Assembly: GCA_015655015.1 (NCBI GenBank)
Contig: JAATFV010000132.1
Coordinates: 1-64,000 of the forward strand
Length of the DNA stretch: 64,000 bases
From: Chitinophagales bacterium
GTDB lineage: Bacteria; Bacteroidota; Bacteroidia; Chitinophagales; Chitinophagaceae
Direction: 5' to 3'
The notes beneath the pieces are model-generated. The model saw nothing but the letters and a program-made list of their open reading frames with translations. It was not told the DNA's origin and did not search any database. How positions within the stretch are numbered: the stretch's first letter is position 1; every line of letters begins with the position of its first letter. This document shows, one piece after another, positions 1 through 64,000 of the stretch. The translations under genes and the position numbers were made by a program.

Positions 1-1272
1 CACCTGCACAGGATGATTGAACTTATCCGCCTCTCCCTTTAGCATATTGATAAAATACTCCGATCTGGCAAAACCCGGATCCGTCTTCTCCCAACCCGCA
101 TAGAAACGAAAAATCAGCGGTTTATCCTTCCGTATGAACTGAGAAAGCGTATACGTGCTCGTGACATCCGACCCGCTGGCCGGCCTGCTTCCAAAAGAAG
201 AAAAATCGGCCTTACCCGCCAGGATAGCCATCCCAAGCAGATCCTTGTTCTCTGATTGACGGCCGTGGGAGTACAGCACCTCCGCATTGTCTTTCTGGAA
301 ATTCCCCGGTGAATTGGAATAAAAATCGGCGATACCCGTCACCAGGCGGGTCCCGGACGGCGCCCCCCGAACAGTCACCTTGCTCGTATAATAATACTGC
401 CCCGCACTGATAGAGATCTCTTCCGTTACCGTAACAGGATTCCCGTCGATCTCCCACACATAGTCCATGCGGAACAGCGCACGTAAGGGACCATCCGCTA
501 TCTTTCTGTAAGTCTCTTTTTTTATGTGCTCTCCGCCCAGCCTCATCAGGCTGTCCCTGTCGCCTGAACGGGGTACAAGCAGCGCCAAAGCGCCGGCCCC
601 GAGCGAAGTTCCCGCCTTCAGGATATCCATGCCCCAGTCCGCCAGCTCGTGATAACTTTTGTCAGGATTGACCCCCACTTCATCCATCACCATACCAGGT
701 ATCCGCTTACCATAAATATCTTTATTGTTGCGGGTATCGAAATAAAGGCGGTACGCCACCTTATCGTTTTCCCAGGCCGGCCCTTCCGTCAGCCAGGGCG
801 GAAGACGGTGAAGAGAAAAATCTGTCGGCGGATTCCGTACAGGCATTACAGCACTGTCCAGCAAAGGACCCAAACGGTTATCTTCCTGTTTCTCCCGCAT
901 CCGCACATGGGCCCGTACCACCAGCTTCATAGCTGCCGGCGCATCGGTCACCACGACCTGAACCCGGAGTTTTGCCCGGGCCCTGAATGTATGCACGAAA
1001 AAAACTTCGTCCCATTGCCCATCCCCGTCCAGGTCGTCGAACTGCACAGCTACCGGTCCCCTTTTCTCCCGCCTGACCTGGATGAACTTTCCGGCAGGGA
1101 TCGGCCCCAGCTTTTTTTCCAGATCGGCCCTTCGCCATACGATAGGCTCGTCTGTCCTGGCCATATCAAGCGCGTTGACCAGGGTGACAGAGACAGGTTT
1201 CGGACCAGGTAACGACTGGGCCAGGCAGGCAGGAGTCAGCAGTAACGCAAAAAAGGTCGCACGTAATGACAT
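1..1272 (-). CDS. DUF4861 family secreted protein (3' end outside window)
   Basis: An open frame of 424 codons runs from an ATG at 1272 to the window edge without a stop, so the C-terminus is missing. The N-terminus is a signal peptide with a hydrophobic core (about residues 4-17) ending near CLAQ. Repeated Asp/Gly-rich and beta-strand-like segments follow, including a DDLDGDGQWDEVFF stretch near residue 90 that resembles a calcium-binding DxDGDG loop. The overall pattern matches what I recall of DUF4861 proteins, which often sit in Bacteroidota polysaccharide-utilisation loci for acidic glycans; the biochemical role is not known to me. No other carbohydrate gene is adjacent, so the window does not give its substrate. 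The family call is from memory of sequence character and is moderately sure; the secreted location is more certain. Confidence 0.6.
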   Translation of the reverse strand, partial: MSLRATFFALLLTPACLAQSLPGPKPVSVTLVNALDMARTDEPIVWRRADLEKKLGPIPAGKFIQVRREKRGPVAVQFDDLDGDGQWDEVFFVHTFRARAKLRVQVVVTDAPAAMKLVVRAHVRMREKQEDNRLGPLLDSAVMPVRNPPTDFSLHRLPPWLTEGPAWENDKVAYRLYFDTRNNKDIYGKRIPGMVMDEVGVNPDKSYHELADWGMDILKAGTSLGAGALALLVPRSGDRDSLMRLGGEHIKKETYRKIADGPLRALFRMDYVWEIDGNPVTVTEEISISAGQYYYTSKVTVRGAPSGTRLVTGIADFYSNSPGNFQKDNAEVLYSHGRQSENKDLLGMAILAGKADFSSFGSRPASGSDVTSTYTLSQFIRKDKPLIFRFYAGWEKTDPGFARSEYFINMLKGEADKFNHPVQV

Positions 1273-1409
1273 AACTAAAAGATGGTTTTAAGACAGATGT
1301 TAATTCCCAGCAAAAAAACGAAATAGGAAGGCTCAACCACATTAAAATTTCATTTTATTTCGGTATCGTTACAATGCGCATTTTTCATACCAACTATTTT
1401 ATATCTGCC

Positions 1410-1784
1410 CTAATCCATCGGAACGGAAGCCGCGATATAGTCAACGATCGCTTTTTCCATCTGCGGCCAATCCTGCCGGGTCAGCGGTGCTTGAATAGCG
1501 CCGGGACTAATGACATTCACACGGATCTTCCTGGCCAATCCCCCCTCATCCAAAGCAATGGTACGGCCCAGACTTCGTACCGCCGCCTTGGAAGCAGCGT
1601 ATAAAGGATCCCCGGCACGTCCCTTGAAATGAGCGACAGAGCTGGTGAAGATAACATAAGCGCCCTCCGCCAGCAAGGGATAGGCCCTCGTAAATAAAAA
1701 GAATACCCCTTTGACATTAACGTCTATTACCCGGTTAAAGGCAGCTTCATCCGTCTCCAGCATGGACGGACAGTCCGACATCCC
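1410..1784 (-). pseudogene. Truncated short-chain dehydrogenase/reductase remnant
   Basis: The frame encodes the middle of an SDR only. The VNVKGVFFL segment, the catalytic Ser region (FTSSVA) and the YAASK catalytic Tyr/Lys are present, followed by a VNVISPGAI strand. The N-terminal Rossmann TGxxxGxG half is missing, and the protein stops right after SVPMD, where SDRs normally continue into the roughly 50-residue C-terminal part. The frame stays open to 1832, but homology fades near 1781, exactly where the terminator of the upstream ggt gene begins. So both ends are lost and the frame has no promoter of its own. Most likely a decaying fragment; a functional 120-residue protein is improbable because there is no cofactor-binding half. 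Confidence 0.6.
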
Positions 1785-1815
1785 AAAAACAAAAACCTTC
1801 CGGGAAACCGGAAGG
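1781..1815 (-). terminator. Rho-independent terminator of the ggt operon
   Basis: On the minus strand a perfect 8-bp stem (CCTTCCGG / CCGGAAGG, 1796-1815) with a four-base loop is followed by TTTTTGTTTTT. It starts about 30 nt after the stop codon of the gamma-glutamyltransferase gene. Confidence 0.8.
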
Positions 1816-1844
1816 CTCTTTATCAGCAACAATAAATAAATAAA

Positions 1845-3551
1845 TTAATACCCCGCTGCACACCCGTCCTTCCGGAATTCCGACGCTCCATGATACACAT
1901 GATTCACACTATCCCGCATGATCCCCTGATACCCTCCATATCCTCCCAGGTCATGGCCGATCGTATGCCCCTTATGCTGCAGCTCCGCAATAACAAAAGG
2001 CGAAAATCCCCCTTCCTCCAGGTATACCAGGCCCTTCCCCTTTGCAGGCCCTCCCTCAGGATCGGAAGAGCCTACATGGTTGATACGGGCGGCATCCCCC
2101 GCCTCCTGCATATTCATACCGAAATCGATCAGGTTGACAAGGACCTGCACCTGCCCCAACGGCTGCATATCGGCGCCCATCACCCCAAAACTGATGAGGG
2201 GCTGCCCATTGCGCGTGACAAAACCCGGTATCAGCGTATGAAAAGGACGTTTGCCCGGCGCATAAGTATTAGGAAGACCAGGCGTCAGGTTGAAACCACA
2301 ACCGCGGTTCTGCAAACTAAAACCACATCCATCCGGCACGATACCCGATCCCATCCCTGCATAATTGCTCTGAATAAAAGACACCATATTCCCGTATTGA
2401 TCCGCCACCGTCAGATAAATAGTATTCCCAAAAGGTGAAGGCTCGCCCGCATACAGACTATCCAGGGCACGAAGAGGATTGATCAGCTTGCTGCGCTCCG
2501 CTGCATACTGTTTGCTCAGCAGGCCTTTCAGCTGCGGCTTATAAAAGGCAGGATCTGCATAATAAAGCGCCCTGTCCTCATACACCAGCTTTTTCGCTTC
2601 GATAAAATGATGCATATAATCAGCGCTGCCAGATCCCATGCTCCTGATATCGAACTGCTCCAGGATATTCAGCATCTCCAGCACAGCAAGCCCCTGCGTA
2701 TTCGGCGGCATCTCCCATACATCATACCCCCTGTAATTGGTGGAGATCGGATCCACCCATTCACTATGATGCGCTGCCAGATCTTCTTTCGACAGAAATC
2801 CGCCCTCTTCATGCACCGTCTTTTCAATGGAGTCCGCAATTGCCCCTTTGTAGAAGGCATCCCGGCCGCCTTTGATCAGCTGCTCCAGGGTATGGGCCAA
2901 TTGGGGATTGCGGAATATTTCTCCCACACCGGGTGTCTTTCCCCCGGGCATATACGTTCTCCGGTATCCGGCAAACCGCTTCAGCGAACGGGCATATCCC
3001 CCCCAGGCACGGGCGATCACATCTGTCACAGGATAACCGTTATTGGCATATTCAATAGTCGGCCGTAAAAGCCGGTCCATAGGTAATTTGCCGAACCGGT
3101 CATGCAGCGTATACCAGGCATCCACACATCCCGGAACGGAGACAGACAACGCGCCGGAGTTCGGTATTCTTTTATATCCTTTCTGCGTGAACCAGGCCAG
3201 GTCCAGGGATTTCGGCGAACGTCCGCTGCCATTCAGCCCATATAGCTTCTGCGTCTTCGCATCCCACACAATGGCGAACAGATCCCCGCCCATTCCATTA
3301 CCCGTAGGCTCCATCAAACCTAACATAGCATTGGCGGCAATGGCCGCATCGATAGCCGTCCCTCCCTGCTTAAGGACATCCAGTCCGGCCTGTGTGGCGA
3401 AAGGCTGACTCGTTGCCACCATGCCATGCTCTCCCAATGCCTCCGAACGGCTGGAAAAATACCGGCTGCCATTATACCGCATCTGCGCATTGGCGCCGGC
3501 AAATGTTCCCGTCACAAACAGAAAAACTAAAAGCGCTTTCATTTTTTTCAT
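1845..3551 (-). CDS. ggt: Gamma-glutamyltransferase (periplasmic)
   Basis: An N-terminal nucleophile hydrolase of about 568 residues that hydrolyses or transfers gamma-glutamyl groups, for example from glutathione. A signal peptide (MKKMKALLVFLFVTG, ending in ANA) points to the periplasm. Family signatures are GGTAIDAAIAA, the EPTGNGMGGDLF loop and, after about residue 380, NTIYLTVADQYGN. In that last motif the Thr is the expected self-cleavage site and nucleophile that separates large and small subunits. A longer frame from 3575 overlaps the preceding SusD gene; I prefer the ATG at 3551, which gives a normal signal peptide and an 11-nt gap. It is the last gene of a FecR-SusC-SusD-Ggt run, which suggests uptake and breakdown of gamma-glutamyl or similar peptides. 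Distantly related acylases of the same fold cannot be excluded. Confidence 0.9.
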   Translation of the reverse strand: MKKMKALLVFLFVTGTFAGANAQMRYNGSRYFSSRSEALGEHGMVATSQPFATQAGLDVLKQGGTAIDAAIAANAMLGLMEPTGNGMGGDLFAIVWDAKTQKLYGLNGSGRSPKSLDLAWFTQKGYKRIPNSGALSVSVPGCVDAWYTLHDRFGKLPMDRLLRPTIEYANNGYPVTDVIARAWGGYARSLKRFAGYRRTYMPGGKTPGVGEIFRNPQLAHTLEQLIKGGRDAFYKGAIADSIEKTVHEEGGFLSKEDLAAHHSEWVDPISTNYRGYDVWEMPPNTQGLAVLEMLNILEQFDIRSMGSGSADYMHHFIEAKKLVYEDRALYYADPAFYKPQLKGLLSKQYAAERSKLINPLRALDSLYAGEPSPFGNTIYLTVADQYGNMVSFIQSNYAGMGSGIVPDGCGFSLQNRGCGFNLTPGLPNTYAPGKRPFHTLIPGFVTRNGQPLISFGVMGADMQPLGQVQVLVNLIDFGMNMQEAGDAARINHVGSSDPEGGPAKGKGLVYLEEGGFSPFVIAELQHKGHTIGHDLGGYGGYQGIMRDSVNHVYHGASEFRKDGCAAGY

Positions 3552-3562
3552 GTTTAAATTTT

Positions 3563-5029
3563 TTATTTCATCCACCAGATCTTCGTATTGATATTATCCG
3601 CCCCCTGGATGCCGATGGCCGCCTTATAATTCGTCTCATTCGTCACCTGCTGACCCGTCGGGTAAAGGAAGCGTACCGGTATCTGGTTATTATTATAATT
3701 CGTAATGGACGGTGTCAGAGCCGGAATTCCCGTACGTTTCCATTCCTGCCATCCCTGAAGGTCATTGAAATACAGGGCGATCCATTTCTGCGTGCCGATC
3801 AGTTCCAGTCCATCGGCAGCCGTATAAGCCACTCCCGGCTGCGTGAGAAAACCAGCCGGCATAGTCAGCGCCTGGCCGGATATTTTACTGTAGTAATCCA
3901 CCGAAGCCTTGATCCCTGCTTCATAATAAGTTTGAGCATTCCCGCTGATCCAGCCTCTCTGCGCCGCCTCTGCCAGGATGAACTGCAGCTCGGAATAGGT
4001 CATGACCAGTCCCTGGGAAGGAACAGCCACATCCAGGCCATTGTAATAGATGATTCCCAGCGCAGACACCGCATCGTCGATATTGCTGCTCAGGTTGGCA
4101 TCCGTCTCCCCGTTGCGCACTCCCACATACTGCGGAACACCGGCAGTTACAGATAAGGCCGTCGGCAGCGCATAGACCGGCAGCCGGGGATCACCCGTCG
4201 CATTCATCTTGTCGGCCAGTGTCTTGGACAACCTCCTGTCCAGGAAAAAAGCGGACCGTTGACCTGTAATAGGAGAGATATTCGGGGCCGACGAATAAGT
4301 CAGGGCCGCATTATCATCATTGGATTGGAATAACGGAAATACCGTCGGGTTATTCAGCATCTCCTGCATATCGGCGGAAGGATCCACCTTGTTGGATTGA
4401 CGGAGAAGTAGCCGCAGCCGCAGCGTATTGGCGAATTTCTTCCATTTCGTATAGTCGTTGTTGTAAAGGATATCATTCCGGATATACCCGCCACCCGCGC
4501 TCAGTAACGTATCAGCCCGCTTCAGTTCAGCGATGATCCCTTTATAAATATCCTCCTGCCGGTCATACTTCGGAGTATAAATAGCCGGGTCACCCTTCGC
4601 CTTCAATGCTTCCGAATAAGGCAGATCGCCATAACAATCCGTCATACGGGAAAAGATCAGCGCCCGCATGATCAGGGCGATCCCCCGGTAATTATCGAGC
4701 TTGGCCGCAGTGGCCAAATCGTACAGGTCCTGCACGTTCTGCAGCGTGCCGTACCCGTTGCTCCAGACCCCGAAATCCCCCGTCCACTGATAGCGATCGG
4801 TAGAAGGCTCCCGGATCTCCGCGGAATACTGGGCCACAATATTGCCCGGAGAAAAGGCATCGTTATTCATGTCGTTCACCAGGTCCCTGATAATGGGCAC
4901 CATCAGCAGCTCCGGGTTCACCGTCTCCGGATTATTCGGGTTGGCATTGACCTCCGCGAAATTCTTGTTGCAGCTCTCACTACCCCAAAGGCAGCTTACG
5001 AGCAAAAGGAAGGAAAATATTCTACGCAT
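3563..5029 (-). CDS. SusD/RagB family lipoprotein (SusD-like_2 type)
   Basis: A 488-residue surface nutrient-binding partner of the SusC-like transporter encoded 32 nt upstream. The N-terminus is a signal sequence followed by a Cys (SESCNKNF), a poor but plausible lipoprotein site. The following NPNNPETVNPELLM segment and the long helical TPR-like body match the SusD-like_2 group (PF12771 as I recall it) rather than classical starch SusD. The end contains the usual PVRFLYP and WWMK features. Together with the transporter it would bind the ligand at the cell surface. The ligand is unknown, but the adjoining gamma-glutamyltransferase argues for a peptide rather than a glycan. Confidence 0.88.
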   Translation of the reverse strand: MRRIFSFLLLVSCLWGSESCNKNFAEVNANPNNPETVNPELLMVPIIRDLVNDMNNDAFSPGNIVAQYSAEIREPSTDRYQWTGDFGVWSNGYGTLQNVQDLYDLATAAKLDNYRGIALIMRALIFSRMTDCYGDLPYSEALKAKGDPAIYTPKYDRQEDIYKGIIAELKRADTLLSAGGGYIRNDILYNNDYTKWKKFANTLRLRLLLRQSNKVDPSADMQEMLNNPTVFPLFQSNDDNAALTYSSAPNISPITGQRSAFFLDRRLSKTLADKMNATGDPRLPVYALPTALSVTAGVPQYVGVRNGETDANLSSNIDDAVSALGIIYYNGLDVAVPSQGLVMTYSELQFILAEAAQRGWISGNAQTYYEAGIKASVDYYSKISGQALTMPAGFLTQPGVAYTAADGLELIGTQKWIALYFNDLQGWQEWKRTGIPALTPSITNYNNNQIPVRFLYPTGQQVTNETNYKAAIGIQGADNINTKIWWMK

Positions 5030-5061
5030 AAAATATATTTTTAAAGAATGCTTTTGCCCGG

Positions 5062-8000
5062 TTAAAATTTAAAATTAATGTTCAATCCCAGGCTCCTCGC
5101 AGGAGGTAAGGTCATATCCTCGATGCCGGGCAGGATCGTTCCGCCGGACAGGCCCGAAGTATCAGGATCGATATGAGGCACCTTGCTCCAGAGATGAAGA
5201 TTCCTTCCGACAAGTAAGATCGTAAGATCCTTCAAAGGAAATTTCTTCCCGGTCAGCTTCGTCGGGACGCTCCATCCAAGCTTGATCTCCCGAAGCTTCA
5301 GGAACGTAGCGTCGAAAGTCGCCGTCTGGGGATTTAAATAGTTCGATTCCCAGAAAGTCTCAGCGCCTACCTTCACGGTATTGGGACTGTAACTTCCATC
5401 GGGATTCTGTACGACGCCCTTGCCGATGGTGCCATCCTGTCCGGGCTTCCTGCCTTCCAGGGACTGGACCAGCTCTCCGGACACATTACCCCGCTGGTAC
5501 ATGTATGAATAAATCGATCCGCCATGTTTGTAATCGAACAATACGCTGGCGATAAATCCCTTGTAAGTGAATACATTGGTAAGGCCCGCTATCCAGTCAG
5601 GATTGTAGTTACCCACCTTCGTAAGCGTATTGGACAAATTGGGCACCCCGTTATTGTATACGATATTCCCCTTGGGATCCCGTTGAAAGTCCGGCGCATA
5701 CATGTCTCCCATACGGCCGCCAACCTTCGCTTCCACATGCACATACCGGCTGGGCAGCTCATAGGTATCCAGCCCGTCGCTCAGCTTCACCACCTTGGCC
5801 CTGTTCGTGGACCAGTTCACATTGATATCCCAACGGAAAGAATTGTTAAGCTTGATGGGCGTAAGGTTCAGCATCACTTCCAGGCCATGGCTGCGGATCT
5901 CGCCCGCATTGAGGTAACGGGAAGTATAACCGCTGGTCTGATCGATCGGCACATTCAGGATCTGGTTGCGGCTCACCGTGTTGTAGTAAGTCACGTCCAG
6001 CCCGATCCGGTTGTTGAAGAAACGCATTTCCGTTCCTACCTCATAAGTGTTCAGCTTTTCCGGCAACAGATCGGCATTGGCAATAGAGCCGGGATTCGAC
6101 ACCCCCTGAAGCGTATTCCAGGGCGACTCATAACTATAGACATTCTTCAGACGGTAAGGCCGCGTATCATTGCCCACCTGCGCCCAGCTGGCTCTCACCT
6201 TTCCAAAAGACAAGGCACTCGTCTTCGGCACATTCAGCAGATCGGTAAATACACCGCTGAGCGACACAGAAGGATAGAAATAAGAATCATTCACGACAGG
6301 CAGCGAGCTCGACCAGTCATTCCTGCCCGTCACATCCAGGAACAGCGCATTCTTATAGGTCACATTCGCGCTGCCATACAAACTATTGATCTGGTACTTG
6401 GAATCGTTCTGCTGATTCACCAGCGGAATGCTGGAATTGCCAAGATTATAAATACCAGGAACGCTCAGCTGGCCGGCATAAGCCGTCAGATCCTCTTCCC
6501 GCTGCTCCATCTGGTTGCCGCCGCCGGATACCCGTACGCTAATGTCATGATGCAGCTGCTTCTTCCAGGTCAGCAGGAAATCCGTATTCCTTTCCTGGAA
6601 AAACAGCCGGTCCTGCAGATACATCCCCTGCGGGAAAGCATTGCTGCCCGGAGTCCGCCGGCTATCCCTTCTCTCGCTGCTCTGGTCCATCCCTGTCCGA
6701 ACCAGCAGGTCCAGGTTATCATTGAACTGATAGGTCATGCTGGCATTTCCGATCCACCGGGTCTTCTTAAGCCCGTTCAGGTTCTCATGCACCGTATAAT
6801 AAGGATTGTCGTTCAGCGTATAATTGTAATCGAACGGTTGGATACCTTCCAGCCCCTTCACCCAATAATTACGCTCCTTATTCGTGGGCACCTGCCTGCC
6901 TTCCCAGATCCACGTATAAACCACGCTCTGGTTGCCATAGCTCACCACCGGCCGGTTCTTGCTGTTGATATCGATATAATTCACCGTCGCATTGAAAGTC
7001 AGCTTATTCGTCAGCTTATAATTGGTATTCAGGGAAAGATTATCCCTTTTCTGATCCGTGTTGGGCACCATACCCTTTTGATCGAGATTCGTGAAGCTCG
7101 CCCGGATATTACCCTTATCATTACCCGAAGAAATAGCAACGTTATTGGTGAACGTAGTCCCCGTCTGATAAAAATCCCTTACATTATTCGGCTGAGGCAG
7201 CCACGGGATCTTTTCCCCCACCTTCGGCGGCCATTCCGTCCTCACCGGAACGGAAACCAGCTGCCCGTCCATCTTGGGCCCCCAGCTCCTTCCGCCGTCG
7301 CCGATATTATACACGCCGCCACGCCCCTGGCCGTACATATTTTGAAAATCAGGCAGCTTCGTCACCGTCTCGAAAGTAGACGTCGAATTAACGCTCACGC
7401 TGAACGTGGATTTACCCTTCTTGGTAGTGATCAGAATAACCCCATTAGAAGCCCGGGAACCATACAAAGCAGCCGCATTCGGCCCCTTCAGAACGGAAAT
7501 AGTCTCGATATCATCGGGATTGATCTCTCCCGCTCCGTTGCCATAGTCAATGCTCGACGCAGAAGAAGCATTGATCGTATTGCTGATAGGAATACCATCG
7601 ACGACAAAAAGAGGCTGATTGTCTCCCGCCAGGGAAGTTTCTCCCCGGATGACAATTCTCGCGGACCCGCCGATGCTATTGGATCCGCCTACCACGCTGA
7701 CACCCGCGATCCTTCCTTCCAGGGAATTCACCAGGTTCGTCTCCCTCGCCTCCGTCAGCACAGACCCCTTTATTTCCTGCACGGAATACCCCACCGCCCG
7801 CTTCTTGGTAGTAATGCCCAAAGCCGTAACAACGACATCCCCCATCAGGCTGTCCACCAGCTTCAAGGTAATGAGGATCGAGCTGTTCCGGTCCCGCGCG
7901 ACCTTAAACCCATTCAGCGTTGCCGTCTGGTAGCCTACGGAAGTAAAGCTCAGGTTATAGACACTCCCTACCTGTAATTGCCGAAAGGTAAAAACACCTC

Positions 8001-8226
8001 TCGCATCCGTCAGGCTCTGCAGGGCCTGCTTGCTCCCTGACTTCAAAGCCGACACCGTGACGCCGGTCAATAACTCTCCTTTTTCGCCCATCACCGTTCC
8101 GGTGATATCAGTAGTCGTAAGGCCCTCCTGGGAAAATGTGTTCCCGTTAAAAAAGATAAGGCCGCATAATAAGGCAATGAGCCATAAGCAGGTCTTTCTC
8201 TTGTCTTGATTTCTTGAACGCTTCAT
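5062..8226 (-). CDS. SusC/RagA family TonB-dependent outer-membrane transporter
   Basis: A 1054-residue TonB-dependent transporter. Order of parts: signal peptide (to about residue 33), carboxypeptidase-regulatory-like beta domain (ITGTVMGEKGELLTGVTV), TonB-box region (VVTALGITTKKRAVGYS), plug with the SusC signature LFVVDGIPI and ISVLKGPNAAALYGSRASNGVI, and a long barrel ending in a terminal Phe (LNINFKF). Unlike the two other SusC-like proteins in this window, it has no STN domain before the carboxypeptidase-like domain, although a FecR gene is directly upstream. It sits 86 nt after fecR and 32 nt before the SusD partner. The transported ligand is not visible; neighbours suggest peptides. 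Confidence 0.93.
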   Translation of the reverse strand: MKRSRNQDKRKTCLWLIALLCGLIFFNGNTFSQEGLTTTDITGTVMGEKGELLTGVTVSALKSGSKQALQSLTDARGVFTFRQLQVGSVYNLSFTSVGYQTATLNGFKVARDRNSSILITLKLVDSLMGDVVVTALGITTKKRAVGYSVQEIKGSVLTEARETNLVNSLEGRIAGVSVVGGSNSIGGSARIVIRGETSLAGDNQPLFVVDGIPISNTINASSASSIDYGNGAGEINPDDIETISVLKGPNAAALYGSRASNGVILITTKKGKSTFSVSVNSTSTFETVTKLPDFQNMYGQGRGGVYNIGDGGRSWGPKMDGQLVSVPVRTEWPPKVGEKIPWLPQPNNVRDFYQTGTTFTNNVAISSGNDKGNIRASFTNLDQKGMVPNTDQKRDNLSLNTNYKLTNKLTFNATVNYIDINSKNRPVVSYGNQSVVYTWIWEGRQVPTNKERNYWVKGLEGIQPFDYNYTLNDNPYYTVHENLNGLKKTRWIGNASMTYQFNDNLDLLVRTGMDQSSERRDSRRTPGSNAFPQGMYLQDRLFFQERNTDFLLTWKKQLHHDISVRVSGGGNQMEQREEDLTAYAGQLSVPGIYNLGNSSIPLVNQQNDSKYQINSLYGSANVTYKNALFLDVTGRNDWSSSLPVVNDSYFYPSVSLSGVFTDLLNVPKTSALSFGKVRASWAQVGNDTRPYRLKNVYSYESPWNTLQGVSNPGSIANADLLPEKLNTYEVGTEMRFFNNRIGLDVTYYNTVSRNQILNVPIDQTSGYTSRYLNAGEIRSHGLEVMLNLTPIKLNNSFRWDINVNWSTNRAKVVKLSDGLDTYELPSRYVHVEAKVGGRMGDMYAPDFQRDPKGNIVYNNGVPNLSNTLTKVGNYNPDWIAGLTNVFTYKGFIASVLFDYKHGGSIYSYMYQRGNVSGELVQSLEGRKPGQDGTIGKGVVQNPDGSYSPNTVKVGAETFWESNYLNPQTATFDATFLKLREIKLGWSVPTKLTGKKFPLKDLTILLVGRNLHLWSKVPHIDPDTSGLSGGTILPGIEDMTLPPARSLGLNINFKF

Positions 8227-8312
8227 AGTTGTTAGTTGTCTTTTAAATTTTTATAGGCAAATGTTTAGCTGCACACCTGCCAAAGTGTGTAAATACCGTG
8301 TTCATTTCCTGT

Positions 8313-9605
8313 TTATCGTGGGGATTTCCGAATTACAAAAACATCATCACGCTGCACCATTCCTAACTGATTCATATTGGCGATAGCTCTGAGTATAATA
8401 GATAAGGAATCTTTACCGGACAGAGAGCCCGTGAAATCCATATGGATGATATCCGCCTTCCGGTAATCGATTTTTTGATGGTAATGCATCATCAGCGTTT
8501 CGAACACCTCAGATAAAGGAGCATTGGAAAAACGAAGCTCCCCGTTATCTGCCCTCCGGTCCCTGCCTGCCAGCGACCCTTGCGGATGATCGCCCGACCG
8601 GTTCACCGAAGCCGTCATTTTCCGGCTGTCATATAACAGCTCCTCCCCGGGAGACAGGTAAATATCATTCCATGTTATGGAAGCAGAACGCCAGGAATGT
8701 ACGGCCACCCTGCCCTGGTATAAATGCACGCTGATATTCCGGCCGCTGTCGGCAGCTACCCGGAAGACAGTGCCCAATGCCGTCGTTGCAATATCCCCGC
8801 TATAGACGGTAAAAGGACGCTGCTGATCTTTGGCTACCTTGAACAACCCTTTCCCGTCCAGGTACAGGCTCCGGCGATCCTTTTCAAAGTTCTTTATGTA
8901 TCGCAGAACAGATCCTCTTCCTAACACCACCTCCGATCCGTCTTCCAGCCCGATCTTTTTGTCACCAACCCCGGTATTGATAATAGAGGCCCAGGTTATC
9001 GCTCCGTTATGATCATTACTACTTTTTCCCGTAGTGGCTATAACCGCCGGCGCAACATTGGTTGATCTTTTGTAGGCCCATATTAGTCCCGACGTCAGTA
9101 ATACAAGAATCGAAGCCGCCACCACAGCCTTTCTTCCAGACCCGTACACGGTTGATAAGTGCCGTATGATACCCCTGGCCGGCTTTTCCGGGTGTAAAGC
9201 AATCACCGGACTTTCTCTGCTGATCGCAGCACCTTCCCTGCTGCTTGCAGAATTTTCCCTGCTGGTCGCAGTACTTTCCCTGCTGGTCGCAGCACTTTCT
9301 CTGCTGATCGCAGTACTTTCCCTGCTGATCGCAGTACTTTCCCTGCTGATCGCAGTACTTTCCCTGCTGATCGCAGCACTTTCCCTGCTGATCGCAGTAC
9401 TTTCCTTGCTGGTCGCGGATCTCAGCCGGGACCATAGTCCCTGCTGCTGCTCTGCAGGCATAACAGGATACCCCCCATTCCATATGCGCAACAAGACCTC
9501 ATCCAGATCCCGCGTCTCACTATTATACAGCCATTGCTCCACTTCAAGGATCTCCTCCTCGTTGCAGGATCCCTGCAAATACTTATTCAATAATGCTTCC
9601 GTCAT
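8313..9605 (-). CDS. FecR-type anti-sigma factor with heptad-repeat linker
   Basis: A 430-residue FecR-like regulator. The N-terminal anti-sigma part (to about residue 60, with WLYNSETRDLDEVLLRIW) is cytoplasmic. One transmembrane helix lies near residues 165-180 (VVAASILVLLTSGLIWAY). The periplasmic part has the FecR domain (DGSEVVLGRGSVLRY) and the C-terminal DUF4974-like domain (LRFSNAPLSEVFETLMMHY). Between residues 65 and 134 sit ten copies of a seven-residue unit of the type A-I/T-S-R-E-S-T, an unusual linker. The gene is divergent from the ECF sigma gene at 9808 and leads the SusC-SusD-ggt run, so it probably controls that sigma factor and senses the transporter. Confidence 0.88.
   Translation of the reverse strand: MTEALLNKYLQGSCNEEEILEVEQWLYNSETRDLDEVLLRIWNGGYPVMPAEQQQGLWSRLRSATSKESTAISRESAAISRESTAISRESTAISRESTAISRESAATSRESTATSRENSASSREGAAISRESPVIALHPEKPARGIIRHLSTVYGSGRKAVVAASILVLLTSGLIWAYKRSTNVAPAVIATTGKSSNDHNGAITWASIINTGVGDKKIGLEDGSEVVLGRGSVLRYIKNFEKDRRSLYLDGKGLFKVAKDQQRPFTVYSGDIATTALGTVFRVAADSGRNISVHLYQGRVAVHSWRSASITWNDIYLSPGEELLYDSRKMTASVNRSGDHPQGSLAGRDRRADNGELRFSNAPLSEVFETLMMHYHQKIDYRKADIIHMDFTGSLSGKDSLSIILRAIANMNQLGMVQRDDVFVIRKSPR
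9204..9413 (-). repeat. Ten tandem 21-bp units inside fecR
   Basis: Ten head-to-tail 21-bp units (7 codons each) encode the A-I-S-R-E-S-T type heptads of the FecR linker. The central copies are almost identical in DNA, while outer copies drift (TSKEST, TSRENS, SSREGA). The repeat keeps all reading frames open, which produces spurious frames on both strands. Confidence 0.95.
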
Positions 9606-9789
9606 ATGAAAATTCTTCTGTCATGAATGCGTCCGTTACTTCACGCAGCAGCATAGAAGAACCTTCTATCCGTTTGTCTAATTAATAATTTGGTAACATG
9701 GAACGAGAGGAGGGCAAAACAGCGTAAAATTCAATGAAACCCTTTAGCATAAAGAGTTTCAACGAAAAAACAAGCGTCAAAAGAAATAC

Positions 9790-9797
9790 TATATTTG
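9790..9797 (+). promoter_or_regulatory. Candidate -7 box of the ECF sigma gene
   Basis: TATATTTG matches the Bacteroidota -7 consensus TAnnTTTG and lies only 10 nt before the sigma start codon, so the leader would be very short. No convincing -33 TTG was seen at 19 nt, so the call is moderate. Confidence 0.45.
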
Positions 9798-9807
9798 TTT
9801 CGAATTA

Positions 9808-10368
9808 ATGTCAAAGGTTATGCAGGCAACTGATAAAGCAGCCCTTTTCGAAAAAATTTTCTATGCTACAAAGGACAGGGTTTTTGGATTCACCAAAAAG
9901 ATCCTGCAGGATGACTCCAAAGTACAGGATTGCATGCAGCAATGTTATATGAAACTTTGGGAATCACTGGACCGCATCGATACGGAAAAAGAAATGCTCC
10001 CGCTATTGTATACGTATGCGCGTAACAGTTGTATCGACCATTTACGAAAGAATGCCCGTTATGTCTGGATGGAAGATATGGGCGTGCTCACGGAAAAAAT
10101 GAACGTGGAAAATGATATAGAGGCCAGACTGAGACGGGAAGATACCGATACGGAGATCTCCGGACTATTCAGGCAAATGTCTTCGCGCCGCCGACAGGTA
10201 TTCACTCTCGTCAAGTTGAACGGCTTCAGTTATCAGGAAGTGTCCGAACAATTGAACATCAGCATCAGCACCGTGGAAAAGCATATGCATGCAGCTAATA
10301 AATCGCTGTCCCAGGAAACGACTATCAAATTGCTGGTTTGCCTCTTCATTACCCAAACACTCCAATAA
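9808..10368 (+). CDS. ECF RNA polymerase sigma factor
   Basis: A 186-residue sigma-70 family ECF factor. Region 2 is recognisable (DRVFGFTKKILQDDSKVQDCMQQCYMKLWES, then YARNSCIDHLRK) and region 4 has the helix-turn-helix (LNGFSYQEVSEQLNISISTVEKHMHAA). The C-terminus ends in a hydrophobic tail (LLVCLFITQ), a trait shared with the two other sigma factors here. It is divergent from its presumed anti-sigma factor and likely drives the SusC-SusD-ggt operon. A second ATG four codons in (9820) has an AGG just upstream and is an alternative start. Confidence 0.9.
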   Translation: MSKVMQATDKAALFEKIFYATKDRVFGFTKKILQDDSKVQDCMQQCYMKLWESLDRIDTEKEMLPLLYTYARNSCIDHLRKNARYVWMEDMGVLTEKMNVENDIEARLRREDTDTEISGLFRQMSSRRRQVFTLVKLNGFSYQEVSEQLNISISTVEKHMHAANKSLSQETTIKLLVCLFITQTLQ

Positions 10369-10644
10369 TATAACAGGTCACTACGTCTGTCCCCACGATA
10401 AATGTTACCTATCTGTACCAATGAATCACCCCCGCCCGCCGACATCAATCGCCGCATCGCGCCTGTCTGTTGCCGCACTCAATATCACAACCAGATCGTC
10501 ACATCGTTCTACTTACGCCACCTGCTGCCACCCATTTGCTCAGACACAATATTCCCATCCGTCCATCGATCGACACCATCTGCCCCATTTCCCTGCTCAA
10601 ATAATCCAGATAAAACACCAGGCCAGATCCCCCTACCTTTCCGA

Positions 10645-10662
10645 TTTAATCAAATGATTAAA
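10645..10662. promoter_or_regulatory. TetR operator candidate upstream of tetR
   Basis: A perfect inverted repeat with 8-bp arms and a 2-bp spacer (TTTAATCA-AA-TGATTAAA). It lies about 30 nt upstream of the tetR -7 box, next to where the -33 element should be. The same core, with 7-bp arms, is found in front of the efflux operon at 11692. Two copies of one palindrome at exactly the two promoters expected for a local repressor is strong contextual evidence. Confidence 0.8.
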
Positions 10663-10690
10663 AAATCTGTTTAATTATCGAAAATAGCCG

Positions 10691-10698
10691 TAGCTTTG
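10691..10698 (+). promoter_or_regulatory. Candidate -7 box of tetR
   Basis: TAGCTTTG fits the TAnnTTTG consensus, 24 nt before the chosen ATG at 10723. An AAAGGAG ribosome-binding sequence (10707-10713) lies between them, which supports the start at 10723. Confidence 0.6.
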
Positions 10699-10722
10699 CA
10701 GCTACTAAAGGAGAATTTGTGC

Positions 10723-11364
10723 ATGAGCAAAGTAAAAAAAAACGTCGTGGAAGAGGCCTCCACAGAGGAAAAAATAAAAGCAGCAGCTAAACGGCTCTTT
10801 ACCCTGAACGGCTTTGCCGCCACCAGGACCCGGGACATTGCAGAAGAGGCCGGCATCAACCTGGCCCTATTGAACTATTACTTCCGGAGCAAGCAAAAGC
10901 TGTATGATATTATCATGATAGAGAATTTCAGGCAGTTCATAGAGGGAGTAAAAGTCAACTTTTTCGACGAAAAGACCGGCATAGCTGAAAAGATCGAAAA
11001 AGTGGTCATCGCCTATATCGATTTCCTCACCGTGAACCCCTACCTGCCTCTTTTTATTCTAAATCAAATTCAGGGAAACCCATCCAAAATAGCCGCCCAG
11101 ATCAACGAAGAGGTAAGCCCCATGCGAAGTTATTTCATCAGGCAATTGCAGGAGGCGGCAAAAGAAGGGAAGATCGCCGCAATAGATCCATTCCATTTTG
11201 TTGCCAACCTGGTAGGACTAACCGTATTTCCCTTCATCGGCAAGCCGCTCCTGCAAAGAGTGACGAAAGTGGATGACGAACAATTCCAGGCCTTCATGCA
11301 GGAACGGAAAAAATTAGTGCCAATATGGATCAAAGCGATCCTCAATACCCCAATTCCAAAATAA
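10723..11364 (+). CDS. TetR/AcrR family transcriptional regulator
   Basis: A repressor of about 213 residues. The N-terminal helix-turn-helix is typical of TetR (AAAKRLFTLNGFAATRTRDIAEEAGINLALLNYYFRSK in the family pattern, with NYYFRSKQKLYDII as the recognition-helix end). The C-terminal half is an all-helical ligand-binding domain. The longer frame from 10696 is rejected because the ATG at 10723 has the AAAGGAG sequence at a good distance. The gene sits directly before the TolC-HlyD-ABC operon, and both promoters carry the same palindrome, so it very likely represses itself and the pump. Its position matches that of CecR (YbiH) before ybhGFSR in E. coli. Confidence 0.92.
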   Translation: MSKVKKNVVEEASTEEKIKAAAKRLFTLNGFAATRTRDIAEEAGINLALLNYYFRSKQKLYDIIMIENFRQFIEGVKVNFFDEKTGIAEKIEKVVIAYIDFLTVNPYLPLFILNQIQGNPSKIAAQINEEVSPMRSYFIRQLQEAAKEGKIAAIDPFHFVANLVGLTVFPFIGKPLLQRVTKVDDEQFQAFMQERKKLVPIWIKAILNTPIPK

Positions 11365-11725
11365 CTACCCATCCCAATACCAAACCCAACCACCACATGC
11401 CCGATAATATAACCCCGCCGGTAAAAAATAAATCCATGTTCTTAAAATATTCTGCCCGCTCATCCGTCTCAACTCTTAGCGACCCATTTTTCCGGATCAG
11501 CCAACAGTTTTTTTAACTATTGAACCTTGCCAAACACCCGATTTTTCAAGAGAAACACCCTAATTTTCACCCAGTTTTTATGAACTTTTTGCAACCAATT
11601 CATTATCAACAACTTTCAAAACTTTCAAGTAGACCCTTTAAAAACACCCCCTCCCCCCTTAAAAACAGCAGCCTATTTTTTTGTATACATATTAATCAAA
11701 TGATTAAAACCAAATACTAAATAAA
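11365..11725 (+). other. Gene-free AT-rich leader of the efflux operon
   Basis: About 360 nt, mostly A/C/T-rich on the plus strand with low-complexity Pro/Asn/Lys-type codons and no credible gene. It ends with a T-run plus TTTG at 11676-11683 (a possible -33 element) and the operator palindrome at 11692. No clear TAnnTTTG box was found. Confidence 0.55.
11692..11707. promoter_or_regulatory. TetR operator candidate upstream of the efflux operon
   Basis: Inverted repeat TTAATCA-AA-TGATTAA with perfect 7-bp arms, ending 18 nt before the TolC start codon. Sixteen bases are identical to the palindrome before tetR. Repressor binding here would block transcription of the whole pump operon. Confidence 0.8.
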
Positions 11726-13012
11726 ATGATTAAGTATTTCGCGTTCCTCTTTTACCTGAGCGCAGGTCCGGCCGCCGCCCAGATCACCGACAACCGCCAC
11801 AGCCCCTCACAGACCGCAACCAGCCTCACGCTCGAACAATGTTACCAGCTGGCAGAAGCTACCTACCCCCTCTCCAGGCAAAGAGGGCTCATCGAAAAAA
11901 CACGTGACTACACCATTGACAACATCGCCAAAGGCGTCTACCCCCAGCTCAATGTCTCCGGAACCGCCACCTACCAGTCCGACGTAACAAAAATCTCGGT
12001 CCCCGGTTACACCATCCCCACCGTCTCCAAAGACCAATACAAAGTATACGGCGAAGTGTCTCAAACGCTGAGCGACTTCGGCATCAACAAACAAAAGAAG
12101 CAACTAAGCCGGACCGACGCAGCCATCCAGGAAGAAAATTTAAGCACAGAGCTCTTCAAGCTAAAAGACCGGATCAACCAGCTCTTCTTCGGAGCGCTCC
12201 TGATCGACGGCCAGCTGGAACAAAACGAATTGTCAAAAAAGGATATCCGGATCGGCATGGATAAAGTACAGGCCGCCATCAACAATGGCACCGACTTCAA
12301 CAGCAGCCTGAATAAATTGAAAGCCGAATTGCTGAAGACAGACCAGCATTCCATAGACCTGAAAGCCTCCCGCAAAGCATATACAGACATGCTCAGCCTC
12401 TTCATCAACCAGGACGTTACGGATTCCACTCTCCTGGTAAAACCAGCACCCCCGGCCCTCACCGACTCGATCAACCGGCCGGAGCTGAGAGCATACGATC
12501 TCCAAACAAAATCGTATCTCCAGCAACGCCATCTCACGAAGATCAACAACTACCCGCAGTTGAGCGCGTTCTTCCAGGGAGGCCTCGGCAAACCCTCGCC
12601 CGTCAACTTCCTGTCAACCGATCTGACAGGTTACTACCTGACGGGGCTGCGCCTCAACTGGAATATCGGCGGATTATATACCTATAAAAAAGATCAGCTC
12701 ATCAATAAGAACAACCAGGAATTAGTACAGACCGAGCGGAATACCTTCCTGTTCAATACCTCCCTCACCCTAAGGCAGAAAAACGCAGACATCGTCCGTT
12801 ATCAGCAGCTGATCCAATCGGATAACGAAATTATCAGGCTGCGAGAATCCGTGAAGCAGACCTCCGCCGTCCAATTGGAGAACGGCGTCATCACCACCAA
12901 CGATTACCTGAACGATATCAACGAGGAAGCACTGGCGCGCCAGGATCGGGTACTCCATGAAACACAGCTGCTCATATCCCAATACGACCATAAAACAACA
13001 TCCGGTAATTAA
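11726..13012 (+). CDS. TolC family outer-membrane efflux protein
   Basis: A 428-residue outer-membrane channel protein. It has a signal peptide (FAFLFYLSAGPAAAQ) and the family start LTLEQCYQLAEATYPL. Long helical repeats rich in Gln, Asn and Leu follow, with barrel strands such as LTGYYLTGLRLNWNIGG. It would form the exit duct for the ABC pump encoded downstream. It is first in a same-strand run of six genes under the TetR operator. A short tandem repeat fills the gap to the next gene. Confidence 0.9.
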   Translation: MIKYFAFLFYLSAGPAAAQITDNRHSPSQTATSLTLEQCYQLAEATYPLSRQRGLIEKTRDYTIDNIAKGVYPQLNVSGTATYQSDVTKISVPGYTIPTVSKDQYKVYGEVSQTLSDFGINKQKKQLSRTDAAIQEENLSTELFKLKDRINQLFFGALLIDGQLEQNELSKKDIRIGMDKVQAAINNGTDFNSSLNKLKAELLKTDQHSIDLKASRKAYTDMLSLFINQDVTDSTLLVKPAPPALTDSINRPELRAYDLQTKSYLQQRHLTKINNYPQLSAFFQGGLGKPSPVNFLSTDLTGYYLTGLRLNWNIGGLYTYKKDQLINKNNQELVQTERNTFLFNTSLTLRQKNADIVRYQQLIQSDNEIIRLRESVKQTSAVQLENGVITTNDYLNDINEEALARQDRVLHETQLLISQYDHKTTSGN

Positions 13013-13029
13013 AAAAATCATTCGCCTGG

Positions 13030-13143
13030 AAAATCAACCCAAGGGAAAATCATCCAAAAGGAAAATCAAACAAAAGGAAAGTCAAACAAAAAAGAAAGCC
13101 AACCCAAAAGAAAGTCAACCCAAAAGGAAAATGCCCAACGCGG
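13030..13143 (+). repeat. Degenerate 16-17-bp tandem repeat between tolC and hlyD genes
   Basis: About seven units of the form AAARTCAAMCMAAAGG follow each other from 13030: six clear copies to 13127 and one decayed copy. They lie just after the tolC stop codon. Read as protein the units give a Lys/Gln/Ser-rich frame without a plausible start, so I treat the stretch as non-coding spacer. Confidence 0.8.
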
Positions 13144-13205
13144 ATCAAGTCAATAAAATCCAGGTCATTTAAATAAAATATCGAATCCCGAAAATAAAAT
13201 ATAAT

Positions 13206-14141
13206 ATGAGAAAGAGAACGCAACTTATAGTCTGGGCCTCCATCCTGGCCATTTCCTGCAACCGAAACAAACTCGACACAGATGCCTCCGGAGTCTTTGA
13301 ATCCGACGAAGTCATCGTCTCTGCCGAGCAAAACGGAAAGATCCTTTCTTTCAACTTAAATGAAGGAGATACCCTGCGCAAAGGAGCCACCGTCGGCAAC
13401 ATAGACGTATCCAATACCGTTTTGCAGCGTCAGCAGGTACAGGCCACCATACAGGCGCTCAAACAAAAAACAACCAACCCCCTGCCCCAGACAGCGCTGG
13501 TAAAAAGGCAGCTCGCCGTACAGCAATCTCAGTTAGCCCAGCAGCTACGGGAAAGGACCCGAACAGAGAACCTTCTCAAAGCAGACGCAGCTACGCAAAA
13601 ACAATTGGACGATATCAATTCCATGATCGATCAGCTGCAAAAACAGATCGCCGTCTCCGAACAACAAATTGCCCTGGACAACTCCAATATCGCCACACAG
13701 AACAGGACCGTCTTCAGCGAAAAAGACCCCCTGGAAAAATCAGTAGCCCAGATACAGGACCAGATCAATAAAGGACAAATTATCAACCCGCTCACGGGAA
13801 CGGTGCTTACCAAATACGCACTGCAAGGTGAAATGACCGTAGTGGGAAAAGCCCTGTACAAGATAGCCAACCTGGATACTGTCACCCTGAGAGCCTATAT
13901 AACAGGCTCCCAGCTGACAGGAGTAAAGCTGGGCCAGCCCGTAAAAGTTTACACGGACCAGGGAAGCAAGAACTATAAAGAATATGCAGGCCAGGTATCC
14001 TGGATCTCCGACAAATCGGAGTTCACCCCCAAAACGATCCAGACCAAGGATGAGCGTGCCAATCTTGTCTACGCAGTAAAAATAAGAGTGAAGAACGACG
14101 GGTATCTGAAATTAGGCATGTACGGTGAAGTAAAATTCTGA
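13206..14141 (+). CDS. HlyD family membrane-fusion lipoprotein
   Basis: A 311-residue periplasmic adaptor that links the ABC pump to the TolC-like channel. The N-terminus carries a lipoprotein signal (ILAISC, Cys about residue 18). Parts are a biotinyl/lipoyl-like half (VSAEQNGKILSFNLNEGDTLRKG), a long Gln-rich coiled-coil hairpin (about residues 70-185), the second lipoyl half (INPLTGTVLTKYALQGEMTVVGKALYKI) and a beta-barrel end. The arrangement matches YbhG-type adaptors. It is followed after 25 nt by the first ATPase gene. Confidence 0.9.
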   Translation: MRKRTQLIVWASILAISCNRNKLDTDASGVFESDEVIVSAEQNGKILSFNLNEGDTLRKGATVGNIDVSNTVLQRQQVQATIQALKQKTTNPLPQTALVKRQLAVQQSQLAQQLRERTRTENLLKADAATQKQLDDINSMIDQLQKQIAVSEQQIALDNSNIATQNRTVFSEKDPLEKSVAQIQDQINKGQIINPLTGTVLTKYALQGEMTVVGKALYKIANLDTVTLRAYITGSQLTGVKLGQPVKVYTDQGSKNYKEYAGQVSWISDKSEFTPKTIQTKDERANLVYAVKIRVKNDGYLKLGMYGEVKF

Positions 14142-14166
14142 TCAATGACTACGTTAAACAAGATAA

Positions 14167-15069
14167 ATGATCACGCTAAACAAGATAACGAAAACCTATA
14201 ACAAAGGCACGGTAACAGGAGTAAAGGAGATCTCCTTCTCCGTAGAAAAGGGCGAGCTGTTCGGCCTGATCGGACCCGACGGAGCAGGAAAGACCACCCT
14301 TTTCAGGATCCTCACCACCCTGCTGCTGGCGGATGAAGGCTCCGCCACCGTCAATGGTTTCGATGTAGTAAAAGACTTTACGGAAATAAGAAAAGGCGTA
14401 GGGTACATGCCCGGCAAATTCAGCCTGTACCAGGATCTCACTATAGAAGAAAACCTTAACTTCTTCGCTACCGTCTTCGGTACCACCATCAAAGAGAATT
14501 ATGACCTCATCAAAGATATTTACCAGCAGATAGAACCTTTTAAGGACCGCAGGGCAGGGAAACTATCGGGAGGCATGAAACAAAAGCTGGCTTTATGTTG
14601 TGCGTTGATACACAAGCCCGCGGTCCTTTTTTTAGACGAACCGACTACCGGAGTGGATGTCGTATCGAGAAAAGAATTCTGGGAAATGTTAAAGAGGCTG
14701 AAGGCGCAAGGCATCACCATCATGGTCTCCACACCCTACATGGATGAAGCCAATCTCTGTGACCGCATAGCGCTCATACAAAAAGGCAACATCCTCTCGA
14801 TCGATACACCACAGGGAATTATCCGGTCCTTCCCGGGCCAGCTCTACGCCGTACACTCAGCCAATGCCTTCAAATTGCTGCAGGACCTGAGAGCCTTCCC
14901 AGGAACAGCCACCTGCTTTGCCTTTGGTGACGCCCTCCATGCCACCTTCACCGATCATAAAGATAAAGAAGTCCTGTCCTGGCTGCAATCCAAAGGACAT
15001 GCCGACGTAACGATGGCCCCCATCGTCCCCGGCATCGAAGATTGTTTCATCCACCTTTTAAAAAACTGA
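14167..15069 (+). CDS. ABC transporter ATP-binding protein (first ATPase)
   Basis: A 300-residue ABC ATPase with Walker A GPDGAGKTT (residues 36-44), signature LSGGMKQKL, Walker B VLFLDEPTTGVD and a switch region STPYMDEA. This corresponds to the first half of E. coli YbhF, which is a fusion of two ATPase domains; here the halves are separate genes, 4 nt apart. It powers export through the two ABC-2 permeases encoded downstream. All catalytic motifs are intact. Confidence 0.92.
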   Translation: MITLNKITKTYNKGTVTGVKEISFSVEKGELFGLIGPDGAGKTTLFRILTTLLLADEGSATVNGFDVVKDFTEIRKGVGYMPGKFSLYQDLTIEENLNFFATVFGTTIKENYDLIKDIYQQIEPFKDRRAGKLSGGMKQKLALCCALIHKPAVLFLDEPTTGVDVVSRKEFWEMLKRLKAQGITIMVSTPYMDEANLCDRIALIQKGNILSIDTPQGIIRSFPGQLYAVHSANAFKLLQDLRAFPGTATCFAFGDALHATFTDHKDKEVLSWLQSKGHADVTMAPIVPGIEDCFIHLLKN

Positions 15070-15073
15070 TCCT

Positions 15074-15868
15074 ATGCCGGACAATTCCACTCAACCCAAT
15101 AACACAATATCCCGGGATCGCCAGACGGCCCCGCCGGTCATCATAACGGAAAAGCTGACCAAACGTTTCGGCAGCTTTATTGCCGCCAACGAATTGACCT
15201 TCGAAGTCTACAGGGGAGAGATCTTCGGCTTCCTGGGAGCCAACGGGGCAGGCAAGACCACCGCTATGCGGATGCTCTGCGGACTGCTGGCGCCATCATC
15301 CGGCAAGGCTACCATCGCCGGATTCGACGTCTACACCCAAACGGAACAAATAAAGAGACGTATCGGATATATGAGCCAGAAATTCTCCCTCTATGATGAC
15401 CTCTCCGTAGCAGAGAATATCCGGTTTTATGGAGGCATTTACGGAATGGATACCAAACAGATCAGGTCAAAAACAGCCGAACTATTACAGGAGCTGCAAT
15501 TACAGAACGAAGCAAAGACCCTGGTAAGGGAATTACCCCTTGGCTGGAAACAAAAACTGTCCTTCTCCGTATCCATCGTTCACGAACCCGACATCGTATT
15601 CCTGGATGAGCCGACAGGCGGAGTAGACCCCGTCACCCGCCGCCAGTTCTGGGACCTGATCTATTATGCCGCCGATAAAGGCGTAACGGTCTTTGTCACC
15701 ACCCACTACATGGACGAAGCAGAGTATTGCAACAGGGTATCCATCATGGTGGACGGAGTGATCGCAGCCCTCGACAGCCCCTCCAATCTCAAGAAAAAAT
15801 ATTCCGGCAATACCATGGAAGACGTCTTCTATGAGCTGGCAAGGAACGCTAAACGCAAAGACGATTAA
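15074..15868 (+). CDS. ABC transporter ATP-binding protein (second ATPase)
   Basis: A 264-residue ABC ATPase with Walker A GANGAGKTT (residues 55-63), Walker B IVFLDEPTGGVDP and the H-loop TTHYMDEAE. The signature motif is degenerate: LPLGWKQKL instead of LSGGQ. As I recall, the second ATPase of YbhF-type systems carries the same change, so one of the two composite ATP sites may be altered by design. An N-terminal Asn/Thr-rich extension of about 20 residues precedes the ATPase fold. Starts 4 nt after the first ATPase and ends one base before the permease start. Confidence 0.92.
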   Translation: MPDNSTQPNNTISRDRQTAPPVIITEKLTKRFGSFIAANELTFEVYRGEIFGFLGANGAGKTTAMRMLCGLLAPSSGKATIAGFDVYTQTEQIKRRIGYMSQKFSLYDDLSVAENIRFYGGIYGMDTKQIRSKTAELLQELQLQNEAKTLVRELPLGWKQKLSFSVSIVHEPDIVFLDEPTGGVDPVTRRQFWDLIYYAADKGVTVFVTTHYMDEAEYCNRVSIMVDGVIAALDSPSNLKKKYSGNTMEDVFYELARNAKRKDD

Positions 15869-15869
15869 C

Positions 15870-16976
15870 ATGAAACAATTAATCACTTTCATTCGAAAAG
15901 AATTCCTGCACGTCTTCCGCGACCGAAAGACATTGCTGATGCTGTTCGGCCTTCCCATCGCCCAGATCGTGTTATTCGGCTTTGCCCTGTCCAATGAGAT
16001 CAAGGATTCAAAGATCGTGGTCGTCGACTACTCCAAAGATGCCGTAACCCGTCAGATCATCAATAAAATAGCCGCCAGCAAGTATTTCGACCTGGAACAA
16101 AGCCTGCAAAGCTCCGCCCAGCTGGAAACCGCTTTTAAAAAAGGAGCCATTAAAATGGCGGTCATCTTCCCCGAAAACTTTGCGACCGACCTCATCCACA
16201 CCAACAAAGCCACCATCCAGGTGATCGCCGATGCATCCGACCCCAACCTGGCCACGACCACTACCAACTATATCACGCAGATCATTACCGACTATAACAT
16301 GGAGACAGGCAGCACCTCCGGACAACCCCTGCAAATCATGCCGGAAGTGCAGATGTTATACAACCCCGAACTAAGAGGCGCCCCTAACTTCATACCGGGG
16401 GTGATGGCCCTGGTCCTCATGCTGGTCTGCACGATGATGACTTCCGTCGCTATCGTAAAGGAAAAAGAGCTCGGCACCATGGAGATCCTGCTGGTCTCTC
16501 CCTTTAAGATCATCTATATCATCATCGCAAAGCTGGCCCCGAATCTTATCATTTCCGTGGTCAACCTCTTCATCATCCTCATACTAAGCTCGGTATTCCT
16601 CGATCTGCCCGTGAAAGGAAGCGTGCTGCTGCTGGTCTTCGACAGTATCCTCTTCATCATGACCTCTCTGTCCATCGGGCTGCTCCTGTCTATCAGCGCC
16701 AAAACACAACAGGCCGCCATGATGGGATCCCTGATGGGCATGATGCTGCCAACCATGCTGCTGACGGGCTTTTTATTCCCTATTGAAAATATGCCGCTCC
16801 CCATGCAGCTGCTGTCCAATATTGTCCCGTCCCGATGGTATTTCATCATCGTGAAAAAGGTAATGCTCAAAGGCCTCGGCTTCTCCTCCGTATGGAAAGA
16901 GACCCTCATCCTGGCAGGCATGTGTACCCTCCTGTTTGTCATCAGCCTTAGATCATTCAAAACCAGATTACAATGA
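15870..16976 (+). CDS. ABC-2 type permease (YbhS-like)
   Basis: A 368-residue inner-membrane subunit with the ABC-2 layout: an N-terminal KEFLHVFRDRKTLLMLFGLPIAQ helix, a large periplasmic domain (about residues 45-170) and five C-terminal transmembrane helices. The conserved KEKELGTMEILLVSPFK segment precedes the second helix. The frame can be extended to 15831, but the ATG at 15870, directly after the ATPase stop codon, gives the family N-terminus. It overlaps the next permease by ATGA. Confidence 0.92.
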   Translation: MKQLITFIRKEFLHVFRDRKTLLMLFGLPIAQIVLFGFALSNEIKDSKIVVVDYSKDAVTRQIINKIAASKYFDLEQSLQSSAQLETAFKKGAIKMAVIFPENFATDLIHTNKATIQVIADASDPNLATTTTNYITQIITDYNMETGSTSGQPLQIMPEVQMLYNPELRGAPNFIPGVMALVLMLVCTMMTSVAIVKEKELGTMEILLVSPFKIIYIIIAKLAPNLIISVVNLFIILILSSVFLDLPVKGSVLLLVFDSILFIMTSLSIGLLLSISAKTQQAAMMGSLMGMMLPTMLLTGFLFPIENMPLPMQLLSNIVPSRWYFIIVKKVMLKGLGFSSVWKETLILAGMCTLLFVISLRSFKTRLQ

Positions 16977-18094
16977 ACCGAACATTATTCTTTTTACTGG
17001 AAAAAGAGTTCAGACAGCTATTGCGTAACCGGCAGCTGTTCAGAACCTTGCTGATAGCACCCGTCATACAATTGATCCTGCTGCCCCTTGCAGCTGACTA
17101 TTCCGTGAAGAATATTTCCATAGCCGTAGTAGATAACGATCATTCCACCATCTCACAGAAATTGATCGCCAAGATCACCGCCTCCGGCCATTTTAAATTG
17201 ACAGGTTACACAGCTTCCTATAATGAAGCCCTGTCCATGGTCGAACAGGACAAGGCAGATCTGGCCGTCCAGATACCTGTCAATTTTGAAAGAGGATTGG
17301 TCCGGGAAAATGAACAGAAGCTCTACGTGGCCATCGATGCCATTGAAGGGACAAAGGCCAACCTCGGCGGAGCCTATCTCACCACCATCATCAAAGACTT
17401 TAATGACGACATACGGCTTAACTGGCAAAAAGTCCCGACAATGGACGACGCTCCGCAGATCACCATCGCCGCCTCCAACTGGTACAACCCGTACATGAAC
17501 TACAAATTGTACATCGTGCCTGCCATCCTCGTGACGCTGGTCACCGCCATAGCAGCCATGCAATCGGCCTTTAATATCGTGCAGGAAAAAGAAAGCGGCA
17601 CCATCGAACAGATAAATGTATCGCCGATAAAAAAACACATCTTCATTATCGGGAAGCTGATCCCCTTCCTGGTGCTGGGCATCGTTATCTTCACCATCGG
17701 CCTGTTGGTCGGATGGCTCTTTTATGGAGTTGTCCCCGCAGGCAACCTCCTGGTATTATATGCCTCGCTGGTTACGTACTTCTTTGCCATGCTGGGATTG
17801 GGCCTGCTCGTCTCCACCTATTCCTCCACACAGATGCAGGCCATGTCCCTCTCTTTCTTTTTTATCAACATCTTCAATATGATGAGCGGCGCATTCAGCT
17901 CCGTAGACAGCATGCCCCAATGGGCGCAGAACATCGTAGTAGCCTTCCCTCCCAGCCATTTCATTAAAATAATGCGGATGGTCGTATTGAAAGGCAGCGG
18001 CTTTAGCGACGTAGCCTATCACCTCGCCGCCATGGCGGTCATCGGAATTGTCTTGAATACCTGGGCCGTTTTGAATTATAGGAAAACAAGCTGA
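16973..18094 (+). CDS. ABC-2 type permease (YbhR-like)
   Basis: A 373-residue partner permease with the same layout: KEFRQLLRNRQLFRTLLIAPVIQ helix, a periplasmic domain, QEKESGTIEQINVSPIKK before the membrane block, and C-terminal helices. It starts inside the stop codon of the preceding permease (4-nt overlap), which implies translational coupling and a heterodimeric pump. It is the last gene of the operon and runs toward the convergent uxaA gene with only 25 nt between the stops; I saw no clear terminator hairpin there. Confidence 0.92.
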   Translation: MNRTLFFLLEKEFRQLLRNRQLFRTLLIAPVIQLILLPLAADYSVKNISIAVVDNDHSTISQKLIAKITASGHFKLTGYTASYNEALSMVEQDKADLAVQIPVNFERGLVRENEQKLYVAIDAIEGTKANLGGAYLTTIIKDFNDDIRLNWQKVPTMDDAPQITIAASNWYNPYMNYKLYIVPAILVTLVTAIAAMQSAFNIVQEKESGTIEQINVSPIKKHIFIIGKLIPFLVLGIVIFTIGLLVGWLFYGVVPAGNLLVLYASLVTYFFAMLGLGLLVSTYSSTQMQAMSLSFFFINIFNMMSGAFSSVDSMPQWAQNIVVAFPPSHFIKIMRMVVLKGSGFSDVAYHLAAMAVIGIVLNTWAVLNYRKTS

Positions 18095-18119
18095 TGTTTT
18101 CCGGCCAGCGTATCGCCGA

Positions 18120-19778
18120 TTACAGCGACACCCCCCTCTTCCAGGGAATAAAATCATCCTGCACATGACGAATAGACGCCACTTCAATATCCCCGCTCGC
18201 AACGCCGATCACATAATCCAATATCCTTATTCCCGCCTGCTGGATCGTCTCCGTTCCTTCGATGATCGTGCCGGTATTGATATCGATGATGTCCCGCATA
18301 CGTTCGAACAGCGCCGTATTGCTGGCAATCTTCACAACCGGCGCTACCGGATTGCCCGTAGGCGTTCCCAGCCCCGTGGTGAACAGAACGATATTGGCCC
18401 CGGAAGCTACTTCTGCCGTAGTAGACTCCACATCATTACCGGGAGTGCATAATAAATTAAGTCCCGGCTTACTTACCTTCTCCGGATAATCCAGCACCGC
18501 CGTAACAGGAGAAGTCCCCCCCTTTTTAGCTGCCCCCGCAGACTTGATCGCATCCGTGATCAGCCCATCCCGGATATTGCCGGGAGAAGGATTCATATCA
18601 AAACCCGACCCTACCGCCTTGGCCCTGTCATTATAGGTCCGCATGAGATAAGAGAATCGTTCGGCAGTATCTGTATCCACACAGCGATCACTGAGATTTT
18701 GCTCTACCCCGCATAACTCGGGAAATTCGGACAGGATAACGGAGCCGCCCAACGCTACCAGCAGATCGGAAGTATACCCGATCGCCGGATTGGCGGAGAT
18801 CCCCGAGAAGCCATCCGATCCGCCGCATTCCAGGCCAATGCATAATTTGCTCAAAGGCGCCGGCTGACGTACCTGCTGGTTCGCCAGTATCAGTCCGGCA
18901 AAAGTTTGTTTAATAGCTTCCGATAATAATTCCGACTCCTTTCCAACTTTCTGCTGCTCCAGGATATACATGGGCTTGGAAAATTGAGGACTGCGTTTTT
19001 TGATCTCCTCTTCCAGCATGCTGACCTGCGCATTCTGACAACCCAGGCTCAGCACCGTCACCCCCGCCACATTCGGATGAGTGATATAACCGGCCAGTAA
19101 GCCGCACAAGGCCTGGGCATCCTGCCGGGTGCCCCCGCATCCTCCGTCATGATTAAGGAATTTGATCCCGTCCACGTTAGGGAACAGCCGCTGATTGGCA
19201 TTCTTTTCATAATCGGCATGCAGGTCCGTCGCCAGGATCTGCTCTACGCTTTTTCCCGACTTATATAGCTCAATAAGCTGTTTGGACTGTTTTTGATAAG
19301 ACCTGTTCCTGCCATAACCCAGGTCCGTCACCAACGCCTGCTGCAGCACATCCAGGTTCCTGTTCTCGCAGAACACCATCGGCACGACTACCCAATAATT
19401 TGCTGTCCCCACACTGCCGTCGGCCCGGTGATAACCATTGAACGTCCTGCCGGCAAAAGCGCTGACATCCGGTATCACCCAATTCGTATGCCGCTCACCG
19501 ACGGTAAAATCACTGGCCGCATGTTTCACATTGGCCGTGCTGATCAACCCGCCTTTCCTGATGGCTTCCTGCGCCTTGCCCACCAACACCCCATACATGA
19601 TAATAGGATCTCCGGCAGCCAGGTCAACCATAGCAAATTTGTGTTTGGCTTTTACAATTTCCTGTATCGTATACGTCTCCCCTTCAAAGACAACAGTATC
19701 ACCTTTCGCCAGCGGGGTCAGCGCTACCAATACATTGTCGGCATGATGAACTTTCAGGACAGTTTGTTGTGTATTCAT
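18120..19778 (-). CDS. uxaA: UxaA family dehydratase (altronate dehydratase; possible L-fuconate role)
   Basis: A protein of about 551 residues that dehydrates D-altronate to 2-keto-3-deoxy-D-gluconate. An N-terminal SAF domain (HHADNVLVALTPLAKGD) is joined to the iron-dependent dehydratase domain, which has NHDGGCGGTRQD, a GLECGGSDGFSGISANPAIG loop and the late TTGLGTPTGNPVAPV segment. An ATG five codons upstream (19793) is possible. It follows uxaB, eda and kdgK on the same strand and ends a twelve-gene run. No enolase-type L-fuconate dehydratase is present in the run. UxaA homologues occur in the fucose locus of Campylobacter jejuni, so this enzyme might also serve that step; that second role is inference. 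Confidence 0.9.
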   Translation of the reverse strand: MNTQQTVLKVHHADNVLVALTPLAKGDTVVFEGETYTIQEIVKAKHKFAMVDLAAGDPIIMYGVLVGKAQEAIRKGGLISTANVKHAASDFTVGERHTNWVIPDVSAFAGRTFNGYHRADGSVGTANYWVVVPMVFCENRNLDVLQQALVTDLGYGRNRSYQKQSKQLIELYKSGKSVEQILATDLHADYEKNANQRLFPNVDGIKFLNHDGGCGGTRQDAQALCGLLAGYITHPNVAGVTVLSLGCQNAQVSMLEEEIKKRSPQFSKPMYILEQQKVGKESELLSEAIKQTFAGLILANQQVRQPAPLSKLCIGLECGGSDGFSGISANPAIGYTSDLLVALGGSVILSEFPELCGVEQNLSDRCVDTDTAERFSYLMRTYNDRAKAVGSGFDMNPSPGNIRDGLITDAIKSAGAAKKGGTSPVTAVLDYPEKVSKPGLNLLCTPGNDVESTTAEVASGANIVLFTTGLGTPTGNPVAPVVKIASNTALFERMRDIIDINTGTIIEGTETIQQAGIRILDYVIGVASGDIEVASIRHVQDDFIPWKRGVSL

Positions 19779-19826
19779 AAAGTTTTTTTTCATTTCATAT
19801 ATATCCGCCCACGCGGGTCACCTTGT

Positions 19827-21446
19827 TCACAACCGCACCCCGCCCTGTTGCCGGGCCAGCGCAGCGGCGGCGCCTTTGTTGATCAAAATAGCCAGATCCT
19901 CCCTCACAGATGCTTCAAACCCTTTTAACAAGGTCAGATCCTCCCCCCATAAATTCTTGTCCTTCAGCACAAGCGTAACCACCTCTTCTGGGCTGCGATC
20001 CTTCCACAGCCCGAAATAATAACCGGCCTTATCATCATTGATAGGATATGCCTGCCCGCGATATTCTCCCTTGTACTGTTCTCCTTCTTTCTTTACCGCC
20101 TTCATGAACAACAGGTAAGCGGCAAACCCCAGGGAGAAATGCGGCAGCGGCGTCTCCTGCCCTTTATAATGCTGCAGCAACACCGGAATATTCCTCATTC
20201 GCATCTTGGAAGAATATTGCATGGTAATGCTGAGCCATTGATGTTGAATATGCGGATTGCGAAACCGGTCCAGCACCTGCAGCCCGAAATCCTGCGCTTC
20301 CTGCAAAGGCAGCTTATAAGGAATAGCCGGGGCAATCTCCTTCAGCATCAGATCGGCTACGAAAGAAGAGAAGCCGGGATCGTCCATCGCATTTTTTACC
20401 GTGGCAAAACCCGCCAGGAAAGCCAGCCCGCAGCTCAGCGTATGCGTGCCATTCAACAGGCGCAGCTTCAGCTCACGGAATATCTCTATATCCGGCCGTA
20501 TGATCACACCCGGATCGGCTTTCGCAAAAGAAAGAACAGACTGCACGTTCTCATCTCCCTGAATAGCCCACAAACGATAGACTTCCGATATCGCCAGCAG
20601 ATCATCCTGGTAACCCAGATCCTGCTGCAACTGAGCCAGCGTTGCCGCATCCGGTTTACCCGGCACGATCCTGTCCACCAGCGAGCTGCAAAACCGGCAA
20701 TGCTCTTCCAGCCAGCTGATAAAGCCAGCCTCCAGCTGGCTGATCTGCGCCAGCTCCTTTACAATAGCCCCCAGTTTCTTCCCGTTACCCGTGATCAGCT
20801 CTGTGGGAACCACCACCATTCCGCTGGCAGGACTTCCTTTGAACGCCTGATAACGTTCATATAGAAAAGCCAACAACTTACCCGGGAAAGAAACAGGCGA
20901 CGCAGTCCTACCCTCACCGGATATACTACCCTCCCCGGATGAACCGGATGAATTACCATCACCTAATGAACTATTATCTCCGGAAGGGCGACCGCCAACG
21001 ATCAGTCTATCCTCCTTCACCAGCTGTATCCCCACTTCCGTCGTATTGGAAATAATAACCTGCATTTCCGGATTGTGCGCACACTGCAAAATCTCCTTCC
21101 ACTGATCCCTGGCAGACAATACCCGGCTGATCGCAGAACAAATAATATTTTCCTCAGTCTTCTTCCCCTGCCCGATCCCCCGGACACAGAGCGTATACAA
21201 CCCATCCTGCCGGTCGAAGACGCCGGAATCCCCGGAATCCGTAGACTTCACCACCACGATCCTTCCATTAAAAACACCCTGGCGATTGGCCTTATCGATG
21301 AAATAATCCGGCAGGCCCCTTAATAATACGCCGGTCCCGAATTGCAGCACTTTTTCCGGCAGCGTAAAAATGTCTTTGCCGGGCTTGATCACACCGGGCG
21401 TCTTAATAGTTGCCAGATTATCTTTAGAAAGGTTCATGCTATTCAT
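19827..21446 (-). CDS. uxaB: Tagaturonate reductase (altronate oxidoreductase), with Gly/Ser insert
   Basis: A 539-residue mannitol-dehydrogenase-family enzyme that reduces D-tagaturonate to D-altronate with NADH. The Rossmann start VLQFGTGVLLRGLPDYFIDKA, the TTEVGI segment, PVSFPGKLLAFLYERY and the catalytic-domain KLRLLNGTHTLSCGLAFLAG motif are all present. Residues 152-182 form a Gly/Ser/Asp-rich low-complexity insert that is not part of the family pattern and makes the protein longer than E. coli UxaB. It overlaps eda by 4 nt and is followed by uxaA after about 50 nt. Confidence 0.92.
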   Translation of the reverse strand: MNSMNLSKDNLATIKTPGVIKPGKDIFTLPEKVLQFGTGVLLRGLPDYFIDKANRQGVFNGRIVVVKSTDSGDSGVFDRQDGLYTLCVRGIGQGKKTEENIICSAISRVLSARDQWKEILQCAHNPEMQVIISNTTEVGIQLVKEDRLIVGGRPSGDNSSLGDGNSSGSSGEGSISGEGRTASPVSFPGKLLAFLYERYQAFKGSPASGMVVVPTELITGNGKKLGAIVKELAQISQLEAGFISWLEEHCRFCSSLVDRIVPGKPDAATLAQLQQDLGYQDDLLAISEVYRLWAIQGDENVQSVLSFAKADPGVIIRPDIEIFRELKLRLLNGTHTLSCGLAFLAGFATVKNAMDDPGFSSFVADLMLKEIAPAIPYKLPLQEAQDFGLQVLDRFRNPHIQHQWLSITMQYSSKMRMRNIPVLLQHYKGQETPLPHFSLGFAAYLLFMKAVKKEGEQYKGEYRGQAYPINDDKAGYYFGLWKDRSPEEVVTLVLKDKNLWGEDLTLLKGFEASVREDLAILINKGAAAALARQQGGVRL

Positions 21447-22111
21447 TTTTCGTTCATTACGGTCTTTACCAGCTCCATTGCCAGCATCGTTTGTTTATAT
21501 AAAAGCTCATATTGCCCATTCTTCAAAACCTCCTTGCTGATCAGCTTGCTTCCCATCCCTACCGCACAAACGCCGGCCTTAAACCAGGACCGGATATTCT
21601 CTAAATTCAGTTCCACCCCGCCTGTGGGAATGAACAGCTGGCCCTGGAATAGCTCCCGGATCGAGCTGACAAATTCAGGACCGAGAATATTAGCGGGAAA
21701 TATTTTGATCAGCGCTGCCTGGTGCTGCTGCGCCAGGTTGATCTCAGTGGGTGTCATACATCCGGGTATCCAGAGCAGCCCCGCTTTTTCCGCCAGCACA
21801 GCCACTTCGGGGCTGACAATCGGAGAAACGATAAAATCCGCTCCCGCCTTTATAAAAGCTTCCGCTTCCCCGGCAGTCTTCACGGTTCCTATCCCCAGGT
21901 AGAGACCGGGAGCTTCCCCGGACAGCTCCTTTTTCAGGAACTGGAAATTTTCCAGGGCTGCCGGCCCCCGGTTGGTATATTCCAGCGCACGAATGCCCGC
22001 CCTGTATAAAGTCCGGATTATTTCCAGGCTCACCGTGGGACTGTCCCAATAAAATAAAGGCAGCATCCCCTGATCTAATATGCTTTGCAGAATTGTTTTC
22101 TTATCGCTCAT
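21443..22111 (-). CDS. eda: 2-keto-3-deoxy-6-phosphogluconate aldolase
   Basis: A 222-residue class I aldolase of the KDPG/KHG family that splits KDPG to pyruvate and glyceraldehyde 3-phosphate. The catalytic Glu lies in ALEYTNRGP (E44) and the Schiff-base Lys in LIKIFPA (K136), both at the positions expected from E. coli Eda (E45, K133). FIPTGGV is the phosphate-binding end. It overlaps kdgK by 11 nt upstream and uxaB by 4 nt downstream, so the genes are translationally coupled. Confidence 0.93.
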   Translation of the reverse strand: MSDKKTILQSILDQGMLPLFYWDSPTVSLEIIRTLYRAGIRALEYTNRGPAALENFQFLKKELSGEAPGLYLGIGTVKTAGEAEAFIKAGADFIVSPIVSPEVAVLAEKAGLLWIPGCMTPTEINLAQQHQAALIKIFPANILGPEFVSSIRELFQGQLFIPTGGVELNLENIRSWFKAGVCAVGMGSKLISKEVLKNGQYELLYKQTMLAMELVKTVMNEK

Positions 22112-23126
22112 ATGTTTGGATAAATTTTTCTATCTCGGCCACTTTCTGATCAGTGGCGTCACTGGTGATGAATAATTTCTGAAAAGCAGCCGCCGTAGCA
22201 AATTCAAGCATCTCCTGCAAAGGCAGGTTCTTATAACGTCCATAGATCAGCCCTGCCATATAACAATCCCCGCTGCCAACCTTATCCACGATCCTGTCCG
22301 CAAAATATTCCGCAGAATGATACAGTTGCTTGTCCGCCCATAAAGTCGTGTAATACCGGATACCGGAGGCGCCTTTGTCAAACCGGAACGTATTGGCCAC
22401 CAGGCCGGCCTTCGGGAATTTTTCTTTTATCTGCTCACTGGTACGGGCTGCATGTTGTAAGTAATCTTCTTTTGTGCTGCTCTCCGAAATGGAAGGGTCC
22501 ACCGGGATACCCAGCATTTTTTCAGCTGCCCAGAGATTGCCCATGATCACATCGCAATACTCCGCCAGTCGCGGCATCACCGCAATAGGAGCCACTCCAT
22601 ATTGCCAGAGCTTGGGCCGGTAATTCAGGTCAAGAGAAATAGTGATCTTTCTTTCCGCAGCCGCTTTCACGGCCTCTTCACAGATAGCCGCCGCGGGACT
22701 GTTCAGAGCCGGGGAAATGGCGCTGAAATGCAGCCAGCTTACATCCGTTAACACAGCGTCCCAATCGATGCTGCCGGGCTGCAGCTCCGAAAAAGAAGAA
22801 TGGTCCCTGTCATAGATCACCCCTGCATTCTTCAGGTCCTTCCCCTGCGGCAGAAAATAAAGCCCTATACGCTGCCCCTGGTAGAGTACCCGGGAAATAT
22901 CGATATTCCGCTGCTGTAAATAGCCGGTCACCTGCCGGGCCATGAGATTTTCCGGCAACGCGGTGAAATAAGCAGAAGGTATCCCCCAGGTAGCCAGTGC
23001 GGTAGCGACATTCGCCTCTGCTCCGCCTACATAGAAAGGAAGGGTGTTGTTTTGCAGCCATTCCCCCCCGGTATCCGGGCAGATCCGTAACAATAGCTCT
23101 CCAAAAGACAATACTGCTTTTTTCAT
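22101..23126 (-). CDS. kdgK: 2-keto-3-deoxygluconate kinase (PfkB family)
   Basis: A 341-residue sugar kinase of the ribokinase/PfkB family. The N-terminal GGAEANVATALATWG motif and the C-terminal KVGSGDCYMAGLIYG anion-hole motif (Asp as catalytic base) are clear; the latter has GSGD where most members have GAGD. Its place between the GH95 gene and eda shows that the product is most likely KDPG. Together with uxaA, uxaB and eda it completes the lower part of a hexuronate-type pathway. Confidence 0.9.
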   Translation of the reverse strand: MKKAVLSFGELLLRICPDTGGEWLQNNTLPFYVGGAEANVATALATWGIPSAYFTALPENLMARQVTGYLQQRNIDISRVLYQGQRIGLYFLPQGKDLKNAGVIYDRDHSSFSELQPGSIDWDAVLTDVSWLHFSAISPALNSPAAAICEEAVKAAAERKITISLDLNYRPKLWQYGVAPIAVMPRLAEYCDVIMGNLWAAEKMLGIPVDPSISESSTKEDYLQHAARTSEQIKEKFPKAGLVANTFRFDKGASGIRYYTTLWADKQLYHSAEYFADRIVDKVGSGDCYMAGLIYGRYKNLPLQEMLEFATAAAFQKLFITSDATDQKVAEIEKFIQTYER

Positions 23127-23180
23127 CCATTCATTTTATAAATACTTCGAATCATGGACCAAAAGATCCATCCTGCAAAA

Positions 23181-25655
23181 TTACAACGCTATCAGATCAT
23201 ATGCCTGCCCTTTTTCCGTAGGAAACGATAGCACATACCCATTGTTCCCGGAACGGGTGGATCGTATCTTCTTCCCCGTCAGCATGACAGGCCTGGCCGT
23301 CCTTATCTTACAGACCCCTCCGGTAAGGGACTTTATCCGGGCGCTCGCCAACAGGTGGTTCTCCCAGCTCATATCCACCTCATACCCTCCTCTCGCCTTC
23401 AGCCCCTTTACCTGTCCAGCCTTCCAGGTTTCGGGCAGGGCCGCCAGAAGATGGAGCTCCCCCAAATGACTTTGGATCAGCATCTCGGCCATCCCGGCCG
23501 TCCCGCCGAAATTTCCATCGATCTGGAACGGAGGATGCGCATCGAAAAAGTCCGGATAGGTGCCGCCGCCTTCTCCATAATTCGTTTCCGTCTCGCTGGT
23601 ATAATGTAATAATTGCCGCAGCAGGAGATAAGCGTGATTCCCGTCCAGCAGCCTTCCCCAGAAATTGATCTTCCAGGCCTTGCTCCAGCCCGTCCCCTCA
23701 TCGCCTCTTATCTCCAGCGTTTTCCTGGCCGCCGCCGCAAAGACAGGGGTAGAAACGGGAGCTATCTGCCGACCGGGATATAACCCGAACAAATGGGAGG
23801 TATGCCGGTGATGCACTTCCACATCCTCAAAATCCTTGTACCATTCCTGCAGATTGCCTTTATGACCGATATGAAGCGGATACAATTTCTTTCTCTTAGC
23901 GATCAGCAGGTCCCGGAAGGTCGCATCCTCACCCAGAACGTTAGCGGCATCGATCAGGTTCGTGAACAGATCCCATATGATCGACATATCCATCGTCGTG
24001 GCTACGGACACACTGGCCTGTTTACCGGGAGCATAAAAGAAATCATTTTCCGGGGACATCGATGGCGCCGTCACCAGCCAGCCATCCTTGTCTTCCACCA
24101 GCCAGCCCAGGCAAAAGGTGGCAGCTCCCTTCATCAACGGGTAAGCCCGGTCTTTCAAAAATTGTTTGTCGCCCGTGAACTGGTAATGTTCCCACAAATG
24201 CTGGCACAGCCAGTTACCGCCCATCGCCCAGTTGGCCCATTTAGGATCTCCATGGCCCATGTCCCCCACCGGGTTGGACAGCGCCCATATATCCGAGTTA
24301 TGATGGGCCACCCATCCATCCAGGTTATAGAACTCTTTAGCGGTCGTCTTACCCGTCGTAGCGATATCCCCGATCAGATCGAACAGGGGCTCGTGCAGCT
24401 CCGAAAGGTTGGTTACCTCCGCAGGCCAGTAATTCATCTGGGTATTGATATTGATCGTATAGTTGGAGCTCCAGGGCGCCCGCAGCTCTTTATTCCAAAG
24501 CCCTTGCAGGTTGACAGCCTGTCCCCCCGGCCGGGAGCTGGAGATCAGCAGGTACCGGCCAAATTGAAAATATAAAGTCTCCAATCCCGGATCATAAGCT
24601 CCCCTGGAATAGGCCTTCAGTCGTTCGTCGGAAGGCAATGCCCTCGGACCCTTAGTCGTATCCTTAAGAATAAAGCTCACCCGGTCAAAATAATGATGAA
24701 AATCAATCCGGTGAGCCTCCAGCAGGCTCTCCCAGGACTTAGCACCCGCTTTATCAAGATAGCTCCGCGCCAGCTGATCCTCATCCTTTCCTTCTTTATC
24801 CGGGCACTTGTCAAAGCCGTTAAAGCTCGTGGCGGCAGAAAGGAGCAGGAGCACCTCCGTGGCATTGCTGACATGCAGGCCGCTGCTGTCCGCCAGCACC
24901 GTTCCATCCTTCGCCAGCGCCCGCATCCTCATTTCAAAGCGCATCCCATCACAGGAATTGCTGTCGGTATATATGATCGGCTCCTTATTCTCATTATAAT
25001 AACTGGGGTCTACATGAGCAGGCGCCTTGCCCTTTATCACCCATTCATCCGCGCCGGCAGGCACAACCCGGTAATGCAGCGCGCTCTTGATCCCCGCCGT
25101 AAAATTCAATCCTCCGGCCTTGCCTGACAACAGCCGGATCACGATCACCTGGTCGGGAGCAGAGACAAAGACCTCCCGGGTAAACTCCGTTCCGTCGATA
25201 GTAAAGGTAGTGGTAGCGACCGCATCATGAATATCCAGGTCCCGGTAATAGGCGGTAGGAACGGCGCCTTTAAAATCCTGCCGGATCGACAGGTCTCCCA
25301 TCGGCAAATAAGACTCGGTGTACAACCCCTGCATCTTCCGGGCAAGTCCGGCCGCTTTATTATAATCTGCATCCTTCAGCAAAGCCTCCCTGATCTGCGG
25401 CAAATAAGCCGGCGCATCCGGATTTACATTCGTCTTAACGGGACCGCCCGACCATAGAGAGCTTTCATTCAACTGGATCAGCTCTTCATTCACTTTTCCA
25501 AACACCATCGCCCCCAGCCGTCCGTTTCCGATCGGCAATGCCTCTGTCCAGGTTTTAGCCTCCTGCTTGTACCAAAGCCGCAGATCCTGCGCCGAAACAG
25601 CCATTCCGATACCGGGTCCGGCCAGTAATAACAGTGAACAGATTCTTTTTAACAT
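23181..25655 (-). CDS. Glycoside hydrolase family 95 (alpha-L-fucosidase or alpha-L-galactosidase)
   Basis: An 824-residue secreted inverting glycosidase. After a signal peptide, the N-terminal beta domain starts with [29 protein letters not shown]. The (alpha/alpha)6 domain has [17 protein letters not shown], whose two Asn match the catalytic pair known from Bifidobacterium AfcA, then [14 protein letters not shown] and [17 protein letters not shown] with the catalytic-region Asp. Family members release terminal alpha-1,2-L-fucose, and some prefer L-galactose. The surrounding genes handle both sugars, so the sequence alone does not decide the substrate. It lies between kdgK and the LgoD-like gene on the same strand. 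Confidence 0.93.
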
Positions 25656-25715
25656 TAGCTGATTGAATAAATATACCTGGTTAAATAATTACTCTATTAA
25701 CTCATCATTGGTCTC

Positions 25716-26729
25716 TCACAGCTCGACCACCGCCTTTATAACCCCATTAGCCGGGTCCAGCCATTTTTCAAACTCTTCTTTCACCTCTCCGAAACCCACC
25801 CGGTTCGTGATATACGTAGTAGGATCGATCTTCTTTTTCTTCATCGACTCCATCACCTTGACAAAATCTTCTCTCGTAGCATTGCGGCTGCTCATCAGGG
25901 TAGCTTCCCGCTTATGAAATTCCGGATGGCTGAATGTTATCTCTCCCTTCTGGAGCCCGACCAGCACATAACGGGCTCCATGCGCGAGATATTGAAAAGC
26001 GTTATTGATAGCCGCCCTGCTCCCCGTCGCATCGATCACCGCCGTCGGCATATCTCCCCGGGTGATATGCAGCAGCAGCTCCATCGCATCCCCTGAACCG
26101 GGATTCACCGTATGCAGCAAGTGCAGCCTGTCCCGGCAGAATTTCAAGCGGTCTTCATTGATATCCATCGCGATCACCTCCCCTCCCGCGATCCGCGCAG
26201 CCTCCATGGTGCCCAGCCCGATAGGACCGGCCCCGATGACCAGCACAAACTCACCCGGTTTAATGGCCGCTCTCCGGACGGCATGCGCCCCGATCGCCAG
26301 CGGCTCTACCAGGGCCAGCTCATCATAGCTCAATCCTTCCCCATGCACCAGCGACGAGGAAGGAACGGATAAATATTCCACCATTCCCCCGTCGATATGC
26401 ACACCGCATACTTTTATAGTGGTGCAGCAATTCGGCTTGCCATTCCTGCAGGCAATGCAGGTACCGCAGTTAAAATAAGGGATGATAGTCACGGCCTCTC
26501 CCGGCTTGAAACCTGGCGCCTTGTCAAAATCCACCAGGTCCCCCGCCAGCTCATGGCCCAAAATGCGGGGATATTCAAAATAAGGCTGCGTCCCTTCATA
26601 AGCATGCAGATCGGTCCCGCAGATGCCGATGCGCCTGATCTTTATTATGGCTTGTCCCGGCTTGGCCAGGGGAGCATTGATCTCCCTGTATTCAAATTCC
26701 CCGGGTTTTACACAAACTAGTGCTTTCAT
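25716..26729 (-). CDS. lgoD: Zinc-dependent alcohol dehydrogenase, LgoD-like (L-galactonate 5-dehydrogenase)
   Basis: A 337-residue medium-chain dehydrogenase. The catalytic zinc ligands lie in [17 protein letters not shown] and GHE, and the structural zinc Cys in [15 protein letters not shown]. The NAD fold is [10 protein letters not shown]. From memory, many blocks match E. coli LgoD (YjjN), including the [13 protein letters not shown] region, [15 protein letters not shown] and the [18 protein letters not shown] segment. LgoD oxidises L-galactonate to D-tagaturonate, the substrate of UxaB, and uxaB lies in the same gene run. Threonine or sorbitol dehydrogenase activity is the main alternative, but neither fits the context. 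The LgoD assignment is probable and untested. Confidence 0.75.
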
Positions 26730-26764
26730 TTTTCATGGTTATTTTCAATTCAGGCAGGGCCAGC

Positions 26765-27553
26765 TCATGCATTCGCCAATGCCCTGTCCAGGTGTACATA
26801 TCCCCCGTCCACATGGATCAGCTGGCCGGTAGTATGGCTGGATCTCGCCGACAGCAAAAAGGCCGTCATATTCGCTATCTCTTCAGACGTAGTCATCCTG
26901 TTCTCCAGCGGTATCTTCTGAACGATCTCCTTCAGCTTCTCTTCAGGGTTAGCCAGCGTCTTGACCCACTTCTCATACAAAGGCGTCCAGCATTCCGCCA
27001 CAACGATAGCATTCACCCGTATGCTATCCTTCAGCAGCTCCACCGCCCATTCCCGGGTCAATGCATTACGTCCCCCATTGGCAGCTGCATACCCGGAGGT
27101 ATTTCCCTGTCCCGTTTCGGCAGTCTTGCTGCTGATATTGACAATGGCCCCCTTCGACTTCCGCAGGGCAGGCAGCGCATGATGCACCAATAAATAATAG
27201 TGCACCAGGTTCCTGTGCAGGGAGGCTATAAAACCTTCATAGCTGCCGCTTTCCAATCCCACGCCATCATTGACCCCGGCATTGTTCACCAGCCCGTCGA
27301 TCCGGCCGGTTTTCGCCAGCACAGCCTTCACCGCCTGTTCACAGGCGGAAGGCTCCGTCAGCTCAGCCACCACCTGGTAGGCTCTTCCGCCGGCGGCCTC
27401 GATGGCAGCCACCGTCGCCAGATTATCCTCCTCGTTCCTGCCAATGATAAAAGGGATAGCTCCCTCCCCGGCCAGCACCCTGGAGATCCCTTCTCCGATG
27501 CCCTTGGCCCCGCCTGATACGATGATCACTTTATCTTTTAACTGTAAGTCCAT
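26765..27553 (-). CDS. L-fucose dehydrogenase-type SDR with Asn at the catalytic Lys position
   Basis: A 262-residue short-chain dehydrogenase. The Rossmann motif is SGGAKGIGEG (13-22), with NNAG at 90-93 and NISSK near 139-143. The C-terminal VAECWTPLYEKW block is one I associate with L-fucose dehydrogenases, which oxidise C1 to the lactone and often accept L-galactose. The catalytic Tyr is Y155, but the usual YxxxK reads YAAAN: residue 159 is Asn (codon AAT, 27077-27079). This may be a subfamily trait or may change activity. It is followed upstream on the operon by the lactonase gene (9-nt gap). Confidence 0.78.
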   Translation of the reverse strand: MDLQLKDKVIIVSGGAKGIGEGISRVLAGEGAIPFIIGRNEEDNLATVAAIEAAGGRAYQVVAELTEPSACEQAVKAVLAKTGRIDGLVNNAGVNDGVGLESGSYEGFIASLHRNLVHYYLLVHHALPALRKSKGAIVNISSKTAETGQGNTSGYAAANGGRNALTREWAVELLKDSIRVNAIVVAECWTPLYEKWVKTLANPEEKLKEIVQKIPLENRMTTSEEIANMTAFLLSARSSHTTGQLIHVDGGYVHLDRALANA

Positions 27554-27562
27554 ATCTGTCTT

Positions 27563-28411
27563 TTAAAGATTATAAAATTGGATGGCATTGCCGCCAAAAA
27601 ACGCTTCCTGTTCAGCCGTCGAATAACGGCTGAAATAATCCTTCACCAATCCGTAAACCTGCTGATAAGAGCCCGCTACCAAACATACCGGCCAGTCGGA
27701 CCCATACAGGATCCTTTTCATACCAAACGCCTCGACCACCACATCCAGGTAGGGTCTTATGTCTTCCGGCTTCCAGTTCTTCCAATCCGCCTCCGTCACC
27801 ATTCCGGAAAGCTTGCAGAACACATTTTCATGGGCCGCAACGGCCCGGATAGCAGCCTTCCATTCATCAGTCAGCTTCCCATCCTTGATAAAAGGTTTGG
27901 CAATATGATCGATCACGAAAGGCTGATCCGGAAAAGAAGCCGCAAAATCACGCGTATAGCCCAGCTGATCAGGATAGATCAGGATATCATAGGTGAAACC
28001 GAACTTCTTCAGCAAAGAAATCCCTTTTTTAAAAGCAGGCTTCAGCATCATCGCCCTGTCTTTCTCCCCCTGCAGTACATGGCGGAATCCTTTCATCTTT
28101 GGCCTGGTCTTGTAATAAGCCAGCTTCTCCTCCACAGCAGCGTCCTGGAGATTCACCCATCCTACCACTCCTTTAATGAAATCATGGCCTCGGGCATTTT
28201 CCAGCTGGAAGTCATTCTCATCCTCCGACTGATCGGATTGTACGACGACACTTCCCGTTATTCCAGCCGCTTCCAGCACAGGCGCCAGGTCGGCCGGTAA
28301 AAAATCCTTTTGGATCACGGACATTTCCGGACCGATCCAGCTATCCCGGATGGGATCGAATTTCCAGAAATGCTGATGTGCGTCTATTTTCTCCATCTGC
28401 CCTGCGTTCAT
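27563..28411 (-). CDS. Amidohydrolase-family lactonase (L-fuconolactonase type)
   Basis: A protein of about 282 residues of the amidohydrolase_2 group. It opens with KIDAHQHFWKFDP and continues with the family blocks GVVGWVNLQD, KGFRHVLQGE, FVIDHIAKP, CKLSGMVTEADW and RILYGSDWPVC. Members hydrolyse L-fucono- and L-galactono-lactones and related sugar lactones. The frame extends to 28462, but that overlaps the hydrolase gene; starts at 28411 or 28396 fit, and the latter has AGGG just upstream. The context (fucose dehydrogenase on one side, diketo-deoxyfuconate hydrolase on the other) supports the role. Confidence 0.88.
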   Translation of the reverse strand: MNAGQMEKIDAHQHFWKFDPIRDSWIGPEMSVIQKDFLPADLAPVLEAAGITGSVVVQSDQSEDENDFQLENARGHDFIKGVVGWVNLQDAAVEEKLAYYKTRPKMKGFRHVLQGEKDRAMMLKPAFKKGISLLKKFGFTYDILIYPDQLGYTRDFAASFPDQPFVIDHIAKPFIKDGKLTDEWKAAIRAVAAHENVFCKLSGMVTEADWKNWKPEDIRPYLDVVVEAFGMKRILYGSDWPVCLVAGSYQQVYGLVKDYFSRYSTAEQEAFFGGNAIQFYNL

Positions 28412-28415
28412 TTTT

Positions 28416-29282
28416 TTAAGAATAAGCCACCACCTTCTGCTGCGTTTTCCCCAATCCGTCAATCCCCAACTCCACTAAATCACCTGGCTGCAAATATACC
28501 TGCGGATTCATGCCCAGGCCAACACCAGCCGGCGTACCGGTAGAGATCACATCTCCCGGCAATAAGGTCATGAACTGGCTGGTATAAGCGATCAGGAAGG
28601 GTATCCGGAAGATGAGATTGGATGTATTGCCATCCTGCATAGTCTTTCCGTTCACCGTAAGCCACAACCGAAGGTTATCGATATTACCCATCTCATCGGG
28701 AGTAGCCATCCAGGGGCCCAGGGGAGCGAAGGTATCACAGCCCTTTCCCTTATCCCAGGTGCCGCTGCGTTCTATCTGGAATTCCCGTTCGCTCACATCA
28801 TTGTGAAGACAATAACCCGCCACATAGCCGAGGGCTTCGGCTTCCGTAACATAACTGGCTTTTTTCCCGATAACGACGGCCAGCTCCACTTCCCAGTCTG
28901 TCTTTTTGGAGTTCCTGGGAATAACGATATCGTCAGCAGGCCCGCAGAGAGCCGTTGTCGCCTTCATGAAAATAACGGGCTCCGGAGGAGGAGTAGCCCC
29001 TGTCTCCTTCGCATGGTCCGCATAGTTCAGCCCGATGCAGATGATCTTGGAAGGACGGGCTACCGGAGATCCCAGTCTCGCGCCGGCCGGAACCTGGGGC
29101 AGCTTAGTGCCTCCACCCGGCGCATTATGCTGCGTTACAAACTGCTGCAATTTCTCCAGGCCCCCGCCGCCAAAGAATTCCTCGTTATAATCCTGCCCAA
29201 AGGCGGAAGTATCATAATATTTATCATTCAGAACAATGCCTGTCTTTTCTTTACCCAGGCTGCCATGTCTTATAAGTTTCAT
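28416..29282 (-). CDS. Fumarylacetoacetate hydrolase family protein (2,4-diketo-3-deoxy-L-fuconate hydrolase type)
   Basis: A 288-residue FAH-fold enzyme. The core has CIGLNYADHAKETG, PVIFMKATTALCGP, the metal-binding ExE region WEVELAVVIG, HNDVSEREFQ and the closing GDVISTGTPAGVG. In the non-phosphorylating L-fucose route this enzyme cuts 2,4-diketo-3-deoxy-L-fuconate to pyruvate and L-lactate. Adjoining genes encode the lactonase, 5 nt downstream, and the matching dehydrogenase upstream. The general FAH family is certain and the exact substrate is inferred from context. Confidence 0.85.
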   Translation of the reverse strand: MKLIRHGSLGKEKTGIVLNDKYYDTSAFGQDYNEEFFGGGGLEKLQQFVTQHNAPGGGTKLPQVPAGARLGSPVARPSKIICIGLNYADHAKETGATPPPEPVIFMKATTALCGPADDIVIPRNSKKTDWEVELAVVIGKKASYVTEAEALGYVAGYCLHNDVSEREFQIERSGTWDKGKGCDTFAPLGPWMATPDEMGNIDNLRLWLTVNGKTMQDGNTSNLIFRIPFLIAYTSQFMTLLPGDVISTGTPAGVGLGMNPQVYLQPGDLVELGIDGLGKTQQKVVAYS

Positions 29283-29385
29283 GCTTAGATTTTTTATTAA
29301 TTACTCCTCAGAAAAAATTCTTGGATATGCCCCTTCAAATCCGGCTCTCCAATTTAAAATTCAACATTCAACATTCAAAATAACG

Positions 29386-30150
29386 TCAATTGTTGAGCCG
29401 CGTAAACCCTCCATCGATCGGGTAATCGCAGCCCGTAATGAAAGAAGCCTCCTCACTGCACAGGTACAGGATCAACCCCGCAATCTCTTCCGGTTTCGCC
29501 ATCCGGCCGATCGGCTGCGTCCTGGACAGCTTCTCGAACATCTCCGCTTCCTTCCCCGGGTAGTTCTTTTTCAGGAACCCATCCACGAAAGGAGTATGCA
29601 CCCGCGCAGGAGAAATGCTGTTGCACCGGATCTTGTCATGGATATAATCCTTCGCCACAGAAAGGGTCATAGCAGAAACCGCTCCCTTGGTCATAGAATA
29701 GGCAAACCGATCCGGGATACCTACCAGCGCAGCAATGGAAGACATATTGATGATTACGCCTCCTCCCTGCTGTTTCATCAGGGGAATGGCTGCAAACAGG
29801 CAATTGTACACTCCCTTTACATTCACACTGTACAACCGGTCGAAATCCGCTTCCGGAGTCGTCTCCACCGTCCCTACATGCGACACGCCGGCGCTGTTCA
29901 CCAGGATGTCCACCTTCGGTAATTCCCCGAACACTTTCAGCACCTGGTCCTGCTTCGATACATCCGCGACCAGCGCAGCGGCAGTCCCGCCCGCCGCCTC
30001 TATTTCCTTTACTGTTTCCAATGCCTGTCCTTCATTAAGATCCACTGCGTACACCCGGGCGCCCTGTTTGGCCAGGAGAAGGGCCACGGCCTTGCCGATC
30101 CCGCTGCCGGCGCCGGTGATTACCGCATGTTTTTGCTGCAAACTGAACAT
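29386..30150 (-). CDS. SDR dehydrogenase (2-keto-3-deoxy-L-fuconate dehydrogenase type)
   Basis: A 254-residue SDR with an intact active site: TGAGSGIGKA near residue 12, NSAGVSHVG, MSSIAA with the catalytic Ser, YSMTK with Tyr and Lys, then the conserved C-terminal end GCDYPIDGG. In the oxidative L-fucose pathway an enzyme of this class oxidises C4 of 2-keto-3-deoxy-L-fuconate. The gene lies 6 nt after the mutarotase gene and about 100 nt before the hydrolase gene. Unlike the other SDR of the operon it keeps YxxxK. Confidence 0.82.
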   Translation of the reverse strand: MFSLQQKHAVITGAGSGIGKAVALLLAKQGARVYAVDLNEGQALETVKEIEAAGGTAAALVADVSKQDQVLKVFGELPKVDILVNSAGVSHVGTVETTPEADFDRLYSVNVKGVYNCLFAAIPLMKQQGGGVIINMSSIAALVGIPDRFAYSMTKGAVSAMTLSVAKDYIHDKIRCNSISPARVHTPFVDGFLKKNYPGKEAEMFEKLSRTQPIGRMAKPEEIAGLILYLCSEEASFITGCDYPIDGGFTRLNN

Positions 30151-30156
30151 GTTATT

Positions 30157-30498
30157 TTATATTGACTGGTTTAAAGAAAATATTTGCTTCATCAATATCC
30201 ACTTTTCCCCCGGCTTGCTGCCCGCGATGGGTTGCTGAAACTTCCACAACATCTGCTCCCATTCCTGCACTTTTGCATTCGCCGCATCCATCGCTCCCTT
30301 CCTTTCAAAACTGAAGTCGTCCTCCGTCTCCATGATCATAAAGAGGCGGTTGCCCAGCCGGAAGATCTGCATATCCGTGATCCCCGACTCCACAATACTC
30401 TTCCGTATCTCCGGCCAGATCGCCCGGTGAATAGCCTCATACTCTGCAATCAATGCTGCATCGTCTTTTAGATCTACTGTTAAACTATATCTTTTCAT
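30157..30498 (-). CDS. L-rhamnose/L-fucose mutarotase family protein
   Basis: A 113-residue RhaM-type ferredoxin-like fold protein that interconverts alpha and beta anomers of 6-deoxy-L-sugars. Family features are the KRYSLTVDLKDD start, EYEAIHRAIWPEI with its conserved His, MQIFRLGNRLFMIMET and the WEQMLWKFQQ block. The same type of small gene accompanies fucose genes in Campylobacter. Here it supplies the anomer used by the 1-dehydrogenase. Confidence 0.9.
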   Translation of the reverse strand: MKRYSLTVDLKDDAALIAEYEAIHRAIWPEIRKSIVESGITDMQIFRLGNRLFMIMETEDDFSFERKGAMDAANAKVQEWEQMLWKFQQPIAGSKPGEKWILMKQIFSLNQSI

Positions 30499-30632
30499 GA
30501 CAAAAAAAGTTTTAATAACTGCCTTTTAACAAACCCGGTACTACTAACAATTCCTGTTCAAAAACAAACCATACCTTGATAGCGAACCCCGTCCAGGTAA
30601 CAGGCCCGGTTATTCTGTTGACCACCCCTGTT

Positions 30633-31862
30633 CTAATGCCTGAATGCCACCTTCACCTCAGAGGAGGAAGCCGATCCGTTCTTCACCCGGTACCCCTTCC
30701 ATCCATACCAGGCCACCACCACGAAACAACACAGCGGTACCGCATAGGAAGTAGCGGTAGAATAATTTTCCGACAGCTTCCCCATGACATAAGGCATCAG
30801 CGCTCCGCCTACAATCGACATAATGAGAAAGGAGGAGGCTTTTTTAGTATTGTGCCCCGTATCTTTAATCCCCAGCGCAAAAATGGTCGGAAACATGATG
30901 GACTCAAAAAAGAACACTGCCATCAGCGCATAGACCGAAAGCCATTCTTTATTGAGGATCACGAGGGCGCATAGCACTATATTAATGAGCGCATACACCA
31001 TCAATATTTTGTTGGGAGCGATCCTTCGCATCAGCGCCGTCCCGATGAACCGGCCGGCGGTGAACAGAGCCAGACTTATGGAAAGGAACACCGATGCTTT
31101 GGCATTGTCGATCTCTATTTTGGCCTCTGTACAATAATTGATGAACAAGGCCGCAATGCCCACCTGTGCCGCCACATAAAAAAATTGTGCTACCACGCTG
31201 CCCACGAAATGGCTATGGCTGAATAAAGGCTTTGTATCCTGCACCTGCGCTGACACGATCTCCTCTTCTTTAATTTCCGGCAGCTTCGTCCGCATAAATA
31301 ATCCTGCCACGCATAACACCACAACCCCGATAATAATATAAACCAGCTTTACAGAATCAAGATTACGGGTTTCCTTGCCCCCAAAAAATAAAGTCGCCGC
31401 AATGATCGGCCCCAAAAACGACCCCACCCCGTTAAAGCATTGCGAAAGATTCAGTCTTCCCTCGGACGTCTCCGGCGTACCCAGCACCGTCACATAAGGA
31501 TTGGCAGCCGTCTCCAGGCAGGCCAGCCCGGAAGCAATAATGAATAAGGCCAGGAGGAAAAAATTAAAGCTCGACTGCTCAGCCGCGGGATAAAATAAGA
31601 ATGCCCCCAGGGCATACAGCAGCAGCCCTAAAATGATCCCTTTCTTATACCCGTATTTGTTCATAAACAATCCCGCAGGCAGGGCGATCAGAAAATAAGC
31701 CCCGAAATAAGCCCCCTGCAACAGGGTAGATCTGGACCGGGTAATGTTGAGCGTCTCCTGGAAATGCTTATTTAAAACATCTAATAAGCCATACGCAAAA
31801 CCCCAGAGGAAGAACAGCGAGGTGACGAGGATGAAAGGAAATAAGAATTTGTTCTTTGACAT
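30633..31862 (-). CDS. fucP: L-fucose:H+ symporter, FucP type (MFS)
   Basis: A 409-residue major-facilitator permease with about twelve transmembrane helices. The start SLFFLWGFAYGLLDVLNKHFQ, GAYFGAYFLIALPAGLFMNKYGYKKG and LETAANPYVTVLG are typical of the fucose/glucose-galactose FucP-GluP group. E. coli FucP is known to carry L-fucose, L-galactose and D-arabinose with protons. It is the first gene of the twelve-gene run, so the operon promoter should lie between 31863 and 32063. Confidence 0.9.
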   Translation of the reverse strand: MSKNKFLFPFILVTSLFFLWGFAYGLLDVLNKHFQETLNITRSRSTLLQGAYFGAYFLIALPAGLFMNKYGYKKGIILGLLLYALGAFLFYPAAEQSSFNFFLLALFIIASGLACLETAANPYVTVLGTPETSEGRLNLSQCFNGVGSFLGPIIAATLFFGGKETRNLDSVKLVYIIIGVVVLCVAGLFMRTKLPEIKEEEIVSAQVQDTKPLFSHSHFVGSVVAQFFYVAAQVGIAALFINYCTEAKIEIDNAKASVFLSISLALFTAGRFIGTALMRRIAPNKILMVYALINIVLCALVILNKEWLSVYALMAVFFFESIMFPTIFALGIKDTGHNTKKASSFLIMSIVGGALMPYVMGKLSENYSTATSYAVPLCCFVVVAWYGWKGYRVKNGSASSSEVKVAFRH

Positions 31863-31923
31863 GTACGAATGGTTAAAGCATCGTTATGAAATTAAATCCC
31901 CGGCAGCTTCCCCGAAATAGAAA

Positions 31924-31960
31924 TCTCCGGTGAATCAAAGAAAGCGCATTCACCCGGAGA
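31924..31960 (-). promoter_or_regulatory. Inverted repeat upstream of fucP
   Basis: Arms TCTCCGGTGAAT and ATTCACCCGGAGA pair over 12 bp with one bulge around a 12-nt loop. It lies about 60 nt before the fucP start codon and about 100 nt after the stop of the AAA-ATPase gene. On the minus strand it is followed by TTTCTATTTC, so it may be that gene's terminator. Alternatively it is an operator or leader element of the fucose operon. Confidence 0.55.
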
Positions 31961-32005
31961 AATTACACGGTAATTTATCTGATTATTAAGCTATTTTAAC
32001 ATTGT

Positions 32006-32021
32006 ATGGCTAAAATGGCTA
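32006..32021. promoter_or_regulatory. Direct repeat in the fucP upstream region
   Basis: ATGGCTA occurs twice with a 9-bp period (32006-32012 and 32015-32021), about 145 nt before fucP. It could be a pair of half-sites for a regulator; no regulator gene lies nearby. Confidence 0.3.
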
Positions 32022-32063
32022 ATTTTTATGAATATTCTTCAAAAATGACCGTTTTAGAAAAAA

Positions 32064-33593
32064 TCAGCAGTCTTTTATGAGGTAGTCGTTCACGGCTTTT
32101 TTTTCCGAAGAAAAGTTGATGCCAATAGCTACTTTTTTCCTTGGATCCAGCTGATAGGGCCGCAGGTAGTCTTTTTCTATTATCTGGTCCAACGCCTTTT
32201 GGGCGGTTGAGTCCAGTTTAAATTCCATTATATAAATGTGAGTCTTGGTCATTACGCTGGCGTCCAGGCGTCCCGTAGCGGAATTTACTTCACTGGCGAT
32301 TTGGATGCCAAGCAATTGAAACGTATTATGAAGAAGTCCGTGATAGAACGATTCTTTTGCCCCTGTCCATAGCTGATTAGGGATATCGACAAGCAACGTA
32401 TCTATAATTCGGATGACTTTAGCTATATCATTGCGGATGAAAGCTATTTTCAGCTCTGTTATATTGGGCCGGACATAACCTGGTTCGATATAGCTATAAG
32501 CCGCTATCAGGTAGACCAATACGCTCTCTTTTACCTCCCTGTTCGGATATCCGAGTGTATACAGCCTGTTTTCTTTATCATAAGATTTGATAGTCAGATA
32601 GCCGGTTTGGAACATCAGGGTGAGGGGGTTTATATGCCCGATATTCAAATCATTCAGCGCCTCCGGGCCTGCTATCATATCGCTATCTGTAAAAGTAAAA
32701 TCAGGCCGCGAACGTACCTGCTTAATCAAAAAATAAGGAGTGCCGGTATCTATCCAGTAATTTTGAAAATCATTAGCATCAATAAAATTGAGGAGAGAGA
32801 AAGGGTTATACACTCTATTAATACCGTCCCAGGAATAACCATTATACCATTCTTTGATTTCCTGCACAATATTGGACTGGGAGATCTGCATTTGCGCTAT
32901 TTCCATAGCGAAATTGCTTTCCAATTCCTGCTGGGTGATGCCTGCAAGGGTGGTGTATCTCAGATGGAGCGTTATATCGTTCAGATTATTGAGGTCCGAG
33001 AAGATACTTACTTTGGAGAACCGGCTAACGCCAGTTATCAGCAACAGGCGGATGTATTCATCGGCGTCTTTCAATACGGAATAGAAGCTTTTAAATACGG
33101 AGCGGTTTTCTTCGACTTTAGGAATGTCGTCCAGGTAGTCTATAGTGGGCTTGTCATATTCATCTATTAATATTACCACCTTACCATTGGCTGCGGTCTT
33201 TTTAATTAATTCACTAAACTTTGCCTTGATATTGGTGCTCTGCAATTTAAACCCAAATTCTTCCGCCAGTTTATCTAATTCCTGGTTAATAGCTTCCTTC
33301 AAACCAACTTCCTGGTAAGGCATTTGGCTAAACTTAAGGTGTATTACCGGGTGCCGTTGCTCCCAGTTCCAATTATCGGCTATCCAAAGTCCTTTGAACA
33401 ACTCCTTGTTCCCGCTGAAGATCTCTTTGATGGTAGACAACAGCAGTGATTTTCCGAAACGCCGCGGCCGGCTCAGGAAGTAATAACTGCCGGATTCGAT
33501 CAGCGTATGGATCAGGCGGGTTTTGTCAATATACAAAAAGCCGCCTTCTCGTATTTTCCTGAAATCCTGTAAGCCGATCGGGTATTTATGCAT
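32064..33593 (-). CDS. AAA-ATPase-like / PD-(D/E)XK nuclease superfamily protein
   Basis: A 509-residue protein of a family common in Bacteroidota. The N-terminal AAA-ATPase-like domain has YIDKTRLIH, the Walker A SRPRRFGKSLLLST and Walker B VVILIDEYDKP. The C-terminal domain (about residues 400-509) carries the PD-(D/E)XK-like pattern GRLDASVMTKTHIYIMEFKLD, with Asp, Glu and Lys in the expected order. The cellular role of these proteins is not established as far as I know. It stands alone: genes on both sides belong to unrelated operons. The base composition is AT-richer than the fucose operon next to it. Confidence 0.88.
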   Translation of the reverse strand: MHKYPIGLQDFRKIREGGFLYIDKTRLIHTLIESGSYYFLSRPRRFGKSLLLSTIKEIFSGNKELFKGLWIADNWNWEQRHPVIHLKFSQMPYQEVGLKEAINQELDKLAEEFGFKLQSTNIKAKFSELIKKTAANGKVVILIDEYDKPTIDYLDDIPKVEENRSVFKSFYSVLKDADEYIRLLLITGVSRFSKVSIFSDLNNLNDITLHLRYTTLAGITQQELESNFAMEIAQMQISQSNIVQEIKEWYNGYSWDGINRVYNPFSLLNFIDANDFQNYWIDTGTPYFLIKQVRSRPDFTFTDSDMIAGPEALNDLNIGHINPLTLMFQTGYLTIKSYDKENRLYTLGYPNREVKESVLVYLIAAYSYIEPGYVRPNITELKIAFIRNDIAKVIRIIDTLLVDIPNQLWTGAKESFYHGLLHNTFQLLGIQIASEVNSATGRLDASVMTKTHIYIMEFKLDSTAQKALDQIIEKDYLRPYQLDPRKKVAIGINFSSEKKAVNDYLIKDC

Positions 33594-34213
33594 GAGGCCA
33601 AAGATACTTAAAATTTGAATTTGTTATTACCCGGTATGATATCAAGAATCCCCTCATTCTTAATGAATCCCATGGTGGTCAGTTGTAAGCCCCACACCCA
33701 TGGCCCCTTTCAAAATAAGACAATACATTTACTCACATATGGGTAATTTTCTCCGATAGGGTCTCAAGGTCTTTTAGAGATGAATAGCAAGGTAGCGTTT
33801 ACGGCTCTATAGAGTGGCCTGGTGCCCGCCGAATGGTATTAAACGCGGTCCCTTCCGGGTACTCGATGGAAGGGAAACGGCTCAATACAGACCTTGCAAA
33901 AAATCCCGGACTGAAAAACAAAGCCAATTTACAGGGGGCTTTTATGTATTATTTCCAGGACAAAATTTATCTTTCTTCCAGGATCTACTATTGAGGGATG
34001 CGGGGATGCCTTACCCGGCGAAGCGATTGGAGATATTGCTTCTGCCGGAATAATGAGCCTGTGTTATCTTTTTATAAACCCAATCCCTGCGCTACCGGTA
34101 TTGTGCTACTTATTTTTAGTTGACTAATTTAGAAATCTGCACACTATTGAAAATTTATGCTACCGGAGGGAAACTGCCGGTAGTATAATCTTATTATTGT
34201 TGCGTATCCTTAA
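33594..34213 (-). other. Gene-free region between the AAA-ATPase gene and the tandem cassettes
   Basis: About 620 nt without a credible gene. A 79-codon plus-strand frame (33814-34053) has no recognisable motif and no ribosome-binding sequence, and the other frames are broken by stops. Parts may be decayed coding sequence, but I recognise no family. The end nearest the cassette holds a terminator hairpin (34160-34183). Confidence 0.5.
34160..34183 (-). terminator. Terminator-like hairpin after cassette A
   Basis: A 7-bp stem (CTACCGG / CCGGTAG) with a 10-nt loop lies 30 nt after the last gene of cassette A. The T-run after it on the minus strand is weak (CATAAATTTTC), so the strength is uncertain. 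Confidence 0.5.
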
Positions 34214-35650
34214 TTATAATAGACCACTGATTATATTTTTTATACTAATTCCTCCGTCAATGCGTGGATCGAGCGGCGTTGCTGCAATCTTTCCGGAACT
34301 GTCGATAATTATAAGGGTGGGGTAAGCCTGAACATTATAATTTATGATTGAAGGATTTTTTTCTCCAAATCCGTTTGTAAATAGATTCAGCATTCCTGGT
34401 GAAGTATATTTGCCTGACTTAATACTTTGGATCCACATTTTTCTCTCTATATCAATTGAAACGGTAATAAATTGGACGTTTTTACCTTCAAAGAAAATTT
34501 CAACTTCTTTCATAATTGGCATTAGTAATCTACAATTCCCGCATCCGGTATACCAAAAATCTAATACTACAGTCTTGCCTTTAAATTCTGAAAGGCTTCG
34601 CATGATATTATTGGTATCTGCTAATGAGAAATTGTATGCAGTTTGGCCGACACCTATTTTAGAACGGATATTAGCCAACAATTTTATAAAGTCCACATTC
34701 TTTATATAACTGAGAGCGTCGGTAATTAAGTCCGACAGATCAGTAGAATTTGATCTTGCCAGTATATAACAAATGACCTGATCTCTTACTGCGCCTTTCG
34801 AGTTATTTTTAACAGATTGATACAGGCTTTTTAATTCAGTTTGTTTGTGAATCGCGGTCCCTGAATCATAAAGAATTTTTATTTGCAGATAAAACGGGTA
34901 CGATTCTCCATAATATTCAGGTTGCAAATTTTCTGAACTAATGATTGATTTTATTGCTGATTGATTTTTTTGATTTTCAAATTTAAACGATCCAATTTTA
35001 TTGGTATAGTTTAGTGACACATATTTTTGCGCCTCGCAATCTGTCAGGATAACTAATTTTAGCCAATGGCAATCAGTTTTGTTTAGTGTTTTTTCTTTGC
35101 CTTGTATGTATCCTAATTCTTTTTTTGTAAAGGAATCCAGGGCCTGGCATTTCTGTTGGGTTAGGGTAAGATGAGGGTAAATATTATGAAGGTCATTAGC
35201 TCCTTTAAGAAAGTGTGTGAAATATTGAAGTTTTTGGTATCCGTTGCCCGAAAATATTTGTTCAAATTTTCCATGATCTATTATATGAATGCTATCTCCT
35301 GGCTTTATAAAATAACCACCGGGCAATCCTCCTAATGGTCGGCCTGAACGGTGGTAGCCAATGTGGATAATAACGGGATGTGTAACGGAATCGATTTTAA
35401 AATTGAAATTATTACTATCGCATTGCTGCCAAATTATAGTAACAAATTTCGGTTCGCTTACATCTATTCCATATTTTTCGATTACCAATGCAATACTATC
35501 TCCAATGTGTAAAATGTCTGAATTTCCGGTAATGGTGATCGTTGTTGATGGCTTATTATTTGGGCTGAAGTTTCTGCTAAAGGCATAGCTGAAATTAGAT
35601 AGTAGCAGTAAAACTATCGTGCAGCAAAAAAACCTTTTTTTATAGTTCAT
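34214..35650 (-). CDS. TlpA-like thioredoxin-fold protein (cassette A)
   Basis: A 478-residue secreted protein. A signal peptide (residues 1-25) precedes a long N-terminal part of about 310 residues that I do not recognise beyond a beta-rich start reminiscent of DUF4369-type domains. The C-terminal thioredoxin domain has FKGKTVVLDFWYTGCGNC with the redox pair CGNC at 370-373 and the cis-Pro segment AYPTLIIID. It should act as a periplasmic or surface-attached thiol-disulfide protein. It is the last gene after SusC and SusD, the same place that a thioredoxin-DUF3738 protein takes in cassette B. Confidence 0.85.
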   Translation of the reverse strand: MNYKKRFFCCTIVLLLLSNFSYAFSRNFSPNNKPSTTITITGNSDILHIGDSIALVIEKYGIDVSEPKFVTIIWQQCDSNNFNFKIDSVTHPVIIHIGYHRSGRPLGGLPGGYFIKPGDSIHIIDHGKFEQIFSGNGYQKLQYFTHFLKGANDLHNIYPHLTLTQQKCQALDSFTKKELGYIQGKEKTLNKTDCHWLKLVILTDCEAQKYVSLNYTNKIGSFKFENQKNQSAIKSIISSENLQPEYYGESYPFYLQIKILYDSGTAIHKQTELKSLYQSVKNNSKGAVRDQVICYILARSNSTDLSDLITDALSYIKNVDFIKLLANIRSKIGVGQTAYNFSLADTNNIMRSLSEFKGKTVVLDFWYTGCGNCRLLMPIMKEVEIFFEGKNVQFITVSIDIERKMWIQSIKSGKYTSPGMLNLFTNGFGEKNPSIINYNVQAYPTLIIIDSSGKIAATPLDPRIDGGISIKNIISGLL

Positions 35651-35719
35651 TTTTGTATTTTAAAATAAGAAGGGCTGCAATAACTAGTCAGCCCCTCTTA
35701 TTGGAGTTAGTAATAAATT

Positions 35720-37096
35720 CTATCTTTCATTTTGTGGTATTTCGTTCAGCCGTATTTCGTCGTCCGGTATTGGTAGCACATATTTTTTATCATTAGGGGG
35801 TAAAGTGTAACTATGGCTGTTGATGATCCTGGTTAGCGTTGTTTTAAAGCGATCCTCTTTATTCAAACGTCTGAGGTCGGTCCATCTGAGACCACGAAAA
35901 ACAAGCTCCTTTCTCCGTTCCTGTAGAACCTGAATTAGTGCGTCGTCGCTGGAGGATGCTGTATAAGGTATAAAGGTCCCGGTTTTCCATCGTGTGATAA
36001 GTAAAGTATTCAGGTCGTTTATGGCCGCTTGGGTATTACCTGCTCTTGCGTAGCATTCTGCACGAATTAGGTACATTTCATCGATCGCCAAACCAGTATA
36101 TTCATATCCATAATAATCGTAGCTCCCTTTAAATGAAATAACGCCATAATCTGAGAGGCCAAAATAAACGCTCTTTCTTAAATCGTTTTCATCATAAGAG
36201 GCATATAAAATAGAATCAACTTCCGGTTCCCCATAGTATGTGATATTATATCCGGTTAGGCTGTTATGAAAAATATCTTCAACCACAAAGCCGTTACTGA
36301 TAGGATAAGCCGATGCATCTAATGTGTTAAAATCAATTAGTTTACTATTCTGATTTAGCGTAGCATCGGAGTATTTAAATGCAAGATCGTATTTACCCAT
36401 CGCAAGATATACTCTTGCCAACATAGCATTGGCAGTTATACTTGTGGCTTGTGTTGTTTTATGCTCAGTGGCAGCTGGCAATAGAGATAGTGCTGTAGTT
36501 AGGTCGCTGATAATTTTCGTGTAACTGTCTTTTACACTGGCCCTTTTATATTTTATATTAAAGTCCGAAGAGAGCCGCAATAAAATTCCTAAATCGGAAT
36601 TTGCCGTAGTTGAATCGTAAGGCGGAGCATAGGTTTGAACAAGGTTATAGAAATTCCAAGCTCTGTAAAACATTGCCTGCCCTTTGTATGTATTGTACTC
36701 CGTGACCTGTGAGGGTGAAGGAATCATTTTTGCCAGCCCTTCTAAGATATAATTTGCTTCATAAATCGCATTGTAAGGCTGCGCCCAATCGCTATAAGTC
36801 TTTTTGCTTTGATATATATCACTTGCCCAAATATAAGTATTTTGTTCTATCGTAGTAGCGGACAGCCATATATCATTAGAGATATAAAAATCTTCGCCGC
36901 TTATTACGCCTAGCGACGGATCGTTAGTATTGAATAATTGCTCATTGTTTAATAAGAGCTTGAAATCATTAAGTGTAGTCGGAACAATTAAGGCATCGTT
37001 AGGTTTTTTATCAAGAAACTCGTTTTGCTTCTCACATCCGATAAATAATAACAAGGTGATAATCAAATATATTCTATGCTGAAGGTTCATAAACAA
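35720..37096 (-). CDS. RagB/SusD family nutrient-binding lipoprotein (cassette A)
   Basis: A 458-residue SusD-type protein. The signal sequence ends in a good lipobox (LLFIGC). The following FLDKKPNDALIVPTTLNDFKLLLNN is the usual SusD start, and the RRKELVFRGLRWTDLRRLNKE block near the end is the classical RagB/SusD C-terminal signature. It begins 4 nt after the SusC gene. It binds the unknown ligand at the surface and forms the lid of the transporter. Confidence 0.92.
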   Translation of the reverse strand: MFMNLQHRIYLIITLLLFIGCEKQNEFLDKKPNDALIVPTTLNDFKLLLNNEQLFNTNDPSLGVISGEDFYISNDIWLSATTIEQNTYIWASDIYQSKKTYSDWAQPYNAIYEANYILEGLAKMIPSPSQVTEYNTYKGQAMFYRAWNFYNLVQTYAPPYDSTTANSDLGILLRLSSDFNIKYKRASVKDSYTKIISDLTTALSLLPAATEHKTTQATSITANAMLARVYLAMGKYDLAFKYSDATLNQNSKLIDFNTLDASAYPISNGFVVEDIFHNSLTGYNITYYGEPEVDSILYASYDENDLRKSVYFGLSDYGVISFKGSYDYYGYEYTGLAIDEMYLIRAECYARAGNTQAAINDLNTLLITRWKTGTFIPYTASSSDDALIQVLQERRKELVFRGLRWTDLRRLNKEDRFKTTLTRIINSHSYTLPPNDKKYVLPIPDDEIRLNEIPQNER

Positions 37097-37100
37097 TAAT

Positions 37101-40100
37101 TTAAAAGTTAGCTTTTACGCCTAGCGCATAAGTTCTCGGGATCGGCAGGTTATTCCCATATAAATCAGGATCGAGACCGTCTTTATTGGCCTTCCATAGA
37201 ATGCCAATATTATTGATGTAGCCGTATAATTGCAGAGCGGTAAAAGGGTTATTTTTCCATATTAACCGGGCAACGTCATAACTTATGCTAATGTCCTGTA
37301 AGCGGATATGATCGCCTTTGTCCGCCAATGTGGATGAATAAGTATAAAATGTTTCCCGCGGACTATTTACTGGCGGATATTGTATAGCCGGTACATTGGT
37401 ATGTAATTCATCGCCTGGATTCTGCCAGCGCTTATAATAGTCTTTATTACCTGTCCACGACTGGTATAATCCCAAATAACTTATAGATGATCTGCGGAAG
37501 TAATAATTGAATTTGTACAAAATATTAAATGATAATGAAAATGATTTATAGGAGAAAGTATTGCGGAATGATCCGTAGGTAGTGGGCCTGGATGGTCCAT
37601 TATAAACCATACTATCAACTGTTGTTCCGGATATTATATTGTTATAATCAGTGCTGATTTTGTTATGCAGGTAGCCTTGTGGATCTCCGCTCGCATTTAA
37701 TCCTCCCCATCTATAACTATAAATGGCAAACGGGGGCCTCCCCTGGAGTGGGTAAATGGCTCCTCCGTTTCCGCTACCATTTTGTATATAGGACCCGGCG
37801 GTTGCCAAAACGTCGTATTTGGTTACTTTATCTTGTACATAGCTAAACAATAAGGTTGTAGCCCATTTAAAAGAAGGGCTATTTATATTGTTGGAGGTTA
37901 ACAAAATATCCACTCCATGTCCGTTGGTATTAGAGAAATTTCCTCTTACGGTAGTAAGGCCGGTTGAAGGTGCTAACGGCGCATCACCGAACAGGTTAAT
38001 TCCTTTTTTTGTGTAATAGTCGATACTTCCGGAAAGGATGTCCTTCACAATTCCAAAGTCTAATCCTATATTAAACATTCGTATTTTCTCCCAGGTAAGT
38101 TCCGGATTTCCGGGATTGCGTAAAATTGAATAGGGAATAAGGGAATAATAAGAATTGGAAAGTGCTAAAGCCGTCGTAACAGCCGTAACGCTTTTATTGA
38201 TATTGGCGTTATAGCCGTACGTAACTCTTAATTTTCCAAAAGGTAGCCATGACAGGTGATAAAAATTCTCTTTACTGAAGTTCCAGGCAAATCCTGTTGA
38301 ATAGAGGGGTACGGATTTCTGATTTGTATTTACACCGAAAAGGTTTGATTTGTCAATTCTTCCACTGGCTGATAGGGTATATTTATTAAGATAGGTATAA
38401 GCTACATTGGAGAAATAAGACACATATCTGTCAGTGGTTTTTGAAAATCCTATACCTGATTGAGGAATTACCGCCGAGCTACGGGGATTAGTTGGAAAAC
38501 TGCTGGTATAATTTACGGGTGTAAAAGTGGCCATATTTTTATCATACCCATAGAAAATATTATTAGTGCTTTCCGTTACTGTCTCGCTTATTTCCGCACC
38601 TGTGAGAAAGACGATATTATGCCGCTGCTCCCAATTGCGGGAGTAGTTTAATTGCCCCCTTAGTCTTTGGGACGTTAAATAAGAATTGGTTTGATTTAGA
38701 ATCCCGCCTAATGGGACCGGATATTTTATTGCTCCTGACAGATTGGTATATTTATTTATGATGTTCCGCGCATAATAGGCCGAATCATTATAATAATTCT
38801 CTCCCCTTGTCGTGGCTTTCTCGTACTGATATTTCAGGTCAATACTGAACCCATTCAGGAACGAATATTTTGCCCCCAAGTTCAATCTGTTGTCCATTAG
38901 CTTGCTGGTATTATCCGCGTTCTTTAGTTCGTCAATCGGTTTATACTTCCAGTTTAAAAAGTTACCCTTTCCGACAGTATCGGTATAACTACTTGCATAG
39001 TCTTTGGCTATTGGGAGCGCGTTACCATTGGCATCGGCAAATTGAGCGTAGGGATATAATGACTTACCATTAATTGAGATTGCCGGTAGTGCGTTGTTAA
39101 TAGCTGTACTTTGCGTATAATTTAATCCTGTAGTTAGCTGAAATCCTTTAAATAAATAAAAGTTATTAAGGCTGTTTAAAGTGATCCTGTTACTCTTATT
39201 GCCTACCTGGTTACTCCGGTTATTGTCAAATCCCATAGAAAAAAAATAATCGCTCTTCGGACCTCCTCCCCTAAAGTTCACCGCATATTGTTGTAGGATG
39301 GAACGCTGAAAAAGGTATTTGTTATAGTCGTTTCTAACGTCCTTATTTCTCAGCGCATCAATTTGACTGGTCACATCATTTGCAGAAATTAATCCACGAG
39401 CCTGTTTATCCAGCAGGTCCACCACCGGGGAAACGGGAACGTGGTAAACGCTGGTTAGGTCACTGGTATAATATCCGAGATTGTATAATTTTTGTTCTAT
39501 GTCTATAAAATCCGTTGAATTAATCCAGTTAGGATTATAAAATTGGTCGGGCCTTTCTCCAATAGTCACGTTTGTATTTAGTTCTACCACCAGTTTTTGA
39601 TTTGCTCTTCCTTTTTTCGTAGTAATGACTATTACCCCGTTGCCAGACCTGGCGCCCCATATAGATGCCGCTGCTGCGTCTTTTAGTACTGAAATTGATT
39701 CAATATCATTTGGATTAATATTATTCAGGTCACCGTCATAGGGGAAGGCATCGACAACAATTAACGGTTGGTCGTTTGCAAATAAAGTACTATGTCCCCG
39801 GATGCTGATATTATATCCTCCTGTAGTGGATAGGTTGGACGATACATTTTTATTAAAAAGCAACCCTGGTACAATGCCTTCCAATCTGCCGACCACATCC
39901 CCGCTAACGCGGCGATTCAATAGCTGGTTATCCACCAGGGCAAACGATCCGGTTGCCCGTTCCTTCGGTATCTGCTGATACCCGGTAGAAACGGTCACAT
40001 TCACATCCGCCAGCTTGCTTACCGAAGTCTTCAGCTCGATCACCCATTCCGTCTTCCCATTCACCAGTATTTCCCGGTTGGCATACCCCACACTAGTAAC

Positions 40101-40646
40101 CATTAACACCGGATTGCTCCTTTCAATGTGCAGCGCAAATTCTCCTTTTTCATTGGTCACCGTCACCTGTTTGGTCCCGGCAACTATTACAGTAGCGTTG
40201 GGGATAGGTTCGCCTTTCTCGTTGACGATCTTTCCCTTTATGTCAATCGGATCAGCGGCGGACTGACTATCGGCCGGCGAGACAGATTGGCGTTTCACTA
40301 CGATGATCTTGTCCTGGATCGAGTAAGTAAGGGACTGTCCTGCAAAGCAGAGGTCGAGGACCTGTGTAATAGTCCCATTGTTAATTTCAATGTTTACCTT
40401 TTTTGCCTCTTTCAGCAATTTGTTGTCGTACCAAAATAGATACCCGCTTTTCTTTTTAATGACTTTAAACACCTTTTCCAGGGACGCATCATGTTCTGCA
40501 ATACTGATCATTTGCGCGTGAACACCGGCATTTACATGGATGCAGGCGACGAATAAAAAGAAAAACAACATTTTCATAATCAGCCAGTTTCGGGAATTTG
40601 CATAGCTCCGCTTATGGAAGTCTTTGCAATGAGAGATCATTTGCAT
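37101..40646 (-). CDS. STN-domain SusC/RagA TonB-dependent transporter (cassette A)
   Basis: About 1181 residues. After a basic N-terminal extension and a signal peptide (MKMLFFFLFVACIHVNAGVHA) comes an STN signalling domain (SIAEHDASLEKVFKVIKKK). Next are a carboxypeptidase-like domain (NEKGEPIPNATVIVAG), the plug (LIVVDAFPYDGDLNNINPNDIESISVLKDAAAASIWG) and the barrel ending in terminal Phe. The frame could start at 40715, but that codon lies in the leader hairpin; the ATG at 40646 gives the usual N-terminus. The STN domain fits signalling to the FecR protein encoded upstream. The barrel part is AT-rich, while the carboxypeptidase-like part is nearly identical in DNA to that of cassette B. 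Confidence 0.92.
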   Translation of the reverse strand: MQMISHCKDFHKRSYANSRNWLIMKMLFFFLFVACIHVNAGVHAQMISIAEHDASLEKVFKVIKKKSGYLFWYDNKLLKEAKKVNIEINNGTITQVLDLCFAGQSLTYSIQDKIIVVKRQSVSPADSQSAADPIDIKGKIVNEKGEPIPNATVIVAGTKQVTVTNEKGEFALHIERSNPVLMVTSVGYANREILVNGKTEWVIELKTSVSKLADVNVTVSTGYQQIPKERATGSFALVDNQLLNRRVSGDVVGRLEGIVPGLLFNKNVSSNLSTTGGYNISIRGHSTLFANDQPLIVVDAFPYDGDLNNINPNDIESISVLKDAAAASIWGARSGNGVIVITTKKGRANQKLVVELNTNVTIGERPDQFYNPNWINSTDFIDIEQKLYNLGYYTSDLTSVYHVPVSPVVDLLDKQARGLISANDVTSQIDALRNKDVRNDYNKYLFQRSILQQYAVNFRGGGPKSDYFFSMGFDNNRSNQVGNKSNRITLNSLNNFYLFKGFQLTTGLNYTQSTAINNALPAISINGKSLYPYAQFADANGNALPIAKDYASSYTDTVGKGNFLNWKYKPIDELKNADNTSKLMDNRLNLGAKYSFLNGFSIDLKYQYEKATTRGENYYNDSAYYARNIINKYTNLSGAIKYPVPLGGILNQTNSYLTSQRLRGQLNYSRNWEQRHNIVFLTGAEISETVTESTNNIFYGYDKNMATFTPVNYTSSFPTNPRSSAVIPQSGIGFSKTTDRYVSYFSNVAYTYLNKYTLSASGRIDKSNLFGVNTNQKSVPLYSTGFAWNFSKENFYHLSWLPFGKLRVTYGYNANINKSVTAVTTALALSNSYYSLIPYSILRNPGNPELTWEKIRMFNIGLDFGIVKDILSGSIDYYTKKGINLFGDAPLAPSTGLTTVRGNFSNTNGHGVDILLTSNNINSPSFKWATTLLFSYVQDKVTKYDVLATAGSYIQNGSGNGGAIYPLQGRPPFAIYSYRWGGLNASGDPQGYLHNKISTDYNNIISGTTVDSMVYNGPSRPTTYGSFRNTFSYKSFSLSFNILYKFNYYFRRSSISYLGLYQSWTGNKDYYKRWQNPGDELHTNVPAIQYPPVNSPRETFYTYSSTLADKGDHIRLQDISISYDVARLIWKNNPFTALQLYGYINNIGILWKANKDGLDPDLYGNNLPIPRTYALGVKANF

Positions 40647-40710
40647 AACTTGTTGCACGTTTGGGTTTAAAAAATAATCAGTTCCTACAAAAATTGGTTT
40701 ATCAGCTTTA

Positions 40711-40761
40711 CCCAAATTATCACCGGGAGTGTCACTAGCACTACCCGGTTTTTTATTTGGG
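40711..40761 (-). promoter_or_regulatory. Nested leader hairpin before susC, cassette A
   Basis: On the minus strand an outer 7-bp stem (CCCAAAT / ATTTGGG) encloses an inner stem ACCGGG(T)AGTG / CACTCCCGGT with the 7-nt loop CTAGTGA. It lies between fecR and susC, about 65 nt before the chosen susC start. The inner stem resembles the hairpin in the same place in cassette B. On the plus strand the inner stem is followed by TTTTTT, so an antisense terminator is the other reading. Confidence 0.6.
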
Positions 40762-40869
40762 GGATACGATTGGATTTTTCATACGGGGCAATTCTAAAAA
40801 TTAGGGGAAATAGAAATAATCCCCGCTTATCACAGGAGAGAACAGAGATATCTGATAACCTGTCCGCTT

Positions 40870-42093
40870 TTACGGTTTGACCGTTATTTTATTTTTGTCA
40901 ATGGTAAAATGTACGTCGTTCATGGAGAGAATTTTTAATAGCCGGGATAAAGTAATGTTTCTGGGAGCTTCGCCCGTTATTTGCCTTTCAGGGATATCTC
41001 CCTCATATCGTACCTCTACATCATACCACCGGGAAAGTTGCCGCATGATCGTGGGTATATCAGCCCCACTGAATTGAAATTGTCCCTTAGTCCAGGCTAC
41101 CGCCCCGTCCGTATCTGCCTCCCTGATCTGAATAGCAGATGTCTGATTGTTTAAGGCCGCCTCCTGCCCTGGTTTTAAAAACCGCTCTATGGCCCCTTGT
41201 CTCACTTTGACAGATCCGGATATGAGCGTGGCTTTCATTTCCGGTTCATCGGCGTAAGCCATCACGTTTACCTCCGTACCCATGACCAGCACCTGTACTC
41301 CGTTTACCGCTATCGCAAAGGGTTTGTCTTTGTCCTTCTTTACATCAAAATAGGCCTCTCCGGTAAGTTCTACATTTCTCTCCTTTCCGGTGAAAGCAAC
41401 AGGAAAATGGATAGAAGAGGCGGCATTTAACCACACCTTGCTGCCATCCGGCAATACTACTTGATACTGTCCCCCTCTTGGGGTAGAGATCGTGTTAAAG
41501 AGTCCCTTCACCGAATTGTCTTTAACGTTATTATTATAAGCCAGCTGGCCGCTATCAAGTTTTATAACGCTGGTCCCCCCCTGTTGCGCCAATGATCCGT
41601 TATGCGCATTATCCAGGACTATGACAGCCCCGTTGGCCAGGGTAAGCGTAGCTTTATTCCCCCCGGGGAGCGCATCCGTTTTAGCGGTAGCGGGCCGTGT
41701 TATGCCTCCTGCAGGTTTACCAGATTGGTAACTTCCCCAATAATAGATTCCCCCCATTATTATCGCTATCAATACAGCAGCGGCTACGTAGTAAAATTTC
41801 CGGTAAGCAAACATCCTGGTGACCTCCGGCTCCTCGGCAGTTACTACAGGAGATTGTCCTACCGGTTCTATAGCAGGGGCATTCCTATCGCTTAACCCGA
41901 TGATATTGGTAAAAATCGCATCCAGGGAATCCAGATCATAGGGCAATTCCGGTTCTTTGGTATAGAATGTTTTCTCTATCATCTCTTTGATCCTTCCTTC
42001 CTGAGTCGGATCTGCCACAAGAGACAGGAAGGCCGCCCTCTCTTCCGGAGTAGCCTTCTTTGAATAATACTTATTAAAGAGTTCTTCGACCAT
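40870..42093 (-). CDS. FecR family anti-sigma factor (cassette A)
   Basis: A protein of about 407 residues. A short N-terminal anti-sigma part (MVEELFNKYYSKKATPEERAAF) leads to one transmembrane helix (YYVAAAVLIAIIMGGIYYWG). The FecR domain (TPRGGQYQVVLPDGSKVWLNAASSIHFP, then GEAYFDV) and the DUF4974-like C-terminus (FSGADIPTIMRQLSRWYDVEV) follow. The frame extends to 42216, but homology begins at the ATG at 42093. It should hold the cassette A sigma factor inactive until the STN domain of SusC signals. Confidence 0.92.
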   Translation of the reverse strand: MVEELFNKYYSKKATPEERAAFLSLVADPTQEGRIKEMIEKTFYTKEPELPYDLDSLDAIFTNIIGLSDRNAPAIEPVGQSPVVTAEEPEVTRMFAYRKFYYVAAAVLIAIIMGGIYYWGSYQSGKPAGGITRPATAKTDALPGGNKATLTLANGAVIVLDNAHNGSLAQQGGTSVIKLDSGQLAYNNNVKDNSVKGLFNTISTPRGGQYQVVLPDGSKVWLNAASSIHFPVAFTGKERNVELTGEAYFDVKKDKDKPFAIAVNGVQVLVMGTEVNVMAYADEPEMKATLISGSVKVRQGAIERFLKPGQEAALNNQTSAIQIREADTDGAVAWTKGQFQFSGADIPTIMRQLSRWYDVEVRYEGDIPERQITGEAPRNITLSRLLKILSMNDVHFTIDKNKITVKP

Positions 42094-42257
42094 AAGACTT
42101 GGTTTATAGGAGGTGTAACATCGGGAATAAAAAGGCCTCCAGTTATAAAGACGCTTGCAGAAACTTGTTCGGGGGTAACCGGTAGTAAAAAAAAATTCCG
42201 GCAGATAAAGCGCCATTCAACATAAGTCCCGTCCCACCTGGGGATAAAAGCAAAAAA

Positions 42258-42836
42258 TTACAGGGAAAAAATAATGCAAAGGATAATAAGGTCGATCTCC
42301 ATGTGTACGGAACAGTAAGCGCGAACAGAGCGCATGGCATGGTTCAGATAGGTCTTGACGGTTTCCGGGGAAATATTCATGCGGGCAGCGATCTCCTCCC
42401 TTTTTAAATGCTGCTCCTTACTTAACTGGTATACCATCGCCTGCTGAGGAGGGAGTCGTCGGACAGCTTGCTGCAGGATCGCCCGATAATCCTTCCCCAG
42501 GATAGTTTCATCCGTAGTATTATCAGGAATGGCATCTTCCGCTTCCCCTACGGACAGGAATCGCGAAGCCACCCGCCTCAAGGCGGAATAAGCATGGTTA
42601 CGGGCCATCGTATACAGGTAAGGAGTGAAATAGTCCACTTTTACCAGGTCAGTCCTTTTAATCCATATCCTGAGAAATACATCCTGGACGAGTTCCTCTG
42701 CCAGCTCATTGGAATTCAGCAAGTTATACCCAACCGTGTAGATTCTGCCCCGGTATAGATTATACAGTGTGCGAAAAGCTTCTTCATCTCCTTCCGACAT
42801 TTGTAGCAATAGTTCCTTTTCGTTTGGGAGCGGCAT
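42258..42836 (-). CDS. ECF RNA polymerase sigma factor (cassette A)
   Basis: A 192-residue sigma-70 ECF factor. Region 2 is LLLQMSEGDEEAFRTLYNLY to LVQDVFLRIWIKR, and region 4 is AVRRLPPQQAMVYQLSKEQHLKREEIAARMNISPETVKTYLNHA in the family pattern. The C-terminus is strongly hydrophobic (IDLIILCIIFSL). A TATCGTTG sequence (42844-42851) resembles a -7 box but lies only 7 nt before the ATG. FecR follows after 164 nt. Confidence 0.92.
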   Translation of the reverse strand: MPLPNEKELLLQMSEGDEEAFRTLYNLYRGRIYTVGYNLLNSNELAEELVQDVFLRIWIKRTDLVKVDYFTPYLYTMARNHAYSALRRVASRFLSVGEAEDAIPDNTTDETILGKDYRAILQQAVRRLPPQQAMVYQLSKEQHLKREEIAARMNISPETVKTYLNHAMRSVRAYCSVHMEIDLIILCIIFSL

Positions 42837-42924
42837 AGATTTGCAACGATAAGAAAACGACAGTTATAAATTATCAATTTACAAAAAAATAATAATATGC
42901 CTGCTTCCAGGGGCATCCTATACA

Positions 42925-42954
42925 CAAAAAACCCTTCGGACATATTCCGAAGGG
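42925..42954 (-). terminator. Rho-independent terminator of cassette B
   Basis: A perfect 9-bp stem (CCCTTCGGA / TCCGAAGGG) with a 5-nt loop is followed on the minus strand by TTTTTTGTG. It lies about 25 nt after the thioredoxin-DUF3738 gene and separates cassette B from the sigma gene of cassette A. Confidence 0.88.
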
Positions 42955-42977
42955 GGATCGTACTACTGGACTGTTGT

Positions 42978-44303
42978 TTATTTAGTAGTAGTCTCATTTC
43001 TCAGGTCCCGGATCACCAAAATGTCAACGTCTCTCCATTCCTTTTTCAACATTAATCCATATTTATTTAGCTCCCTATTCAATTTTTCAGGATCGCCTAC
43101 TTCCGTTTCCAGGTCCAAATCAACGTTACCTTTGTATCCTGTTTCATCTACCACCTGGAGGTCACTTCCCTGATATGCGATCTTTAATAGCTCAACAAAT
43201 TGTCCCATTGGCGCATTTTTAAGTACCAAAAAAAAAGGACTATGCTGTAAATCATATTTACCTTCATTTTTTGATTGAAACAATTCATTTTTTCCCATTC
43301 GTTGCAGTACAAAACATTCCTTTTTCAACTTCTCAATGGTAGCATTAATAAAAGGGAAGGATAATGCCAGATCCCTTCGCATAAATTCCCACATTTGAGA
43401 AGATTGCGGTATAGGTACTTTAAGCAGATAGTTATATTCATGCCCTGGTTGTTGTGCCCACCATGCTTTGTATTGCGCTGTTGAACGTGCAGGTCCCGAA
43501 TACGTAAACCTTACAGAATCTTTCGTCAGTAATTTTACTTTGCTCCAGCCGCCGGAAAATTTTTCAAGCCCTTCCCCGTATGCAATTTTAAAGAGAGCGA
43601 GGATGCCTGAATTCTGCATGTGCATATAAGTATTTTTCCAGTCGCCGCCCCCTGATTCATTAGGTATATAATCCGTGAGTAGGTGGCATAATATTACACT
43701 GCTATCGTTCAACAGATCCCTGATTAATTGCTGCTTATTATATTGAACAGGTGATGAATGATCCGTCTTTTCAAAGTCATTTTTCACCGGCAGGTTTAAG
43801 GCTGTGCCATTGATCAGGCTTTTGATATTAAAGTCTGTCACTGCATCCGCGTCAGTAATTGTCTTAATAATTCTATGTTCGTCAATCCATACGTAATGGG
43901 GAATAGTGCGGTGTGGAAATAGCCTGTTAAGGATGCTGTCATTGACTATTGACGTTACTTTTATTTTTTTGACCTTGTACAATCGTTCATTAAAAGCCTG
44001 AATAGATTCTCTTGTTTCATCCGTCACCGGGAGTATTATAAAATTTTCAGGGAACTGGGCTTGTAGAGTTTCCAGTTTAGGTAATGAGGAAACGCATGGA
44101 CCGCAATAAGTACCCCAAAAATCCAGTAGAATAGACTTGTGTGTAAATTCTGATAGATGGACCTGGGCTTTAGAATAGTTGGCAATTGATACCTCTATGT
44201 CTGGCAGTGTATCTCCGATATGTAGAGGCTTGACTTTTGGTTGAGCTGCAAGCTGTATGGAAAGAGATAGGCAAAGGATCGGAAAGAAAAGTTTATTTTT
44301 CAT
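42978..44303 (-). CDS. Thioredoxin-domain protein with C-terminal DUF3738-like domain (cassette B)
   Basis: A 441-residue secreted protein. The signal peptide ends at AAQ. The N-terminal TlpA-like domain has SILLDFWGTYCGPC (CGPC at 67-70) and the TIPHYVWIDEH cis-Pro segment. The middle is not recognised. The last 120 residues resemble DUF3738 (TIGR03435-type), with NAPMGQFVELLKIAYQ, VVDETGYKGNVDLDLE and LNRELNKYGLMLKKEWRDVDILVI. It is the last gene after SusC and SusD. The redox domain is at the front, opposite to the cassette A protein, where it is at the end. Confidence 0.85.
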   Translation of the reverse strand: MKNKLFFPILCLSLSIQLAAQPKVKPLHIGDTLPDIEVSIANYSKAQVHLSEFTHKSILLDFWGTYCGPCVSSLPKLETLQAQFPENFIILPVTDETRESIQAFNERLYKVKKIKVTSIVNDSILNRLFPHRTIPHYVWIDEHRIIKTITDADAVTDFNIKSLINGTALNLPVKNDFEKTDHSSPVQYNKQQLIRDLLNDSSVILCHLLTDYIPNESGGGDWKNTYMHMQNSGILALFKIAYGEGLEKFSGGWSKVKLLTKDSVRFTYSGPARSTAQYKAWWAQQPGHEYNYLLKVPIPQSSQMWEFMRRDLALSFPFINATIEKLKKECFVLQRMGKNELFQSKNEGKYDLQHSPFFLVLKNAPMGQFVELLKIAYQGSDLQVVDETGYKGNVDLDLETEVGDPEKLNRELNKYGLMLKKEWRDVDILVIRDLRNETTTK

Positions 44304-44384
44304 TTGTCGTGAAATTGATATAGATGGAAAAAGATAGCGGACCGGCCAGTAATAGGTCCGGTCCGCCTGAAAGGGTTTAGATTG

Positions 44385-45818
44385 TTACCTGGGATTTTGT
44401 GTTATATTGCTGTACTGTGTCTCGCTAAGTGGTATCGGCCATACATATAAATTGCTTCCGGGAGCCAAAGTATAGGTTTGCCCATTATAGATATGGGTGA
44501 CAGTAGTAGCAAAGCGCGGATCTTTATTCAGCCTGCGTAAGTCTGACCATCTTACTCCACGCATTACTAATTCTTTTCTGCGTTCCGTCAATACTTTTGT
44601 TAGCGCATCCGTTGGGTCCGTGGCTGTGTATGAGACGAAAGTGCCTGTTTTCCATCGTTGGGCTAATAAGGTATTTAGGTCATTCATTGCTGAATTAATA
44701 TCTCCCTGCCTAGCTTCACATTCTGCCCGGATTAAGAATAGTTCATCTACTGCCGTGGCTGAGAAAAGAAGGCTCCTGCTGGTCCCGTCATAAGTTCCTA
44801 CAAATGCTATAGGTGTACTTGGGGCATAATCTATAAGATTAAAGAAAAACTTTTTTCTTAAATCGTTGTCAGCATAGGATTGATATAAAACTGTATCAAC
44901 GGATACTCTTAGCGGATTTAAATAGGGATCGTTGATATTACAGTAAAAGAATACCTCCGGATTATTATAGTATGCTGGCATAGTCAATTTTGTATTAGTA
45001 GCACCGTCGGAAGGAATGGAATTATAATTGAGTAAAGTATGATTATACTTTAATGCTGAATCAGCATTTATTTTTGCATTTGTATAGTCTCTAATTGACA
45101 AATAGACACGCGCCAATTGTGCAAATGCTGCTGCTTTAGTAGGCAAATAATGTTGTTGGTAAGGTTGGGGACCAGTGAATAGTAAAGGAATAGATTGTTT
45201 TAAATCTGAGATAATTTGATTGTAGACCTCTTGCCCGGTCCCCCTGCCTACTTGTTGGGCAATATTAGCTTCCAATCGTAAAGGAACGCCGGGATCGGTA
45301 TTTGCTGTTGATGAATCGTAGGGTTTAATGAAGTCTTGCGCCAGGCAATAATAATTTAGTCCCCGGTAAAAGAGTGCAGAGCCGTATACCTGGTCCCACT
45401 GGCTGCTATTACTGGTGGTCTTTGTTATTTGTCCTACCCCTTTGATCGTAGAATTGCAGGTATATATATTTTGATAGGGATATACCCAATCTGCGACCGC
45501 TGTGGGGAATCCTGTTGGTGCCCAAATATAATTGGCTACGTTCCCGTCTGCAAAATTTGCCTGCCATGTAGGGGTAATGAAATAGTTATCTGTTCCTATT
45601 TCGCCAAGCTGTCCGATAGACGTATTATAGAGTGTATATCCTTCCATTAAAGCCTGATAATCGGAAATTGTATTTAATACTATTGCGGAGCTTGTAGGCT
45701 TTGCGTCCAGCCAATTTTTTTGACAGGAAAATAAGGTACTGCTAAAAAGTGCAATAAATAGGCCCTTCCAATATTCAGGACGCGATAAGATGTTACGTTT
45801 TTTATTTTCAGGTTTCAT
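44385..45818 (-). CDS. RagB/SusD family nutrient-binding lipoprotein (cassette B)
   Basis: A 477-residue SusD-type lipoprotein. The lipobox is LFSC, followed by NWLDAKPTSSAIVLNTISDYQALMEGY. The TERRKELVMRGVRWSDLRRLNKD block is nearly the same as in cassette A. It begins 33 nt after susC. Its similarity to the cassette A protein in order and motifs shows that the two cassettes are related by duplication or shared ancestry, with clearly diverged ligand-binding parts. Confidence 0.92.
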   Translation of the reverse strand: MKPENKKRNILSRPEYWKGLFIALFSSTLFSCQKNWLDAKPTSSAIVLNTISDYQALMEGYTLYNTSIGQLGEIGTDNYFITPTWQANFADGNVANYIWAPTGFPTAVADWVYPYQNIYTCNSTIKGVGQITKTTSNSSQWDQVYGSALFYRGLNYYCLAQDFIKPYDSSTANTDPGVPLRLEANIAQQVGRGTGQEVYNQIISDLKQSIPLLFTGPQPYQQHYLPTKAAAFAQLARVYLSIRDYTNAKINADSALKYNHTLLNYNSIPSDGATNTKLTMPAYYNNPEVFFYCNINDPYLNPLRVSVDTVLYQSYADNDLRKKFFFNLIDYAPSTPIAFVGTYDGTSRSLLFSATAVDELFLIRAECEARQGDINSAMNDLNTLLAQRWKTGTFVSYTATDPTDALTKVLTERRKELVMRGVRWSDLRRLNKDPRFATTVTHIYNGQTYTLAPGSNLYVWPIPLSETQYSNITQNPR

Positions 45819-45851
45819 ATCTGAATTGTTTGGCTGTGATAAATGAGCTAA

Positions 45852-48800
45852 TTAAAAGCTGGCTTTTAAGCTAAATGCAAACGCTTTCGGTGACAGATAT
45901 CCGGATTGTGTATCAGGGTCTATACTGTATTTGTTCGCCCTCCAGATAATGCCCAGGTTATTTGCATAAAATGACAGTTGCAGGTGTTTGGCCGGTAACC
46001 CGGACCATTGGGTCTTATCCAGATTGTAGCTCAAAATAATATCCTGGAAACGGATATGATCTCCTTTCGTAGCCAATGTTTCAGAACCATTATAAAAATT
46101 GTCCCGGTTGACATTGATCCCACTTGCAAGGGGCATAGCCGGGATATTGGTAATTTTTTCGTCTCCCGGTTTTTGCCAACGTGAGGTATAATCAGTGTTT
46201 CCTGCCCAACTATTAAAGAGACGATAATAATTGACAGAAGTACGGAGAAAATAGTAGTTTGCTTTATAGGATAAATTGAAGGATAGTGACAGATTTTTAT
46301 AGACAAATGTGTTTCTCATGCCTCCAAATATTCCGGGTGTTGACCGGCCTACATATTTTTGATTCGCTACGCTGTAATTGACAAGTGAATTATAATCTGT
46401 GCTCACCTTGCCCGTAGAATCATACCCCTGCGGATTCCCGGCTGCATCCAGGTTGGCCCACCGATAACCATATAGGGCGTTTACCGGTTTTCCTACTAAT
46501 ACGGTTTTAAAACCCGAAGCAGTGACCGGGTTGTAATTAGTGACCTTATCGGTAGCATAGCTAAACCAAAAGCTGGTGGACCATTGGAAATTGGGGTGTG
46601 TTATATTTTTCGTGTTTAAGATAAGGTCCACTCCGCTACCTTTCATATTGGCGTAATTGACCGTACCACTTGTAAAGCCGGTACTGGAGGGCAGCGGTTG
46701 AGCACCTACCAGGTCCGAGCCTTTCTTGCTATAATATTCCAGGCTTCCCGACAAAATATTTTTAACGGTCCCAAAGTCAATACCTATGTTTAACATGCCG
46801 GTTTTCTCCCATGTCAAATTGGGGTTGCCCGGTGTCGTAATTGCAGCATAAGGAGGCGTAATATTGGCGCTCCCGGAATAAAAGACCGCCGTATTATAGG
46901 CGGCTCCGCTGTTGATAAAATTACCGCTATAGCCATACGTGACCCTTGCATCTAATACAGGGAGCCAGGATACATGATAAAAGGCTTCATTGCTGGCGTT
47001 CCACTTGCCCCCTACAGACCATAAAGGAATAGATTTTGCGTTGGTATTGACCCCAAACAGATTTGTTTGATCAATTCTCCCGCTGGCAGAAATTGTATAT
47101 AATTCTTTGTAAGAATAAGAGACATTAGAAAAGTAAGAGCGGAAGCGATTGATTGTATGGTTCATTGAAAACTGGCCGGGTATGGTGATGGAACTACCGC
47201 CGGGGTTGGTAGCATATTTAGTGGAATAGCTTACCCCTGCAAAGGCGTCTGTTGCGGGGTCGTAGCCGTATAACGTTGGATTCCCAATATTAGCTCCGGT
47301 ATTTTCTTTAGCTTCTACCCCTGCGATTGCCGCAACGGCATGAATTGAAAAGGTCCGGTTAAAGTTTAGTTGTGCCCTGCCATTGCGGGAAACGTAGTTG
47401 ATGTTTCCTGATTGGAGAATACCGCCTACCGGGATATTATTTCCGGTAACTTTATTCCCGGCAAAGATGGCATATTGATTGATCAGGTTTCTTGCAAAAT
47501 AGGTACTGTCGGAATAGTAGTTCCTGTTTCCCGAATTGCCGGTTTCATACTGATAAAGCCCCTCAATATTCAGACCGGAAAGAATAGTATATTTTACTTG
47601 TGCTCTTAGCCTTGTGTCGGTTAAATTGGTGGTGTTGTCATTTCTGTCTTTTTCCAGCAAAGGAACATACTGCCAATTTAGAAAACCTTTGGAAGTTGCG
47701 GACTGTACGAATGACGCGCCGTAATCCTTCACAATGGCTAAGGGGTTGCCTTGTGCATCGGCAAATTGAGCATAAGGATATAGATTCTTACCATTGGGTC
47801 CGCCCACGAACCCGCCGCCTGATAACGCCGCGCCTACGGCATTGTTATAGTTTTTGCTTTGCACATAATCCAGCCCTCCCGATAACTCCAGATTTTTAAG
47901 AAGGCGGAAGCCCCCAAAAGTACTGGCGGTGATCCTGTTGTTTCTATTCCCTGTTTCGTTGGGCAGGTTGTTGTCATAACCAGCAGCCATTGAGTAGCTG
48001 CTGCTGGCACCTCCACCGCTCAGGTTGATATTGTACTGTTGGTTGACCATGCCCCGGTAAAAGAATCGTTTCAGCTGGTCCCGGTAGTCAGCGCTTTTAA
48101 AAGCATTGATCTGTGCGTCCGCGTCGGCAGCTGAAATAGTCCCGGCTTTTTGTTGCGCTAAGATTGCCACCACGGGAGAAGTAGGCGGATAGGTAGACGT
48201 GTTGGACAGGTCCCCATTATAATAGCCTTGTGTAAACAAATTTCGTTCAACCCCGATAAAGTCGGCAGCATTTAAAAAATTCCTGTCATATTTTAAATCC
48301 GGCTTCCCGCTGACTGTCAGGTTTGCCGTCACATCCACCCGTACCGATTGATTGTAGCGGCCTTTCCTGGTGGTGATAACTACAACGCCATTCCCGGCTC
48401 TTGCTCCCCATATAGACGACGCGGCTGCGTCTTTCAGGACTGTAACGGATTCTATATTGTTCGGGTTAATATTGTTGAGGTCCCCGTCATAAGGAAAATT
48501 ATCAACGATGATCAAGGGTTTTGCTGCGGCATTAATAGTGCTCACTCCCCTGATTTGCATAAAGGATAAATTTTTACTGGTGTTTCCATTATTGCTGCTG
48601 AATACCATACCGCTCGTGATCCCGTCCAGCCTGCTGATCACATCGGTTGATACCCTGCTATCATACATCACCTTATCGGGTTGGGCAAAAGAACCCGTTG
48701 CTCTTTCTGCCGGCAGGGACTGATATCCTGTATTGTATGTTACATTTACATCCGCCAGCTTGCTTGCCGAAGTCTTCAGCTCGATCACCCATTCCGTTTT

Positions 48801-49400
48801 CCCGTTCACCAGTATTTCCCGGTCGGCATACCCCACACTACTAACCATTAACACCGGCTTGTTCCTTTCAATGTGCAACAAAAATTCCCCTTTCTCATTG
48901 GTCATCGTCACCTGCCTGGTCCCGGCGACGATGACCGTCGCATTAGGAATAGGTTCCCCCTTCTCATTGACCACCCTTCCCTTTACATCGATCCGATCCG
49001 GCGGCGACAGCTCCGCAGGCACAGACGTATCAGCCGGTTCCTTCTGCCGGATCAGGACAGCTCCATTAATCAGGCTATAGGCAAAAGGCTGCCCCTTCAG
49101 ACAGGCCTGCAGCACCTCCTCCAGGCTGGCGCCCCTGACGGAAAAAGTGACGGGGGTTGACTGCCGGAGGAATTCTTCATCATACATGACGGAGATCCCG
49201 GTCTGGCGGACGATCTCCTTAAAGACCGTCCGGAGTGGAGCCTGGTGAACAGTCAGGGTGATCTTCTGCGCGCGGATACCGGCGCTGACATGCAAGGCGG
49301 CAAAAAAGATCAGGGCGGCAGTCAGTTTCATAACAAGGATCCATTGGGCGGTCAATAGTCGCCGCAAAAAGGGGACTTTCCCGCGAAAAATTAAAAGCAT
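45852..49400 (-). CDS. STN-domain SusC/RagA TonB-dependent transporter (cassette B)
   Basis: A 1182-residue transporter. It has a basic N-terminal extension and a signal peptide (MKLTAALIFFAALHVSAGIRAQ), then an STN domain (LTVHQAPLRTVFKEIVRQTG). A carboxypeptidase-like domain (NEKGEPIPNATVIVAG), a plug (LIIVDNFPYDGDLNNINPNNIESVTVLKDAAASSIWG) and a barrel ending in Phe follow. The STN domain is only loosely similar to that of cassette A, while the carboxypeptidase-like domain is almost identical. It probably senses ligand and signals to the FecR protein encoded upstream. The ligand is unknown; there is no glycoside hydrolase in either cassette. Confidence 0.93.
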   Translation of the reverse strand: MLLIFRGKVPFLRRLLTAQWILVMKLTAALIFFAALHVSAGIRAQKITLTVHQAPLRTVFKEIVRQTGISVMYDEEFLRQSTPVTFSVRGASLEEVLQACLKGQPFAYSLINGAVLIRQKEPADTSVPAELSPPDRIDVKGRVVNEKGEPIPNATVIVAGTRQVTMTNEKGEFLLHIERNKPVLMVSSVGYADREILVNGKTEWVIELKTSASKLADVNVTYNTGYQSLPAERATGSFAQPDKVMYDSRVSTDVISRLDGITSGMVFSSNNGNTSKNLSFMQIRGVSTINAAAKPLIIVDNFPYDGDLNNINPNNIESVTVLKDAAASSIWGARAGNGVVVITTRKGRYNQSVRVDVTANLTVSGKPDLKYDRNFLNAADFIGVERNLFTQGYYNGDLSNTSTYPPTSPVVAILAQQKAGTISAADADAQINAFKSADYRDQLKRFFYRGMVNQQYNINLSGGGASSSYSMAAGYDNNLPNETGNRNNRITASTFGGFRLLKNLELSGGLDYVQSKNYNNAVGAALSGGGFVGGPNGKNLYPYAQFADAQGNPLAIVKDYGASFVQSATSKGFLNWQYVPLLEKDRNDNTTNLTDTRLRAQVKYTILSGLNIEGLYQYETGNSGNRNYYSDSTYFARNLINQYAIFAGNKVTGNNIPVGGILQSGNINYVSRNGRAQLNFNRTFSIHAVAAIAGVEAKENTGANIGNPTLYGYDPATDAFAGVSYSTKYATNPGGSSITIPGQFSMNHTINRFRSYFSNVSYSYKELYTISASGRIDQTNLFGVNTNAKSIPLWSVGGKWNASNEAFYHVSWLPVLDARVTYGYSGNFINSGAAYNTAVFYSGSANITPPYAAITTPGNPNLTWEKTGMLNIGIDFGTVKNILSGSLEYYSKKGSDLVGAQPLPSSTGFTSGTVNYANMKGSGVDLILNTKNITHPNFQWSTSFWFSYATDKVTNYNPVTASGFKTVLVGKPVNALYGYRWANLDAAGNPQGYDSTGKVSTDYNSLVNYSVANQKYVGRSTPGIFGGMRNTFVYKNLSLSFNLSYKANYYFLRTSVNYYRLFNSWAGNTDYTSRWQKPGDEKITNIPAMPLASGINVNRDNFYNGSETLATKGDHIRFQDIILSYNLDKTQWSGLPAKHLQLSFYANNLGIIWRANKYSIDPDTQSGYLSPKAFAFSLKASF

Positions 49401-49474
49401 AATTTTGCAGTGTTGGGGTTAAACGATAAATGTCGAAGCAGAAATTCATTTCATTGGGTGACCCGAACAAACCG

Positions 49475-49499
49475 CCGGAAGTGTTTGCAGCACTCCCGG
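49475..49499 (-). promoter_or_regulatory. Leader hairpin before susC, cassette B
   Basis: On the minus strand CCGGGAGTG and CACTTCCGG pair over 9 bp, with one G-U wobble that would be an A-C mismatch on the other strand, around the 7-nt loop CTGCAAA. Stem and loop length match the inner hairpin before susC in cassette A. It lies in the fecR-susC gap, about 75 nt before the susC ATG. Confidence 0.6.
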
Positions 49500-49502
49500 C
49501 CC

Positions 49503-49527
49503 GCCCCGCGTCATGCGGGGCTTTTTT
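49503..49527 (+). terminator. Terminator-like hairpin in the fecR-susC gap, cassette B
   Basis: A perfect 7-bp GC stem (GCCCCGC / GCGGGGC) with a 5-nt loop is followed by TTTTTT on the plus strand. No plus-strand gene ends here, so it may stop antisense transcription or act as a second structural element of the minus-strand leader. Confidence 0.5.
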
Positions 49528-49589
49528 GTTCAGCGGACCACCCGAAGCTCTCAGGTTTGCATGGACTGTTGTTTTATTAAAAAATGGGG

Positions 49590-50849
49590 TTAAGGCAAGA
49601 CATGGATCGTTGTTCCTTCGACCCGGAAATGGATCTTATTGGATTCCAGGATACGTAATACATCGGAAAGGTTCAGGCGGCGGCTGATGCTGCCGCCGAA
49701 ATGACGGCCGGACAGATTTGCTGCGGAAGCCGCATCATATAGGATATCGACATCATACCACCGGGAAATCTGGCGCATGACAGGCCCGATACCCAGCTCC
49801 TCGAACTGAAAAGATCCGGTGGTCCAGGCGATTGCCTCTCCCGTATCGGCATGATGTATAAGACGGATCGGATCATTCCCCCCCGCCTGCACGATCCGGG
49901 CCTGGTCTCCCGGATGCAGCAGGGTCGAAGCCGGGCCCCTGACTACCTTCACCGCTCCCCGGATAAGAGTCGTCTTTATCTCGGGTTCATCGGTATAAGC
50001 CATGATATTGAAATCCGTTCCCAGAACCTCGACTTCCGTGGCAGCATTCACAGCAACCTTAAATGGCCGGGCCGGATCCCCGGCAACCTCGAAATAGGCT
50101 TCCCCGGTGAGCTCGACCCGACGCTCTTTACCCGTAAAGGCCGTAGGAAAACGCAGGGAGGAGGCGGCATTCAGCCATACCCGGCTGCCATCAGGCAATA
50201 CCACCTGGTATTGCCCGCCCCGGGGCGTAGTCACTTTATTATAGACCGCTTCCGCAGCCGCTCCTTTCAACGCCGTATATATAAGGCGGCCGCCTGCAGC
50301 CTTGCGGACGGCTGCATTGCCTTGCCGGCTAAGCTCGCCCGTTAGTGCGCTGTCCAGGATAATGGTGCTGCCGCCTGCCAGGGTGAGAACAGCTTTATTC
50401 CCGCCGGGCATTATCTCCTTTTGAACCACCTCTTCTCCCCTGCCGGCTGGCGGACCTTGTGAACGGCTCAGCCAGAGCCAGGCGCCCCCGGCAAACGCCA
50501 GGGCCAGCACGGCCGCGGCGACTGCCCTTCGCCGGGAGAAGAAAGTGATTATCGAACCGGCAGGAGCAGCAGGAGACAGGTCCCTCTCGCCGGGAAGGCT
50601 GCTTCCGGGGTCTCCCGCCCCAAGAATCCTGTCCACGACAAGATCCCATTCCTCCCGCGAATAGGGCCTTTCCTCCTTTTTTTCCAGGATGACAGGTTTT
50701 TCCAGGAAGACAGGCATCAGCAGCTCCACCCATTCCTCATTTTCCGCATTGGCTTCCAGGGCAAAGTATAATTCCCGGACTTCCGCCGCCGAAGCAGTAT
50801 CGGCCAGGTATTTTGCGAACAGGTATTTAATATGTGCTGAATGCTCCAA
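49590..50849 (-). CDS. FecR family anti-sigma factor (cassette B)
   Basis: A 419-residue FecR-like protein with an N-terminal anti-sigma part (HIKYLFAKYLADTASAAEVREL), one transmembrane helix (AVAAAVLALAFAGGAWLWL), a FecR domain (TPRGGQYQVVLPDGSRVWLNAASSLRFP) and a DUF4974-like end. The only start compatible with the full domain is a TTG at 50849, because an in-frame stop lies 18 nt upstream. The DNA is markedly GC-rich compared with the cassette's SusD and thioredoxin genes. Confidence 0.9.
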   Translation of the reverse strand: MEHSAHIKYLFAKYLADTASAAEVRELYFALEANAENEEWVELLMPVFLEKPVILEKKEERPYSREEWDLVVDRILGAGDPGSSLPGERDLSPAAPAGSIITFFSRRRAVAAAVLALAFAGGAWLWLSRSQGPPAGRGEEVVQKEIMPGGNKAVLTLAGGSTIILDSALTGELSRQGNAAVRKAAGGRLIYTALKGAAAEAVYNKVTTPRGGQYQVVLPDGSRVWLNAASSLRFPTAFTGKERRVELTGEAYFEVAGDPARPFKVAVNAATEVEVLGTDFNIMAYTDEPEIKTTLIRGAVKVVRGPASTLLHPGDQARIVQAGGNDPIRLIHHADTGEAIAWTTGSFQFEELGIGPVMRQISRWYDVDILYDAASAANLSGRHFGGSISRRLNLSDVLRILESNKIHFRVEGTTIHVLP

Positions 50850-50923
50850 GGATGGCTGGTTTTAAACCCTTTTTCGGGTCTCCTCCTTATATGACGCAAT
50901 GGGGTCCCGATAGGACCGCTCCA

Positions 50924-51529
50924 TCACAAAAAAAAATCGAAGAGAAATATAACGAGAGGAATAGGGCTTCCATGATGCCTGTTTATAGCGTCCTGGATGA
51001 ACGACAGCGCTATTACCAGCTGGTTCTTCACCGTGCTCCTGGATATGTTCAGCTTTCCGGCGATCTCCGCATGACTAAGCCCCTGTTCCCGGCTAAGCTG
51101 AAAGATGAGCTTTCGTTTTGGAGGTAAATGGTCGATGGCTTCGTGCACTATTTGCTGTAAATCCTTAAAAGAGAGCTGTTCCAGGGTTTCATTCGTAAAG
51201 GATTCATTTTTTTTCATGCTTTCCATCCACCTGTATTGAGCCGCCTGTTTTCGCAGAAAATTAATGGAAAGATTGGAAGCTACCCTGAACAGCCAGCCCG
51301 CCGGCTGTTCTATAGTGGCAAACGCCTCTTTTTTCTGCCAGACCTTAAAAAAAACTTCCTGGACAATCTCCCGGGCGACCTGCTCCTGCTTGACAATTTG
51401 AAGGACCGAAAGATATAATGAAGGCGTATACTGATGAAAAAGACGGCGAAAAGCATCCTCATCGCCGGTAGACAGCCGGCGCCAGCGTTCTGCTTCCGTA
51501 TATGTAAGATCCGATAGCACGGATGACAA
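50924..51529 (-). CDS. ECF RNA polymerase sigma factor (cassette B)
   Basis: A 201-residue ECF factor. Region 2 runs from LSTGDEDAFRRLFHQY to REIVQEVFFKVWQKK and region 4 contains LPPKRKLIFQLSREQGLSHAEIAGKLNISRSTVKNQL. No ATG lies in the N-terminal part; the start is a TTG at 51529 or a GTG three codons later. The C-terminus is again hydrophobic (PLVIFLFDFFL). The fecR gene follows after 74 nt. Confidence 0.9.
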   Translation of the reverse strand: MSSVLSDLTYTEAERWRRLSTGDEDAFRRLFHQYTPSLYLSVLQIVKQEQVAREIVQEVFFKVWQKKEAFATIEQPAGWLFRVASNLSINFLRKQAAQYRWMESMKKNESFTNETLEQLSFKDLQQIVHEAIDHLPPKRKLIFQLSREQGLSHAEIAGKLNISRSTVKNQLVIALSFIQDAINRHHGSPIPLVIFLFDFFL

Positions 51530-51663
51530 TACTGCTTTTAATGAATTTACAATGAAAGGGGAAAAAAAGGCAGGAAAGGTTTGACAGCCAGATGCATGAA
51601 GGTAACAAATGCCGCTTTGCCGTCAAAATCATTATCCCTGTTGGTAGAAATATCCGTTCCGGC

Positions 51664-51981
51664 TTACAGAAATCCCAGCTCCAGCTTGGCTTCTTCCGTC
51701 ATCATCTCCTTTGTCCAGGGCGGATCAAAGGTCAGGTTAACATGGCAGTCCAATACGCCATCCAGCGCTTCGACCTTCTGCTGTACATCATGAATGATCT
51801 CCCCGGCAGCAGGGCAGGCAGGAGCTGTCAGGGTCATCGTAATTTTAACTTCTCCCCGGTCGCCGATACTCACTTCGTATACCAGCCCCAGGTCAAAAAT
51901 ATTAACGGGGATCTCCGGGTCGTAGATCGTATGCAGCACCTCTTCGACCTTATCACGTAAAGACACCGACTCGTTACTCAT
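51664..51981 (-). CDS. sufT: SufT / MIP18-family Fe-S assembly protein (DUF59)
   Basis: A 105-residue protein of the DUF59/MIP18 family. Signature parts are IYDPEIPVNIFDLGLVYE, MTLTAPACPAAGE with the conserved Cys, and the VNLTFDPPWTKEMM end. SufT-type proteins help mature Fe-S proteins. The gene overlaps sufE by 4 nt and closes the suf operon. Confidence 0.92.
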   Translation of the reverse strand: MSNESVSLRDKVEEVLHTIYDPEIPVNIFDLGLVYEVSIGDRGEVKITMTLTAPACPAAGEIIHDVQQKVEALDGVLDCHVNLTFDPPWTKEMMTEEAKLELGFL

Positions 51982-52406
51982 GGCTGAAGAGATTTTGCCT
52001 GGAAAGCCAGGGCATATAATTTGATTTGTTTCACCATGGACAGCAGCCCATTGCTGCGGGTAGGAGAAAGATGGCTGCTAAGGCCAATGGCATCGATAAA
52101 ATAAAGATTGGTGTCCACAATCTCCCTGGGCGTGTGGCCTGACAATACCAGGATCACCAGGCTTACCAGCCCCTTGGTAATCACCGCATCGCTGTCCGCT
52201 GTAAAAAAGATCTTTCCATCCTTATATTCCGGATGCATCCAGACCCGCGACTGGCACCCCCGGATCAGATTGTCATCCGTTTTATATTTTTCTTCTATCA
52301 GGGGCAGGTCCTTACCCAGCTGGATAATATATTCATACTTATCCATCCAGTCCCCGAATTGCTCAAAATCCGCTATGATCTCGTCCTGTTGTTCTTTAAT
52401 CGTCAT
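51978..52406 (-). CDS. sufE: SufE sulfur acceptor protein
   Basis: About 142 residues. SufE takes persulfide sulfur from SufS and passes it to the SufBCD scaffold. The conserved acceptor Cys is in NLIRGCQSRVWMHPEY, and the end LSPTRSNGLLSMVKQIK is typical. The frame runs to 52451, but family homology starts with MTIKEQQDEIIADFEQFGDW at 52406. It lies about 90 nt after sufS and overlaps sufT. Confidence 0.95.
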   Translation of the reverse strand: MTIKEQQDEIIADFEQFGDWMDKYEYIIQLGKDLPLIEEKYKTDDNLIRGCQSRVWMHPEYKDGKIFFTADSDAVITKGLVSLVILVLSGHTPREIVDTNLYFIDAIGLSSHLSPTRSNGLLSMVKQIKLYALAFQAKSLQP

Positions 52407-52497
52407 GATCAATCTTTTTTCGGCCCATCCCGGCCGCTCATTCCCCCCCAAGTACCGATCAGGTCAACCCCAATCCGGATCCTGCGCTGAACGCACG

Positions 52498-53748
52498 TCA
52501 GCTGAGCAGCACAACCGCCTTCCGGATCCCCGCCGCCAGCCGGTCCATCTCCCCGGGAGTATTATAAAAAGACAGGGAAGCTCTCACCGTGCCCGGTATG
52601 CAATATTGATCCATGATAGGCTGAGCGCAATGGTGCCCTGTACGAACGGCAATACCTTGCTTGTCCAGGATCTCTCCCATATCGAAGGGATGAATATTCC
52701 CTACCAGGAAAGACAGGACACCGGCCCTGTTCGCCACATTTCCGTAGAACCGCAACCCCTCGATTTGCTGCAGCACATCGGTAGCATAAGCCATCAGCTC
52801 GCTCTCAGCTTCCCGGATAGCAGGAAAACCAAGTCCCTGCAGATAATCCAGTGCGGCCGCCAGGCCAATAGCGCCGGCCATATCCGGAGTGCCTGCTTCA
52901 AATTTATAAGGCAGGTCGTTATAGGTAGTCTTTTCAAAGCTCACGGTCTTGATCATCTCGCCTCCTCCCTGGTAGGGCGGAAGCTGATTCAACCAGTATT
53001 CTTTCCCGTACAGCACGCCGAAACCCGTAGGCCCGTAGATCTTATGGCTGGAAAAAGCGAGAAAATCGACATCCAGCTCAGCCACATCTATCTCCATATG
53101 TTGTACCGCCTGCGCCGCATCCAACAGCACCGGTATCCCATATTTATGAGCAGCGGCGATGATCTCTTTTACAGGATTGATGCTGCCCAGGGCATTGGAC
53201 ACATAGTTAAAAGCCACCAGCTTTACACCACTTTGCAATAGCTTGTCCAGCCCGTCCAGCACCAGCTCCCCCTGCTCATTGACAGGGATCACCTTGAGCG
53301 TAGCGTTCTTCTCTTCGCAGATCATCTGCCAGGGTACGATATTGGAATGGTGCTCCATACCGGAGACCAGGATACTATCTCCTTCTTTTAAGAACTTCCT
53401 GCCGAAGCTGGCAGCCACCAGGTTAATGGATTCCGTGGTGCCCTTCGTGAAAATGATCTCATACGAATGCCGTGCCCCGACAAATTCCGCGATCTTTTTG
53501 CGGGAAAGCTCAAAGGCATCGGTAGCCTGCTGGCTGAGAGCATGCACTCCCCGGTGAACATTGCTGTTGATCGTAGTATAATAATCGTCCATGGCTTTCA
53601 GCACAGCCAGGGGTTTCTGCGTCGTAGCCGCATTGTCGAGGTACACCAGGGGATAGCCGTATACAGTCGTCTCCAGGATGGGAAAATCTTTCCGCACCTT
53701 TTCAATATCCAGCTTACGGCTGCCTTTTATAGTAAGCGTGTCATGCAT
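52498..53748 (-). CDS. sufS: SufS cysteine desulfurase
   Basis: A 416-residue group II cysteine desulfurase. PLP binds at the Lys of FSSHKIYGPTG, HHSNIVPWQ is the His segment that stacks on PLP, and the active-site Cys lies in VRTGHHCAQP near the end. It provides persulfide sulfur to SufE. It overlaps sufD by 8 nt. Confidence 0.96.
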   Translation of the reverse strand: MHDTLTIKGSRKLDIEKVRKDFPILETTVYGYPLVYLDNAATTQKPLAVLKAMDDYYTTINSNVHRGVHALSQQATDAFELSRKKIAEFVGARHSYEIIFTKGTTESINLVAASFGRKFLKEGDSILVSGMEHHSNIVPWQMICEEKNATLKVIPVNEQGELVLDGLDKLLQSGVKLVAFNYVSNALGSINPVKEIIAAAHKYGIPVLLDAAQAVQHMEIDVAELDVDFLAFSSHKIYGPTGFGVLYGKEYWLNQLPPYQGGGEMIKTVSFEKTTYNDLPYKFEAGTPDMAGAIGLAAALDYLQGLGFPAIREAESELMAYATDVLQQIEGLRFYGNVANRAGVLSFLVGNIHPFDMGEILDKQGIAVRTGHHCAQPIMDQYCIPGTVRASLSFYNTPGEMDRLAAGIRKAVVLLS

Positions 53749-55147
53749 GAGCTGAAGGTATATGATAGCTGATCAATTCATTGATATGCGCTTCCACAGC
53801 AGGTATCTTTATCTTTTCCGTAACGTCAAACGCGAACGCGTTGATCAACAGGCTCTTTGCCGTTTCCTCTCCAATACCCCTCGCCTGCAGATAGAACAAA
53901 GCTTCTTCGCTGAACTGTCCCACGGTCGTCCCATGGCTGCATTTCACATCATCTGCAAAGATCTCCAGCTGGGGCTTGGAATCGATCGTAGCTTTCTTAC
54001 TGATCACCAGGTTATTATTTTGCTGGAAAGCATTCGTCTTTTGCGCATCCTTATGCACATACACCTTCCCGTTGAATACCCCCGTAGACTGTTCCAGCAG
54101 AACACCTTTATATAATTCATTGCTCAGACAGAAAGGCTTTTGATGATCGACCAGGGTGTGATTATCCACCAGCTGCTGGCCGGCGGCCAGGTACAGCCCG
54201 TACAAATGGCTTTCCGTATGCTCTTCTTCCAGCTTGGCCTGCAGGTCATTTCGTACCAGGTCAGCTCCGGGCAACGTAAACGTGAAATTATTATAGAGGC
54301 TTTGCTTTTTCTGCCGTACAGTGGTATGCTGGATAAGACGAACTCCCGTCCCGGCCGCCTGGATAACGATATGGTCCAGCTTGGCATCGGGGTGAACGAT
54401 GATCTCGGTAAGGCTATTGACCCATATTTTTGCGTCTCCGCTGGAAGATAACACCGATTCGATCACAGACAGCTCTGCATTGCGATTGATCACCCACACA
54501 TGACGGGGCTGAACCATCAGATTGCTCTCCGCCGTAAATACATGAAGGATATGCAGCGGCTTATCCACCACAGCGCCGGTATCTACCCTTATGAATAGTC
54601 CGTCTGCGAACAAGGCGGCATTCAGGGTAGCAAAATGTTGGCCATTCCATTCCGCGGTGCGCTCAAAATAACCCGACAAGGCAGGATCCTGGCTGGCTTC
54701 CGCCACCGTGAGTAAATGAACGCCGGCAGGCAGCGGCCCACCTTTCACTTCTCCTTTCCAGGAACCGTTTTCCAGCACCACCTGGTAACAATCCAGGGAT
54801 TTGATGGTAGCACGATCCAGTAATTGCGGCAAAGCCAGGTTCGGAAAAATCCCGCCGGTCCCCGCAGACGATCCGCCCTTGTTCGGCTTCAACCTTCCGT
54901 CGGTAGCCAAATCCGACTCCCCGATCGTATATTCATCTTTTAAAAAACGGGCAATATTCGTATATCTCCAATCTTCACTCTTGATGGTAGGAAATCCCAG
55001 CTCACGGAATTTATCAAAAGCCGATTGCCTGGCCCGGCGCAGATCGTTGCTCTCCTTGCGGGAGCTGCCGGGAGCCGACAGGAGCTTATTAAATCCATTC
55101 TCCAATTCCTCGTATAAAGGTATCCCTGATTCTTTCGTCATGATCAT
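53741..55147 (-). CDS. sufD: SufD Fe-S scaffold subunit
   Basis: A 468-residue SufB/SufD-family protein: helical N-terminus (RQSAFDKFRELGFPTIKSEDWRYTN), beta-helix core, and the C-terminal block FADDVKCSHGTTVGQFSEEALFYLQARGI. It forms the SufBC2D complex with the neighbouring gene products. Two adjacent ATGs (55147, 55141) are possible starts. Confidence 0.95.
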   Translation of the reverse strand: MIMTKESGIPLYEELENGFNKLLSAPGSSRKESNDLRRARQSAFDKFRELGFPTIKSEDWRYTNIARFLKDEYTIGESDLATDGRLKPNKGGSSAGTGGIFPNLALPQLLDRATIKSLDCYQVVLENGSWKGEVKGGPLPAGVHLLTVAEASQDPALSGYFERTAEWNGQHFATLNAALFADGLFIRVDTGAVVDKPLHILHVFTAESNLMVQPRHVWVINRNAELSVIESVLSSSGDAKIWVNSLTEIIVHPDAKLDHIVIQAAGTGVRLIQHTTVRQKKQSLYNNFTFTLPGADLVRNDLQAKLEEEHTESHLYGLYLAAGQQLVDNHTLVDHQKPFCLSNELYKGVLLEQSTGVFNGKVYVHKDAQKTNAFQQNNNLVISKKATIDSKPQLEIFADDVKCSHGTTVGQFSEEALFYLQARGIGEETAKSLLINAFAFDVTEKIKIPAVEAHINELISYHIPSAHA

Positions 55148-55179
55148 TTTTATTGAACAGCGGCCTGATGGCCAGTCAT

Positions 55180-55971
55180 CTATTGAACAGCAGCAGTAGT
55201 CGCTTTTTCCCGGGCTTCCTTCTCATGATATTCCTCCTTCAGCCAGTCATATCCTTTTTCTTCCAGCTCCTGGGCCAGCTCCTTCGTACCTGACTTCACG
55301 ATACGCCCGTCATACAGTACATGCACGAAGTCGGGAACAATGTAGTCCAGCAGCCGCTGATAGTGCGTGATAATGATAAAAGCATTCTTATCCGAACGTA
55401 ACTTATTGACCCCCTTCGAAACAATACGCAGGGCATCGATGTCCAGGCCGGAATCCGTCTCATCAAGGATAGACAGCGCAGGCTCCAGCATCGCAAGCTG
55501 GAATATTTCATTCCGCTTCTTCTCTCCCCCCGAAAATCCCTCATTAAGACTCCTGTTAACCAGCCTTGCATCGAATTCCACCAGCTGCTGTTTCTCCCTC
55601 GACAACCGCAGGAATTCCTTGGCGTCCAGGGGCGGCAGATTCTTATAGTTCCGTATTTCCGACAAAGCCGTTTTTAAGAAATTGATATTCGACACACCCG
55701 GAATTTCTATCGGGTATTGAAAGGCAAGGAACACGCCTTCTCTTGCCCGTGTCTCCGGATTCATATCCAGCAGATTAGCCCCCTGAAAAATCACTTCTCC
55801 CTCCGTAACATGATAATTCTCCCTGCCTGCCAGTACAGACGCCAGCGAGCTCTTACCCGACCCGTTCGGCCCCATGATCGCATGGACCTCTCCGGCATTC
55901 ACCGTCAGGTTAATCCCTTTGAGGATCTGTTTCTCTTCAACTTCAGCATGTAGATTTTTAATGATCAGCAT
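55180..55971 (-). CDS. sufC: SufC ATPase
   Basis: A 263-residue ABC-type ATPase with Walker A GPNGSGKSS, signature FSGGEKKRNEI and Walker B LSILDETDSGLDIDA, all in the special form of SufC. It drives the conformational change of SufBCD. The C-terminal tail is rich in Glu and Lys. A gap of about 150 nt with a GC-rich repeat separates it from sufB. Confidence 0.96.
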   Translation of the reverse strand: MLIIKNLHAEVEEKQILKGINLTVNAGEVHAIMGPNGSGKSSLASVLAGRENYHVTEGEVIFQGANLLDMNPETRAREGVFLAFQYPIEIPGVSNINFLKTALSEIRNYKNLPPLDAKEFLRLSREKQQLVEFDARLVNRSLNEGFSGGEKKRNEIFQLAMLEPALSILDETDSGLDIDALRIVSKGVNKLRSDKNAFIIITHYQRLLDYIVPDFVHVLYDGRIVKSGTKELAQELEEKGYDWLKEEYHEKEAREKATTAAVQ

Positions 55972-56095
55972 TGGTCTTTATTATTTGTAGTCTCTTTTAT
56001 TTTTAATCCCGCACCCGCCTCGTCTCATTCATCCTTTCACTCACTGCATTCCAAAAGTCCATCCGGCTCCTTTCACGGCATCCGGCCGGCACTCA

Positions 56096-56124
56096 CGCCC
56101 CCTTTAGGGGGCCGGGGGGCGGGA
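56096..56124. repeat. GC-rich dispersed element inside the suf operon
   Basis: CCCCCTTTAGGGGG followed by CCGGGGGGC. The same core occurs twice near 63.55 kb. It lies between sufB and sufC, directly at the sufB stop codon, and can fold into a hairpin. Confidence 0.7.
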
Positions 56125-57570
56125 TTACCCCACACTCCCTTCCAGCGTAATGGACAGCAGCTTCTGCGCTTCTACAGCAAACTCCATCGGCAGCTGATTC
56201 AGCACCTCTTTCGCATATCCGTTGATGATCAACGCCACCGCTTTTTCCGAATCGATCCCCCGCTGATTTAAATAGAAGATCTGATCTTCCCCGATCTTGG
56301 AAGTGGTCGCTTCATGTTCGATCGTAGCGGAATTATTCTTCGATTCGATATAAGGGAAAGTATGCGCCCCGCAGCGATCCCCGATCAGCAGCGAATCACA
56401 CTGCGTGAAATTCCGGGCATGATCGGCCTTCGGGCCCATCTGCACCAGTCCGCGGTAGCTATTATGTCCTTCCCCGGCGGAAATACCTTTGGAAATGATA
56501 CGGCTCCGGGTATTACGCCCGATATGAAACATCTTGGTGCCGGTGTCGGCAATTTGTTTATTGCGTGTAACGGCTACAGAATAGAACTCTCCGGTAGAAT
56601 AATCTCCCTGGAGGATCACGCTGGGATATTTCCAGGTAATGGCCGAGCCGGTCTCTACCTGCGTCCAGGAGATCTTGGCATGAGCGCCCTTGCAGATCCC
56701 TCTCTTCGTGACAAAATTATAGATCCCCCCCTTCCCGTCCTTATCCCCGGGATACCAGTTCTGTACAGTAGAATATTTTATTTCAGCATTTTCCAAAGCG
56801 ATCAGCTCCACTACGGCAGCGTGTAGCTGATTCTCATCCCGCATCGGCGCCGTACACCCTTCCAGGTAGCTAACATAGCTGCCTTCGTCCGCAATGATCA
56901 GCGTCCGTTCGAACTGTCCTGTATTCTCGGTATTGATCCGGAAATAGGTGGAAAGCTCCATCGGACAACGGACTCCTTTAGGAATATAAACAAAGGAACC
57001 ATCCGAAAAAGCCGCAGCATTCAGCGCTGCGAAAATATTATCGGAATGAGGGACGACCGAACCCACATATTTTTGTACCAGGTCAGGATGTTCCCGGACA
57101 GCTTCCCCAAAGGAGCAAAAGATAATGCCCAGCTCCTTCAGCTTCTCCTTATAAGTAGTAGTGACACTAACGCTGTCGAATACCACGTCTACCGCTACCC
57201 CGGCAAGTGTCTTTTGTTCGGACAACGGAATACCCAGCTTCGCAAACGTAGCCAGCAGCTCCGGATCCACCTGGTCAAGACTATCATATTTCTTCTTGCT
57301 CTTGGGCGCCGCATAATAAGAGATCTTCTGAAAATCGATCGCCGGCATGGCAAAATTCTGCCACTCAGGCAGTTTCTGCTTCTGAAAAGAATGATACCCC
57401 TTCAGCCGCCAGTCCAGCAGCCATTCAGGCTCTCCCTTTTTCTCCGAAATATAGCGGATCACCTCCTCATTGAGACCGGCTGGCGCAATATCCATCTCGA
57501 TATCCGTTACAAAGCCGAACTCATATTCCTTATTAGCTATATTATCGATTATTTCACTGTCGTTTGGCAT
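56125..57570 (-). CDS. sufB: SufB Fe-S scaffold subunit
   Basis: A 481-residue scaffold protein. The start [18 protein letters not shown], the [17 protein letters not shown] block, [29 protein letters not shown] and the C-terminal [17 protein letters not shown] are diagnostic. It assembles the nascent cluster with SufC and SufD. It begins 182 nt after sufA with no gene between. Confidence 0.97.
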
Positions 57571-57752
57571 ATTGTCTTTCGTTTAGTAGAATCCCGGTGC
57601 AAGATACTTTAACATCCGCTCTTTTCCTGAATATCCGCTCTATTTCAGACCTTCCCTTAACCGTACTTCCCGTCTTTTTCCGGGTTTCGAAAGGGATCGG
57701 CCGGTCACCTGCCTGGCCGGCAGCCCCGGGCCGATAGCTGTCCTTCCCTGTC

Positions 57753-58079
57753 CTATACGGCAAAACTTTCTCCGCAGCTACAGGTCCGGGAGGCATTTGG
57801 ATTGTTGAAAAACAAGCCTTTACCATTCAATCCGCCTGAATAATCCAGTTCGGTGCCATAGAGATACAGCAGGCTTTTCAGGTCTACGACGACCTTAACG
57901 CCCTTATCCTCGAACTCCTGGTCGCCTTCCTTTCGGGTCGTATCAAAATCGAGCTTATATTCCAGCCCGGAGCAGCCGCCGCTCTTTACACCCACCCGGA
58001 CAAAAGTATCCGGGGACGAATGCTGATCGGCCATCAGCCGGTCAATATAATCTTTTGCGTTAGGTGATACTGTAATCAT
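57753..58079 (-). CDS. sufA: SufA/HesB-type Fe-S carrier
   Basis: A 108-residue A-type carrier. The three cluster-binding Cys are present in KSGGCSGLEY and TCSCGESF. It transfers clusters from the SufBCD scaffold to target proteins. As the first gene of the operon it lies directly behind a 12-bp palindrome (58086-58097). Confidence 0.95.
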   Translation of the reverse strand: MITVSPNAKDYIDRLMADQHSSPDTFVRVGVKSGGCSGLEYKLDFDTTRKEGDQEFEDKGVKVVVDLKSLLYLYGTELDYSGGLNGKGLFFNNPNASRTCSCGESFAV

Positions 58080-58085
58080 AATTGG

Positions 58086-58097
58086 TAAGTTAACTTA
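58086..58097. promoter_or_regulatory. Palindrome at the start of the suf operon
   Basis: TAAGTTAACTTA, a perfect 12-bp palindrome, ends 7 nt before the sufA start codon. Its position fits an operator or leader site, but no matching regulator is present in the window. Confidence 0.4.
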
Positions 58098-58171
58098 TAA
58101 TACTAAAACAAAAAATGAACCATAGAGTTTTATAAACCATTTTCGATATCTGGAAAACCTGGCCCAAATGC

Positions 58172-58198
58172 AAAAGTCCGGGAAAATCCCGAACTTTT
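58172..58198. terminator. Bidirectional terminator-like hairpin downstream of pafA
   Basis: AAAAGT-C-CGGGA and TCCCG-A-ACTTTT pair around a 3-nt loop. On the minus strand the mismatch becomes a G-U pair and the stem ends in CTTTTGC; on the plus strand it ends in CTTTTCTTATT. It lies between pafA and sufA, both on the minus strand, so it probably ends pafA transcription. Confidence 0.65.
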
Positions 58199-58300
58199 CT
58201 TATTAAACGGACTAAGTTTTTGGTAGGTTGGCTGCTTTTGACCCGAAAATGACAGCAACCGGCCATAAACCCGCCCAATCCCCTCCCAGCTCATTCCCGG

Positions 58301-58372
58301 CCAGGATTACACAGATCACCAGGATTACACAAATCACCAGGATTACACAGATCACCAGGATTACCCAGATCG
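58301..58372. repeat. 18-bp tandem repeat, four copies
   Basis: Four head-to-tail copies of CCAGGATTACACAGATCA with one to three changes in copies two and four. Two further decayed copies run to about 58408, almost to the pafA stop codon. Each unit is itself two related 9-bp halves. There are no spacers, so this is not a CRISPR array. Confidence 0.92.
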
Positions 58373-58413
58373 CCCGGATCACCGGATTAGCCCGATCACC
58401 CGGCCGGATCAGC

Positions 58414-60063
58414 TTATTTCTTCAGCACCTCCCGGATCGGCTTACCAACACATCCATTCGGCATCTGAATATGCAGCAGGGCCGCCACCGTAGGAGCAAT
58501 ATCTGTCATATAGACAGCATTATGGTCATTTCCATGCTGAATGCCCCAGCCCATAAACAGGAGAGGAATATGCGTGTCATAAGGATTCCAGGTCCCATGC
58601 GTAGTCCCGGTCTTCCCATGGGCTTCGAACCATCCGGAGTTGAGTATCAATTGAATAGGCCCGCTCCGGCGGGGATAATACCCATTCATCACCATCGTCC
58701 GGACAGGCTCCGGCAGCGGAGACTCCCCGACCTTGGACAGATCGATCGCATAATTGATGCCCGGCTGCTGCCGGAGGAATTCGAGGGCCACCTTCTTGAT
58801 GGCTTCCAGGTCCAGATTATGTTCATGGATCGTCTTCATGGAAAAGTCGATCTGGTAATTCGTACAGGTATCCACCAGGCCCGGCGCCTGAAATTTCTGT
58901 TCCAGCACCTTATTCAGGTTTTCCACCATCGGCTGAGGATTCCAGAAATCCGCCGGAATATCATGATTCTGCATATAGGTGATCGCATGAGCGGCGCCAT
59001 GATCGGCCGTCAGGAATACCGTATACCCGTCCTTACCGACTTTCTCATCAAGATAGCTGAAGAAAGCAGCCAGCTCCTGGTCCAGCCGCAGATAAGTATC
59101 TTCCGTTTCAATCGCGTTAATGCCGAACATATGGCCAACATAATCGGTAGAAGCACAATTGATCGTCAGAAAATCCGTGAAAGCCCCCTGTCCCAGCTGG
59201 TAACCCTCAATAGCCGCTTTGGCAAAATCCAGCGTGATCGTATTGCCGAACGGAGTAGACCGGAAGCTCGCCTTCCCTATCTTATAAGAGGAATCCAGAT
59301 TGTGCGGGAAAGCCGAAGTAGAATCTCCCTTGAACTTCCCTTCATAAAGCTGGTCATCCGTATCACTCTCGCCATAAGCACCAAGGGGATACAAAGTCTT
59401 CCAGCCACTGCGGATCAATTGCCGGACCTCATCCTTTTTATTAAAGGAATCCACCCATCCCGGAAGCCTGGGCATATAATAATTGCTGGTAATAAAATGT
59501 CCCGTCGAATCATCCATCCAGAAGGCGGCGTTGGCGGAATGTCCCGCAGGAAGAATAGCCGCCCTGTCCTTAAGGGATACACCCACCACTTTTGACCGGA
59601 AATTGCTGGCGATCATCAGCTCATCCGTAACGGTCGACACGAGCAGATTACGCGGTGACATCTTCCCCTCTTTCGACTCCGGGCTCTCCGCCCCCACGCT
59701 CTTCACCGTACTGTCATCGGTACAATACATCCGCTGGCCTGTGGCCTGTTCCACCCAGTCATTCCCGCTGATCCCGCTGAAAGCAGGCACCGACCCGGTA
59801 AACACACAGGTATGCCCCACCGCAGTGAAAGAAGGCAGATAATTGATCATCGTATTGTCGCAGCTATACCCCTTTTTCAGCAATCGCCTGAATCCCCCCT
59901 CCCCATACCGGTCATAATACCGGTACAAATAATCCCAGCGCATCTGGTCCACGACAATGCCTACCACCAGCTTAGGCCGGGCTACCCCGTCGGTATGTTT
60001 GGACCGGCAGGCGGAGAAGCCAAGGACCGACACAAGAAAAAGACCGAAAAATTGCTTGTTCAT
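58414..60063 (-). CDS. pafA: PafA-type alkaline phosphatase (lipoprotein)
   Basis: A 549-residue phosphate-insensitive alkaline phosphatase of the type known from Elizabethkingia. The lipobox is LGFSAC (Cys19). Metal and catalytic residues are visible: GIVVDQMRWDYL with the metal Asp, Thr nucleophile in LPSFTAVGHT (T80), GISGNDW (N101), the VSLKDRAAILPAGH block with the phosphate-contacting Lys and Arg (K165, R167), and FLTADHGAAH. These match PafA T79, N100, K162 and R164 as I recall them. It would release phosphate from organic esters at the cell surface. Phosphodiesterases of the same superfamily lack the Lys/Arg pair. Confidence 0.9.
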   Translation of the reverse strand: MNKQFFGLFLVSVLGFSACRSKHTDGVARPKLVVGIVVDQMRWDYLYRYYDRYGEGGFRRLLKKGYSCDNTMINYLPSFTAVGHTCVFTGSVPAFSGISGNDWVEQATGQRMYCTDDSTVKSVGAESPESKEGKMSPRNLLVSTVTDELMIASNFRSKVVGVSLKDRAAILPAGHSANAAFWMDDSTGHFITSNYYMPRLPGWVDSFNKKDEVRQLIRSGWKTLYPLGAYGESDTDDQLYEGKFKGDSTSAFPHNLDSSYKIGKASFRSTPFGNTITLDFAKAAIEGYQLGQGAFTDFLTINCASTDYVGHMFGINAIETEDTYLRLDQELAAFFSYLDEKVGKDGYTVFLTADHGAAHAITYMQNHDIPADFWNPQPMVENLNKVLEQKFQAPGLVDTCTNYQIDFSMKTIHEHNLDLEAIKKVALEFLRQQPGINYAIDLSKVGESPLPEPVRTMVMNGYYPRRSGPIQLILNSGWFEAHGKTGTTHGTWNPYDTHIPLLFMGWGIQHGNDHNAVYMTDIAPTVAALLHIQMPNGCVGKPIREVLKK

Positions 60064-60080
60064 CAGAGGAAAAATTTGGG

Positions 60081-60088
60081 CAAAAGTA
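60081..60088 (-). promoter_or_regulatory. Candidate -7 box of pafA
   Basis: On the minus strand TACTTTTG fits TAnnTTTG, 17 nt before the pafA start codon. No clear -33 TTG was seen. Confidence 0.45.
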
Positions 60089-60162
60089 TTAGAATTGCAG
60101 CATTCCCGGATGAAAAGATCATTAACAAATTCCCTGAATGATAGTAAAAAAAGGAAGGTAAA

Positions 60163-60192
60163 TTGCCCGTTAAAGATAATGCGTTAAATTTG
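60163..60192 (+). promoter_or_regulatory. Promoter of the oxoamine synthase gene
   Basis: TTG (60163-60165), 19 nt, then TAAATTTG (60185-60192). This is the full Bacteroidota -33/-7 pattern, 31 nt before the start codon. It is the best promoter match in the window. Confidence 0.75.
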
Positions 60193-60223
60193 CCGCAGTT
60201 TCGAACTTTAATAATTTCATAAT

Positions 60224-61486
60224 ATGGCAGATATTTTCGAAAAGTTAATGAAGCATAGCGGGCCTATCGGTCAACACCGGGAAAGAGCTCATGGATATTT
60301 TGCCTTCCCTAAGCTGGAAGGAGAGATCGGCAGCCGGATGATCTTCCGGGGCAAAGAAAAAATCGTCTGGAGCCTGAATAATTACCTGGGACTCGCCAAC
60401 CATCCGGAGATCCGTAAAGTGGACGGAGAAGCCGCCGTACAATTCGGATTGGCCTCCCCCATGGGCGCCCGGATGATGAGCGGGAACAGCAACTACCACG
60501 AAAAGCTGGAAAAAGAGCTGGCGGCCTTCGAAGGAAAAGAGGACGCCACCTTATTCAACTATGGCTACCAGGGTATTATGAGCGCCATCGACGCCATTTG
60601 CGGCCGGCATGACGTGATCGTATATGACGCAGAAAGCCACGCCTGCATCATCGACGGACTCCGCCTGCACCCGGGACACCGCTACGTGTTCAAGCACAAT
60701 GACGTAGAAGACTGTGAAAAGCAGCTGCAACGCGCCACTGCCCTCATCGAGAAGCAGAATGCCGGGGGGATCCTCCTCATTACGGAAGGCGTATTCGGCA
60801 TGGCCGGAGACCAGGGCAAGCTGAAAGAGATCGTCGCCCTGAAAGGGAACTATGACTTCCGCCTCCTGGTAGATGACGCTCACGGCTTTGGGACCCTGGG
60901 AGCAACAGGCGCCGGAGCCGGGGAAGAACAAGGCGTACAGGATAAGATCGATCTGTACTTCTCCACTTTCGCCAAGTCGATGGCCTCCATCGGCGCCTTT
61001 ATGGCCGGAGAAAAAGCGATCATCGACTATATACGGTACAACACCCGTTCGCAAATATTCGCCAAGAGCCTGCCCATGCCCATCACCATCGGCAACCTGA
61101 AAAGGCTGGAATTGCTCAAGACCAAGCCCGAGCTGCGTAAAAAGCTCTGGGACGTGGTAGGCAAGCTCCAGAAAGGACTCAAAGAGAGCGGTTTTGACAT
61201 CGGCCGTACCGACTCTCCCGTAACCCCCGTCTATATGAAAGGAGATGTACCGGAAGCCACCGCCATGGTAATGGACCTGAGAGAAAATTATAATATCTTC
61301 TGTTCTATCGTAGTATACCCGGTGATCCCCAAAGGCCATATCATCTATCGCCTGGTGCCGACCGCCGTTCATACCGATGAAGATATCGAGCTGACCCTGC
61401 AGGCCTTCCGGGAAACCAAAAAGAAGCTGGACGCCGGAGATTATAAAGTGCTGGCTATCCCCGATATGGCGGAAGTGCAGGCTTAA
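60224..61486 (+). CDS. Alpha-oxoamine synthase (serine palmitoyltransferase, cysteate acyltransferase or Kbl type)
   Basis: A 420-residue PLP enzyme of the family that joins an acyl-CoA or acyl-ACP to an amino acid with loss of CO2. PLP residues are visible: AESHACIIDG (H139 stacks on the ring), VDDAHGFGTLG (D218, H220) and the Schiff-base Lys in FSTFAKSMASIGAF (K251). MGARMMSGNSNYHEKLEKELAAFEGKE is the family entry block. Bacteroidota use such enzymes for sphingolipids (serine), sulfonolipids (cysteate, known in the Chitinophaga group) or threonine breakdown. Sequence alone does not settle the amino acid. No Tdh gene lies nearby, which argues weakly for a lipid role. Single gene with its own promoter and terminator. 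Confidence 0.85.
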   Translation: MADIFEKLMKHSGPIGQHRERAHGYFAFPKLEGEIGSRMIFRGKEKIVWSLNNYLGLANHPEIRKVDGEAAVQFGLASPMGARMMSGNSNYHEKLEKELAAFEGKEDATLFNYGYQGIMSAIDAICGRHDVIVYDAESHACIIDGLRLHPGHRYVFKHNDVEDCEKQLQRATALIEKQNAGGILLITEGVFGMAGDQGKLKEIVALKGNYDFRLLVDDAHGFGTLGATGAGAGEEQGVQDKIDLYFSTFAKSMASIGAFMAGEKAIIDYIRYNTRSQIFAKSLPMPITIGNLKRLELLKTKPELRKKLWDVVGKLQKGLKESGFDIGRTDSPVTPVYMKGDVPEATAMVMDLRENYNIFCSIVVYPVIPKGHIIYRLVPTAVHTDEDIELTLQAFRETKKKLDAGDYKVLAIPDMAEVQA

Positions 61487-61571
61487 CCCCCATAGGTCAC
61501 CCACCGGCTTCCCTGCCGGCTTGCTTCAGAAAAGCAAAGCCGACTTCATAAAAGTAAAAATGTATATATCT

Positions 61572-61597
61572 AGCCCCCTTCCCATAGGGGGCTTTTT
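61572..61597 (+). terminator. Rho-independent terminator of the oxoamine synthase gene
   Basis: AGCCCCC and GGGGGCT form a 7-bp stem around an 8-nt loop, followed by TTTTC. It lies 86 nt after the stop codon. Confidence 0.85.
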
Positions 61598-61670
61598 CTT
61601 GTCCGCCCTTCTAAAGGAGCTAAATATTTCCAGAGGCCGGATACAAGGGAGAACACTTAGCAGCATACAC

Positions 61671-61738
61671 AAAAAAAAGCCCCGCCGAAGCGGGGCTGCA
61701 CTAATCAAATACCATTAACCATTAAACCTTATCCTATG
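61671..61738 (-). ncRNA. Candidate small RNA of about 70 nt
   Basis: On the minus strand TATCTTTG (61745-61752) fits the -7 consensus. About 7 nt later a non-coding stretch begins (AGGATAAGGTTTAATGG and a second TTAATGG). It ends in a strong terminator: stem AGCCCCGC / GCGGGGCT with a CGAA-type tetraloop (61678-61697) and eight T. No minus-strand gene precedes this terminator. The plus-strand reading is a six-codon mini-frame (ATG at 61736). A -33 element was not found, so the call is tentative. Confidence 0.45.
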
Positions 61739-62033
61739 AAAAAACAAAGATAAGACCTTAACGTGTAAAGAGTGAAGTTGAACCCTAATTTTTTTTTACC
61801 CAGTTACCATTATATTGATTCTGATCAAGTCATTTTCTATTGCATGATCCTTTACAGGCATTTATTTAGCTTTTTAGAGCTAAAACGTTATAGTGAATCC
61901 TGGGTAATCCTGGCGTAACAGAAGGATAATGCAAGGTTAACATCACTCCGCCCTCTTCGCCCCGAAAAAGCAGGAAAAATCGCGGGGCGCGGGCACTCCC
62001 TTCAAAAAAACCCCCCTTTCGATTTTTGCATAG

Positions 62034-62041
62034 TACTTTTG
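62034..62041 (+). promoter_or_regulatory. Candidate -7 box of ubiX
   Basis: TACTTTTG fits TAnnTTTG and lies 27 nt before the ubiX start codon. No good -33 element at 19 nt. Confidence 0.5.
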
Positions 62042-62068
62042 CAATTCTGATAAAAATTACGAAATACC

Positions 62069-62629
62069 ATGCACAAAATTGTCGTTGCAGTGACAGGCGC
62101 CAGCGGATCCATTTATGCCAGGCTACTGTTGGACAAGCTCATCGCCCTCAAAGACCAATGGCAGGCCCTCTCCATAGTCATGACCGAGAACGCCAAGGAA
62201 GTGTGGAGAACGGAGCTGGACAACGATTCCTACGGGAAGTATACACTGCCTTTTTTTTCGCAGCGGGATTTTAACGCCCCCTTTGCTTCCGGCTCCGGGA
62301 AATACGATACCATGATCATTATCCCCTGCTCCATGGGCACGTTAGGCCGCATCGCAACAGGGATCTCTTCCGACCTGATCACCCGGGCAGCCGATGTCGT
62401 CTTAAAAGAAAGAAGGAAACTAATCTGTGTAGTGCGGGATACCCCCTATAACCTGGTACATATCCGGAACATGGAGACGGTGACACTCGCCGGAGGCATC
62501 ATCTGCCCCGCTACCCCTTCCTTTTATAGCCGGCCGAAAACGATTGAAGAAGTCGCAGCCACCGTAGTAGACCGGGTCCTGGACCTGGCAGGCCTGGACA
62601 TCAGCACTTTTCGATGGGGGGGAGAGTAG
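62069..62629 (+). CDS. ubiX: Flavin prenyltransferase UbiX
   Basis: A 186-residue UbiX/Pad1-family enzyme that prenylates FMN to make the cofactor of UbiD-type decarboxylases. Flavin-binding motifs are VTGASGSIYARLL and IIIPCSMGTLGRIATG, with the late VVRDTPYNLVHIRNM block, where most members read R-E-T-P. The end IICPATPSFYSRPKTIEEV is typical. No ubiD gene lies in the window. Length matches the family. Confidence 0.95.
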   Translation: MHKIVVAVTGASGSIYARLLLDKLIALKDQWQALSIVMTENAKEVWRTELDNDSYGKYTLPFFSQRDFNAPFASGSGKYDTMIIIPCSMGTLGRIATGISSDLITRAADVVLKERRKLICVVRDTPYNLVHIRNMETVTLAGGIICPATPSFYSRPKTIEEVAATVVDRVLDLAGLDISTFRWGGE

Positions 62630-62654
62630 CTGTCAGCCAGAGAGCAGCTGTCAG

Positions 62655-63341
62655 CTAATTCCTCAAATCCACCTCTTCCGCACCGGGATACTTCGCCTTG
62701 CTATAAGCAAGCTGCACGTCCGTCAACGGAGCATTGCCATTCAGCTTACTGATCTCCAGGGTATAGCGGTTGCCGCTTTTATCAAACCATTTAGCGCTGA
62801 CCAGCGTATGCTGGACCTTATCTATATACAAAAGAGCTTTGTAAAACGACTTTGTCTTATCCACCGGCGTCAGCTCCACCTCCTGCACACTGCGGGCCCC
62901 CAGCTTGGACTCCCCGTTCAGCTTATACAGGAAATCCTTATCATAAAAATTAGTGAAGAACTTTTCCGGGCTGATCGTCTGGGTAGAAGGATCCATCTTG
63001 GAGATCGTCACCTCATTCGTGGACTTATCATAGGTCCAGGTATCCTTTCCATCACTGAAAACCTCCTGTCCCCCCGATATCGTAAAATGGTACCGGCTTC
63101 CTTTTACATAGACCATCCCGCTCTTGCTCCCCTGCAGCTTGCCTTTTGCATCTTCCACCTTCAGGGAGAAATTAGATTGTACCGCCTTAAACGATTTTAA
63201 TTTGGCGCTCAGGCCATCCAATACCTTCTTAGCTTCAGGATCATTATTACCCAGGCTATTGTTCTGCGCCTGCGCCGTAAACAACAATCCTCCCAATAAT
63301 AAGCTGGTTAGCACGCTCTTAAAATTCAGGTCCATGATCAT
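62655..63341 (-). CDS. lolA: LolA-like outer-membrane lipoprotein carrier
   Basis: A protein of about 228 residues with a signal peptide (LTSLLLGGLLFTAQAQ). LolA-like features are the AKLKSFKAVQSNFSLKVEDAKGKLQGSKSGMVYVKGSRYHF half, SDGKDTWTYDKSTNEVTI and the repeated beta strands of an open barrel. It should carry lipoproteins across the periplasm. The frame runs to 63491, but the extra part is GC-rich leader; the ATGs at 63341 and 63335 fit the signal peptide. It is convergent with ubiX and lies downstream of ftsK on the same strand. Confidence 0.88.
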   Translation of the reverse strand: MIMDLNFKSVLTSLLLGGLLFTAQAQNNSLGNNDPEAKKVLDGLSAKLKSFKAVQSNFSLKVEDAKGKLQGSKSGMVYVKGSRYHFTISGGQEVFSDGKDTWTYDKSTNEVTISKMDPSTQTISPEKFFTNFYDKDFLYKLNGESKLGARSVQEVELTPVDKTKSFYKALLYIDKVQHTLVSAKWFDKSGNRYTLEISKLNGNAPLTDVQLAYSKAKYPGAEEVDLRN

Positions 63342-63459
63342 TTTATTTAGGAGTTCAAAATCTTCGATCGTTATAAGCCCCCCGAGTTTACCGGAGGTGA
63401 CTTTTAATGTAGCCCGGGTCGCTTCAGTCCGGGTCGCTTCCCGGGCAGCTTTGACGGCG

Positions 63460-63467
63460 CAAATATA
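63460..63467 (-). promoter_or_regulatory. Candidate -7 box of lolA
   Basis: On the minus strand TATATTTG fits TAnnTTTG. It would give a leader of about 110 nt that contains the 12-bp direct repeat GAAGCGACCCGG twice. No -33 TTG at 19 nt was found. Confidence 0.45.
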
Positions 63468-63550
63468 TTTTAAAAGGGGCAGAGCCGGCATTAAAATGAA
63501 GGTTGGCGAATGCCTTGATCTGTTAAAATTTGTATAATCTCCCCCGGAAA

Positions 63551-63595
63551 CCCCTCTTTAGGGGGCGAAATCCCCTCTTTAGGGGGCCAGGGGGC
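63551..63595. repeat. GC-rich dispersed element, two copies, after ftsK
   Basis: CCCCTCTTTAGGGGG occurs twice with a 21-bp period (63551 and 63572), the second followed by CCAGGGGGC. The core is shared with the element inside the suf operon at 56.1 kb. It may serve as terminator for ftsK. Confidence 0.75.
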
Positions 63596-63608
63596 TAATC
63601 GTCCCATC

Positions 63609-64000
63609 TTAAGGAGACAAATACTGCTCCAGCTCATGTTCCGACTTCACCAGCACATCCCGCGGCTTGCTCCCCAGGCCAGGCCCTACCACCCCCGCCG
63701 CTTCCAGCTGGTCCATCAGCCGTCCCGCCCGGTTATATCCCAGCTTCATCCTGCGCTGGATAAGAGAAGTAGAGCCGATCTGGTTCTGCACGATCAGCCT
63801 GGCAGCCTCCCCGAACAAAGGATCCCGGTCCCCCAGGTCAAAATCTTTCCCCTCCATATCTTTCTCATCCACATACTCAGGCAATTTATAAGCCTCGGGA
63901 TAACCCCGCTGCTTACCGATGAATTCCGTGATCTCCTCCACTTCGGGAGTATCCACAAAAGCGCACTGCACGCGGGTGATCTCCCCATTATAGCTAACGA
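63609..64000 (-). CDS. ftsK: FtsK/SpoIIIE DNA translocase, C-terminal end (5' part outside window)
   Basis: The last 130 codons of an FtsK-type translocase; the frame continues beyond the window edge. The end of the motor domain is seen as ITRVQCAFVDTPEVEEITEFI. The gamma winged-helix domain that reads the KOPS sequence follows: DPLFGEAARLIVQNQIGSTSLIQRRMKLGYNRAGRLMDQLEAAGVVGP in the family pattern, ending GSKPRDVLV. It pumps chromosome DNA at the division septum. Confidence 0.95.
   Translation of the reverse strand, partial: VSYNGEITRVQCAFVDTPEVEEITEFIGKQRGYPEAYKLPEYVDEKDMEGKDFDLGDRDPLFGEAARLIVQNQIGSTSLIQRRMKLGYNRAGRLMDQLEAAGVVGPGLGSKPRDVLVKSEHELEQYLSP

Follow-up and report, generated by a model that had tools for sequence, protein, structure and literature searches.

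A twelve-gene operon of a Chitinophagales bacterium predicted to degrade L-fucose and L-galactose by two branches

The window, a stretch of 64,000 nucleotides from a Chitinophagales bacterium, contains twelve adjacent genes, which we consider fairly likely to form a single operon with two catabolic branches leaving a common trunk. The GH95 glycosidase would release L-fucose and/or L-galactose, and both sugars would be taken up by FucP. A mutarotase and an L-fucose dehydrogenase (FDH) would convert them to the 1,5-lactone, which would be opened by a lactonase to yield L-fuconate or L-galactonate. L-galactonate would then yield pyruvate and glyceraldehyde 3-phosphate through the successive action of LgoD, UxaB, UxaA, KdgK and Eda. 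For L-fuconate, this UxaA is also the most likely dehydratase, and the short-chain dehydrogenase SDR1 and an FAH hydrolase would convert the product to pyruvate and L-lactate. Galacturonate could enter at tagaturonate via UxaC, which is encoded elsewhere in the genome. A more tentative extension is that the branches cross twice, at the entry enzymes and at one UxaA acting on both L-fuconate and D-altronate; UxaA would have been recruited repeatedly to fucose operons of Bacteroidota, an exchange of Asn for His would mark its specialisation, and the copy of the window would be the unspecialised, two-way form.

Genes and organization of the operon

All twelve reading frames are open and located on the minus strand between positions 18120 and 31862. 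The intergenic distances, in the direction of transcription, are 134, 6, 103, 4, 9, 35, 60, 54, -11, -4 and 33 bases, and this spacing, nowhere wider than 134 bases, suggests that the genes are transcribed together. The first-pass annotation had described the same one-strand run in the same order, and its gene names are consistent with the family models. Sigma-70-like and terminator-like sites were not more common than in shuffled sequence, and a scan for Bacteroidota promoters yielded no pair of TTTG and TAnnTTTG; the only TTG/TAnnTTTG match falls within the FAH gene, and a lone TAnnTTTG is found at 23176-23183, ahead of kdgK. The run is not a chance arrangement, since its order, with the exception of GH95, recurs in two of 80 loci of relatives (L002 of genome G001 and L017 of G014) and in the same-genus genome G084; a search for this gene order in relatives had been proposed as a check.

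The predicted L-fucose set consists of the transporter, the mutarotase, FDH, the lactonase, a type 4 L-2-keto-3-deoxyfuconate (L-KDF) dehydrogenase and the FAH hydrolase, and is supported by family models, matches to solved structures and key residues. fucP (30633..31862) encodes a sugar:H+ symporter of 409 amino acids (TIGR00885, 349 bits, cut-off 280) and is followed by a gene for a RhaM-type mutarotase (30157..30498), which presumably acts on L-fucose and L-galactose; it exceeds the cut-off of the Pfam model rhaM (PF05336, 106.6 bits) and has no match in an NCBIfam scan at 1e-8. SDR1 (29386..30150) is predicted to be an L-2-keto-3-deoxyfuconate 4-dehydrogenase of type 4. Besides S137/Y151/K155, it possesses R148, R183, F192 and T211, which by position, rather than by alignment to that sequence, fit the R-R-F-T ligand pattern described for an assayed enzyme from Sphingobacterium mizutaii (PMC11199699). 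The FAH protein (28416..29282) is a predicted 2,4-diketo-3-deoxy-L-fuconate hydrolase (NF053535, 347 bits against a cut-off of 500), whose best solved relative is 8gsr, an L-2,4-diketo-3-deoxyrhamnonate hydrolase. The putative L-fucono-1,5-lactonase (27563..28411), an amidohydrolase, matches a single NCBIfam model at 1e-8 (NF052480, 277 bits, which is below its cut-off of 400); a TTG at 28462 is a possible start of its reading frame. FDH (26765..27553), an SDR protein predicted to oxidize L-galactose as well, scores 415 bits with NF052481 (cut-off 300), which supports its assignment as the L-fucose 1-dehydrogenase of the oxidative pathway. Its best solved relatives are 4gkb, 4glo and 4gvx, the last of which is FucA of B. 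multivorans (PMC11199699). A phosphorylating fucose route was rejected on the basis of its isomerase: the scores of this genome with the fucose isomerase model PF02952 are only 43, 23 and 23 bits, which makes a true FucI unlikely.

The predicted L-galactonate set, which rests on the same three kinds of evidence, consists of the LgoD-like protein, UxaB, UxaA, KdgK and Eda. The LgoD-like Zn-dependent dehydrogenase (25716..26729), a candidate L-galactonate 5-dehydrogenase, shares 45% identity with E. coli LgoD over 336 amino acids, and its NCBIfam match lies below the curated cut-off. The same is true for the NCBIfam match of kdgK (22101..23126), the gene for a PfkB-family 2-keto-3-deoxygluconate kinase (PF00294, 113 bits). 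eda (21443..22111) encodes a KDPG aldolase (NF005499, 214.7 bits against a cut-off of 275), and uxaB (19827..21446) a tagaturonate reductase (NF002969, 553 bits, cut-off 359) with a Ser/Gly-rich insert around residues 150-180. uxaA (18120..19793) encodes a member of the altronate dehydratase family (PF20629, 316 bits, above the cut-off) with four invariant cysteines (142, 219, 252 and 323) and Asn254. UxaA and GH95 were assigned to families by the Pfam scan, and the other proteins of the operon were covered by the NCBIfam scan.

The GH95 protein (23181..25655; PF22124, 606 bits, above the cut-off) is an alpha-L-fucosidase or an alpha-L-galactosidase. Its motif TININT comprises T400, N402 and N404, and Thr400 occupies the position of Thr370, a residue once thought to mark L-galactosidases. 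However, a threonine at this position is also described for the strict fucosidase XacAfc95 (PMC8245568); the Thr/His residue was therefore discarded as a specificity mark, and GH95 is not assignable to either sugar. A GH95 gene (61%) occupies the matching slot after lgoD in genome G107.

Dehydration of L-fuconate and residue 254 of UxaA

The first-pass annotation let L-fuconate proceed to pyruvate and lactate. The type 4 residues of SDR1 support the end of this branch, but it had been overlooked that the reading frames and the NCBIfam and Pfam scans reveal no FucD-type L-fuconate dehydratase in the operon. UxaA is the most likely protein to fill this gap. In relatives, UxaA is often encoded within a fucose operon without UxaB: eight of 50 genomes have no UxaB match at 1e-40, and in seven of these the single UxaA is located at the fucose cluster. 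A further count concerns genomes with FDH, SDR1 and FAH occurring together and an Asn254 UxaA linked to uxaB or uxaC; 17 of the 50 have this combination and no FucD-like match at 1e-50. L-fuconate, L-galactonate and D-altronate have a common configuration at C2-C4, which makes L-fuconate a plausible substrate of UxaA. One enzyme of the UxaA family was reported to act on D-arabinonate (100%), D-altronate (12%), L-fuconate (5.6%) and L-galactonate (2.4%); its performance on D-altronate nevertheless falls about 6,700-fold short of that on D-arabinonate, and members of the family can thus be strict (PMC6336799). For C. jejuni, a UxaA homologue was hypothesised to dehydrate L-fuconate (PMC12566272). 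That UxaA serves both branches in the genome studied here is a possibility to which we give somewhat less than an even chance.

Residue 254 separates UxaA proteins by genomic context, albeit incompletely. Asn is present in the window protein, in all 30 sequences linked to uxaB or uxaC and in E. coli UxaA, and His in 26 of 33 fucose-linked sequences without uxaB as well as in two sequences without readable context. The idea that His254 strictly marks enzymes confined to fuconate was rejected, since the remaining seven of the 33 carry Asn, and G104 and G107, which have uxaB and lgoD, carry His. Three fucose loci found later and placed outside the tree have Asn (G132), His (G065) and a sequence in which the pattern was not matched (G064). 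Position 254, which follows two residues behind an invariant cysteine, itself a probable iron ligand, was the best among the columns compared along the 557-residue protein. In simulations on the tree, none of 3000 runs at each of three rates reached the observed Asn/His difference. Additional runs at the rate nearest to the observed number of changes gave a p of 6e-5 per column, or 0.034 when multiplied by 557; the corresponding values for two slower rates were 0.075 and 0.096, and for a faster one 0.003. The association with fucose linkage is suggestive, but not proof. As Asn254 is common to the uxaB/uxaC-linked proteins and E. coli UxaA, the window protein may be a plain altronate dehydratase.

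This would suit an explanation which overlaps with the two-branch model and is about as tentative as the specialisation scheme: both branches exist, but L-fuconate is dehydrated by a FucD-like protein and UxaA acts on D-altronate only. A FucD-like protein of the enolase superfamily is indeed encoded on contig C9 of the same genome (G000:C9:10997-12196). It is 42% identical to Shinella FucD, matches PDB 1yey with an E value of 2.9e-103 and aligns almost over its full length with ENOSF1 and X. campestris FucD; the gene adjoins those of an SDR and a sodium-symporter-like protein in a SusC/SusD-type locus, labels which are our reading of the sequences. Of the operon carriers in their set, the two closest, G001 and G014, have FucD-like matches as well. 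However, at 1e-50 such matches occur in just nine of 50 genomes, one of them partial, in contrast to FAH in all 50, and the sequence read on either side of FDH at 61 places in the family contains none. At 22 of these places, the sequence read has fucose genes but neither UxaA, a FucD-like gene nor lgoD, an observation that counts against the model preferred here. Four of the nine carriers of a FucD-like match (G019, G028, G043 and G048) also have a fucose-linked UxaA, and the FucD-like protein is thus not a simple substitute for UxaA.

The predicted galactonate branch and its occurrence in relatives

The shared entry through FucP, the mutarotase, FDH and the lactonase and the separate exit through LgoD, UxaB, UxaA, KdgK and Eda, both proposed in the first-pass annotation, gain support from loci that appear to serve galactose only. 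In L008, L060 and G114, the trunk, lgoD, uxaB and uxaA are kept, with the LgoD-like gene after FDH and before uxaB, and SDR1 and FAH are missing from the locus. These loci also speak against the rather improbable alternative that L-galactose is degraded by the fucose enzymes to pyruvate and glycerate, with lgoD-uxaBA serving other sugar acids, although at least two of the carriers (G006 and G042) have FAH elsewhere in the genome. For a type 1 L-KDF dehydrogenase, the efficiency on L-KDGal is about one fifth of that on L-KDF (1480 versus 7900; PMC11199699), and conversion of L-galactose to lactate and glycerate has been reported in mammals, both of which favour this alternative. The neighbourhoods of LgoD point the other way: fucP, the mutarotase or FDH is nearby in nine of 20 that were read. 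The other eleven contain none of the three within about 5 kb. A relative of FDH in C. jejuni is weak on L-galactose, and L-galactose gave C. jejuni no better growth.

The first-pass annotation had also noted the absence of uxaC, which was taken as an argument against galacturonate use. This is correct for the operon, but a uxaC gene is found on another contig (G000:C140:87077-88468, 686 bits) and the argument was dropped. Because no further copy of UxaB (the sole match at 1e-40) or of UxaA was found in this genome, the UxaB/UxaA module probably also serves galacturonate. The same observations favour another explanation, unlikely but a little less so than the glycerate route, in which uxaB-uxaA-kdgK-eda is a hexuronate module that drifted beside a fucose operon and lgoD is incidental. 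In five genomes of the family, fucose genes abut uxaB-uxaA-uxaC without lgoD, with five changes on the tree, an arrangement that also favours UxaA as the L-fuconate dehydratase, and many LgoD-like genes are distant from fucose genes. On the other hand, uxaC dropped out and lgoD was inserted in the clade of the window, and two-branch operons are found on two distinct branches of the UxaA tree. The second of these includes G104 and G107, which combine fucose genes with lgoD, uxaB and uxaA and are devoid of kdgK and eda. A prediction made beforehand, that LgoD occurs only where UxaB is present, failed: four of the eight genomes without UxaB encode a full-length LgoD-like protein, and a fifth a partial one. 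UxaE as the missing step was found in none of 15 genomes searched.

Comparison with known systems

If the model is correct, a single operon serves two sugars of plants or algae whose only difference lies at C6. The annotation gap of fucose operons without FucD would become a rule, namely that the neighbouring 'altronate dehydratase' fills the step; Bacteroidota annotations could be corrected, and a simple residue test would be available for the sugar-acid specificity of UxaA-family proteins. Both routes and the promiscuity of the UxaA family have been published; what the model would add is the joining of the routes and a dehydratase common to both.

In the oxidative L-fucose pathway of X. campestris (as cited in PMC5507952 and PMC13406643), a dehydrogenase, a lactonase and a dehydratase are likewise followed by the L-KDF dehydrogenase route to pyruvate and lactate; this pathway employs the enolase-superfamily FucD, which is lacking in the operon. 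L-fuconate and L-galactonate dehydratases have been predicted among other members of the UxaA/GarD family (PMC6336799; Mol. Microbiol. 2019 112:147). In contrast to the member assayed on D-arabinonate, D-altronate, L-fuconate and L-galactonate, the window protein falls among the Bacteroidota sequences linked to uxaB or uxaC. The L-galactose and L-galactonate dehydrogenases BVU_0219 and BVU_0222 of Bacteroides vulgatus (cited in PMC12632266) resemble, by their description, the corresponding steps in another member of the Bacteroidota. In Luteolibacter LG18, lguABCDEF converts L-galactose to L-galactonate, followed by LgoD-, UxaB- and UxaA-type and Eda steps, a pathway backed by enzyme assays and gene disruptions (PMC12632266). 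As described there, the first enzyme LguA is inactive on L-fucose, the KDG kinase LguH is encoded outside the cluster and, unlike in the window, there is no described fucose branch. Further close systems are the L-fucose/L-fuconate/L-galactonate loci of Halomonas and Chromohalobacter (PMC5507952). As in the window, two Halomonas have fucose pathway genes in one locus with lgoD, uxaA and uxaB (or uxaF), and joint use of L-fuconate and L-galactonate was proposed by the authors. According to this account, import of the acids was ascribed tentatively to a TRAP transporter, where the window has FucP, and HL-93 is described as having a complete L-fucose pathway, whereas the window operon is without FucD and, in contrast to these loci, includes kdgK, eda and GH95.

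Gene content of the proposed operon

The twelve genes that the first-pass annotation had named, fucP to uxaA (18120-31862), are all intact and lie on a single strand, with intergenic spacing of -11 to 134 bases. Family scans concur with the gene names, in five cases under curated NCBIfam cut-offs (lactonase, FAH hydrolase, KdgK, Eda and the LgoD-like protein). No regulator adjoining the operon was recognised when the neighbours were judged by reading the sequence. Upstream of fucP is an open reading frame of 509 amino acids (32064-33593), which on the same reading resembles an AAA-ATPase-type protein.

The second SDR is predicted to be an L-fucose dehydrogenase (FDH) by its match to NF052481 (415 bits vs a cut-off of 300); among proteins of solved structure, 4gkb/4glo/4gvx are the closest to it. 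The C. jejuni relative is reported to have only weak activity on L-galactose, and growth of C. jejuni was no better with this sugar; both call for caution regarding an L-galactose role of the FDH encoded here. The first SDR carries Arg148, Arg183, Phe192 and Thr211, which fit the residue pattern reported for an assayed Sphingobacterium mizutaii enzyme, a type-4 L-KDF 4-dehydrogenase (PMC11199699). The solved structure closest to the FAH protein is that of an L-2,4-diketo-3-deoxyrhamnonate hydrolase, and the LgoD-like protein shares 45% identity with E. coli LgoD across 336 residues. The uxaB open frame (19827-21446) encodes 539 amino acids vs 487 and 493 in the closest relatives (G014 and G001, respectively). 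A Ser/Gly-rich insert at residues about 150-180 interrupts the alignment of this UxaB to its relatives near positions 145-183.

Gene neighbourhoods in relatives

Among eighty loci, each with a close L-fucose dehydrogenase, a matching order is present in two (L002 and L017), and GH95 is missing from both. L008 and L060 combine fucP, mutarotase, FDH and lactonase with lgoD and uxaB-uxaA, while the first SDR and FAH are absent at the locus; this layout is as would be expected for a galactose-only version, and the genomes concerned (G006 and G042) carry FAH away from these loci. Further loci of this set contain fucose genes and uxaA without lgoD or uxaB, and a Persicobacter plasmid (L097) combines lactonase, a Zn-dependent dehydrogenase, fucP, mutarotase, UxaA and tagaturonate reductase. 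LutABC-like lactate-utilisation genes, as read from the sequence, adjoin fucose clusters at several loci, L018, L022 and L064 among them (clusters c0, c1 and c13), which would fit with L-lactate being a product.

In 117 genomes drawn from the same family, UxaA was found in 76 (1e-150) and FDH in 59 (1e-90). UxaA is present in 58 of the 59 FDH genomes vs 18 of the 58 without FDH (Fisher 4e-16, counted by hand and with relatedness ignored). The neighbourhoods of all 61 FDH places in the 59 genomes were read; some of them end at contig ends, and no FucD-like gene was found in the stretches thus covered. The fucose genes occur together with lgoD, uxaB and uxaA at four of these places (the present genome, G084, G104 and G107), and the galactose-only arrangement is found at two. 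Five places have the fucose genes with uxaB-uxaA-uxaC and without lgoD; in L224, L226, L238, L239 and L240, uxaB-uxaA-uxaC directly follows the fucose genes, likewise without lgoD. Fucose genes with uxaA and without uxaB account for 12 places, including G064 with lgoD and uxaC, fucose genes with only lgoD for three, and fucose genes without uxaB, uxaA, uxaC or lgoD for 22. The remaining places have FDH with uxaA (two), FDH with lgoD (one) or other arrangements (10). G107 encodes a GH95 protein (61%) after lgoD, in a slot equal to that in the window, and in G003 a GH95 gene (44%) follows lgoD apart from the fucose operon; this placement gives a hint that the GH95 of the window may go with galactose.

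Of the LgoD neighbourhoods, 20 were read: in nine, at least one of fucP, a mutarotase and FDH lies within about 5 kb, and in the other 11 none of the three was seen. In L201, L204 and L216, an LgoD-like gene lies beside fucP, mutarotase and an aldo/keto-reductase-like gene, and such sets are a possible second entry for L-galactose. The aldo/keto-reductase-like proteins of L204 and L216 had no NCBIfam match at 1e-30.

UxaA phylogeny and residue 254

In a UxaA tree of 79 rows, the protein of the window groups (98/90) with those of three other two-branch operons, which combine fucose genes with lgoD, uxaB and uxaA, and this group next joins the three galactose-only rows (100/95). Label changes on well supported branches number at least four for fucose-linked rows, five for fucose genes with uxaB-uxaA-uxaC and two for two-branch operons. 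Four Cys are invariant in all 79 rows and common to E. coli UxaA; in a related enzyme, the likely iron ligands are reported to be four conserved Cys (PMC6336799), and because of this invariance Cys252 is probably one of them. Two positions after Cys252, residue 254 is Asn in all 30 hexuronate-linked, all three galactose-only and all five fucose-plus-uxaBAC rows, in E. coli UxaA and in four of six two-branch operons, including that of the window. Of the 33 fucose-linked rows, 26 have His254, as do the remaining two two-branch operons and two rows whose context could not be read. The tree requires at least eight changes at this position. At the rate closest to the observed change count, simulation along the tree gave a per-column p of 6e-5, which becomes 0.034 after correction for 557 columns; at slower rates the result is weaker.

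The L-fuconate dehydratase step and known systems

The oxidative L-fucose route requires an L-fuconate dehydratase. No FucD-type enzyme is encoded within the twelve-gene operon, a gap in the fucose branch that the first-pass annotation did not mention. The genome assembly (8.1 Mb in 259 contigs, estimated to be 97% complete and 5.85% contaminated) contains twelve PF13378 matches. One of these, at a separate locus on contig C9, is 42% identical to Shinella FucD (match at 1e-50), and its alignments with ENOSF1 and X. campestris FucD extend over almost the full length. The locus of this FucD-like gene (10940-12202 of C9, L101) is of the SusC/SusD type and also contains a sodium-symporter-like gene and another SDR; a symporter-like gene also adjoins the FucD-like genes of G001, G014, G016, G019, G043 and G048, and that of G028 adjoins an SDR and a FucP-like gene (labels partly read from sequence). 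The operon's UxaA and UxaB are each the sole copy found in the genome, so that this pair is the only one seen that could serve galacturonate. The absence of uxaC from the operon does not speak against this use, since UxaC is encoded on contig C140.

Fifty genomes, the present one and 49 reached via 50 of the eighty loci (L006 was left out), were searched for the enzymes of both branches. FAH is present in all 50 (1e-60), UxaA in 49 (1e-40), UxaC in 48, UxaB in 42 (1e-40) and an LgoD-like protein in 41 (1e-60; G025 at only 46% identity, G039 partial), and nine have a FucD-like match (1e-50), one of them partial. Seven of the eight genomes lacking UxaB have a single UxaA at the fucose cluster (G011, G012, G019, G024, G026, G035 and G039), the exception being G045. 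Four of the eight carry a full-length LgoD-like gene (G019, G024, G026 and G035) and G039 a partial one, which counts against simple bookkeeping. Furthermore, 17 of the 50 genomes have a locus with FDH, the first SDR and FAH, a uxaB- or uxaC-linked Asn254 UxaA and no FucD-like match (G002, G004, G005, G007, G008, G010, G015, G018, G020, G027, G029, G030, G033, G038, G040, G041 and G046). Linkage and Asn254 were scored on the close UxaA, and G005 and G033 additionally have one distant UxaA-family match each. Judged by this gene content, UxaA would have to act on L-fuconate in these genomes, unless another dehydratase family serves.

The twelve genes most likely form a merged operon for L-fucose and L-galactose, in which UxaA would serve the fucose branch as well. 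Two features make this second role of UxaA less probable in the present genome: the C9 gene for a FucD-like protein and the altronate-type Asn254. Such a merged operon in Chitinophagaceae is not described among the matches listed, which comprise titles and abstract starts with few subscription journals covered. Published work already covers both pathways and, in Halomonas, their occurrence at one locus (PMC5507952), together with an L-galactose operon in Luteolibacter (PMC12632266) and promiscuity in the UxaA family (PMC6336799).
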